Assembly (NCBI GenBank): GCA_021234155.1 | Contig: JAJEKV010000040.1 | Span: forward strand, 3,573,799 to 3,637,798 | DNA from: Isoetes taiwanensis | Taxonomy: Eukaryota > Streptophyta > Lycopodiopsida > Isoetales > Isoetaceae | Length of the DNA stretch: 64,000 nucleotides | Direction: 5' to 3' | In this document: piece by piece, positions 1-64,000 of the stretch | How the letters are laid out: each line of letters begins with the position of its first letter | How positions within the stretch are numbered: position 1 is the first letter of the stretch | Notes under the pieces: generated by a model | Told to the model about the DNA's origin: nothing | The model's input: only the letters and a program-made list of their open reading frames with translations | Database searches by the model: none | Made by a program: the position numbers and the translations under genes

Positions 1-1157
1 TAGCTCAAGTTGCTTCTTGTTTTGATCTGCATGATATGCAGTTGTCTATTTGCTATCATTTGGTTAGATTCTCCTTGGAGTAGGGCTCTGACAAAAGGTG
101 TTATTGCATTAGGGTGTTAAGTATTTTTAATCACTGAATAATTAACTTTAAATCCTTCATTTAAGCATATGTATTGGGGATGAATATGATTATGCTTATT
201 TCTCCCATCATATTAAGAGTAGAACTTGCTTTTGGCATAGTAATTATGCACTTTTCTAATTTGCAACAGAAATGTATTTCCATATGCATTGCTAGATTTC
301 TACATGCCATTTGCATAGTTCTTGCTTCATGTGATTAAATGACTTTGGTACTATATTAGAGTGAAAAACCTGCAACATTAGCTTTTACATGAAGTGCATA
401 GCTCACATTAACAACCTTCAATATGCAAAATGCTTGGTTGTCTCATAATGGAACTTCATTTGCCTTGATCTGTTTTCTTAACCTTACGTTTCTTCCGTTA
501 TTCAGTCAAATCATTTAATCAACATATAGACATGTTCCTTGCTTCCATTTCTTAATATTGAATATTGTTCTTAGACTGCAAATTGCTACTAAGGGATTAG
601 AGTTAAGGCTCATGACAATAGTGCAAAGTAATACACATGCAAGGTTCATGCATATCTAATGGCTACATGCTGCTCAAAGATCATGACTGCTTTTGTTACG
701 GCACATGCTCGGGGGAGTGGTTAAGGAGACTTGATAGATGAGTACAAGCAACCACTGTAGCCATAAATTGTCTGATTAACCAAACAAACATCTGCATTTC
801 TACCCATTCCTTTCCCTTTTGAACAACATGTGACTACACTTCATTGACTGAACGCGACCTGTGACTACACTTCACTAATATGATTCCAGATTCTCGGAAG
901 ATGATGGGAATAGTTAGATAAGCATCTGGAATTGCACATCTACTGATTTTATCAGATTAAAGGGTCGATTTGCCTATGATAGACCAACTAACGAGGCCCA
1001 CCTTTTCTAAGAAAATATCTGAGTCTGTACCTTTTTTCTAAACAATATAAAGTAGTGTTGAGAAGAGGGCAAATCATCCTGATCGTGTAGAAGCTGTAAG
1101 CATATGAGGTATTACATAAGCTGATGATCAGAATATATTGAGAATTAAACTATTGAG
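1..1157. other. No gene recognised (AT-rich flank)
   Basis: I see no coding region, RNA gene or repeat with a known structure here; all frames are closed by frequent stops. A short tract near 711-730 resembles the first half of a plant tRNA-Ser (GAGTGGTTAAGGAGAC) but lacks a matching second half. The last bases, 1147-1157, match the sequence just after the LINE poly(A) tail at 17284-17294 and may be a target duplication. Confidence 0.5.
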
Positions 1158-1492
1158 TATGACAGAGGCGATAAAAGAGTTAGACGGATCATGAAAATGG
1201 ACTTGCACCTATTTTCTTGGAATTTTTGTCTTTATCCCATTTTTTCTGTTAGAAGCTCTTTCTTGCCAAAAAATATGGGAGAAAGCAATGTTTTGGTGGT
1301 CTGAAGCAAAATTCCTGTAGATTAATTGCTGCCCTTATAGAAGGGTAGCCTCTGCGAGATTCTCTGTAATTGAAGCTACATTTTGAATACTGAATTGTCA
1401 TACTTATGAAGCAGGAATTCATTCACGATCGACCTCCTCATGGAAACAGTAGTCTTTGCAATTATAAGGGAAAAATCTAGAATTACATGTGA

Positions 1493-1699
1493 ATTTTTAA
1501 AAGGCTCGGCTACAAAACTCTGGAACTCTTTGACCCTTATAATCTCTTTTTATCAGAAGACACCTTTGTTCCCAGTACGGTCGAATTTGAAGTTGAAATT
1601 ACTAATTCTTGGCTGAAGGAATTTGTGGAATCAAGTGCAATTGCTCCTGCAGGAACTTTTAGAGTGCATTTGGAGGAATTTCTCCTTAAATTTCTCTGA
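1493..1699 (+). pseudogene. Upstream reading-frame relic of LINE copy 1
   Basis: This stretch reads open for about 68 codons and ends at a stop at 1697-1699, about 170 bases before the ORF1 start. It aligns with the frame at 7202-7576 in LINE copy 2: both carry an SxLxLFD/SELWD-like start and a FVP-T-EF...EF block (DTFVPSTVEFEVEI here, YSFVPDTEEFANEI there). An in-frame stop at 1490-1492 and the lack of an ATG show it is dead here. The product is not a family I know. Conservation in two diverged copies at the same place suggests the ancestor had a real extra 5' frame or a longer ORF1. Confidence 0.45.
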
Positions 1700-1871
1700 G
1701 TTGAATTCTCTAGTCCTGAGGAATTGATCTGCTTAATTGGAATGGCAATCCGATCTCTGTTGGTTAATTTTGATTCTAATTAAAGGCTTCTTCTCCCCTG
1801 TTTTCATTTTCCCCCTTTTTGTTATCCAATTCTTGCATGTGCTTTTGTTGCTTCCCCCTGAACTTTTTGCA

Positions 1872-4268
1872 ATGGATTCTAATTGTTCGCAAAACCCTAA
1901 ACATTTGGAATTTCTTCACACTTTTGCCAATCTTCTGGCCCAAGATCGCTCTTCTCTGCTCCAGAAATTGCAATCCTTTCAAGAAAAGCCGGAAGATACT
2001 ATCCTTTTTGGAAATTTCGATAATTTGTTACATCCAAAGCCCACTATGGATCCAATTTCTCTTGAAGTTCCTTTCTGGGACAATCTCTCTGCCGATCCTG
2101 ATCATAGGGGCATTCTTCATCCCTTAAATCCTGCTACTCAGGCTCCTTTCCCCTATGGCATTGCAAGGAATCACCCGGAGATTCGCTCGGATGCTGCATT
2201 GGATGAAAGGCTCAAACGAACCAAGCCGCTATACCTTCAAGATCAAAAGATGAGCATCTACAATCATATTTCCTTGAATCTTCCAATTGTTCATTCAAAA
2301 ATTGATGCTTTGTCTCAGTCTGCTGTGGTCATAAAAGTTCAAAAATGTGGTGTTAAGCTAGATAAATTATGGGCTTTTCTGTTAAACCTTCATAAAGGAA
2401 TTATTATTCAAGCTGTCTACTGGCTTAATTTCCCCTACATTATGCTGGAATGTGGAAATTCAAGATCTGCCAATTTCTTCTTGAATTAGGGCCCACTCAC
2501 CTTCGAAACATCACAACTGACTTTTATTAAATGACATCCTAAGCTCGATAATGACCAAATGAATAATCTCTGGATTGCATCAACCTCTCTTTTTGGACTC
2601 AATCCTATTTATTGGGATGAAGAATGTTTTAAACTTCTTTTCAATTCCATTGGAACGTATATCTCAACTGAATACTCCCCTTCAAGACCTCCTAGATCCT
2701 TTGTACAACCTGATCTATCTAAGGACATTCCTCTTTCTATTCCTTTTAAGGATGCTTTTGGTTTAGAATCCTCATTAACTCTTAGATGGTCTGGATTGTC
2801 TTCCCAATGTCAGAAATGTCTTCAAAGACATTTCTGGTACTCTGATTGCAGAACAAATTCAGAGGTTCAACAAGGGGACAAAATCTTGTATGGAAGTCAG
2901 ATCTCAGATAGGGTATTCTCTGAGCATAATTCTGGAAAAAATTCAGTTGATCTGTTTGTCAAGGAAGATATAGTTCAGGATAATTATGCAAGAGAAACAA
3001 ACTATTTTCAAAAACTTTCAGAAAATGACAAGTTCAGATGGACAAGAGTGAATGGTAGTTATAAGAGAATTCAGAAGCAAAAAGCAGCAAAGGAGCAAAT
3101 GAAGGACAAGGACAAGATGAATGAGCAGGATACTTTTAATACATTGAGAAGTAATGGTACTTTAGTAATTGGAGAGCCTAAACTGCTAGTGAAGGGTGCT
3201 GTGGCAGAACCTTAAGTAAAATTATCAAGGAAGCTAGAAATCAAGAAAGAGGTCAATACTCATATAATATGATGGATTACCCTATCAAGAATATTAGTAA
3301 GAATGAGTCCTTATTTATGAAATCTCAAGACAAAGCAAAGTCTCAGTTGAATTCTACTCATATGAATTCAAATCAAAAGACCAAAAAAGACTCAGCAAAT
3401 CACAAAACCTACAGAGTCTATAAATCTTATTGACTCATAAATGGCTGAACCTGCAAGTCAAAGTATTGAAGATAAATCTCAAGAGGTCTCTCAGCACCAA
3501 GTCAACTCACATGTCAACTGTCAAAATCATTTTCAGGTATTATCTGACCTTAATGGTGATCTAGATTCTAAGTTAGACAAGCGCAAAGTATGTGACACTT
3601 CTCATAATCACTTGCCTCATATAACCCCTCAAGCCAAAATTGATATATCAATTCAGCTTATCATTCAGACCTCTGCTCCCCTGCCATCCCTAATTGACCT
3701 GGATTCTCCAATAGTGGAAGATCCTGTTAGTTCTCCAAAGATATAAAGCAAGTTTGCAGATCAGATGGCTTCTTTGCAGCTTCAGATCATTTAAACCTCA
3801 AAAGAGCAATCAGACTGTCAAGATCATCAAATATCGGATGCTCAAGATTTTGGCAATGAGTTCGTTCCTGAGACTCCAGAAGATAAAGCTATGGAAGAGA
3901 AGGAGCTTCAAGAAAGAGAAAATATCAGGCAAGTCTTTGATTATGCTCTTATAAACATTAAAAATAATTCTATGTTTCAGTTTTCTCCTGGAGGTTTCTC
4001 TGACTCAAGTGATAGTGAGGGATATGGAAGTGACAAGGAAAATTGGGGTAAGGAAGAATATTACTCAGAGAATCCCAGTAAAATTCTCAAACCAGAGAAG
4101 AATCAGCCAGGAAAAAAAATTACTAAAAAGAATGGAAATAATTTAGGGAAGGTCTTGTCTGGAATGAATAAACTCTTGCTCAAAATACTAGAAGCAAGAA
4201 AAGTAAGAGAAAATCCAAAAAATCCAGAATATAAGTCTTCTTCTAATACCCTTCTCCGTATTTATGTC
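1872..4268 (+). pseudogene. LINE ORF1 (gag-like, zinc knuckle), copy 1
   Basis: ORF1 proteins of plant L1 elements bind element RNA. I place the start at the ATG at 1872, which matches the ORF1 start of copy 2 in position and context. The first 206 codons read to a stop at 2487-2489. The frame resumes at 2559-3215 with a knuckle CQKCLQRHFWYSDC, and further pieces follow at 3441-3746 and 3891-4286. The N-terminal part, with KIDALSQSAVVIKV and KLWAFLLNLHKG, looks like the DUF4283 type of plant retroelement ORF1. Several frameshifts and stops make it non-functional. It lies directly before the endonuclease start at 4269. Confidence 0.7.
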
Positions 4269-7118
4269 ATGAAGATTCTCTCTTGAAATCTTAGAGGCAT
4301 TAAAGGCCCTTTAAAAACGAGACGTGCCATTGCTCAAATTAGACTATAAATTGCTGACATCATTCTTTTGCAAGAGCTCAAACTACCCTCTTTTGAGTGT
4401 GGTAATCTGGGGGATTGGATTTATCCTTCTTCCCCCTGAATCTGGATTGATTCTTCTGCTGCTAGTGGTGGTTTAGCTATCATTTGGAAGAGAGAGGTTA
4501 ACCATAATCTCTTCTAGAATAGTCCCTCAAAGGCTTGGCAAGCTATTATCTGCTCTGTATCCAATTCTAACTTTGGTATTGTTAATGTTTATGCTCCTAC
4601 TACTCCCAGAGACAGAGAGGCTACTCCAGCGACAGAGAGCCCATATGGATGGAAATAAACAATTGGTTGGCTACTCAAAGCATTGACAACTGGATTATTG
4701 CTGGGGATTTTAATAATACTCCTTGGGATTTGAAATTGGGAAAAGGCTAATTGGGATTCTCTTATTTCAGAAAATGGCTTGATCCATATTCCCTCATCTA
4801 TTGCTACTTATACCCGGTCAAACAAGCAAAAGGATAATGCAAGAGTTTACTGCACTCTGGATAGATTTTATGTTTCAAATCCTTCTACAGCCTTTTGGGA
4901 CAACAGCTATGTCACTAGTGATGAGGGAACTTCTATCTCTGACCATCAACCTCAATTTTTACATACTTCTCATATTACTAAGATCTAAAGGGAGAGAAGT
5001 ACTCCTTACAAGTTTAATACTTCTCTTCTTGACAATGAGAAGTTTTGTTCCCAATTTTGAGGAGCTCACTAGAAACTTAAATGAGAGTGATATTTCTGAC
5101 AGATATTCACATTCCATGAAGCATTTCTATTCTAAAATTAAGACAATTAAGAGTTGGATCAAGAATTGGTCTAAAACTAAGCATAAGGATTGCTGCAGAT
5201 AGAAAAATTAGCTCCTGATGTATATGAAGGAAATCAGATCTCTTCTTCAAAATGATCCTACAAATTCCAATCTTCAGATGGGTGAGGAAATTTTAGAGAG
5301 AACAGTTAAGAACATTGAAGAGATGGAGGCAAAAAGTTCTGCTATCAGATGTAAAATTAAATATACTAATGACACGGATTCTAGTAGCACAAATTTTTTC
5401 TTTAGAGCTGCGCAGGGTGTTGAGAAACTCTATCACTGAAGTTAAGGATGACAATGGTAACAATTACACTTCTCATTCTAAGATTGCCAACTTCTTCAAA
5501 AGTAGATATATGGATCTTTTTCATTGCAGGCCTATCCCTACCAATGAAATTATGGAGGCAAATGATTTCATGAGTCTTGTGAACAATATCTTGCCTTCTG
5601 CTCCAGAAAATATGGATGACACTGTCATTGCCTTACCTTTCCAAGAAGAAATCCTTAATACTTTAATCTCTTTTAGTAAGGGGAAGTCTCCTGGTCCTAA
5701 TGGTCTTCCTGCTGAGTTTTATATTAAATTCTGGGATTAAAAATGATCTTAGTTGTCTTGTGCATGCTTTCTGAAATGCTGAACAATCCTTTCATTTCCA
5801 GTGGTTTTATCTTCTTGATACCAAAAGTGGATCACCCTTCCAAATTCTAAGATTGGAGACCTATATCTCTCACAAACACTACTTATAAGCTCTGTGCCAA
5901 AATCATTGCCTCGAGAATTAATGGCTTTCTGCAAAGGAATATCAATCAAAATCAGTTTGCCTTTCTGCCAATCCATGATAATTATGTTGCTGCTACGGAA
6001 GGGTTACATTGGAACAAGATCTCAAATCAAAATTGTATTCTTCTCAAACTGGATTTCAAACGTGCCTTTGACTCAGTCAGATGGGACTTCTTGGACTTTA
6101 CTATGTCTAAACTTGGCTTTCCTTCTAAATTAATAAATCTTATCTTTGGCCTGAATTCCAGATCAAACTCGGTTGTTCTTGTAAATGGTGTTCCTTCAAG
6201 CTTCTTTTCCCTTTCATGTGGTGTTAGACAGGGATGTCCTCTAGCCCCTTATCTCTTTCTTGTGGCAGCTGAGTTGCTTACTAAGGCCATTATCCATTAT
6301 CAGAATATTGGTCAAATCAAGGGGGTTAAAACTTCCTGATTCTGATGAGTGTCTTACTATTCTTCAATATATTGATTACACTTTCTCTTTCCTTGATGCA
6401 GATATGGCTAATATTGAATTCTTTCTCAAAATCCTAATTCAATTTTCAGCTGCCTCAGGCATTCATCTTAACATTAATAATGATCATTGAAGACATCCCT
6501 CATCAGCACTTAGCTGGAATTAATGTTCTCTCTCCTGGTCATGCTACTAAATTGTGGGAATGCCTCTTTCTGTGAATCATAGTATTAAAGGCCTTTGGGA
6601 TCCCATTCTTTCGAGAATTAAGAACAAGCTGAACAACTATAGGAACTCTCTTACTCTTGCTGGTAGAACCATTATTGCAAATTCAGTTCTTGCAAGTTCT
6701 CATGTTTACTTCTCCACACCCTTAGTTGCTCCTAAAAGTGTTTATATGGAGTTGGAGAAAACTATTAGGAATTTCATTTGGAAAGGGAGTCATCTTGTCA
6801 ACTGGGGCTCTATCTGTAGATCTAAGAATTCTGGTGGTCTCGGTTGTAAAAACTTATTCCTTCAGGCTCAATCTTTAGCAGGGAAGTTTGTTTGGAAGGC
6901 CATTCATGGGAACCAAACTCCTGCTTCTATATTTATCAGATTCTGGATCACCTAAGTCATTCTGATGGTCATCCCTCTATTCATCATTTGCTCCCTCATT
7001 CAGCATTCACTCATATGAAACCAGCCTCCAATATTTCACCCTTAATGGGTAATTTGATTAAGGCCTGGGAATTTGTGATTCCGAGAACTCAAAAATCACT
7101 TGACTGTAATGTGGAGCG
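4269..7118 (+). pseudogene. LINE ORF2 endonuclease and reverse transcriptase, copy 1
   Basis: ORF2 nicks the target and copies the RNA by target-primed reverse transcription. The start MKILSxNLRGIKGPL at 4269 is the usual beginning of a plant L1 endonuclease, and SISDHQPQF near 4930-4960 is the catalytic SDH motif. The reverse transcriptase follows with GPNGLPAEFYIKFWD near 5690-5740, LLKLDFKRAFDSVRWDF near 6050 and GVRQGCPLAPYLF near 6220. The active-site box reads YIDY instead of YADD at about 6370. Many stops and frameshifts, for example a stop after MKILS, rule out activity. The reading ends at about 7118, before the C-terminal zinc region. Confidence 0.8.
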
Positions 7119-7201
7119 CCTATTTTCTTGCTTTTTTTGTCTCTTTCGAATTTGAAACTTCTTGGCACAACTTTTACCTCGTTTCTTCTCTCTCCGATTG
7201 A

Positions 7202-7576
7202 TTGATCCCTTCTTTTGCTGGTTACCATCCCGGCCTTGTAGAGGGCCGGTCTCTATTGCATTCCCCTCAATCTGATCTACCTATGGACATAAAATTCTTC
7301 ACAATTTTGAAGCAGGATCAAAGAATTTCGTGTGGTTTTTTACAAGGGTCTTTCTCCGAACTTTGGGATCAACTCGTCTGCAAGCAGTTCTTCCCTGACC
7401 ACCTATTTCAATCTGAATATTCATTTGTTCCTGATACTGAAGAATTTGCAAACGAAATCATTGAGGCTTGGACTTTGGAATTCACAGGAAAAAGAAACAT
7501 CTCTCATACTGCTCAATTTCAAGTTTATTGCAACTGGTCGGATCAGAAGATTTCGGCTAAAATTTTCTCAGAATGA
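7202..7576 (+). pseudogene. Upstream reading frame of LINE copy 2
   Basis: A frame of 124 codons precedes ORF1 by about 160 bases. I do not recognise the product. Its second half, from GSFSELWDQLV through EFTGKRNI to ISAKIF, matches the decayed frame at 1493-1699 in copy 1, which shows the segment belongs to the element. A short basic or acidic pattern, membrane segment or catalytic motif is not evident. It could be a small separate protein or the remnant of a longer ORF1 whose frame was lost. Confidence 0.45.
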
Positions 7577-7738
7577 TAATTCTCATTTGTGGATCAGATC
7601 TCTTTGACTATGGATTGGTAAGTTAGCCTTAGTTTCATTTTAATCTTTTTTCCTTCTTATTGCCACCTCCTCCATTTGGATCTTTTCTCTTCACCCTCCC
7701 CTGCTTATCTTTTTTACCTTTACCTTTGTCTTGCATTA

Positions 7739-10308
7739 ATGGAAAAAAATTCTTCAAAAAATCCAAAAATTCAAATTGCGCAATTGCCTTTCCTTTCGCC
7801 TAACCTAAACTCTCAATCTTTGGCTCTGCTTCATAACTTCATGCTCCTCCCTGCTCATCAGAGATCCGGCCTTCTATCACAGTTAAGTTCCTTCAACTCT
7901 AATCCTTCAAATGTTTTAAAATTTGGGGACTTCTCTGACTTAACGTGTCCTGATAAAGAAATGCATCACTTTTGCACTTCTCCTCCTCGATGGGATAATC
8001 TATCCAATGATCTACCTTTGGATGCTAATGGAGCTCCTCTGCAAGCAGTCTCGAGACCTTCCCAGCCTATCACCTCTGATCAAACTCTTGCAGAGGAATT
8101 TGCCTTTCAGTAGTCAAGATCTCCAGTCAATGTTTTCAGAGGTATTCATTTAAATTCCTTTTTGATTTCATCCAGAATTGACTGTTTATCAAAATGTGCT
8201 GTCATTATAAAGGTTGATTATGTTGGCCTTAAAATTGAGAAACTTTGGGACCATCTGCTTAGGATTCATAAAGGGATTAACTCCATATATTGGCTCAATT
8301 ATCCCTATCCCTTAGCTGAATGTGGATGTGAAAGAACTTCCAATTTCTTGCTTAAACTTGGCAGATCTACTTGTGAAACTCACCAAATTTCCTTTCTCAA
8401 ATGGTTTCCCAATTTACCTTTGAATGAGTCCAAAAAATATCATGTTGTCTCAGTCACAATGAGTGATCTCAACCCCATATACTGGAATGATGACTGCTTT
8501 TCAAATTTTTTTAGCTCCATTGGATCATATCTGTCAACAGAGTATTCACCTTACAGACCTCCTAAATGCTTTGCTCAAATTGATATTTCCAAGCCAGTTC
8601 CCACCTCTGTGCCTATCATTGACTTTTTTGGAAATCAAATTAATTTGAGACTTAAATGGGTTGGCTTACCAAATCTATGTCAAAGATGTAATCAGAGACA
8701 CAATCTCCTGGATCCTTGTGATGCTGCACAAGACAACTCAGAGAATGTAGAAGTTATCAGTCAAGAGGTCCCTCATGCTAAAGAGAATCAGGATCAAAAT
8801 CAAATTACTCAAGAGAAAGGGCACACTATGACCTGGAAAAGAGTTAATGGCAGTCATAAAAGAATTTCCAAGCAAAGAGATTTAAAGGCACAGCAATTGT
8901 CCATCAGGGAACCTGTTGTTCCTCGTGTACCAAAATTCATTTATGCTCTTGACAACCAATCTAGGGTTAAGATACTCAACAAAGGTATTACTATAAATGG
9001 TAATTCTTCTGCTGCAACTCACAACACCAACAGTTCTGGCTCCACCAAGAATTATTCTGTTAAGAATAATAACTCTGAAACTCACAATGTGAGAATTCTC
9101 AAGGGTAAAATGCCGATTTCCTCAAGTTTAGACCTTCATGCCACTCTGGAAAACATTCTTATCAATGCTAATCCAAACAGGGTTCTAAGCAATTCCATGG
9201 TTTCTGGGAAACTTGGTAGTCATAGCAATGACAAAGAATTCAAAGATGCTGGTGATATCTCTGATGCATCTATCAGCACAGATAATGGAGTTCCATTAAT
9301 TATGGAAAAAAGTACTGATCATAGAGCAGATAAGCAGTGCAACTTTCCTAGAAGATCATGATATTCCTTGCCACAACAAATATGGAGTCACATGTGGATA
9401 CAATGGTTATTGCCAATAATTTTGCTCCCTCTTGCACTCGACCCTATTCCATCTCTCCTGTTAAACCATCTTTTGCTCAGCCCTCTCAAACCAACCTCAT
9501 TGACCTTTCACCTCCCTCTCTAATTGATATCCATTCCCCTTCTCATAATAATCATCATGAGATTATTTCCCCTTATACTGAATTCCTGATAAAAGAATTG
9601 TCAGCTATGCCATCAGCGGGTGTTGACATTGTTCACACAAAAGGAAACTCAGAAATGCATAATCAACAACAGGTTGAGAAGAATGATGTGACAAATAATT
9701 CAGGGGCTCTAGGTGTCAGAAATATAGAACAGGAGATTCAGAACTCAGAAAGGTTCAGTTCAGTTGTTTTCAAGGAAATTGATGCTCCAGATTATAATGC
9801 TCAGCAACTCAACTCACAACTTGAAGATAAATCCAGGCAAGATCTTTCCATTATGGTCGTTGATGTTAATAATTTAAATAATATGGTTAATTCAAATGAC
9901 TGTATCCCTGTTTCTAATGATATTGACAAGAATACTACTTCTGACAAATCTATCTTGCATCCTTGTCAGAATCTGGCCTCTTTGGACCAAGATACTTGTT
10001 GTAAATCCAAATTCTGGTCTTGCCCCCATGACTCAAACCATAATTCTAATGTTGATCTTGATAAAGAAAATGATAAACCTTCCCAAAACTTATCTAACTC
10101 TGATGTTTGGGAGGATGATTCCTTTCTTTTCAATAATCCTTCCACAGATTATGTGAATAAATATACCTCAAAGGGTCTGTCTGGACAAAACAATAGGAAA
10201 TATAAGAACAAATCTAAAAAGTCCAAAAGGCTTACTGCTATATCTGGCACTCCAGCTGCAAATACAAGAAATAGCTCAAAGAGAGTTACTAGGAGCCACA
10301 ATCTTTGA
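7739..10308 (+). pseudogene. LINE ORF1 (DUF4283-like, zinc knuckle), copy 2
   Basis: This is the nucleic-acid-binding ORF1 of the element. The start at 7739 gives MEKNSSKNPK and matches the copy 1 start. The frame runs to an amber stop at 8111-8113, continues in the same frame from 8162 to 9361, then shifts and runs from 9358 to 10308. The DUF4283-like core covers KCAVIIKVDYVGLKIEKLW and the YWLNYPYPLAECG block, followed by a CX2CX3HX5C knuckle CQRCNQRHNLLDPC near 8680-8722. The rest is a long low-complexity region rich in Asn, Ser and Asp with a basic C-terminus. Restoring one stop and one frameshift would give about 855 residues, long for a plant ORF1. Confidence 0.75.
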
Positions 10309-10343
10309 ATTTGTCTCCCCTTCCTAATCTCAGTTCCTTCCCT

Positions 10344-13300
10344 ATGAAGATTCTCACCTGGAACCTGAGGGGAATTAAAGGCCCTTTAAAAAGAAGGAGA
10401 GCTATCTCTCAAATAAGGGAGTACAACTCTGATAAGCTAAGGCTCCCTAATTTTGAATGTTCAAATTTAGGTGACTGGATTGGACCTGGCCATTCTTCTC
10501 TCTGGATTGAAGCCTCTGGAACTTCTGGTGGTATTTGTATCATTTGGAAAAAACTTAAACATGAAAGTGTTTATAACAGCCCGTGCAAAAGCTGGCAAGC
10601 TGTGATCCTTAAGCATGATGATCTTACTTTTGGAGTGATTAATATTTATGCCTCAACTGATTCCAGAGTTAGAGAACACACTTAGGCATAATCTTAATGA
10701 GTGGCTTATTTCCCAATCTTGTCAAACTTAGATTATTGCTGGAGATTTTAACAATACTCCTAGCTGGGATCTTAAGTGTGGCAAAAATCTAAACATGTCT
10801 GCTTCTGAGAGGTCAAATTGGGACAACTTTCTAGATCAGCATCTTCTTAATCATATCCCTTCCTCTACTGCAACATACACTTGGTCTAATAAGCAAAAGG
10901 GCAATGCTCGAGTCTTCTGCACTCTAGATAGATTCTACATCAACAATATGGCCAATACTTTCTGAGACAATTGCATGGTTTTTAGTGATGAATCAACTTC
11001 CATTTCTGATCATCAACCTCAATTCCTTACTACTAAACATGTCATCAATTTGAGGAGATCAGGCAATATTCCTTTTAAATTAAATTGTTCCCTGCTTGAC
11101 TCAAACAGATTCAATGCTGATTTTATTGCCTACTATAATTCTCTTCCAAGGGTTACAGATGCTAATTCTATGAAATCCTTCTATTCCAACATTAAGCTTT
11201 CTAAATCTTGGATCAAAAATTGGTCCAAGAATTTTCGTGCCACTAAAAATGCTGAGAGAAATAACCTGCTACAGAGGATGAAAGAGGTCAGAATGAATCT
11301 TCAAACTGACCCTTTAAACTCTGATCTTCATACTATTGAGGAAAGCTTGGAAATGACAATTAAATCTATGGAGGAACATGAGGCTAAAGGGGCAGCCATC
11401 AAATGCAAATTAAAGTATCATGCTCAGATGGATAGCTCCAACTCTAAATTCTTTTACAGGGTTGCTAAAAATAGAATTTTGAGAAATCAGCTATCTGCAA
11501 TTGTTACTGAGAATGGATCTTCTATTTTTGATCAGTGCCAGATCTCCAATTATTTTCATGATAAGTACAGAGACATTTTCACCAAACCTTTGGATAACTC
11601 TGCTCAAACCTTGTTGGGAAATAATTTCAGGGATTTTTTGAATAACATGCCAAACTTAAATTCAATTTCAACCCCTCCTGAAATTGAAAATCTTCCAACT
11701 GAAAATGAAGTCCTTTCCATAATTCAAGATCTTGGTAGAAATAAAAGCCCTGGCCCAGATGGTCTCCCTGTAGAATTTTATATCAAATTCTGGGAGGTAA
11801 TCAAATTGGATTTAATGCACATGATTCATGGTTTCTGGAATCTAAATCACTTACACCCTTCTATTTGCTCTGGCTTTATCACCATGATTCCTAAAACTGA
11901 TAATCCAGAAAAGTTCAATGACTGGAGACCTATCTCATTAACAAATTCTTCCTATAAAATTTGTGCCAAAATAATTGCAAACAGGATCAAAGGTCATCTT
12001 CAAAAGGTTATTAGCTATTGCCAATTGGCATTCTTACCAAACAGATTTATTCTTGACAACTACATTGCTGCCATGGAGGGCCTTCATTGGAATTCTCTAA
12101 CTAAACAAAATTGCATCCTTTTGAAGCTTGATTTCTCCAAAGCCTTTGACACAGTGAGGTGGGATTTTTTGGAGTTTGCTTTGACTAAGCTTGGTTTCTC
12201 TGATAAAATTAGAAAGTTGATCCTTGGCCTCAATCAAAGATCCCAGTCTGCCATCTTAATCAATGGATCTCCTACCAAATTCTTCCATCTAGTTAGGTAA
12301 GGTTGCCCCCTTGCCCCTTATTTATTTTTGGCTGTGGCTCAAATGCTTACATCTGCCATTCATTTCCATCAAACTGTCAATGATCTGCATGGCCTAAATC
12401 TGCCAGATAATTCTTCTCTTACCATCTCACAATATGCAGATGATACTTTCACTTTTCTCAAAAATGATATTGAGAATATTGAGTTGTAGTGCTGCATCGG
12501 GTGTCCATTTGAATAAAGATAAATGTGTTATCATTGGTGATATCTCAGTTGACAATATCTTGGGCATTAAATGTGTGCATTCCAATGACTCTACCAAGCT
12601 GCTAGGTATGCCTTTGTCCACTAATCCCTCTATTAAAGCCCTCTGGTCCCCAATTATCTCTAGGATAAAGAAGAAATTATCAAACTATGGCAATTGTTTA
12701 TCTTTAGCTGGCAGAAACATTATTGCTAACTCTGTCATAGCCAGCTCTCATATTTATTTCTCTTCAGCCCTTCTTGCTCCTAAATCTATTTATCAACAGC
12801 TAGAAAGAATCATTAGAAACTTTATTTGGGGTAAGCATCATATGGTCAATTGGAAATCTATTGCCAGAAGTAAATATCAAGGGGGTCTAGGATGTAAGAA
12901 TCTTCTATATCAAGGCTATGCTCTTGCTGGCAAGTATGTTTGGAGATCCCTTTTTCATGGTAACAATCCTGCTTCTATCTTTATCAAATATTGGCTTTCT
13001 TGTAGTCATATTAAAGGGCATCCTTCTTTATTGCATCATTTACCTTATTCTGCCTTTTTCAATCTGAAATCTGGTGCAAACACATCTCCTCTTATGAGAA
13101 ATCTAATTCTTGCATGGAATTTGTCTCACAAAGCTTTGAAACATGTGGATCTTCAAAACTGTAACCTAAGCTCATCTATTTTCTGGAACCCTCTTTTATC
13201 CAGTGACAATGCTACTCCTTTAGCTGTTATTCATCCCAGGATATATAAAAAATGGAGTACTCATAACATCCTGACCTTAGGTGATCTGAGACAGGATAAT

Positions 13301-13345
13301 AGGTGGATTACTTGGACTGGCTTCAGACATAAAATAAGAGGAACT
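10344..13345 (+). pseudogene. LINE ORF2 endonuclease and reverse transcriptase, copy 2
   Basis: ORF2 begins with MKILTWNLRGIKGPL, the standard endonuclease start, 36 bases after the ORF1 stop. The endonuclease is open to 10685, then out of frame to about 10975, and SISDHQPQF at about 10999-11025 is the SDH motif. The reverse transcriptase from 10975 reads GPDGLPVEFYIKFWE, LLKLDFSKAFDTVRWDF and a stop at 12298-12300 exactly where RQGCPLAPYLF needs its Gln (R-stop-GCPLAP). The active-site box QYADDTFTF is intact at about 12430-12456. A frameshift follows, then 12434-13363 gives the thumb and connection region. The protein stops at the Copia junction. Confidence 0.85.
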
Positions 13346-15004
13346 TCAACAGAGCCAACATAGATAAAGAAATTTATGGAAGAAATGGCACAGGAAGAAG
13401 TAAAAGACTCGAAACCTTAGCTCATGATTATGATCAGATCATGGCATTAGTAGCAGATGGAGACATTCCAAGGACAGTAGATGAGGCATTAACTTGTCCA
13501 GATAAAGCCAAATGGGAAGAAGCAATGAAAGATGAACTCATGTCTTTTGAGGAGACAGAAACTTATGAACTGGTTGATTATCCAGCTGATCACAACATTA
13601 TTGGCAGTAAATGGATATTTAGAATTAAAGAAGGAATAGATGGTACAAAAAAATACAAAGCTCGTCTTGTTGCTCAAGGTTTTACACAAAAGAAAGGGAA
13701 GATTTTGAAGAAACCTATTCACCTATAGTGAAGCTTACTAGTATAAGGGTACTCTTGGGACTAGCAAATGCATTAAATTTAGAACTACATCACATGGATG
13801 TGAAAACAGCCTTTTTAAATGCAAAATTAGATGAAAAAGTTTATATGAAGCAAGCTCCAGGTTATGAGAGGGGCAAAAATAAAGTCTGGAGATTGAATAG
13901 AGCGGTTTATGGGCTAAAACAGGCTCCAAGGGAATGGTACCTGTGCATTAACAATTATCTCAAAGAACAGGGTTTTGAGAAATTGCAAAATGATGGAAAC
14001 ATATATAGATACAAGGTTGAAAACAAGTATTGCATTATAGCCTTGTATGTAGACGATTGTATCATGATTGCTAATGATACAAAAACATTGGATGTTTGCA
14101 AAAATATACTGAAAGCCAAATATAGGATGACAGACTTGGGAGAGTTAAAACATTTTTTGGGCATTGAAGTCACAAGAGATAGAGAAAAGAACTGGCTAAA
14201 GTTAACTCAAAGCAGACATATTGACAATATGTTAAACAGGTTTAATTTGGTGGATGCTCATGTAGTGAAAACACCAGTGGTCCTAGGGCATAAACTGACA
14301 GCAGAAAAGGAGGTGACAGAAAAAGAAATGAAAGAAATGGAGAAGATACCTTATAGAGAGTTGGTTGGATGTTTATTATATCTAGCTAACAATAGTAGAC
14401 CTGACATCTCTTACATAGTCAATATCTTGAGCAGAAAATGCAGCAATCCTACTAAAGAACATTGGTTGGCAGGAAAAAGGGTATTGAAATATCTCAAGGG
14501 CACCATAAATCATGGAATAATGTTTGATTCAAAAGATCTTAATATTTATGCTTATAGTGACGCAGATTGGGGTGGAGATCTGGCATTACGAAAGTCTACC
14601 TTAGGCTATGTGGTGTACCTAGCAGGAGGAGCAATTAATTGGAAGTGTAAAAAACAGAGTGCCATAGCCATGTCTTCAGCTGAAGCTGAATACTCAGCAT
14701 CCTCTTGGTGGCAAGGGAAATAGCATGGTTGAGAAGGTTGTTGGATGAATTAGATTGCAAACAGACTGATCCTACAGAAATATACACTGACAGCCAAAGT
14801 TGTATAGCCATAGCTAAAAATCCTATTGTTCATGAGAGAACAAAGCATATCGAGTTAAATATGCACTTTATCAGGGATATGGTTTCAAAGAATTATGTCA
14901 AATTAGTGTATGTGAATACCTCTGATCAAGTAGCAGATGTATCCACAAAAGCTTTGACTGAAAGCAAATTTATACAGTTTAGAAATGCACTCAAAGTTCT
15001 GTGA
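13345..15004 (+). pseudogene. Copia relic A: reverse transcriptase and RNase H
   Basis: Reading begins before the reverse transcriptase with IYGRNGTGRSKRLETLAHDY, shifts frame, and continues at 13441 with DEALTCPDKAKWEEAMKDEL and KYKARLVAQGFTQK. A frameshift follows near 13700, then 13728-14723 carries HHMDVKTAFLNAKLDE, RAVYGLKQAPREWY and the catalytic YVDDCIMIAND. RNase H follows with YSDADWGGD and, after another shift at about 14705, YTDSQSCIAIAKNPIVHERT and DVSTKAL. The order is the normal Copia order. Three or more frameshifts make it inactive. It is closer to Copia B than to Copia C in this window (GYERGKNKVWRLNRAVYGLKQ). Confidence 0.85.
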
Positions 15005-15169
15005 AAGAGGAGGTTAAAGTTCACTACACAATGTGGTTGAGTAAGGACTCTTATCAAAGGAATTATGGAGCTGAGAATACAAGATTATCTTTTAAATTTA
15101 CAGTTCAGATATGCACTGAAATTATGCTTATGAAACCTAAGTCAAAGGCTCTATTCAGGAAAAAGTGCA

Positions 15170-15325
15170 GTTCAGACATGCACTGGATTTGAAATAATCG
15201 TTGTTGAAAAGTTAGTGCAGTTCAGACTTGCACTAGAAACTTGCTTATGGATTTGAAATAATCATTGTTGAAAAGTTAGTGCAGTTCAGACTTGCGCTGG
15301 AAACTTGCTTATGCAACTCAGGCTA
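15170..15325 (+). repeat. Tandem repeat in Copia relic A 3' region
   Basis: A unit of about 64 bases containing GTGCAGTTCAGACTTGCACT, AAACTTGCTTATGG and GAAATAATCATTGTTGAAAA is repeated a little more than twice between the end of pol and the polypurine tract. Shorter GTGCAGTTCAGAC-like copies extend leftward to about 15105. Confidence 0.75.
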
Positions 15326-15434
15326 AAAGCCTTACTCTGCAAACTGACACAGACCAGATATGCACTAAATGTTAAATGAACATTGCATAATACGGTTGGA
15401 ATGAAGGTTATATGATTATGCAATAAAGGAGGTG

Positions 15435-16112
15435 TGTTGGAAATTGTTATTGCATAATCTGCTTAGGCTTAATGCCTTATCCGCCATAATCTGCTTAGGC
15501 TTAATGCCTTATCTGCCATATCTGGATAAAAGACCAAATAGTGTTGATTGGTCAAGACAAAAGATATCCTCTGTAAATATCTCCTAAGATGATACATCAG
15601 AAGAGTAGCTGCACAATGGTGTCAAGATCTGGAGAGTTATGTGAACATAGTGAAACATTAGATTCATATGGTTCAAAGGTGCAACCTTAGGGGGAGGAGT
15701 TTATTTAACCATTAACTTTATAAACCTGCATGGTTAATGGTTAAGTTTATATTGAAACGAGTATTGGAGGCAAAAGAAAATTGAATATGGAAACTCGAGA
15801 ACACAGGCGTGCCGATCTGCTAATTCCTCTCCATAACCGTCGAAGACGATTTCTATATGAGCAGATACAGATATGAAGAGGGCAGACGGACGAAACAGGG
15901 CATCCGGGCTTCGCTGACAAGGGAGTTATCGTCGTCAAAACATTGAATAGTATGGTTGAATGATGGATCGAAAATACATTGCTACAGTGTTATTTGAAAT
16001 TGAATTATTACATTCCAATGGTCTATAGTGCAATTGTGATTTTATGAACTAGGTTGTTGAATAAATGCAATGATCTCATAAGCTTATTGCTATATTCATT
16101 AACTGTGTGAAA
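15435..16112 (+). repeat. Copia relic A 3' LTR (end uncertain)
   Basis: The sequence following the purine-rich tract starts TGTTGGAAATTG, the usual Copia LTR beginning. A perfect-looking 32-base tandem duplication (15453-15484 and 15485-15516, one mismatch) lies just inside. No partner LTR exists in the window, so the 3' boundary, near 16112, is an estimate. Confidence 0.55.
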
Positions 16113-17286
16113 TTGAGTGCATGAATTATGCTCTAATTTTCTACAAATTTGGTATAGTAAATGGTCAAAATCTTCTCTACCTTATCCAATCTGATGATAG
16201 ATTCGTCAACACAATTATTTACATTGCTCTGTGGAATATATGGAAATCTAGAAATCATGTTCTGTATAGGCAAAAAAGGCCTTCTATCTTTTGGATAAAG
16301 CTGCATTTTCAATTTGACTTTGAAACTATTGCTACTGCTCACAAAAAGAGATATGGAACTAATTATGACAGGAAATGGGACGCTCATGGAGCATATAAGG
16401 GACACTATGATTTATTTATTTCCAATTTGAATGTAGTAGATTATAACATTTTCTTTTTTTGATAATCCTAGAGTAACTTGAATTCCTTCGTGGAGATGAA
16501 AGGAGTAAATTCGATGATAATTCTCCATTCAGTCAAACATCAAAGGACCAGATATTGCTATTTCAATGGAATCCTTCCTAATGAGAACTGGGCATAGAAG
16601 GTATCAGAAAGAAAGTGAGGATTTGTGGGCTGCTATCTTCTGCAGGGAGGTAGTACAAGTTTATTGTCTGTGGACTTTCTTGGCAAATCACAATTTCATT
16701 CTTACTGAGAGGCAGATGATAAGGTATAGGACCATGTACTATAATCATAAGCTCCTTGCTGATCTGTATGGATCTCTGCTGATTTTTTTGGAGTATAAGG
16801 ACAAATTCCACCTGTTCTATAATAACAATTGGTCTCCTGATCATTACATCTTCGGAACTACTGATGTATTCAATGCCTACTTCAATTCTGTCTTCTTTGC
16901 TGACTCCTAGACATCACTTCCTTCTTGCTCTTCCCAAAACATGCTTCTGCTCTTGTTTAATTTTGATCTAGCTTCACTTTTTTGGAATGTTAACCTGTTG
17001 GCAGGATTCTACAGCAGAGACAAAAGTTGATCATACACATGATCTCCTCACATAGTTGGACTCCCTCGAATTTTTCTTCATTCAAGACTCTACAGTTAAT
17101 TATCTATTACAGATTATTATCTTGTTGATGTTTAAGAGATCATAGTTCTTGTGCTATGACGCTCTCCTCTGGTTTTAAACTTATATTTTGGCATGCTTTT
17201 CTAACAAAAAGCATGAACTTTGCTATGTACTTGAGATTTTATAAATAATGATAAAACCATCTCTTACTTTCAAAAAAAAAAAAAAA
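16113..17286 (+). pseudogene. LINE ORF2 C-terminal relic, 3' UTR and poly(A)
   Basis: The frame at 16121-16462 carries ALWNIWKSRNHVLYRQKR, a pattern common at the C-terminus of plant L1 ORF2 proteins. A second piece at 16566-16910 continues with no recognised motif and ends FFADS-stop. The sequence to 17270 has no coding signal and finishes in 15 A at 17272-17286. This closes the L1-like block. It belongs to LINE copy 2 if the Copia relic simply interrupted it, or to copy 1 if copy 2 lost its own end. Confidence 0.65.
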
Positions 17287-18330
17287 CTATTGAGATCCAT
17301 TTGCTAGACCAGCCATCACTTCTATCTCATATCAACATCTTTATCTATCCATAGTTATTTCATATCTCTGCTAAACCCAGAGAGGATAGAACTGTAGTTT
17401 TGTCAGATCCTGAGATGGGTAGAAACGTAGAAAGCGTGTTTGCCTGTGTTTTCAAGCCCGAACCCAGTTGGAAGGTGAACTTGTGCGAGAAGATTCAGGT
17501 GTGGAATTTATTTCGACAAAATTGCTACGTTTTGCAGGGAAATAAGGTCATTCATATCAATTGGTATCAGAACTCAGTCCATTTTAAAAATCTTGTGCAA
17601 TGGCTCAAAACACGTTAAATATACCAAAAGGTCAATACAATCAAGTCATAAACACCGCTGCTCAAATTGCTACTCATACTGGAATTCCTGCCTCATCCAA
17701 TTTTATAGAAAACCAAAGAAAATTGGATACACGGGCATATTATATGGTTACCTACCTGATATATATCAGCAGCCGCCTTTTCCTGCAAGCCCTCCATCTA
17801 TTAATCCTTCTTCTCATAGTATGAAAGAATTAAATGGCCTGAAAAGGTTGAAGGAATGCCATCATCTGCAAAAGATAAACGAAGCTTGCCAATGGTTTTG
17901 GGATTCCTGAAAGGTTGAGAAAACTTCTTTGAAAGAGTCAAAGCTACAAAGGAGCAAAAATTACATGCAATGGACTAAGTACTTGATAAATGTAGCCAGA
18001 ATACGGTGGCAAGGTCGAAAGAAATTATTGCCCAGATTAAGACATGGGCAGATTTCAGAAAGACATTTAAATCACATAATTTACATGTCAGTTATTACTA
18101 AGATCTAAAAAAAGACAGTGGTGTGGCGACCATACGGGTATTACTTTGATATGCATAAATATGATCACACACGGATGCAAAAAGGTAAACCAATGGTCCA
18201 GATCGCATCACCCCAATGGATGATATCTTGCCAAGTGTCACACGTACACGTAGGTTCTGGAATGCTCATGAGAACTTCCTAGAAACATACTATGCATATG
18301 AGGAAGATACAAGAGAATATCACTAAGAAA
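17287..18330 (+). mobile_element. LTR-retrotransposon relic with primer-binding site and gag start
   Basis: TGGTATCAGAAC at 17562-17573 closely matches the tRNA-iMet primer-binding site used by plant LTR elements. A frame starting with ATG 26 bases later (17600-17824) reads MAQNTLNIPKGQYNQVINTA and then decays. This order, LTR tail, primer site, gag, is that of a 5' end. No 3' partner LTR was found, and the LTR start is not defined. Downstream to 18330 a few gag-like frames are visible without a recognisable domain. I cannot assign Copia or Ty3. Confidence 0.4.
17562..17573 (+). promoter_or_regulatory. Primer-binding site (tRNA-iMet type)
   Basis: The 12 bases match TGGTATCAGAGC with one change (A for G at position 11). 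It precedes a gag-like ATG by 26 bases, as expected. Confidence 0.5.
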
Positions 18331-18460
18331 AATATGTAGTGCATTGGTAAAGGTATATGGCTTGCAATTAGTGAGTTGTGAGTTCAAACATTACCTCGTG
18401 CAACTACTAGAGATGCCTTATTCTTGTCGAATGATTTTGTTTCATTGCTAATGTTCTGAT
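18330..18460 (+). mobile_element. Possible tRNA-derived SINE
   Basis: TAGTGCATTGG at 18337-18347 fits the A box of RNA polymerase III promoters (TRGYNNANNNG), and GTTCAAACA at 18382-18390 fits the B box except for its last base. Their spacing, about 45 bases, is right for a tRNA-like head. No clean 3' tail or target duplication was found, so this remains a guess. Confidence 0.25.
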
Positions 18461-18639
18461 CTATCAAGTATTCCCAGCAGTCTAGCATATTCTTTGCATA
18501 TTTCTTGCATATTTTCTACGTATTCTCCTTGTTTTCGAGTACGTTCATGACAGTTTGAATTGGAATCCCTTACCGATTCTCATCAATTTGGAGTCTAAGT
18601 ATTTCTTTATACATATTTGGTGTTTTGTCTCTATGGAGG

Positions 18640-19350
18640 AGATTTCTTCATTGCTTGTTCAAGTATGCCAGCAATTGTTGTCAGACAATAAAAGAGCTCA
18701 GAGAATGGGTCGCTTCGTTTGAATCTGCTTCTAGCTTTGCATTGCGGCCATCAGAGCCTAAAATTATCCTGCCAAAGAAGTTTCATGGCAATCGGTCCAA
18801 ACTTCATATAAGATCCAGCTTGTGATTTAGCATAGATATCCCATGATCTAGGAACAAGTTGGATTGATTGGTTTTCTCCCCAAAGGGCCAGCTCTTTAAG
18901 TTGGTTCGCTCCTTTGATAGAGAGAGGAGCTCCAGAGTTGCAGGATTTTACTGCTTTCATTGCTGAGCTCGAGGCGCGCTTTGGGGGATACAGATTGTCA
19001 ATGCACGTCAGTTACAAAAATCAATAATCTTAAGCAAGGTTCTCGTCCAACGTTGGTTTATGCATCTAAATTCCACCACATTGTAGTGGATACTACCTGG
19101 GATGATGTGCTCTTCGTGATTGTTTTCAAAGAGGACTTCGCGAGGATATGTGAAGGAGATATTATTGATCATAGAGGATCTAGAACCTTGGATGAAACTA
19201 TAAAATTTGCAGTTCGTTGTGACAACCATCTCTTTGAGCGTAGGCAGGAAAGATGGAATCAGTTGGTTTCTTTATTTCCGCAAACAAGAGTGGTTATAAC
19301 AACTTCTGCATAGCCCATGCCCTCTAGCTCAGATGGCCCTATACTTATAC
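18640..19350 (+). pseudogene. Ty3/gypsy-type gag relic
   Basis: Gag forms the particle of LTR retrotransposons. Pieces in shifting frames give SEPKIILPKKFHGNRSK, then WIDWFSPQ and APELQDFTAFIAELEARFG, then INNLKQGSRPTLVYASKFHH, DTTWDDVLFVIVFKEDF and KFAVRCDNHLFERRQERWNQ. This is the order of the retrotrans-gag domain of Ty3-like elements, ending in the linker before the zinc knuckle. The knuckle is absent: LINE sequence takes over at about 19350. At least three frameshifts are present. No pol, primer site or LTR of this element is visible. Confidence 0.6.
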
Positions 19351-20208
19351 ACCTTGCGTATTTCCATAAGGATGACAGAATGGATGCACAACGTCTTCCT
19401 CCCCGGGCTCTGTTATTGGCACAAGGGCCACAACGTCTGAAGAGAGTGTGGCAGGAGCATTGTAGGGGATGGTTCGCAAGATGGTCCATAGACTATCAAC
19501 ACATTATGGATATGTCGGATATCGCAGAGCAGGAGCTGCATTTGAATGAGCGCTTTGCTGCCTCTCCGTGGGATGTGCCCACTCTTGTAAAGCCCAAAAC
19601 AGAGCACTACCACACGCAGGTCAATCCGTCGCTTGAACACGGCCCCCACCAGTATCTGAAGGCACACATCTCTACCAAGAAACGGAGAGCCATAGCTGCA
19701 ATAAGGACAGGGTTCCACCATCTCAGAATTGAGACAGGCCGCTGGGGTACGGATGGAGGGCAGGGAATCCCCCGGCATGAGAGATTATGCCAGTGCTGTC
19801 ACATGCTGATAGTAGAAGATGAACACTATGCTCTACAGAAATGCCCAGCATATGCACACATCTGAGCAGCTCATGCCGATCTCAGATGCTCTGAGATAGC
19901 AATTCATCAACTGCTGGCTTCGCCAATGGTGGCACGTCTCGCGTCCTACATTCTGCAAGTCTCCACCATCAGGGAGTCCCTCACAGCACAAGGAATTTGA
20001 ACGCCCAGATAGGGCCTCTCAACGCCTACTACAAGGGTCTTTCCTCCCACATGGGGGGTTTTTTCATCCCAGTGGTAGAGACATATTGTACAGGGTTTCT
20101 GTTATTTTCTTTTGTGTTTGGAAATTTTCCACTACATTGTATCACCGTCTCATAGGCCAGTTGGCCTCCGTGGACGTTAAAATATACTTCCTTCCTTCCT
20201 TCCTTCCT
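19351..20208 (+). mobile_element. LINE family D, 3' fragment with TTCC tail (fragment 1)
   Basis: A frame to 19865 carries the C-terminal part of a reverse-transcriptase protein: RRAIAAIRTGFHHLRIETGR and then CQCCHMLIVEDEHYALQKC, a CX2CX9HX4C knuckle followed by PAYAHI. The same arrangement occurs at 51446-51721 (CMLCNMQEVEDELHALIRC), so both belong to one family, different from the L1-like copies. The 3' untranslated part ends with CGTCTCATAG, a short hairpin (GGCCAGTTGGCC) and a TTCC repeat at 20187-20208. The element is 5'-truncated and lies against the Ty3-type gag relic. Confidence 0.65.
20187..20208 (+). repeat. TTCC simple-repeat tail
   Basis: Five to six TTCC units follow directly on the 3' end of LINE family D fragment 1 and probably serve as its tail in place of poly(A). 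Confidence 0.75.
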
Positions 20209-21400
20209 ATACAGATTGATTGTGTAGTTCAGGGGCCCTTGGTTCAGGAGTTATGTGCTATATGAATCCAAATTTACATGCAGATAGCAAGGTGCATGGA
20301 ATCAATCCAATTTAGCATATATTCCATTTTTTTAAGGCTATCTAAATAAGAAATCCACCTACTGCTGAGCATAAAACCCCACCTATTGCACTTCAGCAGT
20401 TCAGAATGGTAGCCAAGCCTAACACTATGCAATGTGCAAAGAAAAAAGAGCCTCGGAGCCTTACCAGTAATATACATATCCATTTGCTAGTTTCATATTC
20501 TTTCCACATATTCATCTCGTGAAGTTTTTCTCCCTTTTTACAAGGATGGTTATGCCTATTGAGCCAATTGCTATCCAAAAACTTCAATTCATGTCAAAGA
20601 AATGCAAGAGGATTACAAGATGCTCACCATGGCCGCGTTGCAGTTTGGAGAAAAATTGGGGCAGGGCGATCGAAAGAAGGAGTCACTATTTCTTGACAAT
20701 GTAGTAAGCACAATCCCAGTTGAAATATCAGGGTTTGCATGCCTCGCTACTGCATGCTTTGTTTTCACATTGTTTAACGGTGTGTCACATACATCAGTAC
20801 CATGCATTTGAAATTGTTGGACAGTGTATTTTGTAGATAATAATAATACATTTAATACAATAATAAATACTTCTACATATGCCTTCCTCATATTTTTAAA
20901 CTTTAAGATCAAGGAATCTTCCCACACCAATTACCATTAACAAGCTTAAATCAATTAAATTAAGATATAATAACTTAACTATTCTACCCATTCAATGCCT
21001 CATGAACCTCACCAACAGCCAAAGCTCATTAACTTTAAAATGATCATTCTTCAATAATAAAATTAATTACAAAATCGTTTGAACACCAAAATTTTTGCAC
21101 ATAAAACGCCACCAACAAACTCACACGAAATAATTATTAACAGACAACCAATTCACCAACATCTAAAATTCTTTATTTTAGTGTATTATAGGAGATGACG
21201 TTTTTTTAGTTTGGAAAAGAAAAAAAAAATCAAAAAACATTGGCAAGTTCAAAAATAATATATAAACCATCAAATATAGCACAAATTTTATAACACACCA
21301 AAACAAAAACTTTCAATGCAGCCACGATAACATCATCTCTTCAATATCTTCATAAAAGCTTACTGCACTACAATGATGCGGGACAAAGGACATGACCAGA
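20209..21400. other. Unassigned tract with one weak exon-like frame
   Basis: Mostly AT-rich sequence without a recognised feature. At 20602-20700 a frame reads MQEDYKMLTMAALQFGEKLG followed by QGDRKKESLFLDN, which has the composition of real coding sequence and is preceded by CAAAG and followed by a weak GTAGTA donor-like site. I do not recognise the protein. It might be an exon of a host gene later split by Copia B, or chance. Confidence 0.3.
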
Positions 21401-21405
21401 ATGAT
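21401..21405 (+). repeat. Target site duplication of Copia B, left copy (ATGAT)
   Basis: ATGAT abuts the 5' LTR, and the identical five bases follow the 3' LTR at 49362-49366. This proves that everything from 21406 to 49361 entered this site as, or within, one Copia element. Confidence 0.93.
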
Positions 21406-21945
21406 TGTGAAATGTACGTTGATGCCATATTTGTGGTTACTAGGTTGTGGAAGTCTACATAGATGAATTGCAACAATGGTTGCATACCCTTAGGGCAAAG
21501 GTCGAAATAATTATATGATCAGTTTAGAAGGTTAATATTCTATGCTAAGGTTTAAGATTTAATATAAGCACATTCCTGATACACAAATGAGCAATGACCT
21601 TGTGTATCCACTATTCTGGAAAGTCCAAAACTGCCTGCGTGAAATCTAGACTCCAAAGGATAAAGGCTGTGTAGTTGGATTGACCTGTATCGGTTCCTCT
21701 GCACAGATCGATCCCTTAATATCATGACATGTAAAAGATCGTGATCAAATTGTCTAATGATATTTCTTAGAATGCTACAGTGTATGAGTCAATGGTTAAT
21801 GAATATTATTTTGATTTGATTGCTACAGTAACAGATATGCAATGGTTAAGTGCCTATACATTTGATTAAATTATTGATTGCGTTCAATGAAGATTTCTAT
21901 GGTATAACTTGGTTCTAACAATATTGAGTTGAAACATTTCTCACA
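21406..21945 (+). repeat. Copia B 5' LTR
   Basis: It starts TGTGAAATG and ends CATTTCTCACA, giving short inverted ends (TGTGA/TCACA). The 540 bases align along their whole length with 48818-49361. The primer-binding site begins two bases downstream. Confidence 0.93.
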
Positions 21946-21947
21946 AT

Positions 21948-21959
21948 TGGTATCAGAGC
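21948..21959 (+). promoter_or_regulatory. Copia B primer-binding site
   Basis: TGGTATCAGAGC is the perfect complement-type match to the 3' end of initiator tRNA-Met, two bases after the LTR. Confidence 0.9.
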
Positions 21960-21960
21960 T

Positions 21961-22493
21961 ATGGCAAGCAGGCTTGGATCTTCATTGTTAAGTGGAGTTG
22001 ATGTATTTGAAGGCGAAGCTGGTTTAAAAATAAGTCTCCCAAGGAAATGTGAGATTATTTAGTCAGAACTTATGAAGTCAAAAGTTCTTCTCAAATGGAG
22101 TTGCTGGACAGGGGGCTAAGGAGGCTGCAATTTAAAGAAGATGGTGACTTGACAAAGTTCTTCCGGAGATACGATAATATAATTGCAAATATGGAGGCAG
22201 CTGGCATACCTATAACTAAAGAGTTCCATGTTTTATCCTTCTCACGTTGCTTCTTTAATTTTGAGCAGTTGTCAACCTTAGTCAGAAATGTGGTAAGAAA
22301 CAGGGATAAGGCTGAGATAATGATCAGGACAGAACTCGAACAGAGAAAAATGCTTAAGGAGGAAGACGAAGAGGATATGGAGATGTTGTTTGCTGGCAAA
22401 AATAGGTATAGACAAGAAAAATTTGGCCTTGCTTTGAATGCGGAGAATATGGTCATCTAAAAAGCAATTGTCCTAAAACAAAAGATGTTAGAT
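21961..22493 (+). pseudogene. Copia B gag, internally deleted and frameshifted
   Basis: The start MASRLGSSLLSGVDVFEGEA overlaps the end of the primer site. By comparison with Copia C gag (MSTRFGANLLATIEVFKGD), about 85-100 codons are missing after GLKI. The frame resumes at SPKEM-stop-DYLVRTYEVKSSS and is open at 22095-22460. A one-base shift precedes the first CCHC knuckle, CFECGEYGHLKSNC, at 22430-22471. The second knuckle is cut by the nested array. Its right half lies at 45179 onward, and joining the two at the GTTTT duplication restores a knuckle-like CFNYYGYSHMANNC. Confidence 0.85.
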
Positions 22494-22498
22494 GTTTT
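22494..22498 (+). repeat. Target site duplication of Copia array C, left copy (GTTTT)
   Basis: GTTTT precedes the first C LTR and recurs at 45174-45178 right after the last one. Removing one copy and the array restores the reading of the Copia B zinc-knuckle region. Confidence 0.93.
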
Positions 22499-23131
22499 TG
22501 TTAGTATTTGAGCAAACTATATTCTTAAATTAAATGTCTAGCAAGATTAATCATTAACAACTTGTCTTAGCAAGTAATAAGGGAGCCAAAATATGGTCAC
22601 TAATCCCTTATTCCACAGCAATCATATTTTGAACAATCTTTAACACTTTCTCAAACATTATGATATGCTAGACCAAATTGTCGCTGCTCCTTCAAGATGA
22701 TACTCTTCAGTCATAAGTAATCATATTTATAACTATTCTTGGTAGATCTGGCGGTTCAGGGGTGAATCAGCTTTCCAAATCAGGCCTCTTCAATTATCTA
22801 CAAATATATCCCACAGGCGTATGAAACTTGTCTCTGTAACATTGAAACCTAACTAGGTTTCCACACGTATCTTTTTCACGCGTATTTTATACGGCAGAAA
22901 GGTATATGGGTGCTGCTTGCGGAATACAGCTTTAAAATTTGATTCTGAGTGCCCCAAACGCAGGCAGCGCCCCTTTTCACTTTTGATGCTCTTAACTTGC
23001 ATTTCACTGCCACTGCTTCTCATGAATGCTTGTATGACTTATAACCTACTGCCACTGCTTCTCATAGGCTAGAGCTTGCAGAATTATTAGATGAGTTTCC
23101 ATCAAACAATTATTACATGATAACCACTTCA
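22499..23131 (-). repeat. Copia C LTR1
   Basis: On the + strand it runs from TGTTAGTATTTGAG to ACCACTTCA, 633 bases. It is followed by TTCCCCCTTC, the complement of a GAAGGGGGAA polypurine tract, so it is the 3' LTR of unit C1. Confidence 0.92.
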
Positions 23132-23196
23132 TTCCCCCTTCATGTAATAATGAGATTTCAATTGCATTGTATTAAAGTTCTCAGCTGTAGAATTAA

Positions 23197-26100
23197 CTAA
23201 TTAGATTTATAACTAATTGAATAAGCTGCACTGTATTCACCTTCTGCACTTGATAAAGCTATGCTAGATTGCTTTTTGCACTTCCAGGCTACAGGAGCTC
23301 CACCCAGAATTACTAAGTATCCTGAGGTAGACTTCCTTTGATCTATGTCTCCCCCCCAATCTGAATCACAGTAAGCTTTTAATTCCAATTTAGTTGGATT
23401 ATACATAACACCAACTTTCAAAGAGTCTTTCAAATATCTCAGTATTTTTTTTGCTGCAATCCAATAGGCTATCCCTGGATTTTTGTTGTACCTGCTCAAC
23501 ACATTTACAGCAAATGATATATCTGGCCTTGTACAATTAGCCACACATGCAAGACAACCAATTAAAGACCTATATGGTGTTTTTTCCATTTGCTTTACCT
23601 CTTGAGCTGATTTTGGAGACATGTCTTCTGAAATTCTGTGTCCAGGTACTAGTGGAGTATCTGCTACATTGCAATTCTCCATTTTGAAGGTTTTCAACAT
23701 ATTAGCAATATGTGTTTCCTGAGATAGAAGCAAAGTCTTATTTGTTTTGTCCCTGTAGACTTCAATCCCAAGAAATCTTTTTAATTCTCCCAAATCCGTC
23801 ATTTGAAAGCGTTTGCTCAAGATATTTTTACAGTGTAACAAAATGTTTTTGCCTTTTGCCACCATAATATTATCATCTACATACAAAGCAATTATACACC
23901 ATTCATTTCCACTTCTGAATCTGTAGAGATTACCATCACATATAAACTTCTCAAACCCTTGTTCGAGCAGATATCCATCCATGCATTTGTACCATTCCCT
24001 AGGAGCTTGTTTTAAACTATACACAGCTCGATTTAGCCTCCAAACTTTATCTGTATTTTCATCAAATCCTGGAGCTGGTTTTAAATAAATTTCTTCTTCT
24101 AACTTAGCATTCAAAAATGCTGTCCTCACATCCATATGATGAATTTCTAAATCTTCAGAGTTTGCAATTGATAACAGAATTCTAAGACTATTAATTTTCA
24201 CCAATGGAGAAAATGTTTCATCAAAATCTTGACATTGTTTTTGAGTAAACCCTTGAGCAACAAGCCTAGCCTTGTATTTTCTGGATTTCCCATCAGCTCC
24301 AGGCTTAATTCTGTATATCCATTTGCTTCCTTTAATGTTCTTATTTTCAGGTCTGTCCACTAGAGTATAGGTATTAGTTCTATGAAATAAGTTCATTTCA
24401 TCTTCCATAGCTTTTTCCCACTCACCTTTATGCTTGCCACTTATGGCCTCAATGTAGGTTCTTGGAGCGCCTTCACCTTCTAGAATTAGAATATCAAACA
24501 CTGTATTTATTTCCCCCTCAATTTGCAATAATCTTTTACTTCTGCCATGAGCATCTCGTCCAAACAATGTAGTATCTTTATTTTCATCCTTCAATATCTG
24601 AGCTTCGGTTCTTTTTTTTCTTCTGGGTTTTTCTAATATTTGTTCATGAGCATGCTGAACTTCTTCTAAAGGTTCTTCTGATGGTCTTTCTTGAGCTGGC
24701 TCAGTTACATTTGCAGATTCCTGTTGAGGTGTATAACTAAAATCTGCCTCACTTTCACTATCACTAAAGTCTGCAATATTAGTGTGACTTTTTTCACTGG
24801 ATTTTTCTGCATGTTTCAGTGGTTCTTCATATAAACCACCAGCCCTTGCTTGATCATGTATAGTCTCCATGTCATTTGAAGTGTTTACTTTTGGAATGGT
24901 TTTATAGAACTGGTTTTCAGAGAATACCACATCTCTACTAACAATGACTTTTCTCTGAGCTGGATTATACAACCTATATCCTTTAGAATTTGCATCATAA
25001 CCTACCAGATAGCAGATATAGGATCGATCATCAAGCTTTTTCCTTATTTTTTCTGGAACCTGTGCAAAGGCCAAACCCCCATAAGTTTTAAATTTATCAA
25101 AAGATGGAGTTTTACCAGACCATAGCATTTCAGGTATGGCTCCATTTATGCTCACAGAAGGTAACCTGTTTTGGATCAACACAGCTGTTTTTAATGCCTC
25201 ATCCCACAAAAAATTTGGCAGTCCTGAGTATTTCAACATAGATCTTACAACATTGAGTGATGTTCTATTTTTCCTTTCGGCTACTCCATTCTGCTGTGGA
25301 GAATATCTACAAGTAAGCTGCCTTTTAATACCTCTTGAAGCACAAAACCATTTAAATTGATCTGACAGATATTCACCACCCCTGTCAGATCTAATACGTT
25401 TGATCTTAGCTCCTGTTTCTAGCTCTACCTCAGCCACAAAGATTTTAAGAGTATCTAGAGCTTGATCTTTTGATTTCAATAGATAACAGTTAGTTCTTGT
25501 ACTGAAATCATCTATAAATGTCATAAAATACTTGTATCCAGATATACTGGTTACATTTATAGGTCCACACAAATCTGTGTGAACTAACTCCAATATTCTT
25601 TTTGACCTGTGAGCTGACTTCTTAAAGGCTTGTCTAGCTTGCTTCCCAAGCATACATCCAGCACAAATGTTCTCTTCTTTATTTGCAGGCATGGTGATCA
25701 AGCCTTTCCTTTCTAATATATCAAGATTCTTGAAATTTGTATGCCCAAGTCTGTTGTGCCAGATTTGTTTGGATCCACATTCAATGGAGTTAAGACATGG
25801 AATATGTTTGTAATGAAATCCAAACAAATTACCAACACGTCTGCCAACAAACTTAATTTCATTATCTTGAAATATCGTACATTCCAGTTTCTCAAATACA
25901 ACTTTGTAGCCAAGATCAACAAGTTGGCTTACTGAAATTAGATTTCTCACTAAACCAGGCACACACAATACATCTCTGAGTTTTAACGGTTTCCCATTCA
26001 AATCAAAAAGTTCTAGAACACCAGCATCCTTAATTTGCTGAACTCCACCATCTCCTAGCTGTACAAGCCCATCTTTCTTCACACAATCTTGTAGCAGACT

Positions 26101-27239
26101 TGGCTTGAAAACTACACTTTTTTCTGCTCTGAATCTATCACACAAAATTGTCATGCATAGATTTTGAAGCAAGAACTTTATTCGAGATATATGATTACAT
26201 TTTACCTCAAATATCTCATCTCCAATTGCTTGCTTCTTGATTTCTTCTTCTTTGACCAAATTTAAGCTTGGCTGACTCCTTCCTCTCCCCCTGCCTCCAC
26301 CTCTGGCACGACCTCTGCCTCTTCCAGATGAAGATTTGGGACTTGGACACTCTGAAGCTAGATGTCCTTTACCATCACCAGTTAAAGCATCCCGAACACT
26401 TTGCCTTCAAATGTACATTGGCTTTTCGGATAGCCATCTTGATTGCATTTAAAGCATGGCCCTATTTTATCCTTACTCATTCTTGAGGTACTTCCACCTC
26501 TTTTGATTTTTCCACTATATAACACTTACGGAGACTGTTCTTCATCATCAAATCCCCTTGAGTTTGTTCAAATTCAGTTTGGATCATCTTTACAGCATGC
26601 TCCTTACTAGTAGCCACATTTCTAATTAATGTAGCTAAATGAGTGTTATGAGAAACTGACTTGGCCAAGTACAAGATTTGATTTTGATCATTCAGAATAG
26701 AACACCCGCACCTTCAGTGCTGCAACTATGGACTCAAATTTTTCCGTAAACTCAGTAATATTATCTTTCTCAAACAATTTAAGCCTTCTAAGCTGCTTTT
26801 CTAAAACATCTATTTGAGAAGAACTTTTAATTTCAAAGTGCTTAATCAAATATTCCCACATCTCTTTTGGTTGCTTACCTCTTAGTTTCAACTTCAAAGC
26901 AGTTCCAACCTTGCTCATGATAATGGCTTGGACCTCCATTATTTTTGTGGCATCTGTTTGAACAGTAGGGCTGCTTCTGCTTCCACCAGCTGCAGTTGAA
27001 ACACCACCTGAACTTTCACTTGCACTCGCTGTTGGACCATCTCCTGGACTAGTACTTACATTCGCAGATCCTGCCAGAGATGCTGAGGTGGCCATGGCAA
27101 ATGTACTGCCATCAATTAAACCCCAAAGGTTTTCAAACTCCAAAACTGACTTGATTCCTTCCTTCCAAATTTGAAAACCTATATCACCTTTAAATACTTC
27201 AATAGTTGCCAGCAAATTGGCACCAAATCTAGTTGACAT
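23197..27239 (-). pseudogene. Copia C unit 1 gag-pol (longest surviving pol frame)
   Basis: The Copia polyprotein supplies particle protein, protease, integrase, reverse transcriptase and RNase H. Gag starts at 27239 (MSTRFGANLLATIEVFKGD) and is open to 26688; the knuckle region is scrambled. A single frame of 1020 residues, 26259-23197, then carries pre-integrase (HNRLGHTNFKNLDILE...CAGCMLGKQAR), integrase (DLCGPINV, DRGGEYLS, NGVAERKN) and reverse transcriptase (ARLVAQGFTQ, YVDDNIMV). It ends in RNase H (CDSDWGGD). The protease Asp-Ser-Gly is destroyed, and the C-terminal RNase H is replaced by about 25 bases of AT-rich filler at 23192-23220. It is inactive despite the long frame. Confidence 0.9.
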
Positions 27240-27252
27240 CTTGAATCACCTG

Positions 27253-27266
27253 AGCTCTCATATCAA
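27253..27266 (-). promoter_or_regulatory. Copia C unit 1 primer-binding site, mutated
   Basis: The minus strand reads TTGATATGAGAGC, two changes from TTGGTATCAGAGC as found in units 2 and 3. Confidence 0.8.
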
Positions 27267-27899
27267 TGTTAGTATTTGAGCAAACTATATTCTTAAATTA
27301 AATGTCCAGCAAGATTAATCATTAACAACTTGTCTTAGCAAGTAATAAGGGAGCCAAAATATGGTCACTAATCCCTTATTCCATAGCAATCATATTTTGA
27401 ACAATCTTTAACACTTTCTCAAACATTATGATATGCTAGACCAAATTGTCGTTGCTCCTTCAAGATGATACTCTTCAGTCATAAGTAATCATATTTATAA
27501 CTGTTCTTGGTAGATCCGGCGGTTCAGGGGTGAATCAGCTTTCCAAATCAGGCCTCTTCAATTATCTACAAATATATCCCACAGGCATATGAAACTTGTC
27601 TCTGTACCATTGAAACCTAACTAGGTTTCCACACGTATCTTTTTCACGCGTATTTTATACGGCGGAAAGGTATATGGGTGCTGCTTGCGGAATACAGCTT
27701 TAAAATTTGATTCTGAGCGCCCCAAACGCAGGCAGCGCCCCTTTTCACTTTTGATGCTCTTAACTTGCATTTCACTGCCACTGCTTCTCATGAATGCTTG
27801 TATGACTTATAACCTACTGCCACTGCTTCTCATAGGCTAGAGCTTGCAGAATTATTAGATGAGTTTCCATCAAACAATTATTACATGATAACCACTTCA
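27267..27899 (-). repeat. Copia C LTR2, shared by units 1 and 2
   Basis: It has the same 633-base length and the same ends as LTR1. It has a primer-binding site on its left (unit 1) and a polypurine tract on its right (unit 2), so it serves as 5' LTR of one unit and 3' LTR of the next. Confidence 0.92.
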
Positions 27900-27925
27900 T
27901 TCCCCCTTCATGTAATAATGAGATT

Positions 27926-30900
27926 TCAATTGCATTGTATTAAAGTTCTCAACTGTAGAAACCTGTTCGCTGTAAGTGCTTTAGTCAGGATATCAGCTAG
28001 CTGATCATTTGTCCCAATATGTATCATTTGCAACAAGTTTTTCTTTACCATGTCTCTCAAAAAATGAAGCTCCATTTCGATGTGCTTTGTTCTTTCATGA
28101 AGAACAGGATTTTTTGACATGGCTATGCAGCTTGTATTATCACAGTAAGTAATTGCAGGATTTTCTTGTTGAGTTTCCAATTCTGCTAATAGCCTTCTTT
28201 CCCAAATTAATTCTTTCGCCACCAAACAAGCTGCACTGTATTCAGCTTCTGCACTTGACAAAGCTATGCTAGATTGCTTTTTGCACTTCCAGGCTACAGG
28301 AGCTCCTAGATTTCCTTTGATCTAAGTCTCCCCCCCAATCTGAATCACAGTAAGCTTTTAATTCCAATTTAGTTGGATTATACATAACACCAACTTTCAA
28401 AGAGCCTTTCAAATATCTCAGTATTTTTTTGCTGCAATCCAATAGGCTATCCCTGGATTTTTGTTGTACCTGCTCAACACATTTACAGCAAATGATATAT
28501 CTGGCCTTGTACAATTGGCCACACATGCAAGACAACCAATTAAAGACCTATATGGTTTTTTTCCATTTGCTTTACCTCTTGAGCTGATTTTGGAGACATG
28601 TCTTCTGAAATTCTGTGTCCAGGTACTAGTGGAGTATCTGCTACATTGCAATTCTCCATTTTGAAACATATTAGCAATATGTGTTTCCTGAGATAGAAGC
28701 AAAGTCTTATTTGTTTTGTCTCTGTAAACTTCAATCCCAAGAAATCTTTTTAATTCTCCCAAATCAGTCATTTGAAAGCGTTTGCTCAAGATATTTTTAC
28801 AGTGTAACAAAATGTTTTTGCCTTTTGCCACCATAATATTATCATCTACATACAAAGCAATTATACACCATTCATTTCCACTTCTGAATCTGTAGAGATT
28901 ACATCACATATAAACTTCTCAAACCCTTGTTCGAGCAGATATCCATCCATGCATTTGTACATTCCCTAGGAGCTTGTTTTAAACCATACACAACTCGATT
29001 TAGCCTCCAAACTTTATCTGTATTTTCATCAAATCCTGGAGCTGGTTTTAAATAAATTTCTTCTTCTAACTTAGCATTCAAAAATGCTGTGCTCACATCC
29101 ATATGATGAATTTCTAAATCTTCAGAGTTTGCAATTGATAACAGAATTCTAAGACTATTAATTTTCACCAATGGAGAAAATGTTTCATCAAAATCTTGAC
29201 CTTGTTTTTGAGTAAACCCTTGAGCAACAAGCCTAGCCTTGTATTTTCTGGATTTCCCATCAGCTCCAGGCTTAATTCTGTATATCCATTTGCTTCCTAT
29301 AATGTTCTTATTTGCAGGTCTGTCCACTAGAGTATAGGTATTAGTTCTATGAAATGAGTTCATTTCATCTTCCATAGCTTTTTCCCACTCACCTTTATGC
29401 TTGCCACTTATGGCCTCAATGTAGGTTCTTGGAGCCTCTTCACTTTCTAGAATTAGAATATCAAACACTGTATTTATTTCCCCCTCAATTTGCAATAATC
29501 TTTTACTTCTGCCATGAGCATCTCGTCCAAACAATGTAGTATCTTTATTTTCATCCTTCAATATCTGAGCTTCTATTCTTTTTTTTCTTCTGGGGTTTTC
29601 TAATATTTGTTCATGAGCATGCTGAACTTCTTCTAAAGGTTCTTCTGACGGTCTTTCTTGAGCTGGCTCAGTTACATTTGCAGATTCCTGTTGAGGTGTA
29701 TAACTAAAATCTGCCTCACTTTCACTATGACTAAAGTCTGCAACATTAGTGTGACTTTTTCACTGGATTTTTCTGCATGTTTTAGTGGTTCTTCATATAA
29801 ACCACCAGCCCTTGCTTGATCATGTATAGTCTCCATGTCATTTGAAGTGTTTACTTTTAAAATGGTTTTATAGAACTGGTTTTCAGAGAATACCACATCT
29901 CTACTAACAATGACTTTTCTCTGAACTGGATTATACAACCTATATCCTTTAGAATTTGCATCATAACCTACCAGATAGCAGATATAGGATCGATCATCAA
30001 GCTTTTTCCTTATTTCTTCTGGAACCTGTGCAAAGGCCAAACACCCATAAGTTTTAAATTTATCAAAAGATGGAGTTTTACCAGACCATAGCATTTCAGG
30101 TATGGCTCCATTTATGCTAACAGAACGTAACCTGTTTTGGATCAACACAGCTGTTTTTAATGCCTCATCCCACAAAAAATTTGGCAGTCCTGAATATTTC
30201 AACATAGATCTTACCGCATTGAGTAATGTTCTATTTTTCCTTTCGGCTACTCCATTCTGCTGTGGAGAATATCTACAAGTAAGCTGCCTTTTAATACCTC
30301 TGGAAGCACAAAACCATTTAAATTCATCTGACAGATATTCACCACCCCTGTCAGATCTAATACGTTTGATCTTAGCTCCTGTTTCTAGCTCTACCTCAGC
30401 CACAAAGATTTTAAGAGCATCTAGAGCTTGATCTTTTGATTTCAATAGATAACAGTTAGTTCTTCTACTGAAATCATCTATAAATGTCATAAAATACTTG
30501 TATCCAGATATACTGGTTACATTTATAGGTCCACACAAATATGTGTGAACTAACTCCAATATTCTTTTTGACCTGTGAGCTGACTTCTTAAAGGCTTGTC
30601 TAGCTTGCTTCCCAAGCATACATCCAGCACAAATGTTCTCTTCTTTATTTGCAGACATGGTGATCAAGCCTTTCCTTTCTAATATATCAAGATTCTTGAA
30701 ATTTGTATGCCCAAGTCTGTTGTGCCAGACTTGTTTGGATCCACATTCAATGGAGTTAAGACATGGAATATGTTTGTAATGAAATCCAAACAAATTACCA
30801 ACACGTCTGCCAACAAACTTAATTTCATTATCTTGAAATATCGTACATTCCAGTTTCTCAAATACAACTTTGTATCCAAGATCAACAAGTTGGCTTACTG

Positions 30901-32992
30901 AAATTAGATTTCTCACTAAACCAGGCACACACAATACATCTCTGAGTTTTAACGGTTTCCCATTCAAATCAAAAAGTTCTAGAACACCAGCATCCTTAAT
31001 TTGCTGAACTCCATCATCTCCTAGCTGTATAAGCCCATCATTCTTCACACAATCTTGTAGCAGACTTGGCTTGAAAACTACACTTTTTTCTGCTCCTGAA
31101 TCTATCACACAAAAATTGTCATGCATAGATTTTGAAGCAAGAACTTTATTCGAGATATGGTTACATTTTACCTCAAATATCTCATCTCCACTGCTTGCTT
31201 CTTCAGTTTCTTCTTCTACCAAATTTAAGCTTGGCTGACTCCTTCCTCTCCCCCTGCCTCCACCTCGGGCACGACCTCTGCCTCTTCCAGATGAAGATTT
31301 GGGACTTGGACACTCTGAAGCTTGATGTCCTTTACCATCACAGTTAAAGCATCTGAACACTTTGCCTTCAAATGTACAGTTGGCTTTCAGATGGCCATAC
31401 TGATTGCATTTAAAGCATGGCCCTATTTTATCCTTACTCATTCTTGAGGTACTTCCACCTCTTTTGATTTTTCCACTATATAACACTTCTGGAGACTGTT
31501 CTTCATCATCAAATCCCCTTCGAGTTTGTTCAAATTCAGTTTGGATCATCTTTACAGCATGCTCCTTACTAGTAGCCACATTTCTAATTAATGTAGCTAA
31601 ATGAGTGTTATGAGAAACTGACTTGGCCAAGTACAAGATTTGATTTTGATCATTCAGAATAGAACCTGCACCTTCCAGGTCTGCAATTATGGACTCAAAT
31701 TTTTCCATAAACTCAGTAATCCCATCGATCCGAGACATCGGATCGCCATTCTAGAATGGGGCGAGCATGCATGTCTTGCATGCATGCATGCGGCGCACGC
31801 CCTTTCTGGTTGGGAGTTCGCTCTTTTAGACGCGGTTCTGCATCAACATCTCATCGGCGCTTCCTCTTCTCTCTCAGCAGTACCTTATTCTCTTTTCTTT
31901 GATTCCAGGCAGGGGAGGGGCTTCTCCCTGCTTGGTTTGGCCAATTTGGCATTTCTTTCATGATGTGGCATGTCCTTTCTCAGCCTTGGCTCTTCTTGAG
32001 CCTTCATCCTGTGATCTTCGTCCTCGATCCTAGTTTGTTAAGGAAGTCCTTTGGTATTCGGGCGGTTTGTTGGTTTCATGCGATCCCCATTCTAGAATCC
32101 CATCGATCCGAGACATCGGATCGCCATTCTAGAATGGGGCGAGCATGCATGTCTTGCATGCATGCATGCGGCGCGTGCCCTTTCTGGTTGGAAGTTCGCT
32201 ATTTTAGGCGCGGTTCTGCATCAACGTCTCATCGGCGCTTCCTCTTCTCTCTCAGCAGTACCTTATTCTCTTTTCTTTGAATCCATCCTCCCCCCCTTCT
32301 TTGTTTATTGTATTTGTCGCCTGACACGCGTGACCAGCCCCTCTATTTGAAGAGGTTTTTGTTTTATTGTCGCGTGGCACGCGTGATCAGCCCCTCCACT
32401 CTGGGAGGTTTGTTTTGTCACGTTTTTTTGTGTTGGTGATGTGCAGGTACAGGTTGGCGAGCGGCATCTGATCGGGCAGTTTGTTGGTTTCATGCGAGCC
32501 CCATTCTAGAATATTATCTTTCTCAAACAATTTAAGCCTTCTAAGCTGCTTTTCTAAAACATCTATTTGAGAAGAACTTTTAATTTCAAAGTGCTTAATC
32601 AAATATTCCCACATCTCTTTTGGTTGCTTACCTCTTAGTTTCAACTTCAAAGTAGTTCCAACCTTGCTTATGATAATGGCTTGGGCCTCCATTATTTTTG
32701 TGGCATCTGTTTGAACAGTAGGGCTGCTTCTGCTTCCATCAGCTTCAGTTGAAACACCACCTGAACTTTCACTTGCACTCGCTGTTGGACCATCTCCTGG
32801 ATTAGTACTTACATTCGCAGATCCTGCCGGAGATGCTGAGGTGGCCATGGCAAATGTACTGCTGTCAATTAAACCCCAAAGGTTTTCAAACTCCAAAACT
32901 GACTTGAATCCTTCCTTCCAAATTTGAAAACCTGTATCACCTTTAAATACTTCAATAGTTGCCAGCAAATTGGCACCAAATCTAGTTGACAT
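27926..32992 (-). pseudogene. Copia C unit 2 gag-pol, split by MITE-like pair
   Basis: Gag starts at 32992 and reads to KLFEKDN at 32513, where a 792-base insertion interrupts it. It resumes at 31720 and reads to 29672. That long piece holds knuckles CFKCNQYGHLKANC and CFNCDGKGHQASEC, the protease site VIDSGAEKSVV, the pre-integrase HHCC region and integrase DRGGEYLSDEF with GVAERKNR. Frameshifts separate the reverse transcriptase pieces (29561-28899 and 28855-28418, YVDDNIMV) and RNase H (28535-27926, YCDNTSCIAMSKNPVLHERT, DILTKAL). A small deletion near 28305 removes part of RNase H. It keeps the most complete gag-protease region of the three units. Confidence 0.9.
31721..32512. mobile_element. 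Two MITE-like elements in tandem inside Copia C unit 2
   Basis: Two elements, 31748-32098 (351 bp) and 32126-32512 (387 bp), each begin ATTCTAGAATGGGGCGAGC and end GATCCCCATTCTAGAAT or GAGCCCCATTCTAGAAT, giving inverted ends of about 20 bases. Each is preceded by the same 27-base leader, which contains the perfect hairpin CGATCCGA-GACA-TCGGATCG. Their first about 190 bases are nearly identical; the rest differs. Comparison with units 1 and 3 shows a clean 792-base insertion into gag, with at most AAT (31718-31720 and 32510-32512) as target duplication. The palindrome ATTCTAGAAT could be part of the ends or a 10-bp target duplication. No protein is encoded. I cannot name the superfamily. Confidence 0.75.
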
Positions 32993-33005
32993 CTTGAATC
33001 ACCTG

Positions 33006-33019
33006 AGCTCTGATACCAA
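33006..33019 (-). promoter_or_regulatory. Copia C unit 2 primer-binding site
   Basis: The minus strand reads TTGGTATCAGAGCTC next to LTR3, the tRNA-iMet type site. Confidence 0.88.
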
Positions 33020-33376
33020 TGTTAGTATTTGAGCAAACTATATTCTTAAATTAAATGTCTAGCAAGATTAATCATTAACAACTTGTCTTAGCAAGTAATA
33101 AGGGAGCCAAAATATGGTCACTAATCCCTTATTCCACAGCAATCATATTTTGAACAATCTTTAACACTTTCTCAAACATTATGATATGCTAGACCAAATT
33201 GTCACTGCTCCTTCAAGATGATACTCTTCAGTCATAAGTAATCATATTTATAACTGTTCTTGGTAGATCCGGCGGTTCAGGGGTGAATCAGCTTTCCAAA
33301 TCAGGCCTCTTCAATTATCTCCAAATATATCCCACAGGCGTATGAAAATTGCCTCTGCACCATTGAAACCTAACTA
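33020..33376 (-). repeat. Copia C LTR3, piece 1
   Basis: It matches the first 357 bases of LTR2 on the + strand and breaks off after CCTAACTAG. The following about 20 bases of the LTR are missing, so the break is not a clean insertion. Confidence 0.88.
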
Positions 33377-33662
33377 GAACTGTCCGCATTCAACCATATC
33401 CAGGCATGCTATGCTAACTGCTAAGCAGCAATTCCATGTGATGCATGGCAGGGCTTCAGTGGGGTTACTGGGAACATATTTGCATGAGGTGATGGATATG
33501 CGCACTCAACTCTGTCCTCAGATACTACCTTGCCATGTATTCATTGTACAGTTCATTAGCATGCTTATTACTGCCAAGGGTTTTCTCTCGAAAACCTTTC
33601 GAGGCGTGTTTTTTAATCCTAACGTTAATATGTCCGTTGTGCTCTTTAATTGAGTCCCATAG

Positions 33663-33986
33663 GCTTCTGATTCATCTGGAGCTAAAACGGCACTTATAGT
33701 GGGAAATCCAGCACTTGGAGTGAAAAGTTTAGACTTGTCATATGCAGAAAAGGAAGCTGAAACCATAGCAGGTATTGTCAAATCTGCTGAATTTAATTAT
33801 GTAAAATTGTTGAAGCGAGAGGAAGCCTCTGCTATGGAAGTACTAAGCCTGCTACCTACTTGTGATTGGATTCATGTAGCCAGCCATGCTGTTATAGATT
33901 CACATTGTCCTCGAGGTGCCGTGCTTCTTGCACCCTCTAATACACCTGCCAAGCAGTCTGCTGAATCTGTCAATAATTGTTCTTAA
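33663..33986 (+). pseudogene. Captured exon of a CHAT-domain protein
   Basis: The frame starts right after an acceptor-like CCCATAG and reads ASDSSGAKTALIVGNPALG, LSYAEKEAETIAGIVKSAEF, then LLPTCDWIHVASHAVID and CPRGAVLLAPSN. CHAT domains are caspase-like protease folds usually attached to TPR repeats. The VGNP strand, AEKEAE helix, WIHxASHxxxD with the conserved His, and PRGAxxLAPS all fit in the right order. The catalytic Cys region would lie in a later exon and is absent. No TPR or upstream exon is visible in 33377-33662, and it is not joined to any gene here. It is a gene fragment carried into an LTR. Confidence 0.65.
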
Positions 33987-34230
33987 GGCTTGAAACGGGG
34001 GGAATAGGTTTAACACTGCATCTGCTTAAAATTTTAGGCATTATTCCGCTCTGCCATTCCTTCTCTTCGTTTTTTAATTTTTAAGCTCTTGCGTCTCTTC
34101 ATTTTCTAAGTTTTCTGCGATGTTTTCATTTTCTTAGTTTTAAGTTTTCGCAAGACTAAGATTTGAAACCGAACAAAATCAGTGTAGAACAGGGGAAAAC
34201 CATTGAACGAAATTTCCACCTACCAGTGGA

Positions 34231-34378
34231 TCACGTGCGGTAACCCATGGGTCGTCGACAGTTTCCGGCGGGAAACTGGCAGGCGGCGGTGCCGCTCGGG
34301 GCTAACGCCCCTCTTGGCGGCGCCGCCTGCCAGATTCCCGCCGGAAACCGTCTCCCACCCGTGGGTTCCCTAGCACGA
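34231..34378. repeat. GC-rich long hairpin
   Basis: Arms of about 60 bases, 34242-34301 and 34308-34367, pair around a 6-base loop CTAACG. The left arm contains TTTCCGGCGGGAA and CTGGCAGGCGGCG, and the right arm contains their complements. CGTGC/GCACG extends the pairing outward. The stretch is strikingly GC-rich against its AT-rich surroundings. It may be a fold-back element or a small-RNA-producing hairpin. Confidence 0.7.
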
Positions 34379-35121
34379 AATCATGCTCACCCATTGCTCG
34401 CATCACCATCCATTAACTTAATTTTGCTCTGAAATAATAAAGAACATGCATAAAATGACCTTCAAAAGACAGATGTAGGGTCATAAGCCCATCATGCAAA
34501 ATAATAAAGCTGTATATACTGGACACTCATAGCCGCGTTAACGATACAAAATTGAAGGCATATGAGAGATGTATATAGAACGATAGCCTTAAGATGCGAA
34601 ACTTGCTATGGACATTGGGTAAAAAGAAGGAAATGGAACAAGGAACAGAGATCTTGACCTCCATAAGAATATTGACTTGCACCACAGTGACATAATACGC
34701 ATATGGAAATGAATACGGCGACCCAAAAATGAATACGGAATACAAATACGTGAAATACGCATATGGAGAATACGGAATATTCCCTTAGAATATTCCATAA
34801 AATATCATATTTGTACTTGATCTTTTCAGCTTAATCTCTATTTTTTAAATATGAAAACTGTAAATTCTTCTATTGCAATAATAACAACATTAAGGGAAGA
34901 AAACATAAAAGTTTATCATATTAAAACATAAAAGTAACTCAAAAGTTAAAAGTCAAGTTTATCATATTATAAAACATAAAAGTAACTCAAAAGTTTTGTT
35001 ACGTTACATCACCATAGTTTATATGTAGATAAGATAGAATAAACCAACATAGAAAGGATATGATACTGTCACTCTGGGTAGAGAGAGGATGGAACAAATT
35101 CAACATCAGCACTAGGGCTAT
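34379..35121. other. AT-rich tract, nothing recognised
   Basis: No coding signal. A segment with CATAAAAGTAACTCAAAAGTT occurs twice at about 34925-34995, and GAATACG motifs cluster at 34710-34780. Confidence 0.5.
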
Positions 35122-35433
35122 TTAATCATGATCCTCTCCATGAACTTCACCATACCAAGAACCACTACCAACATTCCCTACTTCCTCCAAAGATCCACTA
35201 GTGCTTCCCACTTCCAAATTTCCTTCAGCATGCTCAATTGTTTCAACGTCATCATCATAATCATCATCTCCATCAGTGCCCCATGTTAGCAATTGTTCTG
35301 GCTCTGGAATGCTAGCTTTCTTGCCCAAGCCAACGTACATTTCAGGTAGGACTCTTGCTGCAGCTCTGTTCTCATTACGAAGTTTCAAATTATGTGCAAC
35401 AAATACAAGAGCACTCGATCTCTCTGGCAACAT
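35122..35433 (-). pseudogene. hAT-type transposase C-terminal relic
   Basis: The minus strand reads MLPERSSALVFVAHNLKLRN, then an acidic tail with DDDYDDD and GNVGSGSWYG to a stop at 35122-35124. ERxxxLVFVxxNLxL is the last conserved block of hAT transposases, the dimerisation region, usually followed by a short acidic tail. Everything upstream of this block is missing because the LTR resumes at about 35436. About 100 codons survive. The assignment rests on one short motif. Confidence 0.4.
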
Positions 35434-35446
35434 CCTAATGCCCCAA

Positions 35447-35553
35447 ACGCGTATTTTATACGGCGGAAAGGTATATGGGCGCTGCATGCGGAATACAACT
35501 TTAAAATTTGATTCTGAATGCCCCAAACGCAGGCAGCGCCCCTTTTCACTTTT
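35447..35553 (-). repeat. Copia C LTR3, piece 2
   Basis: It matches the LTR from ACGCGTATTTTATACGG to CCTTTTCACTTTT and is interrupted by the transposon at 35554. Confidence 0.88.
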
Positions 35554-35582
35554 GGGTCTAAGTTAGATATTGGGGTACAAAA
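35554..35582 (+). repeat. Left terminal inverted repeat of the 4.5-kb transposon
   Basis: 29 bases beginning GGGTCTAAG and ending GTACAAAA; perfect inverse of 40062-40090. Confidence 0.92.
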
Positions 35583-36364
35583 AAGCGCGACAAGCAGAAG
35601 CGGATGCAGGTAAAGCTCGAGCAAAACGTACCTTTTCGCCGACCTCAAATCCAGCTCCGAATCAGAAGAACTAAGCATTCCGGCAGAGTTTCCCTTCTGG
35701 GTGCATGAAACTAAGTGACCAATATACATGTTATCAATCTTTCTGCATTTCCGCATTTATCAACCTTTCCGCATCGGTGTTCGGGGGCCTTTAACACTCC
35801 CGTTTCCGCATCTCCATTATCGCTGTCTAACTCTTGGGCATCCTGAAAAGCTTATACTAAGAATAACGTTAACGTCTTCCGAGTACTTGAATCGTGGGGA
35901 ATCAATGAACCTGCATGTTTACCTGCTAGCTTCCATCAATTGCTTGCATTTGAACACAGTGAAGCTTTCACTTTACTCAAAGACCACAGATTTCTATAAT
36001 ATAATCTGTTGGGATTTATAGTCTCATAAATGTTGTTTTAGAATAGGTCCATCATATCATTCGTTGGGATATAGTTTCTCAAGCATTGTTTTGGATTCGT
36101 TTTACATGTTTACTATTCTCTATTTTGTAATGAGAATGGTAGCAATGATTTAAGTTCTCCTATTATGGACAGAATGCATTTTAGCAAGCATAAGCTGCCC
36201 AAAGTGATATTTTTGAGCACTTCATTGGATGGAATAGGTATATGCATGAGCGAATAATTCATATCCTTCTAATATTATGAGATGCCTTGACAAATAAGAC
36301 TTGAAGATAATAATGAGGAGCCAAAAGCGATGCTTTGACGAAATTATTGATTTAGATCCTGCTT

Positions 36365-37090
36365 GTGATGCAGGATACTATGCTACAATCCAACACTTTT
36401 TGCATCCCCTCTAGACTACTTCAAAAGGAAGAAGAACAGTTCTCTCCTCCATGTCTTGTTTCAGATAAGGTTGAAATTTGGAAGTTGAATTTCCCGAACA
36501 CTTTACACACTTTTGAGTACATAATTCACCAATGGATCGTAAGAAGAAGTTGTTTCATCCAATCTTTGCCAAGATGGTTCAGGTTCATTATACTTCCACA
36601 AAAAACAATGACATCAAAGAAAAGGTTGATTTGAATGCTTTGAAATGAATGGTTAAACACTATCACATTTGGAGTCTTTGCTAGCTTGGTTTCCATCATA
36701 CAGCGTAAATCCTCTTGGGTGCGGGGATCAAGTTTATGTTTCCTTATTTTGCATCTTATGTTGCATGTCCGGTGTTCGGATGAGATGATAAGTAAGATAA
36801 AAAACGTCATCTTAGATGGGAGATGTCATGTCTTGTTGTATGAAATACCTCTTTTGTTAAATTACGCCACACTCATTCATCCCGAAAACCGCAAGATCCC
36901 ATGGGTACCACCCATTTGGATGTTGGCTTGGAGTTTGGACTTAAAACTTTATGCATGGCTTAAGGGTATCAATGAGCATATATTGGCCAAGTTTCCAGTC
37001 ATTCTAAGTTCTCAAACTCAAGATATTACAAGTTGTATCAGACTTTTGCTGCAGAAAACAGTTTTTGCACATCTAAGGTTCCCCCTATGA
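36365..37090 (+). other. Decayed coding-like stretch in the 4.5-kb transposon
   Basis: Several overlapping frames are open here. A 38-codon frame at 36532-36648 begins MDRKKKLFHPIFAKMVQVHY. A longer one at 36686-37090 includes RKIPWVPPIWMLAWSLDLKL. No domain is recognised and the correct frame is unclear. It could be what remains of a transposase or a captured gene. Confidence 0.25.
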
Positions 37091-37101
37091 AATTTCAGCA
37101 A

Positions 37102-37600
37102 TACTTTGAATTAGCTTTTGTAATTTGGCGAGCACTTGAATAACTTTGAGGATGACTTGCTTGCCAAACCTCAGCTTCAAATAATAATGTTTGCCTCCTC
37201 AAAATAGGTCTGATACATACGTAGAAAAACTGGTCGAAAAAGTTTTTCCTTCACAAATCAAGACAAAGAGCAAAAATAAGAAAATAGATCTTGTACTTTG
37301 AATTAGCTTTTGTAATTTGGGGAGCACTTGAATAAACTTAAAGATGACATGCTTGCCAAATCTCAGCTTCAAATAATACTGTTTCCCTCCTCAAAATAGG
37401 TCTGATACAAAACTAGAAAAACTGGGTCCTTCACAAAGACAAAAAGCAAAAATAGATTTTATACTTTGAATTAGCTTTTGTAATTTGGCAAACACTTGAA
37501 TAACTTTAAGATGGCTTGCCTGCCAAATCTCAGCTTCAGATAATAATGTTTTGCAACTCAAAATAGCTCTGATACAGACCTAATTTTGTCTTGATTTGTG
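37102..37600 (+). repeat. Three tandem repeats of 140-190 bp
   Basis: Units start TACTTTGAATTAGCTTTTG at 37102, 37294 and 37462. All contain AACTTTAAGATG-like and TGCCAAATCTCAGCTTCA blocks and CAAAATAGGTCTGATAC. They differ by small indels. They lie inside the 4.5-kb transposon. Confidence 0.8.
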
Positions 37601-37840
37601 AAAGACAAAAAACATAAATTAGAAGGCATTTTAACAAATACGATATGATCCATGTCCTGTTCTTCAAAACATTGGGTCTTCAAGCAATAATACTGCCTAT
37701 TACAAAGTAGTTGCTCAAACACATCTTCAAAACATCAAAGAAAATATGATAAATAACATTACTGAATCATAGCAATGAACATAGCAAAAGTAATCCCTGT
37801 TTTTTGTTCTTTGCAAGATCAAAGTGTTAAACATCTTTGC

Positions 37841-37960
37841 AAAATCAAAATGTTAAACACAAGCATGCAGCCAAATGAGATGTCAGGGATTGAACCTAAC
37901 AAAATCAAAGGTCTGAACACAAACATACAGCCAAATGAAATGTCAGGTATTGAACCTGAG
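37841..37960 (+). repeat. 60-bp tandem duplication
   Basis: Two 60-base units, 37841-37900 and 37901-37960, share AAAATCAAA, CAGCCAAATGA and TTGAACCT with about ten differences. Confidence 0.8.
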
Positions 37961-38639
37961 AAACAAAAAAATCTCTCCTTTTTTTTCTTTCTTCTATTTC
38001 CACCATCTTTATACCTGAAGTTCATGGAGATTTATACTTCTGGCCACCATGATAACTAAAATTAAGTATTATAGTTATCCGGGAATCCAATTGAAACATG
38101 AAGTCCTTCCCAATCATCATCACTGTTTTTGCTGCACAAGAAGACCTTTTTTGCTTCAGATCTTGGCATCTAAAAAATGAAATCAATTCTAGAGGTACAA
38201 TAAAGCAAGAAATAAATCGATTCTCTGTAGCTTCCCCTTGCTACAAAAGATCCTAAACCAAGCGTTGGCATCATAGACCATAATTGAATTTCATAGACCA
38301 CCAAAAGATCCTTAATTGAATGGAATATAGACCATAAAATAGCAGAATGGAGATAATGATAATTCAATGAGCACTAATGCTTACAACATTCATTAGTACT
38401 TTGGAAGGGAAAGGTGCCTTGTGTTAGAATGAACTTATTAACAAATTGCATCCATTAGTTCTTATACGAATAAGCAAGTCACAGAAATATAAGCCATGTG
38501 GAATCCAACATATGAGACACTGAAATTTAACCACTAAAAAATGTAATAGCTCACTTGCCAGTGAACCTTGCTTTTCTTTTTCCTTCTCTTCTTCATTTTC
38601 TTTGTCATTGTCATCACCAGCCTTTGCCCCTTCTGCAAG

Positions 38640-39420
38640 AAGTTCTAGACCCCTGCTACTGCTTCCTCCCCCATGCTTGAATTTTCTACCTGCATGGAAA
38701 GACTTTTGATGTTGATGGAAGACATTTCTGCTAGATAATTTTCAATGTCTTCCTTCAGATCTTCAATCTTACATTTTAAGTTCTGCAAATCTGCTGGGTT
38801 GCATTTCTTCAAGGTTTGTTCGAGCAGCTTTTTAGTGTCTCTTCCTCCCTCAAAAAGTTCTGGATAATGTCCTTCTCAGCAGATGGTTCATTCAACCCTT
38901 CCAGCACTTCTCTTTGACTTGATTTTTCCTGTATTTGAGATGCTATCAAGTCTGTTGTCCCCTTAACAAAATAAAGGCCTCCTTCCAGTTTGTTCTCTTC
39001 CTTCTGAAGCTGCTTTTATGTGTGTCATGATGTTTTGTATGTTCACTTCAAACTTGCTGCACTCTCCTTTTCCTTTCTTTACCTATGAAGATTTAAACGA
39101 ATCGGCAGCAAATGCAGACCAGTTTACCTCATAGTTCTTAGGGTTCAGGCGTGGCTTCATAGTGTTAGACCATGCAAATGCTCTGGCAAAGCATGTCCTT
39201 ACTTCATTGTTTGTCAAGCCATCTTGATATATCACGGCAAGCGGTTCTGCGGCAAAAAAAACTCAAACTCGGGCCTCACCTCCTTCACATAAACCTTTCC
39301 TTTCACCAATGGAGTCTTCCGGACTTGCAAGAAGCCCGAGTCTGAAACATCGGACTTCTTGACATTTTTTTCGACAATGAGACCCGAGTTGTTGAGACCC
39401 TGTACTTGCAAAACTCAAAC
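38640..39420 (-). pseudogene. Captured or cargo gene relic in the 4.5-kb transposon
   Basis: Reading the minus strand from about 39420, a frame gives LNNSGLIVEKNVKKSDVSDS, VRKTPLVKGKVYVKEVRPEF and EFFLPQNRLP-stop. A one-base shift leads to LTNNEVRTCFARAFAWSNTM and LNPKNYEVNWSAFAADSFKS. After more shifts, near 38815-38690, a Lys/Glu-rich heptad-like segment appears: LQNLKCKIEDLKEDIENYL. The composition is that of real protein with a coiled-coil-like tail, but I do not recognise the family. Possible introns or frameshifts separate the parts. It could be a transposon-borne host fragment or a second protein of the element. Confidence 0.4.
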
Positions 39421-40061
39421 TACGTCACGGCAAAAGAAGCTGCAAAGAAAAAAAATCACAAATTCAATAGAATGCAAGCAAAACAAGCAACCCAATTGGC
39501 CATTTTGGAAAAAAAAAACTACTCTGAAGGATCACCGGAAGCGCTGAGTGTGCCATGTCGATACAAACAAACTTGAAGCCCGAAATCAAAGAGAAGTTCG
39601 AATGAAAGAAATAAAAAAAGCAAACAGAAGGAACTCCGGAACGCGTGTAAAACCACCCTTCAGAAGTGATGGATAAGCGCCTACCCCCAGGCCCTTCATG
39701 ACGACCCTTCCCCAAAAATTTGAAGTCGCTTTTCTTCATCTAAATCTGATGCTGATTGATCCATTTAGAATCGTGTTGTACAGAGAATTGTGTTGTACAG
39801 AGAAACCGTGCTGTACAAAGAAAATTCTGTTCAGGGGTACAACACCGGATCATGCTTCCCGCCATAGCCAAATCTTATTAACTCTCCACGCCATCTCACA
39901 ACAACCCCGCCAAATTGATTCTGTACCGAATTTGATTTTGTGGGTAGCCATGTCATCGATCCGGAAGCAATTTGCTAAAAACGGATCATCGCGTTCCCGC
40001 TCTCCAAGCACCTCCAAGCACAGCGGACCAAGCACGAAAAGCAGCGCGTCCGGACGGGTGC

Positions 40062-40090
40062 TTTTGTACCCCAATATCTAACTTAGACCC
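40062..40090 (-). repeat. Right terminal inverted repeat of the 4.5-kb transposon
   Basis: Perfect inverse of 35554-35582. Just inside, at about 39775-39845, GTTGTACAGAG-like units recur three times and could be subterminal transposase sites. Confidence 0.92.
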
Positions 40091-40241
40091 TTTTGATGCT
40101 CTTAACTTGCATTTCACTGCCACTGCTTCTCATGAATGCTTGTATGACTTATAACCTACTGCCACTGCTTCTCATAGGCTAGAGCTTGCAGAATTATTAG
40201 ATGAGTTTCCATCAAACAATTATTACATGATAACCACTTCA
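40091..40241 (-). repeat. Copia C LTR3, piece 3
   Basis: It continues the LTR from TTTTGATGCTC to ACCACTTCA and is followed by the polypurine tract of unit 3 (TTCCCCCTTC). Confidence 0.9.
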
Positions 40242-40267
40242 TTCCCCCTTCATGTAATAATGAGATT

Positions 40268-43200
40268 TCAATTGCATTGTATTAAAGTTCTCAGCTGTAG
40301 AAACCTGTTCGCTGTAAATGCTTTAGTCAGGATATCAGCTAGCTGATCATTTGTCCCAATATGTATCATTTGCAACAAGTTTTTCTTTACCATGTCTCTC
40401 AAAAAATGAAGCTCCATTTCGATGTTCTTTGTTCTTTCATGAAGAACAGGATTTTTTGACATGGCTATGCAGCTTGTATTATCACAGTAAATAATTGCAG
40501 GATTTTCTTGTTGAGTTTCCAATTCTGCTAATAGCCTTCTTTCCCAAATTAATTCTTTCGCCACCAAACAAGCTGCACTGTATTCAGCTTCTGCACTTGA
40601 CAAAGCTATGCTAGATTGCTTTTTGCACTTCCAGGCTACAGGAGCTCCACCCAGAATTACTAAGTATCCTGAGGTAGATTTCCTTTGATCTAAGTCTCCC
40701 CCCCAATCTGAATCACAGTAAGCTTTTAATTCCAATTTAGTTGGATTATACATAACATCAACTTTCAAAGAGCCTTTCAAATATCTCAGTATTCTTTTTG
40801 CTGCAATCCAATGGGCTATTCCTGGATTATTGTTGTACCTACTCAACAAATTTACAGCAAATGATATATCTGGCCTTGTACAATTAGCCACATATGCAAG
40901 ACAACCAATTAAAGACCTATATGGTGTTTTTTCCATTTGCTTTACCTCTTGAGCTGATTTTGGAGACATGTCTTCTGAAATTCTGTGTCCAGGTACTAGT
41001 GGAGTATCTGCTACATTGCAATTCTCCATTTTGAAGGTTTTCAACATATTAGCAATATGTGTTTCCTGAGATAGAAGCAAAATCTTATTTGTTTTGTCCC
41101 TGTAGACTTCAATCCCAAGAAATCTTTTTAATTCTCCCAAATCAGTCATTTGAAAGCGTTTGCTCAAGATATTTTTACAGTGTAACAAAATGTTTTTGCC
41201 TTTTGCCACCATAATATTATCATCTACATACAAAGCAATTATACACCATTCATTTCCACTTCTGAATCTGTAGAGATTACCATCACATATAAACTTCTCA
41301 AACCCTTGTTCAAGCAGATATCCATCCATGCATTTGTACCATTCCCTAGGAGCTTGTTTTAAACCATACACAGCTTGATTTAGCCTCCAAACTTTATCTG
41401 TATTTTCATCAAATCCTGGAGCTGGTTTTAAATAAATTTCTTCTTCTAACTTAGCATTCAAAAATGCTGTGCTCACATCCATATGATGAATTTCTAAATC
41501 TTCAGAGTTTGCAATTGATAACAGAATTCTAAGACTATTAATTTTCACCAATGGAGAAAATGTTTCATCAAAATCTTGACCTTGTTTTTGAGTAAACCCT
41601 TGAGCAACAAGCCTAGCCTTGTATTTTCTGGATTTCTGTATTTTCTGGATTTCTGTATATCCATTTGCTTCCTATAATGTTCTTATTTTCAGGTCTGTCC
41701 ACTAGAGTATAGGTATTAGTTCTATGAAATGAGTTCATTTCATCTTCCATAGCTTTTTCCCACTCACCTTTATGCTTGTCACTTATGGCCTCAATGTAGG
41801 TTCTTGGAGCCTCTTCACTTTCTAGAATTAGAATATCAAACACTGTATTTATTTCCCCCTCAATTTGCAATAATCTTTTACTTCTGCCATGAGCATCTCG
41901 TCCAAACAATGTAGTATCTTTATTTTCATCCTTCAATATCTGAGCTTCTATTCTTTTTCTTCTTCTGGGTTTTTCTAATATTTGTTCATGAGCATGCTGA
42001 ACTTCTTCTAAAGGTTCTTCTGACGGTCTTTCTTGAGCTGGCTCAGTTACATTTGCAGATTCATGTTGAGGTGTATAACTAAAATCTGCCTCACTTTCAC
42101 TATCACTAAAGTCTGCAACATTAGTGTGACTTTTTTCACTGGATTTTTCTGCATGTTTCAGTGGTTCTTCATATAAACCACCAGCTCTTACTTGATCATG
42201 TATAGTCTCCATGTCATTTGAAGTGTTTACTTTTGGAATGGTTTTATAGAACTGGTTTTCAGAGAATACCACATCTCTACTAACAATGACTTTTCTCTGA
42301 GCTGGATTATACAACCTATATCCTTTAGAATTTGCATCACAACCTACCAGATAGTAGATATAGGATCGATCATCAAGCTTTTTCCTTATTTCTTCTGGAA
42401 CCTGTGCAAAGGCCAAACACCCATAAGTTTTAAATTTATCAAAGATGGAGTTTTACCAGACCATAGCATTTCAGGTATGGCTCCATTTATGCTCACAGAA
42501 GGTAACCTGTTTTGGATCAACACAGCTGTTTTTAATGCCTCATCCCACAAAAAATTTGGCAGTCCTGAGTATTTCAACATAGATCTTACAGCATTGAGTA
42601 ATGTTCTATTTTTTCTTTCGGCTACTCCATTCTGCTGTGGAGAATATCTACAAGTAAGCTGCCTTTTAATACATCTGGAAGCAAAAAACCATTTAAATTC
42701 ATCTGACAGATATTCACCACCCCTGTCAGATCTAATATGTTTGATCTTAGCTCCTGTTTCTAGCTCTACCTCAGCCACAAAGATTTTAAGAGCATCTAGA
42801 GCTTGATCTTTTGATTTCAATAGATAACAGTTAGTTCTTCTACTGAAATCATCTATAAATGTCATAAAATTACTGGTTACATTTATAGGTCCACACAAAT
42901 CTGTGTGAACTAACTTCAATATTCTTTTTGACCTGTGAGCTGACTTCTTAAAGGCTTGTCTAGCTTTCTTCCCAAGCATACATCCAGCACAAATGTTCTC
43001 TTCTTTATTTGCAGACATGGTGATCAAGCCTTTCCTTTCTAATATATCAAGATTCTTGAAATTTGTATGCCCAAGTCTGTTGTGCCAGATTTGTTTGGAT
43101 CCACATTCAATGGAGTTAAGACATGGAATATGTTTGTAATGAAATCCAAACAAATTACCAACACGTCTGCCAACAAACTTAATTTTATTATCTTGAAATA

Positions 43201-44561
43201 TCGTACATTCTAGTTTCTCAAATACAACTTTGTATCCAAGATCAACAAGTTGGCTTACTGAAATTAGATTTCTCACTAAACCAGGCACACACAATACATC
43301 TCTGAGTTTTAACGGTTTCCCATTCAAATCAAAAAGTTCTAGAACACCAGCATCCTTAATTTGCTGAACTCCACCATCTCCTAGCTGTACAAGTCCATCT
43401 TTCTTCACACAATCGTGTAGCAGACTTGGCTTGAAAACTACACTTTTTTCTGCTCCTGAATCTATCACACAAAAATTGTCATGCATAGATTTTGAAGCAA
43501 GAACTTTATTCGAGATATGATTACATTTTACCTCAAATATCTCATCTCCACTGCTTGCTTCTTCAGTTTCTTCTTCTTTGACCAAATTTAAGCTTGGCTG
43601 ACTCCTTCCTCTCCCCCTGCCTCCACCTCTGGCACGACCTCTGCCTCTTCCAGATGAAGATTTGGGACTTGGACACTCTGAAGCTAGATGTCCTTTACCA
43701 TCACAGTTAAAGCATCTGAACACTTTGCCTTCAAATGTACAGTTGGCTTTCAGATGGCCATACTGATTGCATTTAAAGCATGGCCCTATTTTATCCTTAC
43801 TCATTCTTGAGGTACTTCCACCTCTTTTGATTTTTCCACTATATAACACTTCTGGAGACTGTTCTTCATCATCAAATCCCCTTCGAGTTTGTTCAAATTC
43901 AGTTTGGATCATCTTTACAGCATGCTCCTTACTAGTAGCCACATTTCTAATTAATGTAGCTAAATGAGTGTTATGAGAAACTGACTTGGCCAAGTACAAG
44001 ATTTGATTTTGATCATTCAGAATAGAACTTGCACCTTCCAGGTCTGCAACTATGGACTCAAATTTTTCCATAAACTCAGTAATATTATCTTTCTCAAACA
44101 ATTTAAGCCTTCTAAGCTGCTTTTCTAAAACATCTATTTGAGAAGAACTTTTAATTTCAAAGTGCTTAATCAAATATTCCCACATCTCTTTTGGTTGCTT
44201 ACCTCTTAGTTTTAACTTCAAAGCAGTTCCAACCTTGCTCATGATAATGGCTTGGGCCTCCATTATTTTTGTGGCATCTGTTTGAACAAAGAGGGCTATG
44301 CTTCCACCCACCAGCGGTTGAAACACCACCTGAACTTTCACTTGCACTCGCTGTTGGACCACCTCCTGGATTAGTACTTACATTCGCAGATCCTGCCGGA
44401 GATGCTGAGGTGGCCATGGCAAATGTACTGCCGTCAATTAAACCCCAAAGGTTTTCAAACTCCAAAACTGACTTGATTCCTTCCTTCCAAATTTGAAAAC
44501 CTGTATCACCTTTAAATACTTCAATAGTTGCCAGCAAATTGGCACCAAATCTAGTTGACAT
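40268..44561 (-). pseudogene. Copia C unit 3 gag-pol
   Basis: Gag starts at 44561 with MSTRFGANLLATIEVFKGD, shifts frame near 44290 and continues in a 658-codon frame (44362-42386). That frame holds both CCHC knuckles, the protease site VIDSGAEKSVV, pre-integrase and integrase, with a short deletion in DLCGPINVTSNFMTF relative to unit 2. A frameshift near 42440 leads to 42416-41613, and a short tandem slip near 41630-41655 (repeated TTTCTGTAT) breaks the reverse transcriptase start. The rest, 41551-40268, is one open 427-codon frame with YVDDNIMV, CDSDWGGD, YCDNTSCIAMSKNPVLHERT and DILTKAF. It is the only unit with a complete RNase H end. Three or four lesions inactivate it. Confidence 0.92.
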
Positions 44562-44574
44562 CTTGAATCACCTG

Positions 44575-44588
44575 AGCTCTGATACCAA
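44575..44588 (-). promoter_or_regulatory. Copia C unit 3 primer-binding site
   Basis: The minus strand reads TTGGTATCAGAGCTC next to LTR4. Confidence 0.88.
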
Positions 44589-45173
44589 TGTTAGTATTTG
44601 AGCAAACTATATTCTTAAATTAAATGTCTAGCAAGATTAATCATTAACAACTTGTCTTAGCAAGTAATAAGGGAGCCAAATTATGGTCACTAATCCCTTA
44701 TTCCACAGCAATCATATTTTGAACAATCTTTAACACTTTCTCAAACATTATGATATGCTAGACCAAATTGTCGCTGCTCCTTGGTAGATCCGGCAGCTCA
44801 GGGGTGAATCAGCTTTCCAAATCAGGCCTCTTCAATTATCTCCAAATATATCCCACATGCGTATTTAAATTGCCTCTGCACCATTGAAACCTAACTAGGT
44901 TTCCACATGTATCTTTTTCACGCGTATTTTATACGGCGGAAAGGTATATGGGCGCTGCTTGCAGAATACAGCTTTAAAATTTGATTCTGAATGCCCCAAA
45001 CGCAGGCAGCGCCCCTTTTTACTTTTGATGCTCTTAACTTGCATTTCACTGCTACTGCTTCTCGTGAATGCTTGTATGACTTATAATCTACTGCCACTGC
45101 TTCTCATAGGCTAGAGCTTGCAGAATTATTAGATGAGTTTCCATCAAACAATTATTACATGATAACCACTTCA
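44589..45173 (-). repeat. Copia C LTR4 (outermost 5' LTR)
   Basis: 585 bases, with an internal deletion of about 48 bases after GTCGCTGCTCCTT relative to LTR1. It shares CTCCAAATAT and TTGCCTCTGCACC with LTR3 against CTACAAATAT and CTTGTCTCTGTA in LTR1 and LTR2. It is followed by the GTTTT duplication. Confidence 0.92.
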
Positions 45174-48100
45174 GTTTTAACTATTATGGTTATAGTCATA
45201 TGGCTAATAATTGTTCTAGACCTAACGACTTTGGAAAAGGAAGGGGCAGAGGCTCTACAAGCAGCAATCGGAGAGGAAGAGGCGGAGGTAATAATTTTAA
45301 GAAAAGAAGTGATGGTCAAAGAAGTGTAAATTTGGCTCAAGAGGCCAGTACTGAAGAAGAGGATATCGGGGCTGAGGTAAGTGTTTATAATTGCTGCTCT
45401 ATTTCTGATAGAAAAACTAACAAACATGATAATCTATTTATAATAGATAGTGGAGCTGAGAGATCAGTAGTTAAGACTACTGATGCTCTCAAAAATAGAA
45501 GGGAGAGAAATTCTAGCTATGTTCAAATGGGAGATGGAGATTTACAAAAGTGGAAGAATTGGGCATGCTTGAACTGTTTGATCTACAAGGGAAAACTGTG
45601 GAACGGAAGGATGTACTTTGTGTACCAAATATAGTCAGAAATCCTATTTCTGTTAGCCAGATTGTTGATCTTGGTTTTAGAGTTTGCTTTGACAAACTTT
45701 GTTGTAAGATCTACTGCAATAATGAATTAAGATTTCTTGCAAGATAAGTTTGCAAATTGTATGGTATTTGCAATAATACATTGAGTGGGAGTATTAATTC
45801 TGTTACAATTCCAACGCTGAAACTTTGGCATGAATAGGCTTGGATATACACATTTTAACAATGTAAGATTTATGATGAAGGATAAACTAATACTTAGTGC
45901 TGATCCAAATGATTACACATGTCTTGGGTGCAGCTTAGGTAAGAGTTCTAGATTGCCATTCAAAAGGTCAAATGAAAGAGCAAATGAGTTACTTGAATTA
46001 GTCCACAGTGATTTATGTGGACCAATCAATGTACAAAGCCTGCAAGGAAGAAGGTACTTTGTCACATTCATCAATGATAACTCTAGAAGAACTAGATGCT
46101 ATTCTCTTAAAACTAAATATCAAGCATTTAATGCTTTTAAAGTCTACGAGGCTGAAGTAGAGAGAGAAACAGGGAAAAAGATTAAATATTTAAGGTCAGA
46201 TCGAGGTGGAAAATATGTTGCAGGGGAATTTAAAAGCTATTGCATCAAAAAAGGAATTAAAAGACAAATTACTTGCAGTCATAACTCCCCAATAAAATGG
46301 GGTAGCTGAGAGGAAGAACAGGTCTATTCTTGATGCAGTAAGGTCCATGCTTAAGTCATCGGGACTTTCAAATTTCTTATGGGAAGAGGCTGTAAGAGCA
46401 GCTATGTACATCCAAAACAGATTGCCATCTACGAGCTTAAACGGTCAAGTTGCAGAGGGAATATGGAGTAATGGGAAAATAAGGTATGACTTTCTTAAAG
46501 CTTTTGGAAGTATTGCTTTTGTACATGTGCCCAAAGCTCTAAGGAAAAAATTAGATGATCGAGCTATAGTAGAGATGTACAATTTGATGAGTCCATCCTT
46601 TATAACTCTAGGCATGTCATATATAACAGATCTGGTCTCATTACTGATACACATGCTAAAGTTAAAGGTTCAGATGCAAGAGTAGATCTATATGATGATG
46701 AAGTGATCAAAAAACAAAATGATGATGTGAACCATGGGAATAATCTAGCAAATGAAAGTAACAGAGATATTGGAAATGCTGAAACAGAACAAGTTTATGC
46801 CAGCAATAATAGCTTAGCAAATGAAAGTAATAGAGACAATGAGAAAGTTGAAAAAGGACATGACAAAAATGAGCGAAATATAAAAGGAGAAATATATGGC
46901 AACCCGATTAGAACGAAAAGGCTTACAGAGATTGATAAGTTAGAGGAGGATGTTAAACAACTGGACTTGAATGCATATAGGAGAACTGAGGCAGGAATAA
47001 GCAAAAGATTTCAAGATATTGAAATACATGAGATAATGGCAATTTTAGAGCCCTAACTTGCCCAAGAATTTTGATGAGGCAATGGCATCTGTTGATGCAA
47101 GAAACTGGCAGCAGGATATGGAAGATGAAATGTTCTCTTTTGAGAGAACCAAAATGTATGAGTTGGTGGAAAGACCTATTAACCGAAACATTGCAGGAAA
47201 TAGGTGGATATATAAAGTAAAAATTGGAAACAATGGCAAACAAAAGTTTAAAGCCAGGTTTGTTGCACATGGATCTTCTTAGAAAAAAGGGGATTGATTA
47301 TGACGAGGCATTTATGCCTATAGTTAAGTTGAATAGCATCAGAATATTGCTTACTTTTGCAAATGCATTAAATCTTGAAATTCATCACATGGATGTGAGT
47401 GCTGCCTTTTTAGATGCAGAGTTAGATGAAGAAATTTACATGCAGCAGGCACAAGGCTTTGAAAAAGGGAAAAACATGGTTTGGAAATTGGAAAAAGATG
47501 GTTATGGCTTAAAACAATCTCCAAGGCAGTGATATTTGTGCATTGATGGTTTCCTTAGAGAGCAAGGGTTCATGAAGCTGCAAAATGATGGAAATATTTA
47601 CATTTTTAAAGATAAAGATCAGTTTTGTATCATAGCTTTGTACATAGATGATAACATCATGATTGCTAACAATATGAAATGTTTAATTCACTGCAAAGGC
47701 ATTCTAAGTAATAGGTTTAAGATGATGGACTTGGGAGAAGTTTCTGGGAATGGAGGTCTATAAAGAAAGGGATCACAATAGATTATTTATCACACAAGCA
47801 AGCATTATTCAAGGTAGGTTGGAAAAATTTGGTATGTTGGAATGCAATATTGTAAACTCTCCGTTAGTAGTTAGACAGAAATTATCAAATGATATGAGTC
47901 CCAAGAATGAGTTAGAAGTAGAAGAGATGATTAAAGTTCCATTTAGAGAGCTAATAGGTTGTCTATTATATGTACCAAACTGCTGTAGACCAGATATTGC
48001 ATACAGTATGAACCTACTTAGTAGATTCACTAATAATCTTGGAAAGATGCATTGATATGCAGCAAAAAGAGTGCTAAGATTCTTAAAAACAATGCAGTAT

Positions 48101-48517
48101 AAAGGATTAACATTCTCAAATGGCACGTCAGGATATATTTTAAAGCTAGTTGGAGGCTGCGTAGCATGGAGAAGTAAGAAACAATGATGCATTGCTATGT
48201 CAACTGCTGAAGCAGAGTATAATGCTGCATCCTTAGCTTCAAGAGAAATTATATGGACAAGAAGATTATTGTATAAACTAGGCGCAGTTCAAATGAATGC
48301 AACAGTTCTGTACATTGACAATCTGGATTGTTTAGCTATTATCAAAAATCCCGTTCTTCATGAAAGAACGAAACACATAAAACTACATGTTCATTTTATA
48401 CGTGATATGGTGGCAAAAGGGTTGATTTCAGTTGAATATAAACATATGACAGAACAAACAGCAGATATCCTTACAAAGGTATTGCCAGTTCATAGATTTG
48501 TGAAGCTGAGTTCATAG
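45174..48517 (+). pseudogene. Copia B second half: knuckle, protease, integrase, RT, RNase H
   Basis: After the GTTTT duplication the second knuckle continues (YGYSHMANNC), then an RG-rich linker and the protease site FIIDSGAERSVV. Pre-integrase and integrase follow in pieces at 45830-46309 (HxxFNNV...CLGCSLGKSS, DLCGPINV, SDRGGKYV) and 46347-46685. The reverse transcriptase lies at 47058-48055 (NWQQDMEDEMFSFE, HHMDVSAAFLDAELDEEIYM, YIDDNIMIAN instead of YVDD), and RNase H at 48197-48517 (YIDNLDCLAIIKNPVLHERT, DILTKVL). Part of RNase H (the first Asp region) is deleted near 48115. At least eight stops or shifts show it is long dead. Confidence 0.9.
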
Positions 48518-48519
48518 TT

Positions 48520-48780
48520 AGATATTGAAGAGATGTTAAATACAATTCTGAGTTTACAGTTAACAGTTGAAAGAAGTTCATAATTTCATGAGTTCACAGT
48601 TAGGTATTGAAGATGATAAATACAATTCTGAATTTACAGTCAGCAGTTGAAATGAGTTCAGGAATTCGTGAAGTCTTTACAGTTGAAGAAAAGTTCTTTA
48701 AGCAAAATACAAAAATTCGTGAAGTCTTTGCAGTTGAAGAAAAGTTCTTAAAGCAAAATATAGAAGCTGTTTAGAAGAAC
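48520..48780 (+). repeat. Tandem repeats between Copia B pol and 3' LTR
   Basis: Two kinds of unit occur: one with TTAGNTATTGAAGA, AAATACAATTCTGA and TTTACAGT (about 48517-48660), and one of about 50 bases with ATTCGTGAAGTCTTTNCAGT, TGAAGAAAAGTTCTT and AAGCAAAATA (48663-48770). A similar repeat-rich segment lies at the same place in Copia relic A. Confidence 0.75.
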
Positions 48781-48808
48781 CTGTTATACAGATTTACAAT
48801 ATGGCATC

Positions 48809-48817
48809 AAAGGGGAT
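48809..48817 (+). promoter_or_regulatory. Copia B polypurine tract
   Basis: AAAGGGGA-like purine run directly before the 3' LTR; the usual primer for plus-strand synthesis. Confidence 0.85.
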
Positions 48818-49361
48818 TGTGAAATGTATGCTGATGCCATATTTGTGGTTACTAGGTTGTGGAAAAAGTTCTACATAGACGAATTGCGATAATGGTTGCA
48901 TAACCTTAGGGCAAAGGTCGAAATAATTATATGATCACTTTAGAAGGTTAATATTCTACGCTAAGATTTAAGATTTAATATGGGCACATTCCTGATACAC
49001 AAATGAGCAGCGACCTTGTGTATCCAGTATTCTGAAAAGTCCAAAACCATCTGCGCGAAATCTAGACTCCAAAGGATAAACGCTGTGTAGTTGAATTGAC
49101 CTGTATTGGTCCCTCTGTGCAGATCAATCCCTTAATATCATAACATGTAAAAGATTGTAATCAAATTGTCTAATGATATTTCTTAGAATGCTACAATGTA
49201 TGAGTCAATGGTTAATGAATATTATCTTGACTCGAATGCTACAGTAACAGATATGCAATGGTTAAGTGCCTATACATTTGATTGAATTATTGATTGTGTT
49301 CAATGAAGATTTCTATGGTATAACTTGGTTCTAACAATATTGAGTTGAAACATTTCTCACA
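48818..49361 (+). repeat. Copia B 3' LTR
   Basis: 544 bases from TGTGAAATG to TTTCTCACA, aligning with 21406-21945. The two differ by about 35-40 substitutions and a few small indels by eye. Confidence 0.93.
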
Positions 49362-49366
49362 ATGAT
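49362..49366 (+). repeat. Target site duplication of Copia B, right copy (ATGAT)
   Basis: Identical to 21401-21405. Confidence 0.93.
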
Positions 49367-50429
49367 CATCTGGACAGAGAGTATGGTTTGCTGCTGTGCA
49401 AATCATGTTTTAATCAACTAGTGAGGTGTGAAACCCTACCAAATCCCCTAGCAAATTTACTGTTTTGACATAGAAAACTTAACCAAACATCAACATAGCA
49501 TACATCATCAGAAAGACCTGGATAGAGCTTTCCAATACAATAAAAAGCACTAGAAAATGGAGTCCAGATTCAAAAGTTATGATAAAAATCATATTACCAC
49601 CAAATCTGCATGGCATGCACTTTGAAAAAAGGTATTCGGATTGAAAAGTATAAAAAGAATATATCTATCTTGATAGATCTGGGGAAAATTATATGCCAAT
49701 GAAAAGCTCTCTGCATAAGCTTTTCAATGAGTCCAAGATCATCTGGATCTGACCTTTGTAGTTCAAGTTATGCGCGCAGGAACATTTGACGTTCTCTCTC
49801 GTGCTTCTCTTCTTTATCTATTTTTAATGATTTAGATATTACATACAATAGTTTGGTAAGAAAAAACCTCTCATAAAAATAATATTTTTGATTAAAACCT
49901 TTTCTTTCCCAACCAAAAACTTGAAAGCATTTGCAAACATAATACCTTGAAGCACTACACAATATTAAAACTATCATCTTATACATTAATTCACACTCAT
50001 GCATCTTACTGGATTGAAGCAATACATAGATAGATATTTGTTTCTTGGACATGCTCTAAGATGCCAGTAGTTTGAAAAAGGTAAATTACAGGCTTCTACA
50101 GAAGTCTGAAGTAGCTGCACTAGCATCTTATCTGGAGGTGCGAGAGAAACATGCAAAATTGCTTGGGCAAAGACGCCAAAGGCAGGCTCGGGCAATTTAC
50201 TGATCATATAGGGGGTATGCCACCTGCATTCATAGTTTAGCCAGAAACACCCTTGGTATATTGACTTCTAGAAGCTTATTTAACCCCTAAAAATATATAC
50301 TTTACCCAAATCTTGATACTATATAATATAGTTTCCATGCTATGTACATAATATATGAGACATGCTAAGGCCAGTTGCAGCCAGGAGGCCAACGATTCAA
50401 CAGCAGTATCGAGGTCTACTAGGGATGCT
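49367..50429. other. Unassigned tract with a possible terminal exon
   Basis: Mostly AT-rich without recognised elements. At 50092-50203, after an acceptor-like AAATTACAG, 36 codons read LLQKSEVAALASYLEVREKH and AKLLGQRRQRQARAIY followed by a stop. This Ala/Leu/Glu then Arg/Gln-rich helix looks like a real C-terminus, but I cannot name it. If the Copia B element is removed, a frame also runs across its insertion site (MMRDKGHDQNDHLDREYGLL), possibly another exon of the same lost gene. Confidence 0.3.
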
Positions 50430-50456
50430 CTCTCCCTCCCTCCCTCCCTCCCTCCT
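50430..50456 (+). repeat. CTCC simple repeat at LINE D 5' edge
   Basis: Six or seven CTCC/CCCT units end exactly where the LINE D reverse-transcriptase frame begins. Confidence 0.8.
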
Positions 50457-51988
50457 TGGGGGTACCGATTGAGCTCAGGCAGGCAGTAAAACTACTCTAT
50501 GAGAAAGTTTTAGTGCAATTATCATCCCCTTACATTGAAAAGTGCACGGAATTAGTAGAAAGCAATATCGGGGTGAAGCAAGGCTGCCCCTTATCGCCGG
50601 TTCTGTTTGGTTTATTCATAGACCAACTGGAGGCTTGGATAATGGAGTATGGCGGGGACGGGACTCCACTATCAAACTATGTGATCTTGTTGCTCTTATA
50701 CGCGGATGATGTGGTTCTTCTCTCTCGCACAGTTGCAGGCATGCAGAAACATCTAGACGCATTGGCTCACTTTTGTGACCAGAAAAATATGAAGGTGAAT
50801 ATGACGAAGACTAAGATGATGGTTTTTGGAACCAATAAAGTGGATCATTTGAATTTCTACTACCGAGGGGAGAAGGTGGAAATAGTATCCTCATATAAAT
50901 ACTTAGGGATACATGTAGACAAAGGGCATAGTTGGAACCTTGCTGTTGAGCACAGGGTGAACGGAGGCTTGAAAGCCCTATATAGCATGCAAAGTAAAAG
51001 TGGAAAAGCGGAGATATGGGATTTTGGCTTGAAACGCACCTTATTTCGGGTGCTTGTGCAGACAGTTCTGTTATATGGATGTGAAGTATGGGGTCCAGGC
51101 CTATCAGCAGACTCTTGGAAGAACATTGAGAAAGTGCAAAAAAAATTCTTGAGAACGGAACTAGGCACTAAGGCTCAGACTCCATATGATATGTTGTTGG
51201 CGGAGTGTGGTATGATACCACTAGAAGCTGAGGCGTTGTGCAAAACTCTTACATACCTTTGTAAAATATGTTTTGATATGATCTGAAGAGACCTTGCCAA
51301 GACTAGCCTTGGAAGAGACAAGAAATAAGGGATGGTATGCGGATCTTGTGGAATGGATGAGGAAGTGGGGGTTAGACATTCTACACCTACAAGAGAATCG
51401 ATCGAACATTAGAGGATGGGTGTGTGGCCATCTCATTAGAAGGAATTGAGGGTCCCTAAACGAAAAAAAGAGTTTTCTGAAAAATACATAAACCCTACAC
51501 TCCAAGAAGCCAAACACCTTCAGGAGAATCTATCTCGAAGCACGAGACACAGGATAAGCAGGATGAGGCTTAGTTCTCATAGACTTGGGGTGGAAGTAGG
51601 ACGTTGGAGTAACATTCCTCATGAATTGAGGTTTTGCATGTTATGCAATATGCAAGAAGTTGAAGATGAGTTACATGCCCTCATAAGATGCCCTTCATAT
51701 GAGGGGATCCGACATAAATAGAGCATACATTCAAACTCGTTACAGGAATTCTTTGAATTGCCAAGGGCATCAAATTGGAAAGTATCTAAAGGAGTTGATG
51801 ACCCATAGAGAACACCTGTTAAACAACAAGGGCAATAATGATAGAACGGAGGAGAGTTGGGAGGAGTCTAATGCATTTATGTCAGAGGATGCATTAGAGG
51901 ATATCTTTTACAATGTTGAGTGTACATATTGATCGTCTCATAGACACGGTGGTGCGGGGCGTAATAAATACAACATTTCATTTCATTT
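50456..51988 (+). mobile_element. LINE family D, 5'-truncated copy (fragment 2)
   Basis: The copy begins inside the reverse transcriptase with GVPIELRQAVKLLYEK and keeps an open frame of 276 codons to 51286. GVKQGCPLSPVLFGLFIDQL is the fingers-palm block and LLYADDVVLLS the intact active site. KYLGIHV and LLYGCEVWG follow, as in many non-L1 LINE proteins. After frameshifts, 51446-51721 gives TRHRISRMRLSSHRLGVEVG and the knuckle CMLCNMQEVEDELHALIRC. The 3' end has CGTCTCATAG and GGGGCGTAATAAATAC, resembling fragment 1. No endonuclease domain is present because of 5' truncation, so the clade cannot be set from here. Confidence 0.85.
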
Positions 51989-52048
51989 TCTCTCTCTCTC
52001 TCTCTCTCCCTCCCCCTCCCTCCCTCCTCCCTCCCTCCCTCCCTCCCT
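51989..52048 (+). repeat. CT and CCCT simple repeat
   Basis: A CT run followed by CCCT/CTCC units lies between LINE D fragments 2 and 3. Confidence 0.85.
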
Positions 52049-52396
52049 TGTTTTGGGCATTACATTGACCAATGGGAAAGCTGGCTTACTGGGGGCGGCA
52101 GAGCTCAACTTTTGCACTAGATCACCAAGCAGCTCATATATGTTGATTGTAGACCTCGTGCTTATGATCCGAAGGACATGCAATGCCATCTGGATGCCTT
52201 AAACACATTCTGCCAGGCCACTGACATGTGTGTCAAGCTGGCCAAGACTAAGGTGTTCCTCATCATCTTCACATCAGCCGAGGACTTCCTCATTCACTTA
52301 CTGGGGCAAAATATGGAGGTGACACCTACCTACAAGTATTTGCACCATTTAATGGTAGTTATATACGTATGGAAATGGTCCAACAAATGTGAATGA
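52049..52396 (+). pseudogene. LINE family D reverse-transcriptase fragment 3
   Basis: One frame reads GHYIDQWESWLTGGG and then MQCHLDALNTFCQATDMCVK, KLAKTKVFL and TPTYKYL. It aligns block by block with fragment 2: GLFIDQLEAWI, MQKHLDALAHFCDQKNMKV and SSYKYLGIH. The YADD box has decayed to YVDC. The fragment is more diverged than fragment 2 and is cut off on both sides, the left edge being inside the simple repeat. Confidence 0.7.
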
Positions 52397-53339
52397 ATCC
52401 CTTTTGAGGGTAGACAACTTGATGTGTACATATTTCTCGATAGGCTCTTTCTCTTGAAACTATTTGGGGCAGGGTTTTACTAGTAATGGGCTTACTGCAT
52501 GTGTATCATGTTGCATGGACATTTGGTCTCGCTGGCTGTTAGAAAGCGATACAAATTGATTGAGTGTGTGCATCCCAAAACATATATTAAAAGCGATTAG
52601 TGTCAAGATATTTTTGAATCTAGTGATTCGCGTCAAAATATTGTTAAATCTGGTTTTTGTACACAACTAGTATCTTCTAACAACACATGCTTCATGTTTT
52701 TATTTTATAAAGGACATAATTTACTTGCTGCAAAATGTATAGGTGAAGTAGAAGCTACACCGCGTGGTAGATATTTGTGCAAATTGTGGGTATACATTAC
52801 CTAGCAGAGAAATGAAGACTTTTGTGAAGACATTATACTTATTGGCCATGTTTTAAAGGCCAATTGCTATGTAAGACCAGACTTGCCCCAGTAGTTCAAC
52901 AGCACAGTTATTGAAGACGAAAAATTTTTGGTCAAAATTTTGTAAAATATTTTGTTTTATTAAATCCGGCAAATTCCTTTCTATCACAAAGATAAATATT
53001 TTCTCCACTCTAGATAGATTACTTGAAAGCTAGAAGATTTTTTCATAGAAATCTGCTAGTGTCACTAAAGCAAGGCATTTTGCTGGTTCAAGCAAAATTT
53101 AAATTGTGTGGTAAGATATAAGAATGCACATTGAACATGTGTATGTGTTGCTGTGTTAAAGTGAAATGTGAAGGATGTATTTACGAATGAAAATCTTGCA
53201 CCTTCCGGTCTTGTTACTGCACTGTCAGCGGCTCTGTGGTCCCCTGTTGTCAGATCCAAATGCCGTGACAAATCAGCTGCTGCTGCATGTATTTGTTGAG
53301 CTTGGAAATTTGTTTGATCTCCTGCAGATCATCCTCTCC
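52397..53339. other. Upstream region of the CYP74 gene
   Basis: I see no coding region or named repeat. The promoter of the CYP74 gene must lie here or overlap it. Several AT-rich tracts could hold a TATA box, for example GATATAAGA near 53115, but nothing fixes the transcription start. A frame continuous with the gene extends up to 53175 but shows no transit-peptide or P450 features. Confidence 0.45.
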
Positions 53340-54935
53340 ATGGCCATCAATACAGCAGCTTCAATCCTCTGCCCTTCCCCTTTTCCATCCGCCGGAATCC
53401 AACGAGAAAAATATCCTAGATCTGTTAAATCCTGTCGATTTAGCCCTCTTCCAGCTTCTGCTAAAACCCGTGCTCGAAAAATCCATGTTTCTGCCACTAT
53501 TTCTTCCGATATTATCACAGGTTTGGCAGAAACATCCTCGCAAGATATTCCTGGGGATTATGGCCTTCCTATTTTAGGCCCCATTTTGGATCGGATTAAC
53601 TATCACGAGCTTGGAGCTGAAGAATTTGTTAAAAAACGTGTTGAAGCATACAACAGCACAGTATTTCGTGTAAATATGCCTCCAGGACCGCCAGGATTTC
53701 CAGATTCTCGAGCAATAGTGCTCGCAGATCAGAAAAGCTTTAGGGTTCTATTTGATGTAGAAAAAGTTGAAAAGAAAGACCTGTTTACAGGCGCTTATAT
53801 GCCTAGCCCTGCATTTACAGGGGGTTTCAGAGTTCTTTCTTACCTAGACACCATAGAAGATAGAGATGCTCATTCAAGATTGAAAAAATTTTGCTTCCAA
53901 ATCTTGTCTTCGAATGGAAAGAAATGGATGCCCGAGTTTGAAGAGGCGATTAATGAGGCATTTTTGGTGTGGGAAAAACAGATCCAAGAAGCCGGGAAGG
54001 CAGATTTTTCAGATGTTGCATCAGATTTTGTGTTTAATTTCTTGGCGAGGTCTGTTTTGAGCAAAGATGCAAGATTAGAAGATGCAACAAAGCTGATAAA
54101 TACATGGCTACTGCCGCAGCTGCTGCCTCTTCTCAAGTTAGGGCTGCCAAGAATCATAGAAGAAATTTTCTTGCATTCTTTTCTGTTGCCGTACTTTCTT
54201 GTAGCTAAGCAGTACCAAAAGATAACAGACTTCTTCGAGAAATATGGCAGCAGAGCTCTGGATATGGCAGAAAAGGACCTGGGTTTAGATCGAAAAGAAG
54301 CTCTCCATAATCTGATCTTTTTTATATGCTTCAACACTCATGGAGGTCTGGTAAGGCTTTTTCCTTCTCTGCTCAGGTATATGAGTTCTGCAGGGCCAGA
54401 GCTGCAGCAGCAGCTTAGGGAAGGAATCAGAGGTGCTGTTGAATCTAATGGAGGAAAAATCAACATGGCTACTATGCAAAACATGCCTCTGCGTAATTCT
54501 ACAGTTTATGAAGTTCTCAGAATTGCTCCTCCTGTTCAGTTCCAGTGTGGCAGAGCCAGGTCTGATATTACTATCAATTCCCATACTGCATCTTTCAAGG
54601 TTAAAAAAGGTGAATTTCTTGCTGGTTTTCAGCCATTTGCTACCAGAGACCCTCTGATTTTTGAGAACCCAGATCAGTTTATTGCTGATAGATTCTTGGG
54701 TGATGAAGGATCTAAGAAGTTGGATTTTTTGCTGTGGTCTAATGGCCCTGAGACTTCATCTCCTAGTGTTGATAACAAGCAATGTGCTGGAAAAGATTTT
54801 GTTGTGTTCATTTCTAGATTGTTTGTTGCACACATATTCTTGAGGTATGATTCCTTTGCTCTTGGCCAGCCCCTTGTTAAGGGCTCCATTGTCAAGTTCA
54901 ACTTTTCCAAGCTTCAAAGAAGAGCATCACATTGA
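53340..54935 (+). CDS. CYP74 cytochrome P450, allene oxide synthase-like
   Basis: The 531-residue protein has no introns. CYP74 enzymes rearrange fatty-acid hydroperoxides without O2 or a reductase; allene oxide synthase feeds the jasmonate pathway in plastids. Residues 1 to about 55 are rich in Ser, Ala and Arg with few acids, as in a chloroplast transit peptide, so I start at the second Met (MAINTAASIL) rather than at 53175. Landmarks are ExxR at 391-394 (EVLR), the I-helix FNTHGG with Asn332 at 331-336, and the CYP74 heme block NKQCAGKDF with Cys482. Phe138 (VLFD) and Ser156 (YMPS) align with Arabidopsis AOS Phe137 and Ser155; Phe there favours synthase over lyase activity. His334 replaces the Trp of Arabidopsis AOS. 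A hydroperoxide lyase or divinyl ether synthase is the main alternative. Confidence 0.95.
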   Translation: MAINTAASILCPSPFPSAGIQREKYPRSVKSCRFSPLPASAKTRARKIHVSATISSDIITGLAETSSQDIPGDYGLPILGPILDRINYHELGAEEFVKKRVEAYNSTVFRVNMPPGPPGFPDSRAIVLADQKSFRVLFDVEKVEKKDLFTGAYMPSPAFTGGFRVLSYLDTIEDRDAHSRLKKFCFQILSSNGKKWMPEFEEAINEAFLVWEKQIQEAGKADFSDVASDFVFNFLARSVLSKDARLEDATKLINTWLLPQLLPLLKLGLPRIIEEIFLHSFLLPYFLVAKQYQKITDFFEKYGSRALDMAEKDLGLDRKEALHNLIFFICFNTHGGLVRLFPSLLRYMSSAGPELQQQLREGIRGAVESNGGKINMATMQNMPLRNSTVYEVLRIAPPVQFQCGRARSDITINSHTASFKVKKGEFLAGFQPFATRDPLIFENPDQFIADRFLGDEGSKKLDFLLWSNGPETSSPSVDNKQCAGKDFVVFISRLFVAHIFLRYDSFALGQPLVKGSIVKFNFSKLQRRASH

Positions 54936-55363
54936 AGAAGTGTTGCACTCGTCAAATTTGAGAGCTGCACTCATTAAGTTTTAAATAGGATCACCAGTGA
55001 TCCATCCTTCAACATGTGAAGAAGTTGGATTTGATGTCATAAATATGAAATCTACTAAATCTTTGTCTGCTACCAATTAGAATAATGGTTCCCTTAGCAT
55101 TTTTTAACAGCTTTACCCCACTATACCCCACTATCATGCATTGAAAAGGACAGCATATTCCAGAACATAGTGGAAGTTTGTTGGCCCAATGTTTTAGTAG
55201 GTCCTCTCTAGTGTGGGACAAACTCTAAAAAGCTTACAAATATATTTCCTATTTAATTTAAGCTAGCTGGAAGGGGTGTATGAACACATTTCATGCATAA
55301 AAGCATAAAGAACCCCAGAGATTTTGACAGTCACTTCCTCGAATTCAGTCAAACTTCCTCGAA
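54936..55363. other. 3' flank of CYP74, nothing else recognised
   Basis: It should hold the 3' UTR; no clear AATAAA signal is visible within 150 bases of the stop. ACTTCCTCGAATT occurs twice just before 55364. Confidence 0.5.
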
Positions 55364-55929
55364 TTTCCTATAAAGTTCAGAAACACAAAGTTTAGAGTAG
55401 TGAGTATACACACCATAAGGTATACCAAATCAAAGTCCCCGGTTAAACCAAGGCACTGAAAGCAAGTAAAAAACCTTTGTCAAGACAAGTCCTGACCCTA
55501 AGACCAAAAGCCCTTTTGAGAATTTAGCCTTTAATTAGCACCCTTAGAGTATAGTGGTGTACATATATCTAAGCAATGATTTGGTGCCATAGATCATGTG
55601 AAATTTTTTTGTAATCAGATGTCAATACATTTTCATACTTTAATATAAGGCATATGGAAACAATTTACCCCATGGGTAGAAACCATTTGCAACTAAGTCA
55701 ATTCAAAACAAAGATTTTTCTAAAAAATTTTAGAGGAATAGAAAAATAGAGCTTCCACAAATCTTTGAAGAAATACTTCATATGTGAGACGCTCCATACA
55801 AGAATATATCAGTGCGAAAAGCAAAAGATCCTGTTATCTGCAGTAAACCAATCAAATATTGGTCTCTAGGGTAATTATGGAAGCACTAGCAGGTGTCATG
55901 GGATCTTTTGAGTTATCCCCTTCACTCTG

Positions 55930-56150
55930 CCTGATACACAGAAAATTTCAAAGCAGAAAAAGAGAAGTTTAGATGTGTAGTTTTGCAAACCATGTTTAAC
56001 TAAAGGTGGTATTTCATTATTATGGTACTCAATCCAGATGATTGAAGTCCTTCCAACAGCAGCGCCCCAATCCGTGTCATAATTACCCAGATCTACCACT
56101 AATCTTGAGGCTAGAGAATAACTTTCAGATATGAACCTTTCCACAAACGC
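55930..56150 (-). pseudogene. Exon-like frame b in repeat L
   Basis: Reading minus from about 56150, after TTATTGAG, the frame gives FVERFISESYSLASRLVVDL, WGAAVGRTSIIWIEYHNNEI and PPLVKHG before a GTTTGC donor-like site. The copy in repeat R (62102-61930) keeps the frame with four or five amino-acid changes. I do not recognise the protein. Conservation of the frame in both copies suggests a true exon. Confidence 0.4.
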
Positions 56151-56706
56151 GCCTCAATAATACATCAAATATAAACAACAACTTTTAATTATATCAGATC
56201 TGATGCTAATAATGGACAAGTCATGGTATTTCACCAGAAGCAATATGAAGTTTCAACATATATGAGCCTAAATTTAGAGGCAGGACATACATTTAAGATA
56301 CATATATCCATCCAGATATAAGCCCTAGTGCTTTGACATGAGAATCGCAAAAGTTATGCTAGATTCTTGAATACTAAAAACTATTCATCCCTGAAATTAT
56401 ATCACATTCAGGTTAATTAGACCAAGGAAACGATATAACTAGTCTTTTATCCTTAAACATTTTATGTAGACACCATGCAATAGAGGCCTTAAAGATCTGA
56501 AAGAATAAATGCATTCAAATCTGATACCCAGCAACCTACTCTAGATTAATTTGCTAGAAAGGAGATAAAAAAACTTTCTCTAAGCACTATTAAGCAGATC
56601 ATGTATCAGAGAGAGTTATTTATGTCTAGGCCCCAACCAAATTACAAGATCTCAAACCTAATATTGTTGAATGGGTTTAGATGTCTCCAGATTTGCTGAG
56701 AAATTG

Positions 56707-57066
56707 CTAGTCCATGGTGGGTGTGATACTTGAGGCTTGATTCCACATATTTGTCTTAGAACCAGTAATTTCCACCGCAATATCTGGCAGATTGGTATTG
56801 CACATGAAGTTGCTTTCAGCTTCCTTATTGCCCTCAAGAACTCCTGGATTGCTCAGATCTTTATCGGCAGGGATACTTGCTTCCAGATTACCTTTCTGTG
56901 CAAGGCATACTGGTGCATAAAAATCATAGAGCCTCTTATGTTTGGCATTCAACTTCTTTTCCTCTTCAAGCTTCTTTTTCATGGAAGCATTCAAATCTCC
57001 TTTCCTTCTTCCCATTGCAGTGGGGTATTTGATCGGCCCTGGACCGCAGGTATGGCTTAAGAGCAA
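56707..57066 (-). pseudogene. Exon-like frame a in repeat L (basic N-terminal protein)
   Basis: 119 codons read MLLSHTCGPGPIKYPTAMGR, RKGDLNASMKKKLEEEKKLN and AKHKRLYDFYAPVCLAQKG to a stop at 56707-56709. The Met at GRRKGD may be the true start. The Lys/Glu-rich segment followed by YDFYAP resembles N-termini of nuclear or DNA-handling proteins, but no domain is recognised. The same frame occurs in repeat R (63590 to past 63900). Confidence 0.4.
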
Positions 57067-57433
57067 ATATCTGAATGCACCAGATTGTAAAATACAACCC
57101 TCTATATAGGATTATCCTGGTTCTGTTCTTAAGGCCGGCCTCTTTGTAAATGGATTCTAACCTTACGTTTTCTCCATCCAGCCCGATATAAACAGATTTA
57201 TCCATGCATGAAAATGACCAGAACCTTTTTAGAAAGGTCATGAGAATACCTAAAATATTTTGTCCAGTAGAGCTGCTGTCGTGGATAGAATTAGGTCAAG
57301 CTCTTTGCTGTCACGAATTCTGTAAGCCCTACATCAGACCTTAGAAATATTGAAAGTTTAAACATATGAGAAGTGTGTTTTAGTCCAAGTGAATTCACAA
57401 CTTCCTTTCATATGGAATCCAAGTTTAAGTTGT

Positions 57434-59770
57434 TTAAACTTTGCTCAATTCAATTGTTAGATAATTAATAAAAAAACCCTGCCTCCAACCGTAGCAAAGG
57501 TGGGCCATTCCGCAAGATAGAAGTCTCAAATTATGATTACAGTAAGGAGAGTAAGACCTTGCTGTAATCAAGGCCCTACCCTCACTATATTGTACTGTTA
57601 AGATCCTTAACATGTCACCCAGGCTGTAGAGCAAGCCTGGGAATTGCTCATTGGTAAGGCACTCATATACATTTTTAATCATATCTTTCCTGTAAAAGCC
57701 ATTACTATGGAAAGCTTCAATTAGATTTTTAAGATCATATGCCGCAGAGTATACACAGGAATGAGCATATATATAAGGTAAAAATTGAGAAACAATTACC
57801 TTGGATGCTTGATTATAGGGCCTACAACTATCCGCCATAATGAATTTAGTAGCTACAAATGGGAGCTTGACCCTTTTATCAAACCTGGATTTAAAGTGAA
57901 TATTCCACATTCATGGTCAGTAACCAGAAATGAGAGGTTGAGAAAATCAGCTTTAAAGCCATAAGGATTGCCTCCATTTTCATTTTTATGTGATGTTTCA
58001 TCCTTAATGGATAAATGCTGAAAGTTGTAAATAGTGACTTTAGAATTATTTGAGAAGAAATCCTGTAAGGGTCCCCCATTAATGATGTTCAAGTCATCTA
58101 TATACCTGGAGGCATACCTAAATTTCTTGATAGCATCCATTCTTCCTGTGTGTGCCAGTTTGAGGATTTAAGCTCGCACCATGCAAGGTACAGATTGCAC
58201 CAGACAAGGCTGCAAGCAAATCCCATGGGTATCCCCTTGCATTGTTTCCATACTTCATTGTCCATTTGCAAAAAGCAGTGGCTCAAAAGCCAAGAATTAA
58301 TCTTTTTTAATTCCCCTCTGTTCATAACCTTCCAGCTTGCATCTTCTTCATCATTGAGATGTTTATACCATTTGGTACTGTAGCGTCCATTTTTCTCCTT
58401 AACTATAAGGTAAAATAAGATTTTGATCCCTCATGTGATCTCAGATAAGGTCAGCCACTTCATTTATGATGTAAATAATGCCATCTTCCTCATCAAGTGG
58501 GATGTTTTCTTTGCATTTCATAATGTCTACTGAGAAGACATCATGAATTTGGTGTGGTAGATTCAATACGACATCATATGTTGAGTTTACTATCCAGCAT
58601 GCATTGACCTCTTTACACCACAGTCTAATTTGAGTTGTTTGCCTATGACAGCTTCAATAAAACTGCTCAAAATTGCAGTAATGCATATGGATAATTCTGT
58701 GAACAAAGAGTTGTGCGCATCGGTTAGCCACCTATATTCCTGCTTGTGAGCCTTGTATAGCACGCCATTAGGTAAGGTAATTTAGAATATTCAGTAGGCA
58801 TATGAAAATCAAATTTCTCAATTTCCCCAATACATTTGGCTGAGCTGCTTAGTCTTTCAATAGCCATCTTCCTAATGTGGGTTTGACAGATAAAGAAAGC
58901 GTTATTTGCTGCTTTCTCAATTCTTGATATGTAGAAGTTTTTGGTTAGCCACTCAAGGTTACTGCAGACATCCGCATCCTTCCACAAGAATATTTTTTTA
59001 TGTAGCTTTCTCGTGTGCTCCACAATGTTCATGTGGCAAACCCTGAGAATGATTTCAGTAAAGTTTTCCTTATCAGGTTCAGAGAGGTCTAAAAGGTTAT
59101 AGTAATGTACCCCAAGGAAATCTCTTCATAAGAGCTTGCGCTCCTCCATAAAGTCCTAAACATTCAAGGGGCAGTCAAGAATATGATTTAAACCCTTGGC
59201 AAAGGCATTTCTTAGCTTTTTGTTATGTATAATACTTAGGTCAGTAGACCTAATATGCCCAATGGTAGGGTCAACAAATTGTCTTAGCACAGGGTTTTTG
59301 CATGGACATCTATTGGTGGTCCCATCAGCAAAGGTATTAAAGGGTTTATATACCTTTTATTTAATTTGCTCCACATATCTCCATGAAAAGATAGTTTCGT
59401 CAACCAGTTCTGCACCCCTATCTCCAAGTGCTTCATATAGTACAACACCAAAGATTTTTTTTCAGATTGAAAATGTCTAATGCTCTAGACAGATGACTCA
59501 TATGTGTAATCTTCGAATCATCCTTAGGTTTAATAGTGCTGAGGTGTTTCTTCCTGTTGCAGTCTTTGATGATGTTCCTCGTAATGGAATTTGAGTCCTT
59601 ATCAACAGATTTAATAGAATAGGTCAGACGTAATAATACTGTATCATGTAATGAAATTTTAGAGTTAAATATTTGCAAAACACTAGAATAGTATTGTAAA
59701 CAAGTTTGATTTCCAAAATAGAGGGTTGTACACCAATCTATTGGAGTTTTAAAAAACACCATGATCAAGG
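57434..59770 (-). pseudogene. Reverse transcriptase with YIDD box, unusual class
   Basis: Minus-strand pieces in shifting frames read as one protein. Near 59250 RSTDLSIIHNKKLRNAFAKG precedes a helical stretch (59032-58724). Then 58325-58098 gives WKQCKGIPMGFACSLVWCNL, the fingers-palm block, and 58140-57853 gives FRYASRYIDDLNIINGG, the active site. The thumb-like part (57910-57434) contains RFDKRVKLPFVATKF, YNQASKVIVSQFLPYIY and NEQFPGLLYSLGDML. It is neither Copia, Ty3 nor L1 type: the GIPMG block and YIDD with a following DKR...PF segment recall Penelope-like and rvt-type reverse transcriptases. I saw no GIY-YIG endonuclease or integrase. Several frameshifts and stops are present. Confidence 0.7.
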
Positions 59771-59820
59771 TGCAACATTATAGTTGGCAGATGTTTTTGA
59801 TAAAACCACAAGCCCAAGTA

Positions 59821-59896
59821 AAACATGATTTTGAAAAATCTTGGGTCGGGTTCAGCAGAAACATGATTTTGAAAAATCTTGGGTCGGGTTCTGCTT
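59821..59896 (+). repeat. 38-bp tandem duplication
   Basis: Two units, 59821-59858 and 59859-59896, start AAACATGATTTTGAAAAATC and differ at two or three bases near their ends. It overlaps the C-terminus of the minus-strand frame and duplicates its PTQDFSKSCF segment. Confidence 0.85.
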
Positions 59897-61309
59897 AAAC
59901 CCCACATCATTCTTCATTGGAGTGAGAAGCTTTGGGTCATGAGTAACCCTAGGAGGCACCTTTGGTGTGAACATCTGCTTTGGTCCATTGCTGCAAGAAG
60001 ACAAAGGCCTGCTAGAAACTGAAAAAGAAGGTTGACTGTTCATTGGATTCTTTTTTAGGAAATCAATATTCCTGATAGACTTTTCAGCAATTTCCGCTAA
60101 TTTACTATTGCCATGTAGAGCTTTGAGATTAACCTGAGGGGAAGTGGCAAAAGTAGTGGCCATCTCGAGCATCACCCTTCTGACCTCCAGATATGATATG
60201 TAAGCAAGGACAACGAGTTTCATATTTTTGTTCAGAATTTTAGTCATGGCGACCATCTTCATCATGGGAGTAGCGCCAGGGTAAACTGTCTCCATGTTGT
60301 TTAATAAGAACCAGATTCCCTGATCAAACCAAATTATGCCACTGGGACATTTAGTTCTTTTTCCTTTTGTCACAGTTGCACTTAAAATAAGGGCAGTGTG
60401 TCCTCCACACTCTTTTGAGATAAATTCTCCCCTTTCTTCCCCAGGATAGGCCATGTGACCTTTTTGGCTAACATACAACGTTGTACTCTTGTTACAGTCC
60501 TGTTCAAAGAAAGTAATATCAAAGTTAACATCCAGCTTTTCCATAATAAAGTACTTTTTCAACTTCGCAGCCTTGAATGCAGTCTCATCATCTGTTATTC
60601 CTGCAAGTGCTCTCCATGTATCAAGATCTATTGGGGTAAGGGCCCCAAAGTTTTGACTTTTCCATATACTATAAAAGTATCCAGCAGAAAGACTTTCAAC
60701 TACTAGTTCAGTAATAATGGGAAAGCATGAGAGTTTGCTAAGGTAAGATAGGGGACTTTATCCTCTGAACCTTCAACAGATTTGGAGACATATGATTCTT
60801 CTTTTGTATTAGTATTGCAGTTACCAAGGCTAAGAAAATCCTCTTGTGAAAGATCACTGTCAGAAAAGAGGCAGTTTAGTATGCTCGAGGGATTCATCCA
60901 TCTCGAAAGTGAGGGGTTTAACTTCATTGGCTTTTTCCAAAGCAATGAGTCCAACTATAAAAGCTCTTCCAGCTTTATCCTCAACACATGTTCTATTGAA
61001 GAGAACAGTGGGAATTTCATTCTAAATTGAGATCAAAAGATCTTCACATTTGGTATATTCAAAATTTACCTTTTTCATGAAATGAAAGGCTTTAAACCAT
61101 CCATTGAAATCTAGACAAGTCACTGGTGACCATTTCTTTTCCACAAGTCTAAATGAAAATGATAAACTCATGAATCCTCTTGGATTTGATGCAGGCCAGA
61201 ATGATTTGCAAAGCTATTCTTGGGTTTTCAATCCCGCATTCATTGTAGTGAAAAGGTATTAATTCCTTAATCCACTGTTTGCTAGTATCTTCTTCATTGG
61301 ATACCTTGT
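59836..61309 (-). pseudogene. ORF1-like and unknown region of the YIDD element
   Basis: On the minus strand, coding resumes right after CTTTATAG at 61309 with ENKVSNEEDTSKQWIKELIP and ENPRIALQIILACIKSKR. A shift leads to MSLSFSFRLVEKKWSPVTCL, DFNGWFKAFHFMKKVNFEYT and DKAGRAFIVGLIALEKANEV. A further shift gives SDSDLSQEDFLSLGNCNTN. The longest frame, 60562-59852, reads WRALAGITDD (upstream), KYFIMEKLDVNFDITFFEQD, IIWFDQGIWFLLNN and a Ser/Pro-rich end. I recognise no domain with confidence; the middle part has the feel of a plant retroelement ORF1. At least four lesions are present. It is continuous with the reverse transcriptase downstream. Confidence 0.5.
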
Positions 61310-61929
61310 TTTCCTATAAAGTTCAGAAACACAAAGTTTAGAGTATTGAGTATACACACCATAAGGTATACCAAATCAATGTCCCCGGTTAAACCAAGTC
61401 ACTGAAAGCAAGTAAAAAACCTTTGTCAAGCCAAGTCCTGACCCTAAGACCAAAAGCCCTTTTGAGAATTTAGCCTTCAATTAGCAGCCTTAGAGTATAC
61501 TGGTGTACATATATCTAAGCAATGATTTGGTGCCATAGATTATGTGAATTTTTTTTTTAATCAGATGTCAATACATTTTCATACTTTAATAGGCATATGG
61601 AAACAATTTACCCCATGGGTAGAAACCATTTGCAATTAAGTCAATTCAAAACAAAGTGTTTTCAAAAAAAATTTAGAGGAATAGAAAAGTAGAGCTTCCA
61701 CATATCTTTGAAGAAATACTTCATATGTGAGACGCTCCATAATATTGACTAAAGAATATATTAGTGCGAAGAGCAAAAGATCCTGCTACCTACAGTACAC
61801 CAACAAAAAATTAGCCTCTAGGGTAATTATGGAAGCACTGGCAGGTGTCGAGGGTCTTTTGAGTTATCCCCTTCACTTTGCCTGATACACAGAAAATTTC
61901 AAAGCAGAAAAAGAGAAGTTTAGATGCAT

Positions 61930-62108
61930 AGTTTGATGAGCTGCAAACCATGTTTAACTAAAGGTGGTATTTCATTGTTATGGTACTCAAGCCAGATGAT
62001 TGAAGTCCTTTCAACAGCAGCACCCCAATCTGTGCCATAATTACTCAGATCTACCACTAATCTTGAGGCTAAAGAATAACTTTCAGATATGAACCTTTCC
62101 AAACACGC
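61930..62108 (-). pseudogene. Exon-like frame b in repeat R
   Basis: This is the counterpart of 55930-56150: MERFISESYSLASRLVVDLS, WGAAVERTSIIWLEYHNNEI and PPLVKHGLQ. A base lost near 62100 breaks the link to the upstream FV. A real role is unknown. Confidence 0.38.
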
Positions 62109-62732
62109 CTCAATAATACATCAAATATAAACAACAACTTTTAATTATATCATATATGATGCTAATAATGGACAAGTCATGGTATTCCACCAGAAGCAAT
62201 ATGAAGTTTCAGCATATACGAGCCTGAATTTAGAGGCAAGACATACATTTAAGATAGATATATCCATCCAGACATAAGCCCTAGTGCTTTGAAATGAGAA
62301 TTGCAAAAGTTATGCTAGATTCCTGAATATTAAAAACTATTCATTCCTGAAATTATATCACATTTAGGTTAATCAGACCAAGGAGATGATACAACTAGTC
62401 TTTTATCCTTAAACATTTTATGTAGATACCATGCAATAGAGGCATTTAAAGATCTGAAAGAATAAATGCATTCAGATCTGATACCCAGCAACCTACTCTA
62501 GATTAATTTGCTAGAAAGGAGATAAAAAAACTTTCTCTAAGTACTATTAAGCAGATTAAATATCAGAGAGAGTTATTTATGCCTAGGCCGCAACCAAATT
62601 ACAAGATCTCAAACCTGAGATTGTTGAATGGGTTCAGATGCCTTCAGATTGCTGAGAAGTTGCTGGTGTCCATGGTGGATGCGATACTTGAGGCTTGATT
62701 CCTCATATTGATATTGTTGAATGGGTTTAGAT

Positions 62733-63557
62733 CAGAGTAGCCCTTAAGCCCAAATTTTTATAGGTGTAATTTAGAATGTGAGGCGAATCTTAGCTTTTTT
62801 CGATTAGTTATGTTGGCGATTTTCTTTCGGGCTTCAATTTGAGTTGTAGCAACCTTGGCGAATCTTTCATCCATCAAGTGATGGAATATATACTTTTTTC
62901 TCAAGTAAAATTTGGGTCTACAATATATATTTGTTATGTCCGTATACAGTTGTAAGCGTAATGCTCACATAATGAATATACATGTTATCAGACATTGGCA
63001 TGTGATTGTAAATCTCAATAGCTCCATATTAAGCGCTAAACAACAAGAAGTACACAAACTTAGCCGAGGCATGATTGCATATTATGGTGGGCAAGCACAA
63101 ACCGATTTGATTTCAGTCATCTTTTTAAGATTGGATAAACAACAAACCAAAAGCAAAAATACTCTAGGATTGCATACCCAGATGTTGGAACCGGATCATG
63201 AAATCCATATAACATGCATGGTTTTTTCCCTTTCCTTTTTTTTTTTCTTGGAGGTAAATGGCAATTCTAAAAAACTCACCAAGAATAGAATTCGCATTAA
63301 TTTTACATGATTTTAGGGGGTTAAGGGGCGATTTTAGAATAATTACCAAGAATAAAATTCACATGGGGGCGAATCTAAGAATCCATCATTTAGTGATATA
63401 GGCTAACTTATGAGTGGAGGGAGAAAATTTCGTAGACAAGGTGGCGATATTTTATTGGCACCACTCCTAATTGATCCTACTCAACAATAGTGAAAAAAAA
63501 TGCAAATGTCCAAAAAAATAGCCTTTTGGCGATATTTCGAGCTTAAGGGCTACCCTG
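62733..63557. mobile_element. Non-autonomous hAT-type element, 825 bp
   Basis: The ends CAGAGTAGCCCTTAAGC and GCTTAAGGGCTACCCTG are inverted copies with one mismatch. The element is flanked by the perfect 8-bp target duplication GTTTAGAT (62725-62732 and 63558-63565). CAGRG ends with 8-bp duplications are the signature of the hAT superfamily. No transposase is encoded; the longest frame, 62912-63310, has no domain. Repeat L lacks the insertion and shows the empty site GGGTTTAGATGTCTCC. Confidence 0.9.
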
Positions 63558-63589
63558 GTTTAGATGCCTCCAGATTTGCTGAGAAATTG

Positions 63590-64000
63590 CTAGTCCATGG
63601 TGGGTGTGATACTTGAGGCTTGATTCCACATATTTGTCTTAGAACCAGTAATTTCCACCGCAATATCTGGCAGATTGGTATTGCACATGAAGTTGCTTTC
63701 AGCTTCCTTATTGCCTTTAAGAACTCCTGGATTGCTCAGATCTTTATTGGCAGGGATACTTGTTTCCAGATTACCTTCTTGTGCAAGCATACTGGTGCAT
63801 GAAAATCATAGAGCCTCTTACGTTTGGCATTCAACTTCTTTTCCTCTTCAAGATTCTTTGGAAGCATTCAAATCTCCTTTCCTTCTTCCCATTGCAGTGG
63901 AGTATTTGATCGGCCCTGGACCGCAGGTGTGGCTTAAGAGCAAATATCTGAATGCACCAGATCGTAAAATACAACCCTATATATAGGATTATACTGGTTC
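63590..64000 (-). pseudogene. Exon-like frame a in repeat R
   Basis: This is the counterpart of 56707-57066. The C-terminal 66 codons are intact (LAQEGNLETSIPANKDLSNP, NTNLPDIAVEITGSKTNMWN, SSITPTMD). Upstream, small deletions near 63780 and 63862 break the frame. The sequence runs out of the window. Confidence 0.4.

Follow-up and report, generated by a model that had tools for sequence, protein, structure and literature searches.

An abundant, recently active retrotransposon of Isoetes taiwanensis with LTR-type terminal repeats and T-run flanks

What kind of element places long direct repeats around an ORF1 and a reverse transcriptase (RT) with a YIDD box, and how might it insert? The question arises from the minus strand of a 64,000-nucleotide stretch of the Isoetes taiwanensis genome (the window), where such repeats flank a degraded ORF1 and RT. 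An earlier note, made from the letters alone, described minus-strand ORF1-like frames and RT blocks bracketed by direct repeats of at least 1.8 kb; both observations are confirmed, the repeats lying in register on self-alignment. They agree at 86–97% in ungapped blocks of the window self-comparison, with a spacing of about 5.95 kb that becomes about 6.88 kb past an insert of about 0.9 kb in the 5′ copy. When sequence outside the window is included, 55364–57454 pairs with 61310–64332, and junction motifs set the repeat limits at about 64390–61414 (5′) and 57476–55468 (3′). The ORF1-like and RT frames are interrupted by stops and frameshifts. Exon-like frames had also been reported inside the repeats, and a small exon frame is indeed found there; its copy in the window 5′ repeat (ATG near 63892) is broken. 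The features are as follows.

61414–64000, on to about 64370–64390 outside the window, minus strand: 5′ terminal repeat, with an insertion at 62710–63556 (self-alignment and junction motifs)
61314–62614, minus strand: intron 1, predicted from sequence, with donor CAG/GTTTGA and acceptor TATAG; it spans the repeat end
61347–61596, minus strand: 250-nt stretch for RNA alignment, with helices P1, P2 and P3 around the U-run
61414–61419, minus strand: U-run ending the 5′ repeat (T6 in the window copy), in a primer-binding-site-like position
59870–61313, minus strand: ORF1 exon, degraded; lower limit approximate
57560–59640, minus strand: RT exon, degraded; limits approximate, YIDD codons near 58104–58090
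57477–57506, minus strand: GGCCCACCTTTGCTACGGTTGGAGGCAGGG, conserved block directly preceding the 3′ repeat, in a polypurine-tract-like position
55468–57476, minus strand: 3′ terminal repeat, which starts at T7-ATTA and finishes at the AAAGG-T6 end site (end rule from other copies)
56707–57015, minus strand: exon-1 frame MGRRKGDLN... in the 3′ repeat
55364–55467, minus strand: extra 104 bp beyond the usual repeat end, stopping just past the acceptor TATAG

Family, repeat ends and predicted exons

A whole-genome search returned 2070 first-look candidates; all 150 rows that were scored match the window element, and an RT frame of at least 600 aa is listed for 56 of them. Other copies with the repeat–intron–exon order that the earlier note had proposed to look for are present in the same genome, the sequence order in the family being T-run, repeat, ORF1, RT, repeat, T-run. 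Terminal direct repeats occur, within the stretch fetched, in 14 of the 16 copies studied and are therefore far beyond chance. A one-off segmental duplication is rejected, since other copies share the structure, and an rvt-type single-copy immobile gene is excluded by the copy number and by the empty sites described below. Intact ORF1 has 508–534 aa (12 copies with a long frame) and intact RT, in copies other than that of the window, about 690 aa. The nine repeat pairs measured diverge by K2P distances of 0.003–0.049, one pair by 0.3%. The RT alignment takes in 13 of the 16 copies (E02, E03 and the window copy were omitted as broken) and the ORF1 alignment 12. For dN/dS, we used the eight lowest-dS comparisons per ORF; in six RT and five ORF1 comparisons dS is saturated, and no ratio results. 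Four close comparisons give 0.04–0.09, which is strong purifying selection in close pairs, and ORF1 of E17/E18 gives 0.143 at a dS of 2.7. No relatives were found in IMG/VR and GTDB genomes. We conclude that the family is an abundant, recently active retrotransposon of I. taiwanensis and that the window holds a degraded copy.

Both repeats were originally said to end at CTTTATAG, which is correct for the window copy and wrong as a general repeat end. Among 51 rows of repeat matches in the genome, 17 fall short of this by about 104 bp, ending close to query base 1663, the point where 3′ repeats meet the T-run, and 12 continue to query base 1767. That both repeats reach CTTTATAG is a peculiarity of the window copy, whose extra 104 bp may be what remains of a truncated tandem unit. 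The suggestion that CTTTATAG is an acceptor-like site is plausible, ORF1 reopening right after the TAG in 12 copies. In the copies with a long ORF1 frame, TAG stands directly before ORF1 in 12 of 12 and directly before RT in 12 of 12; of the stop codons in these loci, 24% are TAG, and some stop codon ahead of the frames is expected because they were defined from stop to stop. The predicted exon 1 carried by the repeat would join either the ORF1 or the RT exon in frame. Genomic copies retain the predicted introns, and the predicted acceptors and the copy number support the description of the element as an intron-bearing, multicopy retroelement.

Protein domains and RT affinity

Ranks 1–8 in Foldseek and 1–12 in VIA are all telomerase for the predicted RT model, which has a pLDDT of 63.6 and low TM-scores (0.16–0.35) to these matches. 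A telomerase motif-B region aligns with the family RT, and the host telomerase gene is separate from the element. In 13 RT and 12 ORF1 members, Pfam recognised no endonuclease, integrase, RNase H, protease or gag family; GIY-YIG, which the earlier note did not see either, gave no match in the same members, and no tyrosine recombinase, a DIRS-like feature, was found in ORF1 or RT. Besides RVT_1, the Pfam matches are at chance level in one or two members (for example, one RT member matches RegB endoribonuclease at 0.34). NCBIfam, searched with one element, gave two weak RT matches, the best to a group II intron RT at 0.008, and the PDB profile searches gave one chance-level match each. A hidden nuclease in ORF1 is possible, because no domain was recognised in this protein and its structure model is poor. 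A partner endonuclease encoded elsewhere was also considered: the genome has 121 GIY-YIG matches, and in the four of these genes viewed, no such RT frame lies within about 4 kb (frame lists, by eye). We note that in one GIY-YIG locus (L021) 134 bases of the repeat lie some 2 kb away from the gene (blast against the elements) and that another (L023) has other short element matches and, by eye, LINE-endonuclease-like frames.

The long terminal repeats and nearly identical copies would suit an ordinary gypsy or copia LTR retrotransposon that is decayed or no longer carries an integrase. This is very improbable: the intact copies are under purifying selection without a recognised integrase, protease, RNase H or gag, telomerase comes first in the structure ranking, and when four RVT_1-hit loci of the same genome were compared by profile, using their longest frames, nothing matched at the palm. 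The view that gypsy, copia and LINE accessory domains are lacking is supported as far as recognised domains go. The assignment to Penelope-like elements, offered originally as inference, stands in part: telomerase as the best predicted-fold match and the predicted introns favour it. The fixed-end, LTR-type repeats, the T-tracts and a covarying RNA fold around the repeat end were not anticipated. The earlier note had pointed to the partial tandem copies of Penelope-like elements, which look like LTRs; the Isoetes repeats end at fixed positions, in the manner of LTR elements.

Element ends, T-tracts and the RNA fold

Most located element ends adjoin T-runs, which lie on the element sense strand; as background, 0.4% of positions have a stretch of at least nine T's no more than 3 nt away. 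The exceptions are E06, with no 5′ T-run, E18, whose repeat departs ahead of the 3′ end, and site 8 of an independent sample, a TTTA repeat. That sample comprised 20 junctions, with 6 5′ ends and 11 3′ ends outside the located set and site 14 ambiguous. The empty site of E13 is T26, with flanks identical at 130/130 and 131/131 bases, and all 11 paralogous sites fetched for E16 have a T-rich tract at the insertion point; as read from these sites, the T-tracts at E13 and E16 predate insertion. No target duplication other than of T's was found at the two empty sites, and no TTTAGGG or CCCTAAA dimers occur in the 16 copies and flanks scanned (17 entries, the window copy twice). The sense 5′-end T-runs are long and variable, and the U-run ending the 5′ repeat is mostly T6–T7 (range T5–T9 in 15 aligned copies). 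A 26-base pattern across the junction of the 57477–57506 block and the 3′ repeat has 33 occurrences in the genome and none when read backwards.

The 5′ repeat ends at its U-run inside a covarying RNA structure formed by helices P1, P2 and P3. In the 15-copy alignment, 13 of 19 pairs have changed on both sides, no shuffle out of 500 reached the observed value on any one of five measures, and slid controls were lower. The alignment holds 27 G-U cells and no A-C cells, which makes the sense RNA the strand that folds. P1 is at least partly present in the MFE of 14 of the 15 sequences, and P2, nearly invariant, in that of 5. The bases just 3′ of the U-run are unconserved except for CAG, which pairs in P2 (15 copies). 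Sited in predicted intron 1, the fold could serve splicing.

These observations bear on three further explanations. In the first, an off-chromosome, linear double-stranded cDNA with T/A-run ends is captured at T-tract breaks by microhomology, with no target priming. T-runs at both element ends, T-run flanks at most located sites and the lack of a recognised integrase all fit such end joining, which, however, does not need a U-run in a conserved fold whose 3′ half lies outside the ordinary 3′ repeat; we consider it unlikely. About equally unlikely is a circular or multimeric RNA template, on which the RT would prime at the U-run, go round more than once and stop at the T7-ATTA junction, giving repeat–internal–repeat units, tandems and lone repeats. 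The complete fold would be present in any circular or tandem RNA. In the independent sample, internal sequence precedes 3 of 14 located 5′ ends, and 1 of 9 located 3′ ends continues into internal sequence; E17 184–2091 is a lone repeat that has a T-run on either side. Unequal recombination between repeats would likewise yield tandems and lone repeats, and the window and five copies, searched with Rfam at E ≤ 1, showed no hammerhead or other ribozyme, though very small variants could escape such a search. (Rfam also returned one weak MIR5285 match, below its cut-off.) Far less probable is an antisense, polyadenylated, L1-like template, in which a minus-strand transcript would finish with TTTAATAAAAAAA where the repeat starts and then prime on T-tracts through its poly(A) tail. 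Such a template would account for the long, variable 5′ T-runs, and the passages on Penelope in PMC3846280 propose one to explain intron retention. The conserved fold is nevertheless that of the sense strand, and the fixed AAAGG-T end is left unexplained.

Proposed priming and relation to known systems

We favour an endonuclease-less Penelope-like element of LTR-type organisation that primes on A-tracts, and give this reading, with its proposed priming mechanism, a probability of about 0.55. The telomerase/Penelope-type RT would bind the fold in unspliced RNA at the junction of the 5′ repeat and the internal region, and the 3′ end of a target A-tract would anneal to the U-run and be extended. 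The growing strand would then transfer to the 3′ repeat, second-strand synthesis would begin at the conserved GGAGGCAGG block, and the outcome, as with LTR elements, would be two restored repeats.

Table 1 of PMC9033089 already records EN(-)PLEs from Selaginella moellendorffii, Pinus and Picea. Athena, Coprina and Terminons have an RT allied to telomerase, two ORFs without EN, and head-to-tail tandems; the Isoetes family compares with them in an RT whose predicted fold matches telomerase best, in two ORFs without a recognised EN and in head-to-tail tandems. In Terminons, as described in the relevant part of PMC6431247, a 3′ RNA fold exposes a short tract that pairs with the target end, and the Isoetes fold resembles it in this respect. 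In contrast to EN(-)PLEs, the exposed tract is a U-run and the target dispersed T-tracts rather than telomeric repeats, no hammerhead was found, and the terminal repeats are of LTR type; the account in PMC3846280 says that protist and fungal EN-deficient PLEs do not share the pLTR organisation of canonical PLEs. Canonical Penelope, according to the same account, retains introns in genomic copies and has direct terminal repeats and partial tandems, all of which, the introns as predicted, recall the Isoetes family. It differs from Penelope and Dryad in that no GIY-YIG was found in ORF1 or RT, the two empty sites show no target duplication other than of T's and the RT has its own exon beside ORF1; its repeats are about 2 kb, against 218 bp in Pen2a_Av (PMC3846280). 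LTR retrotransposons and retroviruses share with it long terminal repeats, fixed ends, a purine-rich block before the 3′ repeat, an unspliced genomic form and a predicted leader exon common to different ORFs. Unlike them, it has no recognised integrase, RNase H or protease, its RT is closest to telomerase in predicted fold, TG..CA ends are absent, and no conserved tRNA-type primer site follows the 5′ repeat, as judged on the 15-copy alignment. The telomerase RNP is similar in RT fold, as predicted for the Isoetes family, and, we suggest, in offering a template-like short tract of a structured RNA for annealing of a DNA 3′ end, whereas the Isoetes family is mobile and multicopy, with ORF1 and repeats.

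More tentatively, and at clearly less than even odds, this may be a distinct retroelement in which a telomerase-type RT carries out LTR-type replication and integrase, RNase H and tRNA primer are all absent. The fold-held U-run at the junction of the 5′ repeat and the internal region would anneal to A-tract ends, making primer binding and target choice one step.

For annotation, the family, which lacks the usual LTR-element domains, can be recognised by a repeat that opens with T7-ATTA and closes with an AAAGG-T-run, the 3′ copy being immediately preceded by GGAGGYAGG. If the proposal is true, it would link telomerase-style priming, in which a short tract of a folded RNA meets a DNA end, to LTR-style end duplication, in a plant family that has many copies and has been active recently; with the covarying fold and the T-tract rule at hand, the priming model can be put directly to the test in vitro.

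The window copy and its family

The earlier note described long direct repeats flanking an ORF1-like protein and a reverse transcriptase (RT) on the minus strand at 55364-64000, and both this arrangement and the QCKGIPMG, YIDD and DKR..PF blocks of the RT are indeed present, with ORF1 and RT each degraded. In a self-alignment that included the next stretch of the contig, 55364-57454 pairs with 61310-64332; alignment to a more complete copy places the start of the 5' repeat at about 64370-64390, slightly beyond the window. A further 104 bases follow the T6 that ends the 3' repeat and extend slightly beyond the acceptor TATAG at 55369-55368.

Features of the repeats in the window copy
57476 to 55468, minus strand: 3' repeat, from T7-ATTA at 57476 to T6 at 55468 (alignment and junction motifs)
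62710-63556: segment inserted into the 5' repeat; its ends are inverted (GTAGCCCTTAAGC / GCTTAAGGGCTAC), ATCTAAACC may be duplicated, and it resembles a small DNA transposon

Elsewhere in the window, a 587-aa open frame at 53172-54935 (+) matches cytochrome P450 (PF00067, 1.6e-19).
By eye, we take this frame to be similar to the CYP74 allene oxide synthase group.

A 110-aa RT fragment used as query against the assembly (1,658,258,908 bases, 1110 contigs) gave 2070 first-look candidates. All 150 that were scored match (150/150), and 56 of these rows have an open frame of at least 600 aa, though for three a single stop is flagged. Fifteen other copies were oriented for study with the window copy (n = 16); within the stretch fetched, 14 of the 16 carry direct repeats of more than 200 bp and two (E07 and E15) do not. 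The repeat pairs span 1.9-2.4 kb in ten copies (the E17 pair is a lone repeat joined with its neighbour's repeat), and align piecewise or over shorter lengths in E02, E14, E18 and the window copy. In 12 copies the ORF1 frame is 508-534 aa long; their RT frame measures 688-702 aa in all but E03, where it has 517 aa. Compared with the copy at locus L001, RT sequences are 53-57% identical and ORF1 sequences 44-52%, the exception being L003 (81%). The dN/dS ratio is 0.04-0.09 in four close comparisons (RT: E15/E18 and E04/E05; ORF1: E01/E03 and E04/E05), where dS is 0.76-1.8 and thus partly saturated, and 0.143 in a fifth, more distant one. Paired repeats differ by a K2P distance of 0.003-0.049 (nine copies). 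From these figures we read the family as old, conserved lineages that have been recently active.

Element ends and insertion sites

Among 51 repeat-match rows, 12 outside the window extend to query base 1767 and 17 end at 1661-1663; in 3' repeats the latter stop falls at AAAGG, beyond which come a long T-run and unique flank. At their 5' end, elements begin with a T-run that leads into ATTA or a variant of it. The run is found at the 5' start in 10 of 11 copies examined (it is absent in E06, and that of E17 belongs to the lone repeat) and at the 3' end in eight of 11, the exceptions being E12, which is cut off, E18, whose repeat departs early, and E17, whose 3' repeat continues as a tandem. 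Within the element, the 5' boundary of the repeat follows a conserved block that ends in GGAGGCAGG or a close variant. A 26-base pattern of this junction has 33 genomic occurrences, its reversed form 0.

We fetched both predicted ends for an independent sample of 20 such junctions outside the first set. The 5' end was located for 14 of the 20, three being tandem units; ten of the 11 non-tandem ends are preceded by at least nine consecutive T's, in some cases with up to six bases separating T-run from ATTA, and one by a TTTA repeat. Nine of 20 3' ends were located: seven end in a T-run (one A-interrupted), one is a tandem continuation and one is unclear. As background, across 184 kb of these loci, elements included, 0.4% of positions lie no more than 3 nt from at least nine consecutive T's. 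In E17 (locus L017, reverse strand, 184-2091) a lone terminal repeat with a T-run at each end adjoins a truncated tandem element; a circular template accounts for this repeat and for the tandem units observed equally well as the mechanism proposed below.

Empty sites were sought with the joined flanks of five elements. E13 (L013, contig C1027) has an empty counterpart on contig C953 (L090, C953:164734-165021) with a 26-T tract; the flanks are identical (130/130 and 131/131 bases), and the filled site has 16 T's on one side and 20 on the other. E16 is inserted in repeated sequence, and in all 11 of the paralogous empty sites retrieved the insertion point holds a T-rich tract, with some 7 to 20 T's and interruptions in a few cases. 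For the remaining three elements no row spanning the join was seen. Since their empty sites carry the tract, E13 and E16 entered a pre-existing T-tract, with no duplication beyond the T's. The T-tracts are also explained by end joining instead of target priming. The C953 counterpart may be the other haplotype, in which case the E13 insertion would be polymorphic.

Coding layout and affinities of the RT

The terminal repeat contains a small frame, exon 1 (115-131 aa where intact), that starts M.R(K/R)KGDLN. A donor, (C/A)AG|GTTTG, is readable at its end in eight of the 15 other copies and in the window copy (E01, E03, E04, E13-E16, E18, window); a variant form occurs in E12 and in E06, and the remaining copies are broken or unclear. 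TAG stands immediately 5' of the ORF1 frame in 12/12 copies and of the RT frame in 12/12; because the frames were delimited by stops, a stop codon of some kind is expected at this position, but TAG makes up 24% of all stop codons in these loci. These TAGs terminate acceptor-like strings (e.g. TTTATAG, TCTGTAG), with CTAAC/CTGAC-like branch motifs seen by eye 5' of several RT exons. The donor is phase 0, and joins of exon 1 to ORF1 and to RT both stay in frame; the end points of the ORF1 frames nearly coincide across copies. The simplest reading of these sequences would be a single leader exon, alternatively spliced to ORF1 or RT. As the predicted introns are retained in genomic copies, the template would be unspliced.

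RVT_1 (Pfam) matches 13/13 intact RT frames, at best with 8.3e-6, slightly under the curated cut-off. With an AlphaFold model of the RT (pLDDT 63.6), telomerase takes ranks 1-8 in Foldseek (E-values from 6.8e-5 to 0.12, with low TM-scores) and ranks 1-12 in VIA. The VIA Z values of telomerase (9.2-7.7) lie above those of a spliceosome chain (7.6), a viral polymerase (7.2) and a group II intron RT (6.0), values near 8 being possibly non-specific by the tool's own caution. We regard the uninterrupted series of telomerase entries as a stronger point than the Z values. The RT profile aligns motif B with the host telomerase exon (P 0.0013, probability just 18%); with the longest frames of four RVT_1-hit loci P is at least 0.16 and the palm is unaligned. 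No convincing Pfam family was found for ORF1 in 12 members, and its structure model is poor.

The host telomerase RT exon occurs twice, about 7 kb apart (L020 1395-2081 and 8422-8763, contig C1056), and contig C1062 holds another telomerase RNA-binding match; this suggests that TERT is partially duplicated. The genome also has a dispersed GIY-YIG protein family with small open frames (121 matches); by eye, none of the four loci opened showed an RT frame like that of the element within about 4 kb.

GIY-YIG loci opened
L021, 4017-4373
L022, 3937-4407
L023, 4010-4300
L024, 3677-4066

Penelope-like elements (PLEs) are described as sharing a common ancestor with telomerase, sometimes keeping introns and forming partial tandems (PMC3846280); telomere-attached PLEs expose a short tract beside a ribozyme fold (PMC6431247), and Table 1 of PMC9033089 records endonuclease-deficient PLEs, EN(-)PLEs, in Selaginella, Pinus and Picea. 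The Isoetes family fits this EN(-) kind best. It differs, however, in having no telomeric target or hammerhead in the tests made and in its additional LTR-type organisation. Our literature search, in which subscription papers were little covered, found no description of the family in Isoetes and is thus weak evidence of novelty.

RNA fold and proposed mechanism

RNAalifold, applied to the sequence surrounding the 5' repeat end in 15 copies including the window copy, predicts a helix P1 that spans the U-run and pairs the repeat with internal sequence, along with the short helix P2 and, immediately 3' of the U-run, a hairpin P3. Two-sided changes occur in 13 of 19 pairs, and 93.7% of cells pair; these numerous changes are the main support for the fold. 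On each of five measures, 0 of 500 shuffles scored as high as the real alignment, and all slid controls fell far below it. The tool cautions that related sequences may outscore their shuffles even when unstructured, and that a structure built from the same sequences tends to do better than its slid versions. There are 27 G-U cells and 0 A-C cells, and the folded RNA is therefore the sense strand. Folding of single sequences gives z of -1.8 to -7.7, the minimum free energy structures containing P1 at least partly in 14/15, P3 in 13/15 and P2 in 5/15. P3 and half of P1 lie past the repeat end and are missing from ordinary 3' repeats, so the full fold can form only at the junction of 5' repeat and internal region, or in tandem or circular RNA. 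The fold might also act in the control of splicing.

We suggest that the U-run, immediately after the 5' repeat, occupies the position of a primer-binding site, and that the conserved purine-rich block immediately before the 3' repeat occupies that of a polypurine tract. The 3' end of a target A-tract would pair with the U-run and be extended by the RT; the growing strand would then move to the 3' repeat, and the second strand would begin at the purine block, fixing the other repeat end. Such a mechanism would account for the fixed ends, the near-identical repeats, the strand-fixed T-tract target and the conserved fold.
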